A stretch of 31,466 nt of DNA from Thamnocephalis sphaerospora (taxonomy: Eukaryota > Zoopagomycota > Zoopagomycetes > Zoopagales > Sigmoideomycetaceae), in contig KZ992559.1 in NCBI GenBank assembly GCA_003614735.1, positions 1 through 31,466 on the forward strand, read 5' to 3'. Position 1 is the first letter of the stretch. Each line of letters begins with the position of its first letter. The notes below the pieces were generated by a model. It ran no database searches, was not told where the DNA came from, and saw only the letters and a program-made list of their open reading frames with translations. Shown piece by piece: positions 1 through 31,466 of the stretch. A program made the position numbers and the translations under genes.

Positions 1-1
1 C

Positions 2-127
2 GCGCTTGCCAAGGTGCTGGAGACATTTCGCACTGGGCTTGGATGGCTGATTGGCCTGCATCAGGCGGTGCCGCTGGTTGATATGGCCCCGTCCGGCCAC
101 GGCCTCTTTTCGTCAGCCATTTATTAG
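2..127 (+). CDS. 3' end of an unidentified protein-coding gene (partial)
   Basis: The second reading frame is open from the window edge to a TAG at 125-127 and encodes about 41 residues. They include the stretches LAKVLETFRTGLGWLIGLHQ and VDMAPSGHGLFSSAIY. The even amino-acid mix, with alternating hydrophobic and polar residues, contrasts with the pyrimidine-driven, stop-poor sequence that starts immediately downstream. I therefore read this as the last coding exon of a plus-strand gene that begins outside the window. The fragment is too short to assign a family. An alternative is a chance open frame at the edge; the neighbouring contig would decide. Confidence 0.4.
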   Translation, partial: ALAKVLETFRTGLGWLIGLHQAVPLVDMAPSGHGLFSSAIY

Positions 128-874
128 CCGTCCGTCGCCCTGACGGATATGCTGCCATCACGCCTCGTGCGTGTGCTGTTCTTGTGCCTTTTCATGTTGC
201 CACTACTATATCGCCGCTGTCCACTGACGCGGCCACTGTCACTACGGCGACGGCTACTGCCTTCGAGACCGTCGCCGTCATCATTCCCGTTTGCTTTTCC
301 CGCCCGTGTCGTTTTCGTGTCCATCGTCCCGTTCCGGTTCATTCATGCTGCTCATTGTCCCACACATGCCCTTTGCCCGCTTACTACGCACGCACATGCA
401 TGCGCGCACACGCACACCCGTGTGCCACTACAAGTTACTGCGTCAGTCCCTCCCATCATTTGCCTACGTCTTATTGCCGCTGTGCGCGTGCATGCAGTGA
501 GCAGCCCTGCCCTCTACATGTTCACACATAAACTACACCTGTTGATTTTCTAGTAGACGCCAACACCGATGGCGCCGACGATCACGTCTGCACGCGCATC
601 ATCGATTCGCACGCCAAAACGTCCATGTAGATGCCCCACAGAAATTGGTCTGTCGTGCGTGCAGACGCGAATGCTGCGCGTTTGCACACAGTTGGTGTGG
701 CTTCGATGACGAGGTGCCGGATAAAAGCTTATTTAGTAGGAAAGACAGGGTGTGAAACGTCCTCAGACTGTGAAATCTGCATTTGCCATCGCGTGTGGCT
801 ACTTGCGTTGACTCGCCAAGTATCGTGCATGCAATGCCGGCTTCCTCAAACGCCTGCCACCAGCCTAGCCGTGA
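128..874. other. Intergenic / 3' flanking sequence, pyrimidine-rich on the plus strand
   Basis: This 0.75-kb stretch lies between the convergent ends of the left-edge gene and the RNF14-like gene. Positions about 150-540 are strongly C/T-rich with runs of CACACG-type sequence. That creates long open frames by composition only, with proteins of almost nothing but Pro, Leu, Arg, Ser and Cys. I see no splice-consistent exon, RNA gene or repeat unit. It most likely contains the 3' untranslated regions of the two flanking genes. Confidence 0.5.
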
Positions 875-2515
875 TCAAGTTTCGTCGACGCCAAGAAAGA
901 GTAAACCTGCACACTTTGACTCGCCTTGGGATCGGTAGTGACTGTACGGGTCGGTAATGGGAAGCAACTTCAAGCAAAGCCAGCAAAAGTGGCCTTTGCA
1001 TACAAAGCACTGCATGCGATTGCAGCCGTGCCATTTTTGGATCTGCGATCGGCACTGAGGACAGCGCTTGGTATTCTCGTGGATCCATTTCCTTGTCTCG
1101 CGTCGTGCCGCGATGCGACCGATACGCCGAGGGCGTGCCGAAGATGCAGCAGTCTCGTTTTCCTGAACAGCGTTGTCGGTGGCCGTCTTGCGCGGCTTAC
1201 GTGGATCATCATCGTCACACCCGTCATCCGCGTCGGAAATTGCGTCGTCGCCGAGCTGCGCGCGCACCAGCTTGCGGATGGTGTGGCGGCCATATTGCTG
1301 CTCGAGCTTTCGACGCTCTTCTTGGTATCCGCTCGCATACTCGTCCGCTAGATCCACCTGTATGCCAGCGTCGTCTGGCAGACGGCACTTTGATACTGGC
1401 CCATGCCAGCCGCGATTACATCCGGTACAGAAAGAATAGTAGCATTGATTGCAGACGGCCAACATTGCACCATTACGGCGATTCGGGTCGCCAACTGTAG
1501 CGTCGCAGTGGGCTGGCCCCTGACAGGTGGGCCGTGGACACCAGACGATGGTCGGATCAGCCTCCAGCGAGCGCTGTGTTTGCAGTTGTGCGTAGCGGTC
1601 GGCCAGTGCATCGCCCAGTAGATATCGCAACTCGGGCTCATCTGGCTTGTGCGGTTCCGGCTGGCACTCAATAGAAGGGCACTGCAGACTGGCCAGCCGA
1701 CCCTCCTGGATCATCAGCGAGAAATAACCAGTCAAGCAGCCGGCGCAGAATGCATGGCCGCATGCCAGACGAAGGCAATCGCTGCCGCGCACCTCCTCCA
1801 TGCAGACGGGGCATGGATATAAGGTGCGCGCAAAGTCGGCCTCACGCACCATCTGGTCAAAGCTGCGGATGCTCCATGCAATCTCTGCAGGCACATGCTA
1901 TCAGCGTCCGCCGTCAAAGTGTATCGCTGGCTGTTGCGCTTACCGTTGCTAACAATCAGCGGATCGGTCAGCTGTGCAAAACTACGAATGTCTGCGAGCA
2001 TGTCTAGCCAGCTGAAGAGAATCATGTCTCTTTCCTTCGCCCACGCATCCCGCAACAGTGCCTCGGTAGCTCGCAGAGCGTCGTCGTCAATCCATTCGCA
2101 TTCGAGGCGCACAGTGGGAGGCGTGCTGTATGGATATCCCGGAGGGAGCGTAAAATCTATCCTGACTGGCGGCATGTGCCGCACCTGAAGTACCATCTCT
2201 CCGGTTGCCTCGCCCAACTCGGGCTCTTTTCCCTTTCGATCTGCGTTCCGAGTTACAATGTTCCACCACTCGCCGTCCTCTGCCACCACAAACACGTGTG
2301 CTGTGCCGATGTTACGATCAATATGGTAGCGATAGTTGAATCTGTCAGGATAAATGGCCTGATATTGTGTTGCAGTCAGCGGCATGATGATTGAGGCCGT
2401 GATAGGCGCCTACCTCTAGTGCCAGCAGCTCTTCTTGCTGCTCTGCCAGATGGTTTGTTGCGACAGCTTCGATTTCAGCGATAGCAGGCATAGTAGTAGT
2501 AGTGGAGGCAGACAT
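875..2515 (-). CDS. RNF14: RNF14-like RWD-RING-IBR-RING (RBR) E3 ubiquitin-protein ligase
   Basis: Splicing complement(875..1884, 1944..2358, 2414..2515) gives 508 residues. Introns of 55 and 59 nt have GTAGGC and GTAAGC donors. Exon 1 ends in EEQQEELLALE-type RWD sequence (seen as EQQEELLALE) that continues directly into AIYPD in exon 2; this fixes the first junction and the ATG at 2515. The RWD domain covers about residues 25-165. RING1 starts at Cys197 (CPVCMEE), an IBR follows, and RING2 begins at Cys447 (CPQC). RING2 contains HGCNRMQC with the expected catalytic cysteine at residue 460, then HFCWLC. RBR enzymes pass ubiquitin from an E2 to this cysteine and then to substrate; the RWD-RBR order is that of RNF14/ARA54. 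An acidic, Lys/Arg-rich insert (about residues 390-435) separates IBR and RING2. All key cysteines are intact. The family call is strong; the substrate is unknown. Confidence 0.9.
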
Positions 2516-4622
2516 GATTAGCGCTGACAGTTGGCTAGCGATAGATTGCGGTGTGCGTTCTGCATAGCGTTGGCTGATATTTCAACGTATTCCACTGAGT
2601 CACGATAGCTGATTGTGCCGCATGCTGCGTTTACGAGCACCCACTACGTTTATGCACACCCTTGTGCTGCACACCAGCTGTTTTTGCGCACCCTGTTCTG
2701 AGCCACGGTGTTGTGCACGAACTAGACATTGAATCGGCTTATACAGTATATTGGGACTGGTAAGCGTAGAGAGGCTGGCCACATGTGGCGGCTGATGAGT
2801 GGTATATATGCTTGTGCGCAGCGTGCTTGTGCCAGTCGCGCCAAAACTCTACGGCTGACCGACTAGTGGTGAAACCAAGTAGAAAGCAGCCACTATTGCT
2901 CACTATTACCTTGTACCACTATGACGCTGCAAGTCTGGATCCCGGCAAAACAAGCTCGAAGGAGCCTTGTTACGCACCCAAGCCTGGCTTCCTTAGTAGC
3001 GCTGGCCCTTCTGCATATACACATTTGCGTTGTTGCGGACCTGCGTTAATGGAGTCGGCACTATGGGTTGCTGTGCGTGAGTGACCGTAACGAGATTGCA
3101 GATGGAACTGCTTGACAGACCAGGACGGCACACTGCGGGAGCACAAGGCCGTGATGCAAAGAAAGACGAGGCAAAAGTGCTCTGCTTTACTTTGCCTACA
3201 CACAGCGGCAAGATTTGGATAGCTAAGCGGTTGCGCGCATGTCAATGATGGTGATAGAATTACTCTGAATTAGGATATACGGAGGGTGATGGCGAAAGAT
3301 GATCGACCTGATGCCCGATAGCGGCTACGCCTTCTAGGCAGGTGAATGCGGCGCAATAGCATGGCTAGAGAAAGTGATGCACAGCGTGCGACAAACGGCC
3401 AATGCGTCAAATGGCGTGTAGCCACTTCAGACCGCGCATCAATGGCAGCTCATAAGCGTGCGCAGTTACTGTAGCCAGTATAGCTGTGCTGAACAGCAAA
3501 ACACTGCGCGTCGTACTGACAGAATCGAGCCAAAAAACGCACTCACTCGCTGTCTTTCTGGTCACTTTACAGTCTGCCGCCGCTCGTGGGGCAGGACGGT
3601 CGGCTAAGAAAGAGCTGAAGGTACCATGTCCTGTAGTGGCCTGCAGCTGGGCCGAATCCCGTCTGCAGTTCTTTCTGGCATTTGGATTCGAATGCATCCA
3701 GTACTCTGCTGATCTGACCTGCAGAACAGCCATGTCTAGCGGTGCCACCGAGAGGCATGTCGTGCATATGGCGATGGTGAATTTCTCCCGGTTCGGCTAA
3801 AGTCAGCGCTTCTTTGCACCCTCCTAAAAGTACGCGGTCATTCAACGCCGCGCGGCAGTCCGGAGACATGCTAGCTTGGCCATCAGCGCGCGTAAAGTTG
3901 AGCTTGGGCGCAAGAGCAAGCGTAGTGACTCACGCACTGGCAAGAGTGGTGCTATAGAGCAGCGGTAGCAGAAAGGAGAGACGGAAAAGGTGCAGTAGCA
4001 GCATCTTGTCAGCACCGGGGCAGAGACAGATGGATACGACAACAGCTGGATAGCGTCGGGTACGGATTTTTGCAATAAACGCAGTCTAAATAGCGCCGCA
4101 TACTCGACAAAATCGTCATGCTTATAATGCACTGCAGCCTTTGGCAGCCACACGTGAGTAAGCGGCACAAAACCCCAAGCTAGGTGTCGGCAGAGAGGGG
4201 AGCCGGAAGTGCAGCATGCTGAAGCGTCTGAGGCAAAGTAAAGCGGAACTTTCGGTGTGGAACGGCGTTTGACACGGCAATCAGTGAACGAGTGTGGTAC
4301 GCCTGTGCTTTGCATAAAATGCACACAGTATGGCAGGTCAACCGCCTGCTCTCTAGCAGGCAAGGCAGTGAAACACCAGATTGCGATACCGGATATGTTC
4401 TGGTGCATGCAGCATATCCTGCCGGGTTTTCGAGTGCATTGCATACTTTTTGGACTCTACGAGGCTATAGATTGCTCACTCGTTGCTCGCCATTAACCAG
4501 AGAGTTCCGCATCGCACATAGCCAGTGTGCAAGCGTATTAGATAGCTCAAGCATGGGATTTAATGATGGGATTTAATGAGTGCTCGTACAAGGTCGCTGG
4601 TAAACGGCGGCGTCTGCCAGTA
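2516..4622. other. Intergenic region without a supportable gene
   Basis: About 2.1 kb lies between the start of the RNF14-like gene and the 3' end of the seven-transmembrane gene, both on the minus strand. The longest open frame (about 200 codons, minus, 3842-4444) is Cys/Leu-rich and has no domain-like pattern. I found no phase-consistent pairs of exons. A TATATA motif occurs near 2803-2808. A short tandem duplication of a 13-bp unit (ATGGGATTTAATG) occurs at about 4554-4579. Nothing else is supportable here. Confidence 0.45.
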
Positions 4623-4683
4623 CTAGCCATTGCTCTGCGGTTCTCTCGGGCTCCCTATGGGCTCGAGACAAATGGTTGTATCG

Positions 4684-6550
4684 CTAAACATGTCCACCGA
4701 CTTGACGCGCCGAAATCCTGTGGTCGTCGATCTGTTTCCATGGCCAGGGGGGCGTATGTGTCTTGCTAAGCACACTGCCTGTCATTAAACTAAGAATACT
4801 CGTCTTTGATGTGGTGCGCATTCCAAGCAAGATTATTAACGCGCCAGATTGGATGGTCCAGGCAACCATCTTCATCTGGTATCGAAGTGCGTTGACGGTG
4901 GGGGTCGTGTCTAGCCTCATTGTTACCGATAGAAGCATGTCGATGGCCAAAAAGAAAAAGCCAATAAATGTGGCAATTGCAACGTAGGACAGCTGCAGCA
5001 GCGGTGCAGCGGTCTGCTCACTGACGGCCATCTGCCGTCGTTGTCTCAGAAAGACATGGCTGTGATAGATGAACAGACAGCACATGCATAGCTGAAACGC
5101 GGGCACAAGATATCCGATGATCACTATGGCGTTTACGGCACCAAAATACGGTCGGCCGACGGTGGCCCACATCTGCACTCCGAACGTGGCAGTGCGCACG
5201 ACCATAGCCAAGAAGGTAACTATAATAAGAAGTATCGGTCGCCTTTCCTGCTGTATTGCAGCCAGCACCGAACACCTGTGAGAATGCGCACAGCAATGCG
5301 TTAGTAATCGCGATGTGGCGGAAGGCGTGTAGCATAACGCCTACCATAATAACAGTAGCGAATAGGAACATATGGTTAAAATGAAAGAGGCGGTCATTCT
5401 CAGTAGCTGCTCTCGCAGCTCAGCGTGAGACATTAGAAAGAAGGGCACGCCACCTATGGTGCACCATTCATACTGTCTGTAAGTACTAGAACGCTACCAG
5501 CAGGATGCTCTTGCATTGACTTACAGATACTTGTAATGAGAGAAGCAAGAAACACGGAATTGCGCTGGTCCAGCTTAAATTCTTTGGCGTAGACAGATCG
5601 ACCGAGCTGAAAGATGCCGTAGAGCAGAAAGAGGATGTTCTACCGAGAATGTTGGTAGCAGGAAGATTAGCTGCTCGCTCAGTCCACCAATTAGCAATCT
5701 GTTGCGTACCAGCACGAAAAATGTTATGCTAAAGCCAACGTAGGCGGACGAGAGAATCACGTCGTTCCACGGTCCAGCCTCTACGGGTACGCGTCAGCGT
5801 GCGAAGACAGCATATCAAGCCGACGAGAAGCGCACCTTTTTCTGCTATAACCACCGCGCCATTGGTACCAGTGCCGTTCAAAAAATCGCCCACTTCCTTT
5901 GTGTGGTCCGCTGGCACCAACACCGTGATGATGCTGGGACGTTTGTCAGTAACCGATAGGTTATCTGCCGTGTACGGCTCTGTGTAGGGTGATCCCGAGT
6001 ACATCTTGTAGTGTTCATTTGTGAGCAAAAGAAGAAATAAGCTCGGCGCCGACACTCCTTCTGTCGCAAGCAGCCTCCCGTAGTTCACCACGGCTAATGC
6101 TGCCTATGGGTAGCGGTAAGCAATCTGCATGGCATAGAACGCGTATAGATGGCCCTTGCTTACCTGCGCAAATGTGTGGCATTGTGCGGCGCCCGCCTCA
6201 GCCCAGCTGAAACTGACCACCGGTGGGCCTTTGGACTGTGCCGAGTTTTTGATGCTATTTAGATCACCCTGATCTCCATGCTGCAGCAGACATGCTTCCT
6301 TTGGCACAAACGTTGGCCGTAAAAGCCTGCCAGTAATGTTGTAAGCAGGCGGGTCCACGCCATAGTAGTCGTAGGTAGGAACGGTGAGCGTGCGGCCTTC
6401 AGAGGATGCCGCGGTAAGACGAGCATCGACCAGGGTGCACAGAGTAATGCTGATGAAGAGAGACAGAAAAATGGCGCATGACCACCAGGTGCATCCGCTG
6501 GAGCAGCAGGCGCGCTCGGTTCTGCGTCTGGCCGTGCGCGTGCGCTGCAT
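4684..6550 (-). CDS. Seven-transmembrane protein with an N-terminal PA-like luminal/extracellular domain
   Basis: Splicing complement(4684..5275, 5345..5453, 5525..5639, 5710..5780, 5836..6103, 6164..6550) gives 513 residues. The five introns are 55-71 nt, with donors GTAAGC, GTGCGC, GTACGC, GTAAGT and GTAGGC; the intron at 5276-5344 has a perfect TACTAAC branch point. A signal/anchor lies at about residues 22-42. A soluble region of about 170 residues follows, resembling a protease-associated (PA) domain (SWAEAGAAQCHTFAQAALAV, then IITVLVPADHTKEVGDFLN). Seven hydrophobic helices follow, at about 226-251, 269-289, 301-322, 329-350, 362-388, 408-433 and 450-468, then a polar tail. This is a receptor-like topology with large N-terminal ectodomain, 7TM core and cytosolic tail. 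I cannot assign a named GPCR class or ligand. The splice into exon 5 is the least certain junction. The last codons may be frameshifted at a run of six G (4750-4755); a better tail would end at 4623. Confidence 0.7.
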
Positions 6551-8237
6551 CTTGTGCTGGTTTGCGCACCCGAGTGAACTAGAGTAAAACGACGCTAACT
6601 TTGCAGCAGCGACACGACAAAGTGAATAGTTGGCGAATGCGATGGTAGTGCGGTGGGTCGGCGATGCAGAGATTGGAGCTGTCACAAGATATGCGACAAA
6701 GCAGCTCGCCAGTGGCAGCCCTATACGATATTGCGGAGACGTAAACGGAGATGTTGTGCTGTGCGATTATACGGCGAGAGTAGACGACGGAAACAACACA
6801 GGCATTAGCCAAAGTGTCGTCTTGACCAATGCTAGATGCGCGTAAGGAATGAACAAAAGTGTAGAATGTAGCGATACGTGCCGTGCACTCGCCTGAAGAC
6901 TTTTTACCACGCGGTCTGCCTATTGTGCGCCAATTTGTCCGCAATGGCACATCGCTTAGGCCTTACAAGGACATGGAGCTACGTAAATTGAGCATTGCGT
7001 TGCACCGATTAACCGTCTACCTTGCCGCAACGACATGGAAGATCGTGCCGCAAACCACGGCCAACGGAGGTCGTGTGCTGTCGGCCAAACAGCTGTTGCT
7101 CGTGCGACTTTCTCCATTCGGTGTGTTGCAGCGAATACGTCGGGACAAACAGGTTTTGGTGACTGTGACAGGTTCTGGGCAGGAGTCTGTCGCCATTGTT
7201 TGCCGTAGGTCTCTACACATTGGAGACGCTGCCGCTAGTCCCATTGGTGTGTAAATCGCGCCTCCATAGCCGTCCAGCTCCGCACGTGCACGCCGCTCCA
7301 CTGCAACACCCGGTCGCGCATATCCTTGTCACACTTTCATTTCCTGCGCTCCATACTGCCGCAGGGTAAAATACAGCGGCAGTGGGTTGAAACGGCGCTG
7401 CCCGCCTGCAAACTGCAGTAAAGCATCGCGGCATAAAACCAACCGCAGAAGGCGTGTCCGTGTCACTTGCTATACTTTGGGCATTGCCGTCTTTGGAGTG
7501 TGTTTTATTTCAGGAATGCTCTAGTTATGTAGCCACAAGACCACTACCATGGCGTCCACTCTGCTACTTGGATGTCGCCATCAGACCAGAGTCAATGGTC
7601 ATGTCAGCGCGATCGCGTTGCATGCGGCAACGAGGCAGGCAGTACATGCTGTTGGCAAGTAGATGAGCGACAGACTACCAGCGAGACGCAGGGATGGGAC
7701 GTAGACAGCGCGGCCGCTACAGACGCTTGCGCCACTGCGCCATGCCGGCCCTTGGCTCGGTCATAGCTCGTGTTACCGCGGCGAATTGCCGTATTGGAGA
7801 CAGACAGCGGGGCGAGACTGATTTCTACAAATGACCTTGGTCATTTTTGGCATCATTTGGTTGGCGAGCGCTTTAGCGTTGATGGCTGTAAAAAAGCCGC
7901 GTACTCTAGGCTGTCGGTGGCGGCTCAGCACCGTGCCACCAAGCGTCGGGCTTTGCCAAAATAGCAGCAGCATTTTGCCGAGCAGCGCGCGCTGATCAAG
8001 GCGGGGCAAAACATGTGGTTACTGCGCAGACCCGTGCTAATTCGGTGTGTCGGGGCATGGCTCGGTCCAACACCTTGTCAAGTCTTCTGTTAAGTCGCTG
8101 CCTGATCGCATTTGCTCGCCTGCATCCCCTGTCACCGATGTCATGCCGTAGAACCCTCTATGAAAACACCTTATGCACCTTCCATTTGGCGCTGCATGCA
8201 GCCCTCTAGCCCGCCGCCAATGCCGATAACGTCGCCG
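6551..8237. other. Intergenic region without a supportable gene
   Basis: This 1.7-kb stretch separates the divergent start of the seven-transmembrane gene from the end of the 72-residue gene. Frames of 90-124 codons exist on both strands (for example plus 6883-7254 and minus 7017-7301). They overlap each other, lack recognisable motifs and have no consistent exon partners. A perfect 8-bp inverted repeat with a 2-nt spacer (AAATGACC/GGTCATTT) lies at 7829-7846 and could be a palindromic protein-binding site. I saw no RNA gene. Confidence 0.4.
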
Positions 8238-8515
8238 CTAGCCGGTGGCCGGCCTTGGCTTTGCGCCTTTTGGCAAGCGTGCCAACTCGGAGACCATGGT
8301 CGCCTTTAGCATTTCGGCATAAGATGTCATACCCAGCTGATGCGCCATCACCAGATAACACCGCACCGTCTGGTCCTCTGCACGCCAGCCGCTCATTTGC
8401 GCTATCGCGCTGCCATGACGACCGGCCCGTCCCCCTATTCGCGCAGCCACTAGCGCGTACCGCTGAATAGTGCGCTTTCACCGATCAGTCGCGCATATTG
8501 GCATTCACGGTTCAT
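8238..8515 (-). CDS. Small 72-residue protein of unknown function, two exons
   Basis: Splicing complement(8238..8401, 8461..8515) removes a 59-nt intron with donor GTACGC and acceptor GCGATAG, and joins two frames in phase into 72 residues. The protein starts MNRECQYARLIGESALFSAQ and continues MSGWRAEDQTVRCYLVMAHQ; it ends in a basic, Pro-rich tail (KGAKPRPATG). It has two cysteines (residues 5 and 33), no signal peptide and no membrane segment. Amphipathic helix-like spacing covers residues 28-60. The intron contains two in-frame stops, so splicing is needed for the joined protein. The start at 8515 is chosen because the frame is closed by a stop just upstream with no acceptor between. It lies head-to-head with the enoyl-CoA hydratase gene, 121 bp apart. 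I do not recognise the family; a small helical subunit or assembly factor is only a guess. Confidence 0.5.
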
Positions 8516-8636
8516 TTGCCGAGCATATCGCCGTGTATGGCACCGCCAGCGGTGTCGTCATAGCACTTCTTCCCCACTTTACGCTGCCCCGTGTGGGACT
8601 TTCTTAGCCGCCACACTTTCTTCGACGACTGCCGCC
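8516..8636. promoter_or_regulatory. 121-bp divergent promoter region between the 72-residue gene and the enoyl-CoA hydratase gene
   Basis: The two start codons face away from each other across 121 bp, so this space must contain both transcription starts and any shared control elements. A minus-strand upstream ATG with a five-codon frame ending in TGA (about 8514-8528) overlaps the start of the 72-residue gene. I see no clear TATA box. This is inferred from gene arrangement only. Confidence 0.35.
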
Positions 8637-9606
8637 ATGACACAGAAATTGACCGAGCCGCTTCCGCCAACCAAGTACTGCCTGCTGCAGCTGGCGGCGC
8701 CACACACTCTGCTCATCACGCTAAACAGACCGGCGCAGCGGAATGCGCTACACCTGCCCGCGCATCATGAGCTAGCCGCTGTGTTTGATTATGTGGAGCG
8801 GGAGCCGGAACTCTGGTGCTCGGTGGTAGGCCTCACTGCTTTGCGGACCGCTGACTGGACAAGCGCTCACGCTTGTTCAAACTAGATTACGGGTGCTGGC
8901 GAGAAAAGCTTTTGTGCGGGCGCAGATATTAAGCCGATCACCGGCGATGCTGCCGGCAACACGACCGTCCCTACGTTCCGAATCGAAGACTATCCCGTGT
9001 CTGGGTTCGGCGGCCTGTCGCGGCGAGCCGGCTCACGCAAGCCGGTGATTGCGGCGGTGCAGGGCCATGCATTTGGCGGTGGCATGGAGATACTGCTGGC
9101 GTGCGACATTGTGGTAGCGACAGAGCGCGCCACGTTTGCCATGCCCGAAGTGAAGCGCGGTATTGTGGCGGCAAATGGTGGCATTGCCCGTTTGGTACGG
9201 ATCGTTGGTAAGTGACGCTGCTGCTGTCATCTGCTGGTGGTGATCAACTGACATCGGCATGTGCATAGGCTACCAGCGTGCCATGTCCATACTCATCACG
9301 GGTCGTGTCCTGTCAGCTCGCGAGGCCAAGGAATACGGCTTTGTCAATGAGCTTGCGCAGAACAAGAAGGAAGCTATCAAGACAGCGTTGGCGTATGCGC
9401 GTCTGATCACCACTGCATCTCCAGACGCTGTTGGCTGCACCAAACTAGCAGCCAACTGGGCGCTCGAATCCTCCACCCTTGAGGCGACGCGGCGTCTGAT
9501 CGAATCGGATGAGCTACGCCAACTATCCGATGGAGAGAATCTAAAGGAGGGCGTGCGTGCATTCAAGGAGCGCCGCCACCCGCGCTGGCAAAGCAGCAAG
9601 CTCTAA
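8637..9606 (+). CDS. Enoyl-CoA hydratase/isomerase (crotonase) family protein, probably peroxisomal
   Basis: Splicing join(8637..8825, 8886..9207, 9269..9606) gives 282 residues with introns of 60 and 61 nt (GTAGGC and GTAAGT donors). The crotonase fold signature is clear: LNRPAQRNAL near the N-terminus, ITGAGEKSFCAGADIK at 64-79 for CoA and oxyanion-hole formation, and HAFGGGMEILLACDIV at 124-139. Glu131 and Glu151 sit 20 residues apart, as do the two catalytic glutamates (144/164) of classical enoyl-CoA hydratase, so hydratase chemistry is plausible. The protein ends in Ser-Lys-Leu, a canonical PTS1 signal, which points to the peroxisome matrix and fatty-acid or related acyl-CoA breakdown. 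There is no obvious mitochondrial leader. The GIVAANGG segment recalls carnitinyl-CoA dehydratase-type members, so the exact substrate is open. It is convergent with ERCC1, 128 bp away. Confidence 0.9.
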
Positions 9607-9734
9607 TGCCGCATCCTGAAAGTACACACATTTTTTGACAAAAGTGCGTTGGCATACTTGGGCCCATTTTAGTAGCTAGCCAGCGTACATCCACGCATGT
9701 CACGCCGGTCGCTGCTTGATCCTTTCCGCACTAG

Positions 9735-11244
9735 CTAGTCGTGCGCAATGAATGGCTGAGAAAACGCTTCACGTAGTCGGCGTACTTTTTGAGTACCAAA
9801 GCCCGGCAACGATGCCAACTCTTCTGGCGTCGCACTGACAATTCGCGCCAGTGTGCCAAAGTTGGAGATGAGCGTGAGCACGTCAGTCTTGGTGACCGAC
9901 TTGACGCTAGTGAGAAACTTGGTGAGGCGGGCCAGATAAGCATCGTCCACACGCTCGCGCAACACATCCGGCGGTCGATGCTCAAATGACTTGAACGTTT
10001 CAATGTACCGTCCGGCTTCCTCGGCGCTAAAAGCAAAGCTGTGAATACGTCCTGTCTGTACACGACAGCTACCAGTGTCATTGAGCTTACCTCCACGCAA
10101 GAAAAAGCGTCATCTCGCCGCTAACAGCCACTCGCGTAAGCTCGCGAATTAGCTCCTGGTGATCGGTCTATGGCACGTGTGTAAGCCACTGATCGTGACG
10201 CTCGGTGAATCATAGTTGATACATGCCACATCCACCTGCACCAGCAGTACACGCAGTACAAAGCGCCGACCAAGCTTCTGTATCCGATCGTAGATATACT
10301 CGGGGCGCAGTCGATGGTAGCGCAGGCTACGGTGCCAGGGTAAGTACAAGGTAGCGGCCATTCACAGCAGCCGAGTCCAGTGTATTCGCATACCTAAGAA
10401 AAAGCACGCAACCTGTCACGCCCACCACATAGTCAGGCACCACTCCTTCGCCCCACTCCCAGGGGATGTTGCGTATATACCGCAGCACCGGGTTCCCCTC
10501 CTGGTGCGGTGGCATGCTGATCAGCGTGGAAACACGCGTTAACCGTCTGACACACGCACCTGGCACCGGTTGACGAGAATGGTAGCAGTAGATGCCGGCC
10601 GCCATGTTGTTTCTGGCGCTATGCGCTGAGCGCCAGTTGCTGATGGTCTACTGCGTGGCACGATGGATTCTACCGGGACCTGCGCACTGAGGGTCGTGCT
10701 GCGCTCACCAGCAGCCGTTCTCGTCGCATCGCTGCGCGTTGCGGGTAAGCAGGCGGCCTTGTCTGCTGCATCTGTGCCACGCGCTAAGCAGACTCACGTC
10801 GCGCCCGTCGATGCTGCCTGCTGCTGCTGTGATGGGATGGATGCACTCTCAGCGTCTGGATTGGGCCGCTTAGCCGGTGCGGCGACGGCTGGTGTCGCGT
10901 GCTCTGCATCTACAGCGCATGCTCGCTGTATGAGCCGGGCTTCCACGTGTGTCGTCTGTACATGCGTACATGGACACCGGCAACGTTGCTGCTATCTCCG
11001 CACCGTCGTTGTTACCTTTTGGCGGTGCAAAGCCGCCAGCTGCAGTAGTGTCGTGGTCGCGATTGCCATTGGAATTCTGGTGCATTTCTGCTGACTGTCC
11101 GGTCAGGTCGCGGCGGCGTTCTTCTAGTATCTCACGACCTGTGCGCAGCTGGGCCGTGAGGTCGTTCGCCGCACGCTGCGCCTCTAGCTCGCGCCGCGTT
11201 GGAATGTGCACGCGGAATGCCGCACTTTCGTTGGGTTCCGACAT
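9735..11244 (-). CDS. ERCC1: DNA excision repair protein ERCC1/Rad10
   Basis: Proposed exons are complement(9735..10038, 10091..10167, 10230..10326, 10394..10500, 10560..10731, 10798..10909, 11004..11244), 369 residues. The conserved core is certain: ILVNRCQ joins across a 59-nt intron to [17 protein letters not shown], then [28 protein letters not shown] and [10 protein letters not shown], the central XPA/DNA-binding domain. The last exon carries [14 protein letters not shown] and a tandem helix-hairpin-helix (about the last 65 residues, with [12 protein letters not shown]) that dimerises with XPF/Rad1. The heterodimer cuts the 5' side of damaged DNA in nucleotide excision repair and acts in crosslink repair and recombination. 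The N-terminus is low-complexity. Its first intron could instead start at 11015, and the 10168-10229 intron has a weak GTGGCA donor. The ATG at 10605 with a good Kozak context is internal to the longer model. Confidence 0.88.
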
Positions 11245-11481
11245 GGTGAGGAGGGAAGACGGCACGTTGGCGCACAACATGGCGGTGCGGTCACATAACA
11301 ACCGATTCTGCCGCTGGCCACGCCGACCGCTCGCTCTCTACTCGCTGCATATCCGCTTGCAAAGTTCTTTGTCCGTCGCTGTACCTGCTAAACCACAAGC
11401 TTCTCTCGCTCGCTCGCCCGCCCGTCCGTCCGTCCTAACATCCCTTCCACTACCAGAGCATCCGCCTATCGTCAGCTCAGT
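11245..11481. promoter_or_regulatory. Divergent promoter region between ERCC1 and the small secreted-peptide gene
   Basis: These 237 bp separate the two start codons. The right half is C/T-rich on the plus strand, with CGCTCG and CGTC repeats at about 11405-11435, a composition common in fungal core promoters and leaders. No TATA box or clear operator is visible. Assignment rests on the head-to-head arrangement. Confidence 0.35.
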
Positions 11482-11676
11482 ATGCGCGCCTATACCGCCC
11501 TTTTTGTCGTCACCTCGCTTATTATCACACTCTGCTTGAGCAGCGCTGGAGCAGCACCAACCGACGAGGTTGTACTTAATAGACAGGGCGTACCAGTTGG
11601 CCACAATATCGTGGACCAAAGGACTGGCCGCACCATGAACCTTAAAGGCCCGCGCACCGAGAAAACCGGTCTGTAA
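11482..11676 (+). CDS. Small secreted protein of 64 residues
   Basis: A single uninterrupted frame runs from ATG at 11482 to TAA at 11674-11676. Residues 1-25 form a textbook signal peptide: a short positive start (MRAY), a hydrophobic core (LFVVTSLIITLCL) and a small-residue cleavage region (SSAGAA). The predicted mature part is about 40 residues, polar, without cysteine, rich in Gly, Thr, Arg and Asn, and contains GHNIVDQRTGRTMNLKGP. There is no dibasic-repeat structure of the alpha-factor type, no GPI-like tail and no CaaX box. It sits between divergent ERCC1 and convergent AME1-like genes. A (TAG)n(CAG)n repeat follows in its 3' flank. I do not recognise the family; a secreted peptide or cell-wall-associated protein is the only supportable description. 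Confidence 0.55.
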   Translation: MRAYTALFVVTSLIITLCLSSAGAAPTDEVVLNRQGVPVGHNIVDQRTGRTMNLKGPRTEKTGL

Positions 11677-11702
11677 ACGTGCATTCTTCGCCATCACCAC
11701 AA

Positions 11703-11712
11703 TAGTAGTAGT

Positions 11713-11741
<29 letters not shown>
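11703..11741 (+). repeat. Trinucleotide microsatellite (TAG)4(CAG)9
   Basis: Four TAG units at 11703-11714 run directly into nine perfect CAG units at 11715-11741. It lies between the convergent ends of the secreted-peptide gene and the AME1-like gene, so it is probably in a 3' untranslated region. Perfect repeats of this length are usually length-polymorphic. Confidence 0.85.
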
Positions 11742-11743
<2 letters not shown>

Positions 11744-11927
11744 CTTTAGCTTCCACCTGCAGCTACGGATTCATCTGCTCCACCCACATCACACCAAAGA
11801 TGCGACTAGCGTTCGGCATTGCTCTATGTAGCTTATTTGCTTTGATGTCGTATATTTGACAGTAAACATCCACGCTGCAGTGCAAACGAAAATGATGGTA
11901 GCATACTGCGTGTACAAATCTTAAGCA

Positions 11928-14861
11928 TCACTCCTCTTGCTCCTCCATCTTTTCTCCCTCCTGCTGTTGCTGCTGTTGCGCGTCCTGCTCCTTTGACTTT
12001 TCTGCATGTTCCTCTTCTGAAGCATCTTTTTTGCTTTCTTCTTGCTCCGTCTCTTGCTTTTCATCTCCTATTTCTTGCTCTTGCTCTTGCTCTTGCTCTT
12101 GCTCTTGCTCTTGCTCTTCAGTTGATGACATGAGTGCGTTGCTAAGAATAAGCTTGTCCACCTGTGCCTGCGTTGCCTTCTTCGCCAACACTTGGTTCGT
12201 AGCATGTATGAGTGCGTTGAAGCGAGCAATGGTTGCGGCCATACTGGTGGCTCTGGACGTGGCATCATCGATGTACTCCTCCTCGTCAGTCACCCCCATC
12301 CCATCCTCGTGATCAGGCAGCTCGGGGAGTCGACCAGAAAGCTTTGCCAGCGTCTTGCCAATATTTGACTGTTTGCGGAAACAGTATTTTCGTTGCCTTA
12401 GTCGTCAAACAGGTGTGGCGTCTACTGCTGCGTAACGACCTACCATATCAACGCGCGGCTTATTGACACCGTCCACCTCCATCTCGCTTTCTTCTGCGCC
12501 TAGTGCTGCTCGTAGCGCCAGTATGTTTGTAGTAAAGTCGCGCATTTTGGTCTTTAGCTGCCACCATCACAGCACGGCGCATTAGCGTCGTCTATTGGCG
12601 GTACGCTTAGTAGTCAATGGCCACGTACTGCTCGCGACTGCACGCGTTCCTTTTCCACATTCTCCAGTGCCTCCAGTTCAGCTGCAATCTCGTTTCGTTC
12701 ACGCCGTATTGCGACTAGGTCCTGGCGCATATGACGCTTCTGCAATCGCACACGACGCAGCGATCGCATTATTAGCGATCTCTCCGCCGTGGCGTCAGCC
12801 TGCACACACAGATTGCCGCAGCGTTTGAGAAAAAAATAGTTAGCTACCAATATTCGCGACGACACTACCGATACGCCAGAAACGCTACTTGCGTGCTCAC
12901 CTGTTCGCTAAGCTGGTTGGCCACGTATTCCCGAAAGGTTTTGACGTACGGTGCAATATTTTTCTCGTAGTTATCGCGAGCCGCATTATCTGGACTAGCA
13001 GTCAGAGAAACGATCGTCATGAATGCTCGTTAATCAACCGGCGCTACATTATCCGTATCACGCTAGCCCACCTACACATAGCTTTTGATGGCGTCCATTA
13101 CAGTCTTTGTCACCACGTCGATGAAGTTTACGCTGCTTCTCTGTGCGCCGCGGGTAAGATTGATGGCGCACTTGTCATCTTTGTCATCTTGACCGTTGGT
13201 GTCGGCTGCCGACCCCACGATGGGGCCGTCAAACTTTTGCGTGAAATAACGATAGAGTCCATCCTTTGGCCTATCTTCGTCATCGCTTGCAGCACCAGTT
13301 TGCTCACGCTTGGTTGGCGCGTCCGGCGGTCTAAGCGGACTACTTTCGGGCTCCTTGCCAAGACTGAGTTTCTGCAAAACACTGTTCGAGGACGAGTCCT
13401 GCTGTGACGTGTCACTTGCTTGCAAATCGTGTCGCGGTGCGTCGCTGGTTGAAGTATCGTTTTGCGTGGTATCACTCGGCAGTGCATCCGAGGATGGCAC
13501 TTTATCCGGCGACGTATGCTGAGGCGGCAAACTATCTGGCGGTGCATCTTGCTGCACCGGATTTTGTACAAGAGCGCTGCGATACATTGCATCAAGTCGC
13601 AGTGCGCGCGGTGGTGGCAAAGTGTACTGCGGCGAGCGTAACCGAGGTGAATCAACTCGTGCCGCGTCTAATGCAACCGACTGTGTTTGAAATGGCAATG
13701 ACAGAGCGAGCAGCCGTAGCGATCACGCCAATCGATGAAACGCGCGCAAACAAGGTAAACAGGAGAACGATGCTCTGTAGCGAGCGCATGCACACACCTG
13801 TCGTGGAATACTGCTGCGTCTTGGTTCTGCGCGCTCCTCTTCGCTTGTTGAGAGGTGGGGCGGTGTTTCAATGACAAGCGCCAGATCGGCCGACTCCATT
13901 CCAGTGGAAGGCACGGGTGTTGTCTCGCTGCGTACGCGTCGACTTGCCGATCCCGAAGAGTCGTGTTCGGCACTGCGCTTTGATGGAATGCTGGCCTGCA
14001 GTAAAGACGAGGACAGAATCTTTTCGCCCGACGCCGCGCTGGCATCGGCATCGTATTCTGCAGCATTTCCTTGCGGCCCCTCCTCCTCTCCGCCAATTGA
14101 CGGCATTGGCGAGGCCTCCTGAATTGGCCTGGCGCCAGACTGCGGCGATCGCATATTATCAAGTCGCATTCGCTCTGCGCCACCATGAGGTCAGCGTTCA
14201 GTTAGGTATACCGTATCATCTAGCCATGGCAAGCTTTTTGTGCGCCAGCATACCCTTGGCTTCGTTGAGCACTTGATCTAGACTGGGTATGTTCTGCAGC
14301 ATCTCTGATGAAGTGTGAGGAGACACTTGATACGGGCTGTCGGTGATCAGTGGCATCTGCTCTGCAATCATTGTGGACCGGTACTCGGCGCCGGGCACCG
14401 ACAAGCGAGACAGATCACTCGAGGACGGCTGGTTTGCAATACCAGAGCGATTCGATCGGTCCGCACCGGCGATGGCGTTTGCTGCCACGATGGCTGATCC
14501 AGACACATTACTCGTCGACGTCTCCTTGGTTGTCGCGCTACTGGTTGTCGCAGTGGTATTTGCCGCAGCCTGAGCATTCGCTGCGGCACCCTGCTGGACC
14601 AAATCGTCCATATCAACCTCATAGTTGGCGCCAAAATGCTCACTACGTGTCAACGCATGCTTGTCAGTATGCAACAACAGCCATAGCCGCAGCAATGCGG
14701 TCTACCTAACGGGGCGTCTACGCTGCGCCCTCTTCTCCGCACGCCGATTGGCGCCGGCTAGTGTGTGTGTGCGCGCGCGCGCGCAAGTCAGACTATGAGC
14801 AGCTAAACGAGTAAACGTGTTTGCCTCTACAGGGCTTACATGGTTCGGAATCTGGGTCCAT
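11928..14861 (-). CDS. Inner kinetochore subunit AME1/CENP-U-like protein
   Basis: Nine phase-consistent exons, complement(11928..12368, 12444..12557, 12629..12799, 12901..12994, 13076..13680, 13798..14174, 14254..14642, 14706..14757, 14840..14861), give 754 residues; introns are 63-117 nt. The first exon is 22 nt. The N-terminus (MDPDSEPSGANRRAEKRAQR) is short and basic. About 400 low-complexity Ser/Pro/Ala residues follow. A conserved-looking C-terminal half starts SSVNFIDVVTKTVMDAI, then a helical segment (YVKTFREYVANQL). A strong coiled coil follows, with LRRVRLQKRHMRQDLVAIRR and ERNEIAAELEALENVEKER. Fungal AME1/CENP-U proteins show the same order and spacing; they pair with OKP1/CENP-Q in the CCAN complex and tether centromeric nucleosomes to MIS12. 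The tail is an unusual Glu/Gln/Lys tract made by a hexanucleotide repeat. The gene model is strong; the family call is moderate and rests on the coiled-coil pattern. Confidence 0.6.
12074..12117 (-). repeat. In-frame hexanucleotide repeat encoding a Glu-Gln tract
   Basis: The plus strand carries about seven tandem CTTGCT units, read on the minus strand as GAGCAA codons. They give an (EQ)n tract inside the last exon of the AME1-like gene. The repeat keeps the frame whatever the unit number, so it can vary in length without breaking the protein. Flanking sequence is also Glu-, Lys- and Gln-rich. Confidence 0.85.
14761..14784. repeat. (GT)5(GC)7 alternating purine-pyrimidine tract at an intron 3' end
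   Basis: Five GT and seven GC dinucleotides form 24 bp of strict purine-pyrimidine alternation, a sequence type that readily adopts Z-DNA. In the AME1-like gene, on the minus strand, it lies within the first intron and ends at the last CAC before the acceptor TAG at 14760-14758. The tract therefore takes the place of the usual polypyrimidine stretch. Confidence 0.75.
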
Positions 14862-15066
14862 GCTACGCGAAAACTCCCAAGGACATGAGCCACCCTGTGG
14901 CCAGGAGCTCTACGGTGGCAAGACACGCCGAGTCGTGTGTGGCGGCGCAAGAGAATCGGCGAAAACCAGACTAAACAAACACAATCTTGGAGTGACGCGG
15001 TGTGCCTTTCATTTCTGCTCGCTTTCACCGTTGCCATCCCATTTTGTCTACTATTCCGCCAACCTC
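14862..15066. promoter_or_regulatory. 205-bp divergent promoter region shared by the AME1-like gene and LAMTOR2
   Basis: The start codons of the kinetochore gene (minus, 14861) and LAMTOR2 (plus, 15067) are 205 bp apart. The right end is pyrimidine-rich (about 14999-15060), consistent with a leader for LAMTOR2. No TATA box is evident. The regulatory role is inferred from position. Confidence 0.4.
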
Positions 15067-15612
15067 ATGCTCAAGCCCAGAGTCATCGCCAAGGTGCTGC
15101 AGCAGGCCCTTACGGGCGGCGTAGAGACAGCGCTGTAGGTTTCATCTTGCTTTGCAGCGCTGCCAGACAGATGGCGCAGTATGTTCCGTCGCTTACGCCG
15201 ATTCGCAGACTTTTGACGCGTGACGGCGCTGTTCTTGCCTCGGGCACGTCACCTGGAAAGTCAGACACAGCAATACGCGCTGCGGTCGCAGCCAGCGCCT
15301 GGAAAGACTACGAAGCATGCCTGCGCAGCTGGTCGGACGTTGGCGACGACCCGCGCTGGCTGTTGCTGCGCTGCGAGCGAGGCTATGCCATCGTACGACC
15401 AGTTGGCGAGCTACTGGTAGCACTGGTGGCCAATGAAACCTGCGAGCTGGGTATGCTCCGGCTAAAGGTAAGCGCGGGCGCGGCTAGCGGTCAGCGGGCT
15501 CTCGCACTGGCTAATCCAAAGCGTCGCAATCCATGCACATCCATGCACGCAAACACAGGTGGATGCGCTGGTGAAGCACTTTGAGGAGCCGTTGAAGAAG
15601 GTTGTTTTGTAA
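15067..15612 (+). CDS. LAMTOR2: Ragulator complex subunit LAMTOR2 (p14/ROBLD3, roadblock/LC7 family)
   Basis: Splicing join(15067..15134, 15209..15467, 15559..15612) gives 126 residues, against 125 in the human protein. Introns of 74 and 91 nt have donors GTAGGT and GTAAGC. The N-terminus MLKPRVIAKVLQQALTGGVE matches the LAMTOR2 family start closely. It continues TALLLTRDGAVLASG across the first intron, SAWKDYEACL in helix 2, and ALVANETCELGMLRLK joining across the second intron to VDALVKHFEEPLKKVVL. LAMTOR2 pairs with LAMTOR3 as roadblock domains in Ragulator, which anchors Rag GTPases and TORC1 signalling at the lysosome or vacuole. No domain element is missing. The middle of exon 2 (SDVGDDPRW) is more divergent than the ends. 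It is convergent with the aldo-keto reductase gene, 154 bp apart. Confidence 0.9.
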
Positions 15613-15766
15613 GCGCGACATCGCCAACGGCTTTAATAACAGACCGTATGCTATACGAGCAGTGCTATTTGAACGGAGCCAAGCGAATTGGGGACGGAGC
15701 GCACAGGGCCGCTGCAACACGTCGCAATAGGGCCATAGCAGCGCTTTTGCAGTTGGGCCGCCGGCT

Positions 15767-17152
15767 TTAACCGTTGCGGAAGTTGGGCTCAGGTGCGGGA
15801 CGGTTGCCGAGAATGTGCTCAATCTCGCGCATCACCTCCGGCGTCAGAAGCGGCAGCACCTTGAGTGCAGCGACATTCTCTGCCACTTGCGAAGGGCGCG
15901 ACGCGCCTATCATGTGCGACATGCGCCACAGTCCATCGGTTAGCGTGCGGCAGCGTGGATGCGCCGCTGAAGATTGCTTGCCACTTACCGGTAATGACTG
16001 AGGCCACATTCGGGTTCTTGGCACACCAGGCCAAGGCCAGCTGCGCACAAGTGCAATCGAGCCGTGTGGCAATCTCTTTAAGCACCGCCACCTTGGCTAG
16101 CTTGAGCCGGCCGTCGTCGGTGTTGAGACCCTCGCGCATGCGCCGGATGATGGCGTTGTTTTGCATGCTCAGACGCGAGTCTTCCGGAACACCGTTGTTA
16201 TATTTGCCGGAAAGCACGCCAGATGCCAGCGGACTCCAGATAGTGGTGCGCATGCCATATTTCTGATAGAGCGGAGCATACTCTTTCTCAACGCGATCGC
16301 GCCAAAACATGTTGTACTGCGGCTGCTCAACCGCCGGACCAATAAGGCCGAGACGAGCAGCAGTGCCATGCGCATCCGATAGCTGTTCGACCGACCACTC
16401 GCTGGTGCCCCAGTAGAACGCCTTGCCTTGGTTGATAACGTGGTTGAAGGCGCGCACAATCTCCTCCATTGGCGTGTCTGAGTCTGGCCGATGGGCGTAC
16501 ACAACGTCTACATAGTCCATCTGCAGCCGCTTCAGCGACGCATTCAGACCTTCGACAATGTGCTTGCGCGACAGGCCAGTGTCGTTTGGACCCGAGCCGC
16601 CCCAGAACAGTTTGGTGCTAATCACCAGGTCAGACCGTTTCCAGCCGCTGCGCCGAATCACCTCACCCATGTACACCTCTGATTTGCCATCTGTGTGTGC
16701 GCAACGTATCAGCAATCACACTACAGCTATATCCGACATGCACGTGCACGCGTCCACGCACTGGCATACACCTCGGCCGTATCGAAAAAGTTGATGCCGA
16801 GCTCGTAGGCTGCGCGAATACAATCGGAAGTAATGTCTATGCATCGCCAGGTTTCCGTCATGTCAGCTCGACGGCATGGCAAGGTGCATTAGCTATGCGC
16901 AGAAATACCTTCGTTCACTTGGCCGCCATAGGTAAGCCTACATTGTGGCGAGATACAGGCAGATTTGTAAGCGATACGATAGCATGACGGACATGCCGGC
17001 CAGGACGCTTATGCAGCTTGGCCGTCTTTTTGCTGCGCGTCAACCCACCAGCCACCCAGCGAAAAGACCGACACCTTCAGCCCCGTACGACCCAGGAAAC
17101 GGTACTCCATCTTGGGCGCCTTGCTGGTCTGGTTATTTTCGGCAGTAGACAT
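15767..17152 (-). CDS. Aldo-keto reductase related to voltage-gated K+ channel beta subunits
   Basis: Splicing complement(15767..15906, 15989..16690, 16762..16836, 16909..16937, 17049..17152) gives 349 residues. Introns are 71-111 nt with donors GTGGGT, GTATTT, GTGCGT and GTAAGT; exon 2 is only 29 nt. The N-terminus reads MEYRFLGRTGLKVSVFSLGG. The catalytic tetrad is visible as Asp63 and Tyr68 (FFDTAEVYANG), Lys96 (VISTKLFWGG) and His136 (VDVVYAHRPD). Downstream are IWSPLASGVLSGKY and the NADPH-binding segment ASVITGASRPSQVAEN. The (beta/alpha)8 barrel is complete and of normal length. Kv-beta-type reductases use NADPH to reduce aldehydes; in fungi they occur without the animal channel partner, so a soluble aldehyde or ketone reductase is most likely. 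The physiological substrate cannot be read from sequence. Confidence 0.9.
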
Positions 17153-18345
17153 GTTGGAGTAGTGGGGGCAGTGGTGATGGTGATGGCACAATGAGTGTGG
17201 CCAAGCGAAAGGACTGGCAGATGGTGCGTTCGCTGATAAACCCTGGCCGTGACGTCACACTGGACCCTCTCAGCTTGATACTGCAAAGTTTATTCTAGGC
17301 TGGAGCGGCTGTGCACGGGCAATATATGCATTGCTATTGAAAACAACGACCGGCTGGACTGCGCCGGCGCGACCCAGTACTGCTGACAACAACAACAGCG
17401 TCAACAACGACGGGAAGAGGGGACGAGATGAAAGAGAAAAAGGACAACAGCCAAGGGGAGCGCCGGGGTAAAGGCGATGCGCGCACCCAGAGATGCTGCA
17501 TCGCTGTCCACTGCCGACGGTCCCGCCGACAAGTGTGGGGAGCGTGTGGAGACGTGTAGAGAATGGTGCAACACCGAGGATGAGGGTGAGGTGGACAGGC
17601 GGGTGGAACGGAGAAAAAAGGGACCTAGTGCAGACGACAGGCTCATGTGCGCACAGCACACAAGTATGCCGCTGGCAGGAGCAAAGAGGGATGAACGAAT
17701 GTGAGGGCGCGAGCCACGGCAGACTGTTCGACAGCTGGCGGGCTCGGGGAGGGTGTGAAAGCATAGACACAAAGAAAAAAAAGGGTTTGGTCGTTGGCAC
17801 AGCAGAGAGAGGGAGGTGTAGCGACTAGCGCGGCTGGCCAGACACAGCCACCGGCAGTAAAAATAGCGTAGTGAGAGAGAGAGAGAGATAAAAGTAGTCA
17901 TAGTTGTGGACATGGCGATGGCGGCGGCAAGTAGTGGTCGCCGCGCATGAATGGCAAGAGAATAGCAAGCAGTAAAGTAGCAGTGATCCGCGACAATGGC
18001 AGTCACGATCGACATAGAAATGGGGCGGCAACAGACATCATAGCGGTGGATAAGTATGCGCCGCTGCGCCGATGGACAATAGAGTGGACGGCGGCGACAC
18101 ACAGTGAAAATAGCATGCGAGTGCAAGTAATAGATAGGTGGTGTTGTGGCAATGAGAACATGGGCAGCGATGGCAGCGGTATGGCCGACGCGATGGTAGG
18201 TGCGGATGCGCACGCCAACACAGTGGTAATGGCCAGCGCGCCGACGCACCACACGCCCTTGTAGATATGCAGGATGAAAGGTGATGATGCAGAGAAAGAA
18301 AGAGACAAGTGTGGAAGCAGCGCCAAGGCACGGCGATGCAGTCGT
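17153..18345 (-). other. Non-coding stretch, probably 3' UTR of the zinc-finger gene and upstream region of the reductase gene
   Basis: This 1.2-kb stretch lies between two tandem minus-strand genes. It is C/T-rich on the minus strand, with a GA/CT dinucleotide run at 17872-17888. The resulting minus-strand open frame of 283 codons (17401-18252) is rich in Leu, Ser, Cys, His and Arg and contains no domain. I consider it compositional. It likely holds the 3' untranslated region of the CCCH gene and the promoter of the reductase. Confidence 0.45.
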
Positions 18346-20070
18346 CTACGAGTGACCCATGCGACGGAACACGGGTAGACGACGTTGCTCGGTCGTGCCG
18401 CTGCCGTTGCCCAGCTGCGACGGACCGTGCGGCTGAGCGGCGAGGGCCGGATGGTTCACGGTGCCGGTCGACGCCGAACGCGGGCGGTTGTTGATGGCGC
18501 GGGCCACCGGGGATCCGTGTGCGCCTACCACGGGCATGGGTAGCAGATTGCCGCTAATGTTGGCTGGCGCACTGGTGCCGACGGGGCCCAGCACCGGCGG
18601 CGTCAGCGGGCCGCCACTGGCCGAGTGCACCGACACGGCAGAGAGTGCCGGCGAAACCGGGATCAGCGAGGTGGCGCTGTCGCCAAACGCCGATGTGCTA
18701 AAGTTGGGCGAAGCGCGCACCGGAGAGCTCGAGTAGAACGGAGTGGGCAGGGCGACGTGGGATGAGCCGACCATGGGCATGCCTCCCTTGACGCCGCTCA
18801 TGGTGCCTGGCGCGTCAAAGCGTGCGCCATCGTCCACCGCGTCGATGGTCCAGGCGCGCTGACGACGTGGCCTGTTGTCTGCCTGCAGATCCAGCTGTTT
18901 CATCAGATCGGCGCTAAGCAGGCACGGCGGCGATGGGAACGAGCCGAGCGCGTTGCCAGACATGGGCGCAGCAGCGCCTACCGCAGACGGCCAGGTGCTA
19001 GGCACGCCCTCTGCCAGTGGCACTGTGCTCATCATGGGCATGGAGTGGCGCGCCGGTTCGTTGCTGTAGACCATTGAACCCGGCTCGGCCGTCATCGGCA
19101 GATACGAGGCCGACGCATGGCCAGTCGCCGTTGTCACCGCGGTTGCCGTCACCACCGGCAGCGTTGGGTGATCCGGCACATGACTTGCGCGCATGGCAGC
19201 CAGCATCGGTGACGACGTGACACTGGACGTGCATGACGAGCCAAAACCGCCGTTGGCTGCAGCTGCACCGGTGCTCGCCGGCATCTCGCCCATCGGCTCG
19301 CTGATGAGGCTCACCGCCGAGCCGTTGGCGCTGCCCGCCAGGCCGCCGGGCCCTTCGTTGTGAATGAAGCAGCAGCGCTTGCCGTAGGGGCAGGTGCCCT
19401 TTTCCCAGAATGTCCGGCAAATCTCCGTCTTGTACTTTGGATGGCGTTGCACCTGGCGCAGCTCAGTGTTGCCGTGAGCAAACTGGCACTTTGTGCCGTA
19501 ACGGCAATGGCCCGTTTCTTCAAACGAGCGGCACAGCTCGGTCTTGTAGAGCGCCGACTTTTTCGGGTCGCGGTCGCGGCGCGCGCTGATGGTCAGAGTG
19601 GACGTGGATGACGCTGATGAAAGCGCCAGCATGCTAGCACTCTGTGAAACGGCCGCAGTTGACGACGTAATCGCGTCTAGATCCGAGTTTGCTCGACGAC
19701 GGCCGGTCACAAGGCTCGCGGCGGCCAGACCGCCAATCGCCTGCTTGCCGGCTAGGTTGCTGAGCGACGACGTGCGCATCGCACTTGGGCCAACGTCACT
19801 GTTGCGGCGCCCGCCGCGCCACGTTGCAGTCGGCGGCGTCAGACGACCATCTGAGCTCGGCGTGTCGGGACGTGCATCGTGCTGTGGCCACACGGGCAAA
19901 GAGCGGCGCGAATTAGCGGTTGCGCTGCCGCCACCGCCCGTCACCTCCAGCGAGGCAGCACTACCGCGGCGTGTCGACTGCCGCCGGTGGTGGTCCATGC
20001 TGGGAGGCGCACGAAGATCGACGATGGCGATCGGCGTTTGCTTGCGCGAAAGCAGGCTGCTCATCGACAT
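18346..20070 (-). CDS. Tandem CCCH zinc-finger mRNA-decay protein (TIS11/ZFP36/Zfs1 type)
   Basis: A single exon from the ATG at 20070 encodes 574 residues; the frame is open upstream, but only from a non-ATG codon. Finger 1 is Cys180-Cys189-Cys195-His199 and finger 2 is Cys218-Cys227-Cys233-His237. Both are C-x8-C-x5-C-x3-H and are preceded by the family lead-ins YKTEL and YKTEI; the 18-residue linker is the TIS11 length. Such proteins bind AU-rich elements in mRNA 3' ends and trigger decay. The C-terminus [13 protein letters not shown] matches the conserved CNOT1-binding peptide at the end of TTP, so recruitment of CCR4-NOT deadenylase is likely. The rest is disordered Ser/Pro/Gly/Ala with several basophilic kinase-type sites ([27 protein letters not shown]). 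It is intronless, unlike its multi-exon neighbours. Confidence 0.9.
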
Positions 20071-20920
20071 GACTGCGATGATACCGTTGCTGCGAATAGA
20101 TGGACTTGATGCACAGGAGAGTAAGCGTGCCGGCGGATACGAATGAAAGCGTATAAAAGTGCTTGCAGATGTATCCACGAGACGGGCGAGGTGTACGTAG
20201 GGGTGTATAGCTACGAGGGCGGGAAACCAAGGTAGGATGCGTAATGAATAATGTAAGTAGCGGCCTAATGTGGCTGAAGAAGGATGCGTACAAAGAAAAG
20301 TAAAGACGGTGACGGTAGCAATACAGTCTGGTTAGCACGTGCGGGAGCAGGCGAGCAAAGGAGACTGTGCGAGTGCCGACGGGAAAGGGAGCGAACGCAC
20401 GGGGAGGGGCGAGGGAGAAAGTACTGGAGGTGACAAAGCGCGTGAAAACGGCGGTTAGTCACGTTGTATACACGGCCTGGCACGCTCCCTTTGCTGACCA
20501 AGGATTGTCATATAGGCATCCACCGCCCAACCCTGCCGTTCTTGGCACGCCCGTACCCCACACACACACACACGCACACACTACTTGCCTAGTCACGCTG
20601 TGCAATGGTCGTGCACAGCCAAAGGGCGGAACGGGATGAGCAGAACGTGGTGACCAGCTCGGCGTTTCGGACGAGTCGACCGGCCGCGGACGTGGGGGTG
20701 CGGGAGCGCGAGCGAGCAGCAGCAACAGTGGCTACAGCGTCGGCGACAGTGGCAATTCCTGCGGACAACAACGAATAGATCGTGGTGGGGGTAAGCGACA
20801 GGCGCGTGAATGACAAGGGAATAGAGGGAGAGACGAGAAAAGGGCACGCGGTGGATACAGTGCTAGACGCCGTAATCAAGCGTGGCTTTGGCGTTTTCCA
20901 CGAGCAGATGCGTGTATGCG

Positions 20921-20950
20921 CGTGCGGGTGCGGGTGCGGGTGCGGATGCG
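20921..20950 (+). repeat. Tandem GCGGGT hexanucleotide repeat
   Basis: Four near-perfect GCGGGT units end in the variant GCGGAT. The G-rich strand has regularly spaced GGG runs and could form a G-quadruplex. The repeat lies in the probable leader or promoter region of the CCCH gene. Confidence 0.75.
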
Positions 20951-22424
20951 AGTACGTATGTCGGCGTACAGGTTGCGCGTGTCTGCAAGCGCATATGCGG
21001 ATAGCCACCCACACGCACGCCCACACAAGACAGGGGACGTCAAAGGCGACGGTGACGGGCACCGGGCAGGGAAGTGAAGCTTCTGCAGTGACAGTCAGCT
21101 GCGAGTTGGCAATGTCAAGCGGGCGAGCGCCAATGGATAGACGTGCAAAGCAGTGTGCTGTCGTCAGACTGCTCGGCGCAGCAGGCGGCAGCTCACTTTA
21201 GCGCCAACAATAAGCGGCTGCAGAACAAGCGAGCGCGTGCAGCCAGCAGTGGCGTCAATGTGACACCGGCGACAAGACTGGGTCCTGGTCAATGCCACGC
21301 AGCAGGCGAACTAGACGTGCGCAAAAGGATGATGCGTCGTCGGCCTAGTAAGGACAGCCAGATAAAGAAGGGATAAAATAGATGCGCGCGGGTGAGGATG
21401 GCAACAAGGACAAGGTGGCGGATGCGCGCGCCGGGTAGACGTGGCACGTCGGGTGTTTAAAAGGAAGGAACATATGACGCGCAGGTGAGATGCACATCAT
21501 CGCCGGCGCACGATTCAAGCAGGTGCGTGAAACGGCCGCTCAGCAATGATGTGCAGACGGGACCGTCCGGCGGAGTTGGACCATTAAGCGAGACCAGGGA
21601 ATGTGATACACCCACCCGCACCCACATACGCCATGGCTCCGCTTGGCAAAGGACTGGCATGGCCGATATAACCCGTGCGCGCGGAATGACGCACTGCTGC
21701 ACCAACACGGCGCGGGCACGGCATCGAGAGCTGGCGCGGGCTCGGAAGCATGCAGTGCATCATGCAGCGTCACCGCTTACCTCGTAGGTGTCAACGACAG
21801 CAGCAGCGGTGGCAGCGGTGGCAGCAGCACACCGGATAGGCGTCAACTTTGCGTCACAAACCACTGCAGCGTAAAAAGACAATGCGCATGTGCGTGCACG
21901 GCATCCAACCATGCGCGGAAATAGAGGCTAGCGGGCAGACGGCAGTTGCGAGCAGACAAGAGAGAGAGAGTATGGATGGGCGAGTGGGTGACGAGGACAA
22001 GGAGTACGAGCGTCGGCACGCACCCACATGTGCGTTGACAAGGGTGCACGTCGCACAAAAAGGTCGCGAAGTGGAGCGGTAAAGATCCGACCACATTAAC
22101 CAAACATTGCCACGAGCCCGGTCGCCCAATGCACGAAACCATGCACACGCGGCGGTACTGCGGATTCAGCGTGCGGGCACAGACGACTTGTTCCGTGTCG
22201 GCCCGTGTGTCACGCGCAGGCGGTGCGGTCCGCCACGGTCCTGCGTCAGCGTCACAGACCGCACGCCTTCATGTGCAAGCAGCCCTCCATGGAAACGCCG
22301 CTCCTTGGCATCCTTGCTCGGTAACGCAAGACCAGCGACCACCATCCGCCGGCAATATTGCAGCCAGGACATCACCGCATTCAACCCGCTATGCAACCTA
22401 CCAAAAAACAGGATCCGTGCAGCA

Positions 22425-22441
22425 CTAGTAGTAGTAGTAGC
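22425..22441 (+). repeat. (TAG)n trinucleotide repeat
   Basis: About five TAG units in the gene desert. The same unit recurs at 23385-23455 and in the 3' flank of the secreted-peptide gene at 11703, suggesting it is a favoured microsatellite of this genome. Confidence 0.7.
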
Positions 22442-22813
22442 TAGGCAACCGTGCGTCAGCAAGCGTCGGACCGGCTGCGGCGACAACGGCAACAACGGGC
22501 CAAGAGTGTGCGTCGTGGCAGCAATTAGAGCGTGACAATCCCGGTAGGCGTAGCACGGTGTTGGCGACAGGTGTCGGCGAGCGTAATAACGATCGCGACG
22601 GCAGGCAGACAATAGCGAGAGGTGGCGTGGGCGGAGGCAGGACAAGAGCGCGTGCGCTCGGTTAATAAGCGAATAGGACAAAGTCACAAAGTGCAGGCGT
22701 GTAGAATAGGAATAGCTCGGCCGTCTTGGCAGCAGGCCTGGTGCGTTAGAGCGCGGCAAGCGTGCGTAGATATGTGCTCAGGCGTGGACAGTTGAGTGTG
22801 CGTGCGTGCGCGA

Positions 22814-22830
22814 GTGTGTGTGTGTGTGTG
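22814..22830 (+). repeat. (GT)8 dinucleotide repeat
   Basis: An uninterrupted GT run in the gene desert, preceded by a CGTGCG-rich stretch. It has no coding context. Confidence 0.75.
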
Positions 22831-23384
22831 AAGAGTGGCAACCGCTTGTGGTGGTGCAAATGGAAGGCCAGCCAGTTTGGTGGTCGAGGCAGTGTGTGTA
22901 ACACGCGCGCTAGTTCGTCGTCAATCAGCAAAAGAGGAGTATTCTGCGCCGAGCACAGGGCGTAGCCAAGCAAGGCCGAGGCGAGTGCCGATATGGCGAG
23001 CAGGAGAATGGTCGCGACGGTGACGGCGGAGCGAAGGCGGCCAAGCAACAGGCTGCCACGGTCCGACGAAATACACGCGTGCAGCGTACGACCCAGCGTA
23101 GGCCTGTGTACGCCGCGCAGGATTCACCGTCGAAACAGCTCGGCACCGGTAAATAACAGGACCGCAGCGGCTCGGTCAAGGAGCAAAGGGGAACAGCCGA
23201 TGGTAGATCGTGGCGGTAGCGACGACAGCCTCTACACACACACGCAGCAGCCACAGGCGTTGGTTGGTCTAGGCAAATGCACACACAGAGCAGCAAAGAA
23301 GAGAACAGCAGAGAGACTAGAGACAGAGCGCACGGCGATGGCGGCGAGGCAACGGGACCGTGCGACAACGACAACAACCACAAC

Positions 23385-23455
23385 GTAGTAGTAGTAGTAG
23401 TAGTAGAAGTAGTGTAGTAGCGGAGTTGTGGTAGTGGTAGTAGTAGTAGTAGTGG
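23385..23455 (+). repeat. Compound GTA trinucleotide repeat
   Basis: Two GTA-rich blocks (about 23385-23406 and 23430-23455) are separated by an imperfect GTA/GGT stretch. They follow a CAACAA-rich segment. On the minus strand the block is TAC-rich. It is non-coding as far as can be seen. Confidence 0.8.
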
Positions 23456-23848
23456 TCGGAACCAGAGGGGCAAATGGAAAGACGGGAGAAAAATACACAA
23501 CTACGCCGATGAGGACCGTCGGGCAGCAGGAAAGAGGCAACGAGTGGGAAGAAAGGCGAAAGAGGATATGGATCCCTCGGTAGTGTGTGGTGTGGCTGTG
23601 ACCGACTAGGCAATCGTGTAGCGAACGGGCGAGCAACGAGACCAGGCGTGCGCATGCCTGCGCCTCATGGTGTGCACACTTTGCACCAGACGGCTAGCGT
23701 GCTGTCCGACCACGGCCTGCAAGCCCGATGACCCGCTTCCATGAAAAGCCGTGGCTGTTTTGGCGCCTACGGTCATTGGCGGCCCGCTTTGGATAGGGCC
23801 AAGGTCGGCATTCACCGCCGAAACGCATGCACAGCGCGTTCAGCGTAC

Positions 23849-24106
23849 CTAGCCGGTTCGCTCCTGGCCGAACCAGTGTAACATCCGGTACAGCTGCCAA
23901 TCAGCGCCACAGCCACCACCGGGTATGGCAGCCGGTAGAAATGGCGCACCAGTCTGCCTGCACCGCCAGCCAAAGTATGCGGGGTAGTCGGCGTGGCCAA
24001 CGGGGGGTACTATGCCAGCAGCAGCCACCACTACCATCAGCAACCGCAGTAGCAGCAGCAGCAGTAGCCACAGACACATCATCCACAAAACAGCCAGCAG
24101 CTTCAT
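23849..24106 (-). CDS. Weak candidate: 85-residue secreted or membrane-anchored protein
   Basis: A minus-strand frame from ATG at 24106 to TAG at 23849 encodes 85 residues. The first 35 are a strong hydrophobic leader (MKLLAVLWMMCLWLLLLLLL and onward). The remainder is more protein-like than the surrounding frames: HADYPAYFGWRCRQTGAPFL, then GGGCGADWQLYRMLHWFG. Two cysteines and four tryptophans fall outside the leader. The Leu run comes from a CTG-rich stretch, so the leader may be compositional. No intron or neighbouring exon could be joined with confidence. It could be a real short secreted protein or a chance frame in pyrimidine-rich DNA; I lean only slightly towards noting it. Confidence 0.25.
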   Translation of the reverse strand: MKLLAVLWMMCLWLLLLLLLRLLMVVVAAAGIVPPVGHADYPAYFGWRCRQTGAPFLPAAIPGGGCGADWQLYRMLHWFGQERTG

Positions 24107-26580
24107 CGGCCAATCAAGTCGTTGCCGCGACAACATTCGATGACTGACCGCGAAAGGAAAGCCAACACGACAAAGTGGGAACAGCCATGCACACACCCGC
24201 AGAGAAAGAGAGCGAGGGAGCACGCAAACATTACGTCTGCCTCTACGGCACGCGCTCTAGCAGGTCACAGCAACCTTTGTAGAATGGATACGCGCCGCCG
24301 AGCACGCGTGCATCATCATTTTCCCAGGTTCAAGGCCCGTTGAACACAACCAAAAGGGATCGTCGCGCATCGGAGACAGCAGGTGTGCTCGCCACCCCAT
24401 AAGGGAATGACGCAAGCCAGTCACAGTTGTGGCCGTCGGGCAGCGCAGCGGGCCATGATGAAGCACAGCGATCCGCTTACCTGTGGCTTGTCCACCGTTG
24501 CAGGTGGTAATGCTGCGTAGCGCCCGATCCGGCCGGCCGGCAGGGGAGGGCACAGGCAACATGGTTTGATCAGGCCGGCAGCATCCAACGGCGTCAAGGA
24601 TGGTCAAAGCGGCAGCGCGTGTGTGCAGGTCAGTGGAATGTCGTTGACATGCACCGCTCGCTACCGGCAGCACCGAGAAACCTGCGGAAAGAAGCCATCC
24701 CGCAGGTGTAGACGCACCAAACGCAGATGAAAACGGTAACAGCAACAGCAGCTGCAGCAGGTGACAAGTGCAAAGGAAAGCGACGGTGACGTTCAACGAC
24801 AAAGGGAACGATGGAAACGACACAGGAAAGAGGCGGAGAGTGCGTGCAGACCACATGCGCTTGGAAGCAGTGGCAAAATTAAAGCGCTCAGTGCACGAGC
24901 ATGCGTGGGTAAATGCAGCGTCGTTTCCAATCTTTTGCCCGCCACGCCGTATACGCACTAGCAAGCCCCGTGCAAAACTATCGAGACCGCTGCCGCTCAG
25001 AACGGGGTGTATGGGCGGTCACGGAGCAGCGCTATACGCAACAGCGGTCATAACATGCGGCAACTTACCGGTCAAGAAGTGCTGGTGCGTACACTCGAGT
25101 GGACCTGTGGCAAAACCACCACTACAGAAACTAGAGCCACAGTAGTCGCGGTGGAAGATAAAGAAAAGCAAAAGAGCACCCGACCGCAGGCCCAGACCAC
25201 GCTTAACGGCGTCGCCAAAGGGCGCTGAAGCGTGAGATGGGCGGCACTAGGCGGGATGCGGTGTCCGGAAGGGACAATGGCAATGGCAATGGCGTGGATA
25301 GCAAGGCGAGCAGGGTACTAGGCACCGGTGCGTTGCAGATACGGAAACACTGGCGATGATGAAATGAGGGCATTTAGGCGCGGAAGGTTACCCATAAGCG
25401 CGCAAGATATATGCGTCCAGCCAAGCAACCCGACGAAACAAGCTAGGAGCCAAGCAGCAGTGTTGGTGCTATTTCCGTTCGTGCTCCTTCATACGACAAC
25501 GTGCACCGAAACTGTGCAGCGGCTATTTCCACGCAGGGGTCAGCTGTGCTTCAGCCATGCGTGGACGTAAAGCATGGCCGACCAGAGCGACAGCAATGCA
25601 GCCATCCGATGCGGTTGTCTGCCGCCGGCCTATGGCGTTTTCGCTTGTCCTGTTGGCATGCGCGGACACAACGTCCACGCTCCATCGCATTGGTGACGAC
25701 GCGAGCGGTGCAACAACAAGTGAGCGCCATGATTGCCCACTGCTCAGCAGCGACCACGTCCATTGGGGCCGGTCCAGCATGCGGCAGGCCGAGTGCAGAT
25801 CCAGCACCACCTCGGCGTCACGATCGTTGTCGTTGGTGCTTGAGGCGTAGCATGCATGGCAGATCGCAGCTTCTGTCCCAAAGCGGATACGCTGCTGGAT
25901 GATCCTTGGCGCGTATGTGCGCTTCTCGTCACTGGCTCGTTCACGTCAACGCTTGCGTATTCTTTGGCCAGCTGTCATTTGTGCTTTTTTATTTGCCGGT
26001 GCCTGTCACGATCAGACGTCCAGCAAGCGTGATTTATTTCCATGACGTACTGGCTAGCGTGCGGTATGCATACACCACAACGCTCGCGCTGCGTACGCGT
26101 CTGTCGATGTGATGTAGGCGAGCGCATAGGCCAATTCTTGCTGCGTATCGTTCTACTCTCTTCTCTGTTCACCACCACCAGCACCACCACTACCACATCC
26201 AACCGCCGTTGGCTCATTCCGCTTGCCGGTCTGTTGGTCGTCGGTTGACCTGCTGCGCCATAGTACGACCTTTTTATTCAAACCTGCTCTATAACGCGTG
26301 CACTGGCCACAGCTGCCTGCACTACGCATTCTGCCCATCGCTGCGCTTTGCACTGCCAGGGCAAGCATTAGCATCAACGCTGCCGCATACAGGCACTACC
26401 GGACAGTGCGATCGTGTGTGCTTTCTGGTACCTTGAGGCTGTCTGACGACCAGACGGTAAGCATGGTGGCGTTTGACGGCCTGCTGGACATGAGTTTTGT
26501 AGCGTGCTCGCGATTACAAAAGAACCGGTTGCTGGCAGGCAGGCCAAAGGCGGAACGGCTGGGCCGTATTGCTGGCGTTT

Positions 26581-26645
26581 CCGGTTGGCTGTTGTTGCTG
26601 TCACTGCTGTTGTTACTGCTGCTGCTGCTGCTGCTGCCGCTGCCA
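26581..26645 (+). repeat. CTG/TTG-rich imperfect trinucleotide tract
   Basis: About 60 bp of imperfect CTG and TTG units lie in the gene desert. They include six consecutive CTG units near 26618-26635. The plus frame gives a poly-Leu run, and the minus strand gives CAG units. There is no supported coding context. Confidence 0.7.
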
Positions 26646-28140
26646 TATTCGTTATCGCGGGACCATCTAGATGCCGTACGCGCGTAAACGCACAGTGCCG
26701 TGCAAGGCGCATGCACTCTTGTGTAGGGTGTTTTGGAGCATTTATTGGGGTCTGTTCGGCCCGATCCAGGCATGATGCGCCTGTCGATGCTGTAGGGTGG
26801 ACAGCGTACAGCCTAAACATGCAGAAGCCTGCTTTGGGATAGAGCGTCTTGGGCTAAACACTGGTGGTCGCGGTGAGCGTGTGTTCCATGCAGGTATGCA
26901 TGCGTGCCAAGAGCACCAAGCGGGGCGGTTCTGTCGGCCTGGAGATTAGGCGGCGGAGAGCGGCTCTATAGACTGGCACTTGATCCGCGCTGTGGGTGTA
27001 TGCACGTTAGTGCTACCGCAAAATGGCCATGCGCTTGGCGGGCTTGGAGGCGGCGATGCCGGCCATCTGCAGCATGGTGGCCTGTGCTGGCGCGGGGTGT
27101 TCTGCGCAGCTTAGCATATTAGCACATTTGCTGGTGTAAGTTATGCGCAGCAGTGCGGATGCCGGCGTCGACTTGCATCCGCAGCACGCTCTATTTTTGT
27201 CTTGTGATGTTATACGCTCGCGAAATGTGTGCGCTGGCTGCGTTTGTGGCCGGCAGCGTCAATGTTCACCTTTGCATGTGGTTATACAGCGTGCAGCACT
27301 TTGGCGGCGCGCTCTGGCAGCATGACAGGCTCTGCGAGCGACACGCTGCAACTCTGTGGCCACGGGCCAGGTGGTGGTGGCTAGACCGCGCGCGTCCTGG
27401 CGCTTGAGACACAAGTGCCGCCTGCTGGGTACAATACGACCGTTGTGCGTGTATGCATACGTATGCAGCGCCGTGGCGTTGCTGGAGTACGGTCAAGCGT
27501 AGCATGCGACCTCGCTGGCGTGGTCCTATCGTCGAATGGCCATGCACTCTTTCATTTCGCTTGTGCGCCGATGGCTATGTCGGCCGCGCGCAATCGTTGG
27601 TCGCTATTGCGCAGCTGACCATCGAAACACAATAACTTGGACATCCACGTGCAGTGTATGCAGCAGGTTGCAGTCCAGCCACAACGTGCAAAGACCCACT
27701 GTTTGTGCCAACAGCTGCCATTCGTTCTCCGCGGCGTCGGGTAGGTAACGCGCATGCGCGCCAAATGATGTCAGACGTGTGAATGTCCAGCATGGGTGCG
27801 CACGGGGCATCTATTCTGGCAACTATGCGACAATGGCAGCGCTGGCGGCGGATCTCTGAAGCGGGCAAGGTGGCCAGAAGCCATGTCAAAGGCCCGTAGC
27901 AGATATAGAGAGAGCATGGCCGCAAAAGGGTGCGCGTGAGCGAGCGGCCACCGACGACTACCAACTTTGAGACGCCTCATGACCCGCTGCCACGTCCGTC
28001 GCTAACCGGTGCACATTCCTGGCCTTTCCTTGTACTGTCTTTTCGTGACAGTGGATGCAGCGTATTGGCGCTTTGTCTAGTGTGACCGCCTTTGCAACAA
28101 GCGCACCGCATATACCCATCTGCCGCCCCTTCCGGACGTG

Positions 28141-30768
28141 ATGGACGACGCGCATATGATGCCGTCAGTCGTAGCAAGCACCGGATCCACCGAAGCAGCG
28201 GCCGAGTTACCGCCACCTGTAGCCAGCACGTTTGGACATAGTCTTCTCTCGCCGCTCGACCGAACGCCCGTGTCTGGTGGATGTATGGAGCCATTGCTGG
28301 CGCCACGTCCTGGCAACGGTGCCACGAGCGAAAATGCATCTGAGCTAGCACAGGCCACCAAGCAGTATTCAGGCCACCCCGCGCCATCGAGCGACATGGC
28401 TGCCACTTCACGCGCCAAAGCCGCACAAACAGACGGGGATGTAGCGGCTTACTCTTCGGTACGCAGTCACGGCGAGACATTGCTGTCGGCCACCACACGA
28501 GCAACATCCCCAGCACAGCAGCAGTTGCATACGCCGCATACGCCACGCGCATCGTCGCCGTTTTCAGCAGCGCGCGAGTCGGAACTAGGCGTGCATACAC
28601 CGACTCATGCTAGCGGCGCCAAGTTAACACGGACTGCCGCTAGTGCTGGTGATCATCCCGCGGCCGATGGTACAGGCCAGCGACCACGACGATGTAAGCC
28701 AACCATAGACTGTAGACACTATGCGGATATGCCAACCGCGCACGTGTATGCGGTGGTGGCGGCAGGGACAGGGGCAAGGGCAAGGGCAGCTTCCACCGCA
28801 AGTGGCACCGTACTGACGTGAGCATCATGCAGCGCGCGAAAACTTCACCAGCGAACAGCTTGCATTTCTGCGCCAACTCTACTCTAGCGGAGTCACGCGC
28901 ACTAGCTGTCATCTGGAAATCCAGGCTGCAGCCAACCAGTTGGGGATTAGTTATGACCGCGTCAAGGTAAGCCCGAGACCGGCCATCTTGGCAGGATCAC
29001 AGTGATATCCGTGGTATGCGATGGTGGTCAGGTGATGCCGCACCGAGCACTCCATGACTGCAGCGGTAATTTGGGCGTACATGGAGCGGCGTCAAACTCA
29101 CTTGCTCGCCCGCTACCTGTCCAATCATTGTGCGCGACATGTATTGTTACGCGCGTTGGTGGCTTTGCACCGCACATTTGACGTCTTTCGCTTGAGCATC
29201 GCTCGGGAACCGATGCGCGGCTTGCCGCTGGTGGTCTTCGTGCTCACGCCGCGCCAAATGCCTTTGAGCTCCGCCATCATCGGCTCTCTTGGCTGCGATG
29301 CACACCATTGGCGGCCGGCTTGCTGTGCATATTCGAGGCGCTGCGTTAAATAGCCGACGCGTCGTACGCGTCCAGGTTGGCAGTATCATCCTCCACTTGC
29401 TAACCAGCGACGCTACAACTACGCTTAGAACTGGATCAACAATCACAATAAGCGACTGCGGCGACTTGTGGAGCTAAACGAGCGCCGTCGACTAGCAGAG
29501 GCCACCGGTCTTCCGTGGCCTCCACCGCGTCGTATGTCCCGGTCTGCCGCTTCTGTGACGCCTATATCGACCGACAGCGCTCTAACAGGTCACACCGCCG
29601 AGACACCAACATCTCCCGTGTCACACAAGCTCACCAACGGCGGTTCTGGCAGCTCGCCTTCTACGGCCATGTCCATCGATGCATCATCCTACGGCGGATT
29701 GGCCGGTTATTCTGCTGTACCACTTTCAGAGTACTCATGCAAGTTTTGCATATGGCGCCGTGTTTTGCGTGCCATCAGCCGCATGCAGCTTACGCATCGT
29801 TTCCCGTATAGCCGGCCCAAAGCGCGCGCGCAGTGTCACATCGGAGCACAGCTATGGCGACCGCCGCAGTCAAAAATCGCCCCGCATTGGTGTGTAACAA
29901 TGCGGTAATAAGGTCGTTACTTGATGTCTGACAGACCCTCTCTGCACCGGGCGCCTACAGAAGCGCTGACGACAGCAAACGAAATCGGTATGTATCCCCC
30001 GGTCACCATGGAGGTGTCATCTGTGGCTACCCGCTGACCTCTTGTATTTCGGTCAAGACCTGCTCGTCATGCATGGGGATGAGATTGCCGGGGCTCTTCC
30101 AGTTGCAGGCCAGACGCCGCTTATATCGGTGGTTCGCTCGTGCTATTCGGTGGGTTTTGCGAGCTTGCTAACCAGCCAGCCTGTGCGTTGCATCCGCAAC
30201 ATTGCTGACGCATTCATTGGGTCGCCAGGCATTTAGCAGTATCCTCCCACAGCGCTTCATTGCTGGGCGTACACACCCGCGAGCTACCCGACCGGTGCCT
30301 CTCCTTGCCGCACAGCTAAATGACCCCGCCGGCATGCACTTGCACAATGGCGTGCTCATATTTCTGGACGCGGAAGCGAATGCCGATGACACCGGTGATC
30401 GCAAAAACACCTTCTGCCACGCCCTTATGGAAGTGGGCGCTGATGGCCAACCACGATGCTTGTATGCACCCAAAAATGATTCAAATTCAGAGCCGCTTGG
30501 CCATGATGACGCGCGCAGTTTCTTCCATGACGATGAGCGCATGCACAGCAGCGAAAGTATGCTAGCCGATGACCACAGTCTTCGCCGGTCATTTGCCACA
30601 AACGATATACACGTACACGGTGCTGCGCACGAAGATGCTGGCCATAGCGAGCAGATTGCATCGGCCAGTAAACAGACCGCCAGTCAGCCTAGAGCAAGCA
30701 TTGTGGTACGAGTAATGGACCAAGCGCAAGCCCCAAGTGCTGCCAATCATGAGGTATCCGCTGCATAA
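28141..30768 (+). CDS. Atypical homeodomain transcription factor with an uncharacterised C-terminal region
   Basis: Proposed exons are join(28141..28693, 28833..28966, 29429..29730, 29789..29889, 29961..29987, 30058..30149, 30229..30768), 582 residues. Residues 1-184 are disordered Ser/Thr/Ala/Pro. The homeodomain spans about 184-245: RENFTSEQLAFLRQLY for helix 1, HLEIQAAANQLGI for helix 2, and SYDRVKNWINNHNKRLRRL for the recognition helix. The invariant Trp48 and Asn51 are present. Positions 49 and 53 are Ile and Asn, and the helix 1-2 loop is two residues longer than usual. A 462-nt intron falls between positions 46 and 47, a known homeobox intron site. A Ser/Thr-rich linker follows, then a structured-looking part (LLVMHGDEIAGALPV, VVRSCYSAFSSILPQRFIAG, NGVLIFLDAEANADD) and an Asp/His-rich tail. 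DNA binding is inferred; target genes are unknown. The exon 3/4 junction has a weak donor (GTACTC) and is uncertain. Confidence 0.65.
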
Positions 30769-31272
30769 GAGCCTGCCAGCTTCCTCTAAATTTACTCATA
30801 CTGCTATCGCCCGCCTTGCCTGCATGCCATTTGTGCTCTGGCATTACAGGCCACTTGACGGCCACCCCTCTTTTCGGGCAACTGCCTTTTCATTACACAC
30901 ATTTACAAAGTTTATGCTGCTTCGCTCGTGTTGGTTCTCCTTAGACATGCAAGTGCCGTTGATTTGATTGGTATTGTTGATCAATAAGGTTTACAGAATG
31001 GCTCTCGGCACTAAACGTTGGATGATCTGTTGCCAGCAGTCTGTCTTGTAGCTCTAATTGCGCCGCTGTCACTTTGCAATGACCCATTGTGTGTAGCGAC
31101 AGGTAGACACAGCATGTGGAGCAATCACAGAATTTATGCAAGTCAAAGAATGCCCACAAAGACATTGAGAGGACATATAAGACAGTAATGGAGATGCGAG
31201 GATGGGTGAGATGGATACACAGGTAAGAAAGAGGCGAAAAAAGTGTTGAGCGTGCGAGCGATTGGATGGTCA
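30769..31272. other. Intergenic region between two convergent genes
   Basis: About 500 bp follow the homeodomain gene stop and precede the stop of the right-edge minus-strand gene. It is relatively A/T-rich compared with the rest of the window, as expected for 3' untranslated regions and polyadenylation sites. I see no gene, RNA gene or repeat. Confidence 0.45.
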
Positions 31273-31466
31273 TTACAAACTGGCAGGCGTACTGCCGGTC
31301 GAGCCGCGCCTGGCGCTGGGCTCCACCAGCCGGGAACGAGCGTACAGCTGCTCCTGCGATGGCGAGCGCGCGGGATTGCACAGTAGATCAGATAGCCAAC
31401 GCCAGCGCCATTCTCCTTCTGGCTTGCTGTCCTGCGACCCAACGGTAGGAGCACTTGCTGGAACTG
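31273..31466 (-). CDS. 3' end of an unidentified gene at the right edge (partial)
   Basis: A minus-strand exon from 31353 to a TAA at 31275-31273 encodes 26 residues beginning EQLYARSRLVEPSARRGSTG and ending STPASL. It is preceded by a good acceptor (CCATCGCAG). The window's last bases (31466-31455) read QFQQ in a frame that would join to it in phase across an intron of about 100 nt with a weak GTGCTC donor. The polar Ser/Arg-rich C-terminus looks natural, but the evidence is slight and the family is unknown. An unspliced alternative frame over the same segment also exists. Confidence 0.35.
   Translation of the reverse strand, partial: VPASAPTVGSQDSKPEGEWRWRWLSDLLCNPARSPSQEQLYARSRLVEPSARRGSTGSTPASL

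Follow-up and report, generated by a model that had tools for sequence, protein, structure and literature searches.

Receptor-like seven-helix proteins with a conserved outer domain form a candidate expanded family in the mycoparasitic fungus Thamnocephalis sphaerospora

The minus-strand locus at 4684-6550 of a 31,466-nucleotide stretch of Thamnocephalis sphaerospora DNA (contig KZ992559.1; hereafter the window) raises the question of what kind of membrane protein it encodes. A sequence-only reading had described it as a receptor-like seven-transmembrane (7TM) protein whose ectodomain resembles a protease-associated (PA) domain. The question bears on the biology of the fungus since, to our knowledge, host recognition by biotrophic mycoparasites is largely unknown.

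The product of 513 residues results from the splicing of six exons and is identical to the deposited hypothetical protein THASP1DRAFT_29295 of T. sphaerospora (NCBI/UniRef/EukProt; here P0001). Exon 1 (6550-6164) encodes residues 1-129, that is the start codon, a signal segment at residues 23-41 and the beginning of the outer domain, in which Cys87, Trp116 and Cys124 lie; intron 1 (6163-6104, 60 bases) follows in phase 0 after residue 129. Exon 2 (6103-5836; residues 130 to about 219) continues the outer domain over a section where helix A, strands 5 and 6 and helix C are predicted, and it ends at intron 2 (5835-5781, 55 bases, phase 1). Exon 3 (5780-5710) carries a Trp223-Asn224 motif ahead of the first transmembrane segment (TM1) together with the start of TM1, and is separated by intron 3 (5709-5640, 70 bases, phase 0) from exon 4 (5639-5525), which holds the remainder of TM1, the first inner loop and most of TM2. 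Intron 4 (5524-5454, 71 bases, phase 1) has a GTAAGT donor and a CATAG acceptor, and exon 5 (5453-5345) supplies the end of TM2, the first outer loop and most of TM3. After intron 5 (5344-5276, 69 bases, phase 2), which contains a TACTAAC branch-like motif, exon 6 (5275-4684) runs from the end of TM3, with an invariant Trp317, through TM7 to a short inner tail of about 44 residues and the stop codon. All five introns, of 55 to 71 bases, are bounded by GT and AG.

Splicing was checked with a spliced-alignment script of our own that is blind to intron places and that also sets plainly wrong introns outside the conserved part. Among the 11 paralogue regions fetched, two (on contig C139 and at 13985 on C94) showed all five introns at the matching residue and phase (130/0, 219/1, 243/0, 281/1 and 317/2), the C94 paralogue having two more besides. 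The C218 paralogue matched four of them exactly and the fifth to within one residue, the C225 paralogue matched three, and those on C375 and C141 matched a part; the place of intron 1 is common to the paralogues on C139, C94, C218, C225 and C375. Intron 3 is kept in the paralogues on C54, C99, C206 and C317, for which at least one query also places an intron near intron 5, and the C75 paralogue is a single open frame across the receptor part.

We also carried out the reverse test, in which other members were aligned to the window. Five of the five introns were recovered with L32a, four each with L30, L37 and L38, and three with P0004; introns 1 and 4 were found by all five queries, intron 3 by four, and introns 2 and 5 by three each. 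Scores lay between 176 and 346, versus 35-50 for a shuffled segment and for the opposite strand in controls made with L30 and L32a, two of the five queries. Fully independent queries are L30, the intronless open frame of C75, and P0004, a deposited protein, only; the L32a, L37 and L38 models were guided by the window protein, the C139 paralogue or L30. P0004 and L38 produced additional wrong introns too. Other splice models for 5780-5345, with a 37-base intron or alternative acceptors, were dropped because the paralogues gave the five introns of the chosen model. Judged from these alignments, we regard the gene model as sound: splicing gives the 513 residues that the sequence-only reading had proposed, the paralogue introns agree, and the deposited protein is identical. 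That reading erred in expecting ordinary annotation to miss the gene, because the protein had already been deposited.

Hydropathy of the window protein revealed the signal segment, which has a basic start, then an outer domain of about 180 residues, then seven hydrophobic segments, so that the proposed order of signal or anchor, soluble outer region and seven helices, and with it the receptor-like character, is upheld as a layout. In the family mean, the seven peaks are centred near residues 243, 279, 306, 339, 377, 423 and 460 and reach 1.56-2.32, versus 0.66-0.86 for three much weaker peaks in the outer domain. The seventh helix of the window protein itself reaches 1.46, slightly below the usual 1.5, and a weak extra hydrophobic segment lies at 140-158 inside its outer domain. 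Examined row by row, the signal and the seven segments are seen in the window protein and are clean in 10 of 13 aligned rows; L34 and L35 were left out of this alignment because P0002 and P0003 represent those genes. Of the remaining rows, L39 shows no TM1 and a divided TM5, L38 comes from a truncated model, and P0002 is a deposited model with one helix absent. At residues ~370-410 the deposited P0002 model (contig C99) departs from the genome-derived one and the hydrophobic segment is absent, probably through a mis-annotated intron.

The signal would likely be cut after Ala43: its end reads VDA-RLT in the window protein, and Ala occupies the like place in most rows, though not in L37. By the hydropathy segment boundaries, the supposed inner loops and tail together contain 15 Arg and Lys residues and the outer loops 5, a distribution that, along with the signal segment, fits an N-terminus outside. 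Eight diverse members share invariant Cys87, Trp116, Ala119, Cys124, Thr126, Asp182, Pro185, Trp223 (before TM1) and Trp317 (in TM3). Cys87 and Cys124 are kept in 13 of 13 aligned members and likely form one disulphide. Within its outer domain the window protein has three N-glycosylation sequons. The inner tail varies widely in length, from ~13 residues in the C139 model to 40 in P0004, 44 in the window protein, 127 in P0003 and ~375 in the C75 frame.

The genome of T. sphaerospora (14.46 Mb in 594 contigs) is, according to the available text of PMC6784888, a single-cell co-assembly of an uncultured mycoparasite; the main text of that paper mentions neither RNA-seq nor a transcriptome. A tblastn search of the window protein's own genome revealed paralogues, and a count at E <= 1e-4 over this and a further search gives a family of at least 18 loci, on C136 (the window), C139, C75, C54, C99, C206, C317, C225, C218, C141, C375, C531, C549, C100, C433 and, three times, C94. 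Thirteen of the 18 are modelled or deposited; the remainder are C549, C100 and C433, each resting on a single short match at E <= 1e-4, and two of the loci on C94. Weaker matches on C108, C413 and C113 and at a fourth place on C94 may add to the family. At ~9478-21499 of C94, at least three and perhaps four or more members form a cluster on both strands. The member on C75 (1789-4509 of the region L030) is intronless, with one open frame of 907 aa, and appears to be either a retrocopy or a gene whose introns were lost. An open frame adjoining the member on C206 (L035, 4353-5480) reads like a different multi-helix receptor-like protein.

For the C218/C375 pair, we obtained a dN of 0.207 and a dS of 1.316 over 465 codons, with silent sites near saturation, partial models and a pair that excludes the window gene. 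Replacement change is low against silent change in both the outer domain and the membrane part, pointing to purifying selection in this pair, the only one tested.

Protein searches for relatives outside T. sphaerospora found none, either among the best 7,995 candidates by shared words or among 879 candidates. The search of 879 candidates retrieved three paralogues (P0002-P0004), while those of the best 7,995 returned the window protein alone, though P0002-P0004 sit in the same database. Because these word-based searches missed known paralogues, the subfamilies sharing few five-letter words, they do not thereby confine the family to T. sphaerospora. The four deposited members that we saw are all entered as hypothetical proteins, and we found no studies of this 7TM family.

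Known receptor classes gave no home to it. No Pfam profile of a known GPCR family matched above its cut-off in the window protein, eight members scanned, P0002-P0004 or the family consensus; NCBIfam returned nothing over cut-off, and PDB sequence searches returned nothing useful. Weak matches to succinate-receptor PDB entries (E 0.03-0.1) were gone when the family profile was used. A THH1_TOM1-3 match appeared in one of the eight members (E 0.001). DRY-like and NPxxY-like motifs were found in none of 15 rows, in which two genes are counted twice. We compared the family with the fungal GPCR classes listed in the available text of PMC12842992 and PMC13308352 (STE2/STE3, cAMP-receptor-like, Pth11 and others): it resembles them in its seven helices and outer N-terminus, and differs in its folded outer domain of ~180 residues, in having neither motif and in matching no Pfam profile above cut-off. 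According to the available text of the review PMC13308352, ligands are known for only a minority of fungal 7TM receptors. The genome contains two G-alpha loci.

Structure comparison discriminated poorly. Foldseek, the kind of structural search suggested alongside the sequence-only reading, was run with the two weak models (window protein and P0004) and returned nothing at E <= 0.001. For the membrane bundle, artificial helix bundles and an iron-binding protein ranked higher, at 12.9-13.9, and other unrelated membrane proteins scored alike; according to the tool's own note, helical bundles may reach ~13 from common arrangement alone. No PA protein, by title, was among the best 50 matches of each comparison, an absence that says little because the membrane part fills one list.

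We favor, with somewhat better than even confidence, the reading that the window protein is one of a set of receptor-like surface proteins with seven helices, forming a family that is otherwise orphan and has expanded in the lineage of this mycoparasite. These proteins would sit at the cell surface, although proteins of this kind can also reside in the Golgi or endosome.

According to the strongest of the other readings, a true PA domain, invisible to profiles, makes up the outer part. It would then belong either to a PA-7TM receptor, which would refine the reading that we favor, or to a membrane enzyme that carries a PA domain, for instance a degenerate SPPL. The Pfam PA profile (PF02225) did not match P0001, P0002-P0004 or the family consensus at E <= 10, nor the eight members at E <= 1, in scans in which the HMMER filters drop most matches above ~0.1. 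A profile search of the genome found at least 17 PA places, none of them on a family contig, and 13 of these lie in open frames of at least 860 aa. Four of the PA-bearing frames, when read, carried what we take to be subtilase motifs. These frames are in line with the subtilase expansion reported for this genome in the available text of PMC6784888.

Using hhalign, we aligned the family outer-domain profile with eight PA domains from long open frames of the same genome, four of which are those with the subtilase motifs. The score of 15.0 (P 0.14) was equalled or beaten by 3 of 60 and by 3 of 100 column shuffles; taken by subgroup, 36 of 100 shuffles did as well when the subgroup of the window gene was used, and 4 of 100 with another one. 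In favor of a PA fold, 26 columns covering strand 6 and helix C align in register with the same-genome PA domains.

Also in favor is the AlphaFold model of P0004, in which the outer domain runs through beta1 (28-33), beta2 (36-41), beta3 (58-61), Cys71, a short helix, beta4 (96-101), another short helix, Cys110, alphaA (113-129), beta5 (135-141), a strand at 155-159, beta6 (171-175), alphaC (179-188), beta7 (195-199) and a short helix before TM1. Outer domains were folded together with the rest of each protein, at a mean pLDDT of 43 for the window protein and 48 for P0004, where blocks range from 24 to 74. The model of the window protein is compatible with this order but weaker, with strands 3 and 4 only as bridges and strand 7 absent. 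According to the available text of PMC3905715, three helices and seven strands make up the PA variant of ZNRF3, in which a conserved disulphide links the beta3-beta4 loop to the beta4-alphaA loop. The P0004 model resembles this description in the order of its elements and in both cysteine places, Cys71 falling between beta3 and beta4 and Cys110 between beta4 and alphaA; it differs in that helix B is not seen and in its extra short helices and strand. Because both models are of low confidence, we call the outer domain PA-like in layout only. The strand and helix order and the cysteine places of a low-confidence model speak for the earlier PA-like claim; the missing Pfam match and an hhalign score short of significance give it no support. 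A true PA fold, in our estimate, falls a little short of an even chance.

Its enzyme version fares poorly in the window protein. SPPL2-type proteases have a PA domain, nine helices and catalytic YD and GxGD motifs, and their joining of a PA domain to several helices resembles the layout proposed for the window protein. The window protein has neither GxGD nor [YW]D in its membrane part, so an SPPL intramembrane protease is disfavored; elsewhere in the family, L40 has GxGD without YD, and L32a and L37 have YD or WD without GxGD.

A further reading, which we consider improbable, is that of a secretory trafficking protein like those of the GOST (Lung 7TM/PTM1) group, with a lumenal outer domain, seven helices and no G protein signalling. 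Signal, lumenal domain, seven helices and short tail are laid out alike in the two, and three paralogues (P0002, P0003 and P0004) bear the UniRef label 'Lung seven transmem...'. The profile PF06814, however, matches neither P0001 nor P0002-P0004, while it finds the genome's own GOST gene on C170, the only such place found; we therefore rejected membership, and the label is a misleading automatic one. Furthermore, the outer domain of GOST proteins is all-beta, whereas the one predicted here is mixed alpha/beta, and housekeeping trafficking proteins would seldom be expected to reach 18 copies.

Kinship with the ambient-pH receptor PalH/Rim21, which signals through arrestin, is very unlikely. Among Pfam profiles, the window protein matches PF08733 best (22.1 bits, E 8.8e-5, residues 289-430, over TM3-TM6), and a genome search found no PalH-like place besides the window gene, which there too scored below the cut-off. 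The 22.1 bits fall short of the curated cut-off of 34.1 bits, the match occurs in one of the eight members scanned, and neither P0002-P0004 nor the family consensus shows it. Seven helices in a fungus are common to both, but we know of no PalH protein with a large outer domain of the kind seen here. The arrestin-binding tail of Aspergillus nidulans PalH spans residues 353-760 according to the available text of PMC5026065, versus ~44 residues here; membership was rejected on the profile score and the missing long tail.

A PA-TM-RING E3 ligase does not fit: there are seven hydrophobic segments, none of 15 rows has a RING pattern beyond the outer domain, and no Pfam RING matches P0001-P0004. Proteins of the ZNRF3, RNF43 and GRAIL type have, like the family, an outer domain directly before a membrane helix, and the strand and helix order of the low-confidence model resembles theirs; they differ in having one helix rather than seven, in their RING, in a helix B that is not seen here and in showing no detectable sequence similarity to the family.

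Under the favored reading of an orphan receptor-like family, the outer domain would face the cell exterior, possibly as an alpha/beta fold like that of PA, and would bind a cue, be it peptide, protein or glycan, that may come from a host fungus. Such binding would shift the helix bundle, whose inner loops could, together with the length-variable tail, relay the signal via a G protein or an arrestin-like adaptor. The window protein may sense peptides or proteins, as the sequence-only reading suggested; that the family senses host fungi is an attractive guess from ecology and expansion, and no more. Expansion by itself is no proof of a sensory function. With a receptor-like layout, a conserved outer domain, no known profile and at least 18 loci in a mycoparasite, the family is nonetheless a direct candidate for host recognition. 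We think it doubtful that these some twenty genes form a new class of fungal seven-helix receptors, with a PA-fold ectodomain set directly on a GPCR-like bundle and serving as sensors for host fungi.

Were the PA fold on a seven-helix core real, the pairing would be one that we found in no paper; of three papers that name both PA domains and seven-transmembrane proteins, PMC4255773 does so in unrelated places of its available text. In the literature searched, we found no paper joining Zoopagomycota with GPCRs and early-diverging fungi, or Zoopagales with transmembrane receptors.

Other genes were observed in the window, all on the minus strand. A RING-IBR type E3 ligase, with IBR and RING matches, lies at 875-1897, an aldo/keto reductase (PF00248) at 15819-16715, and, at 18346-20331, a protein that has a pair of CCCH zinc fingers (PF00642 in two stretches) and is reminiscent of the tristetraprolin kind.
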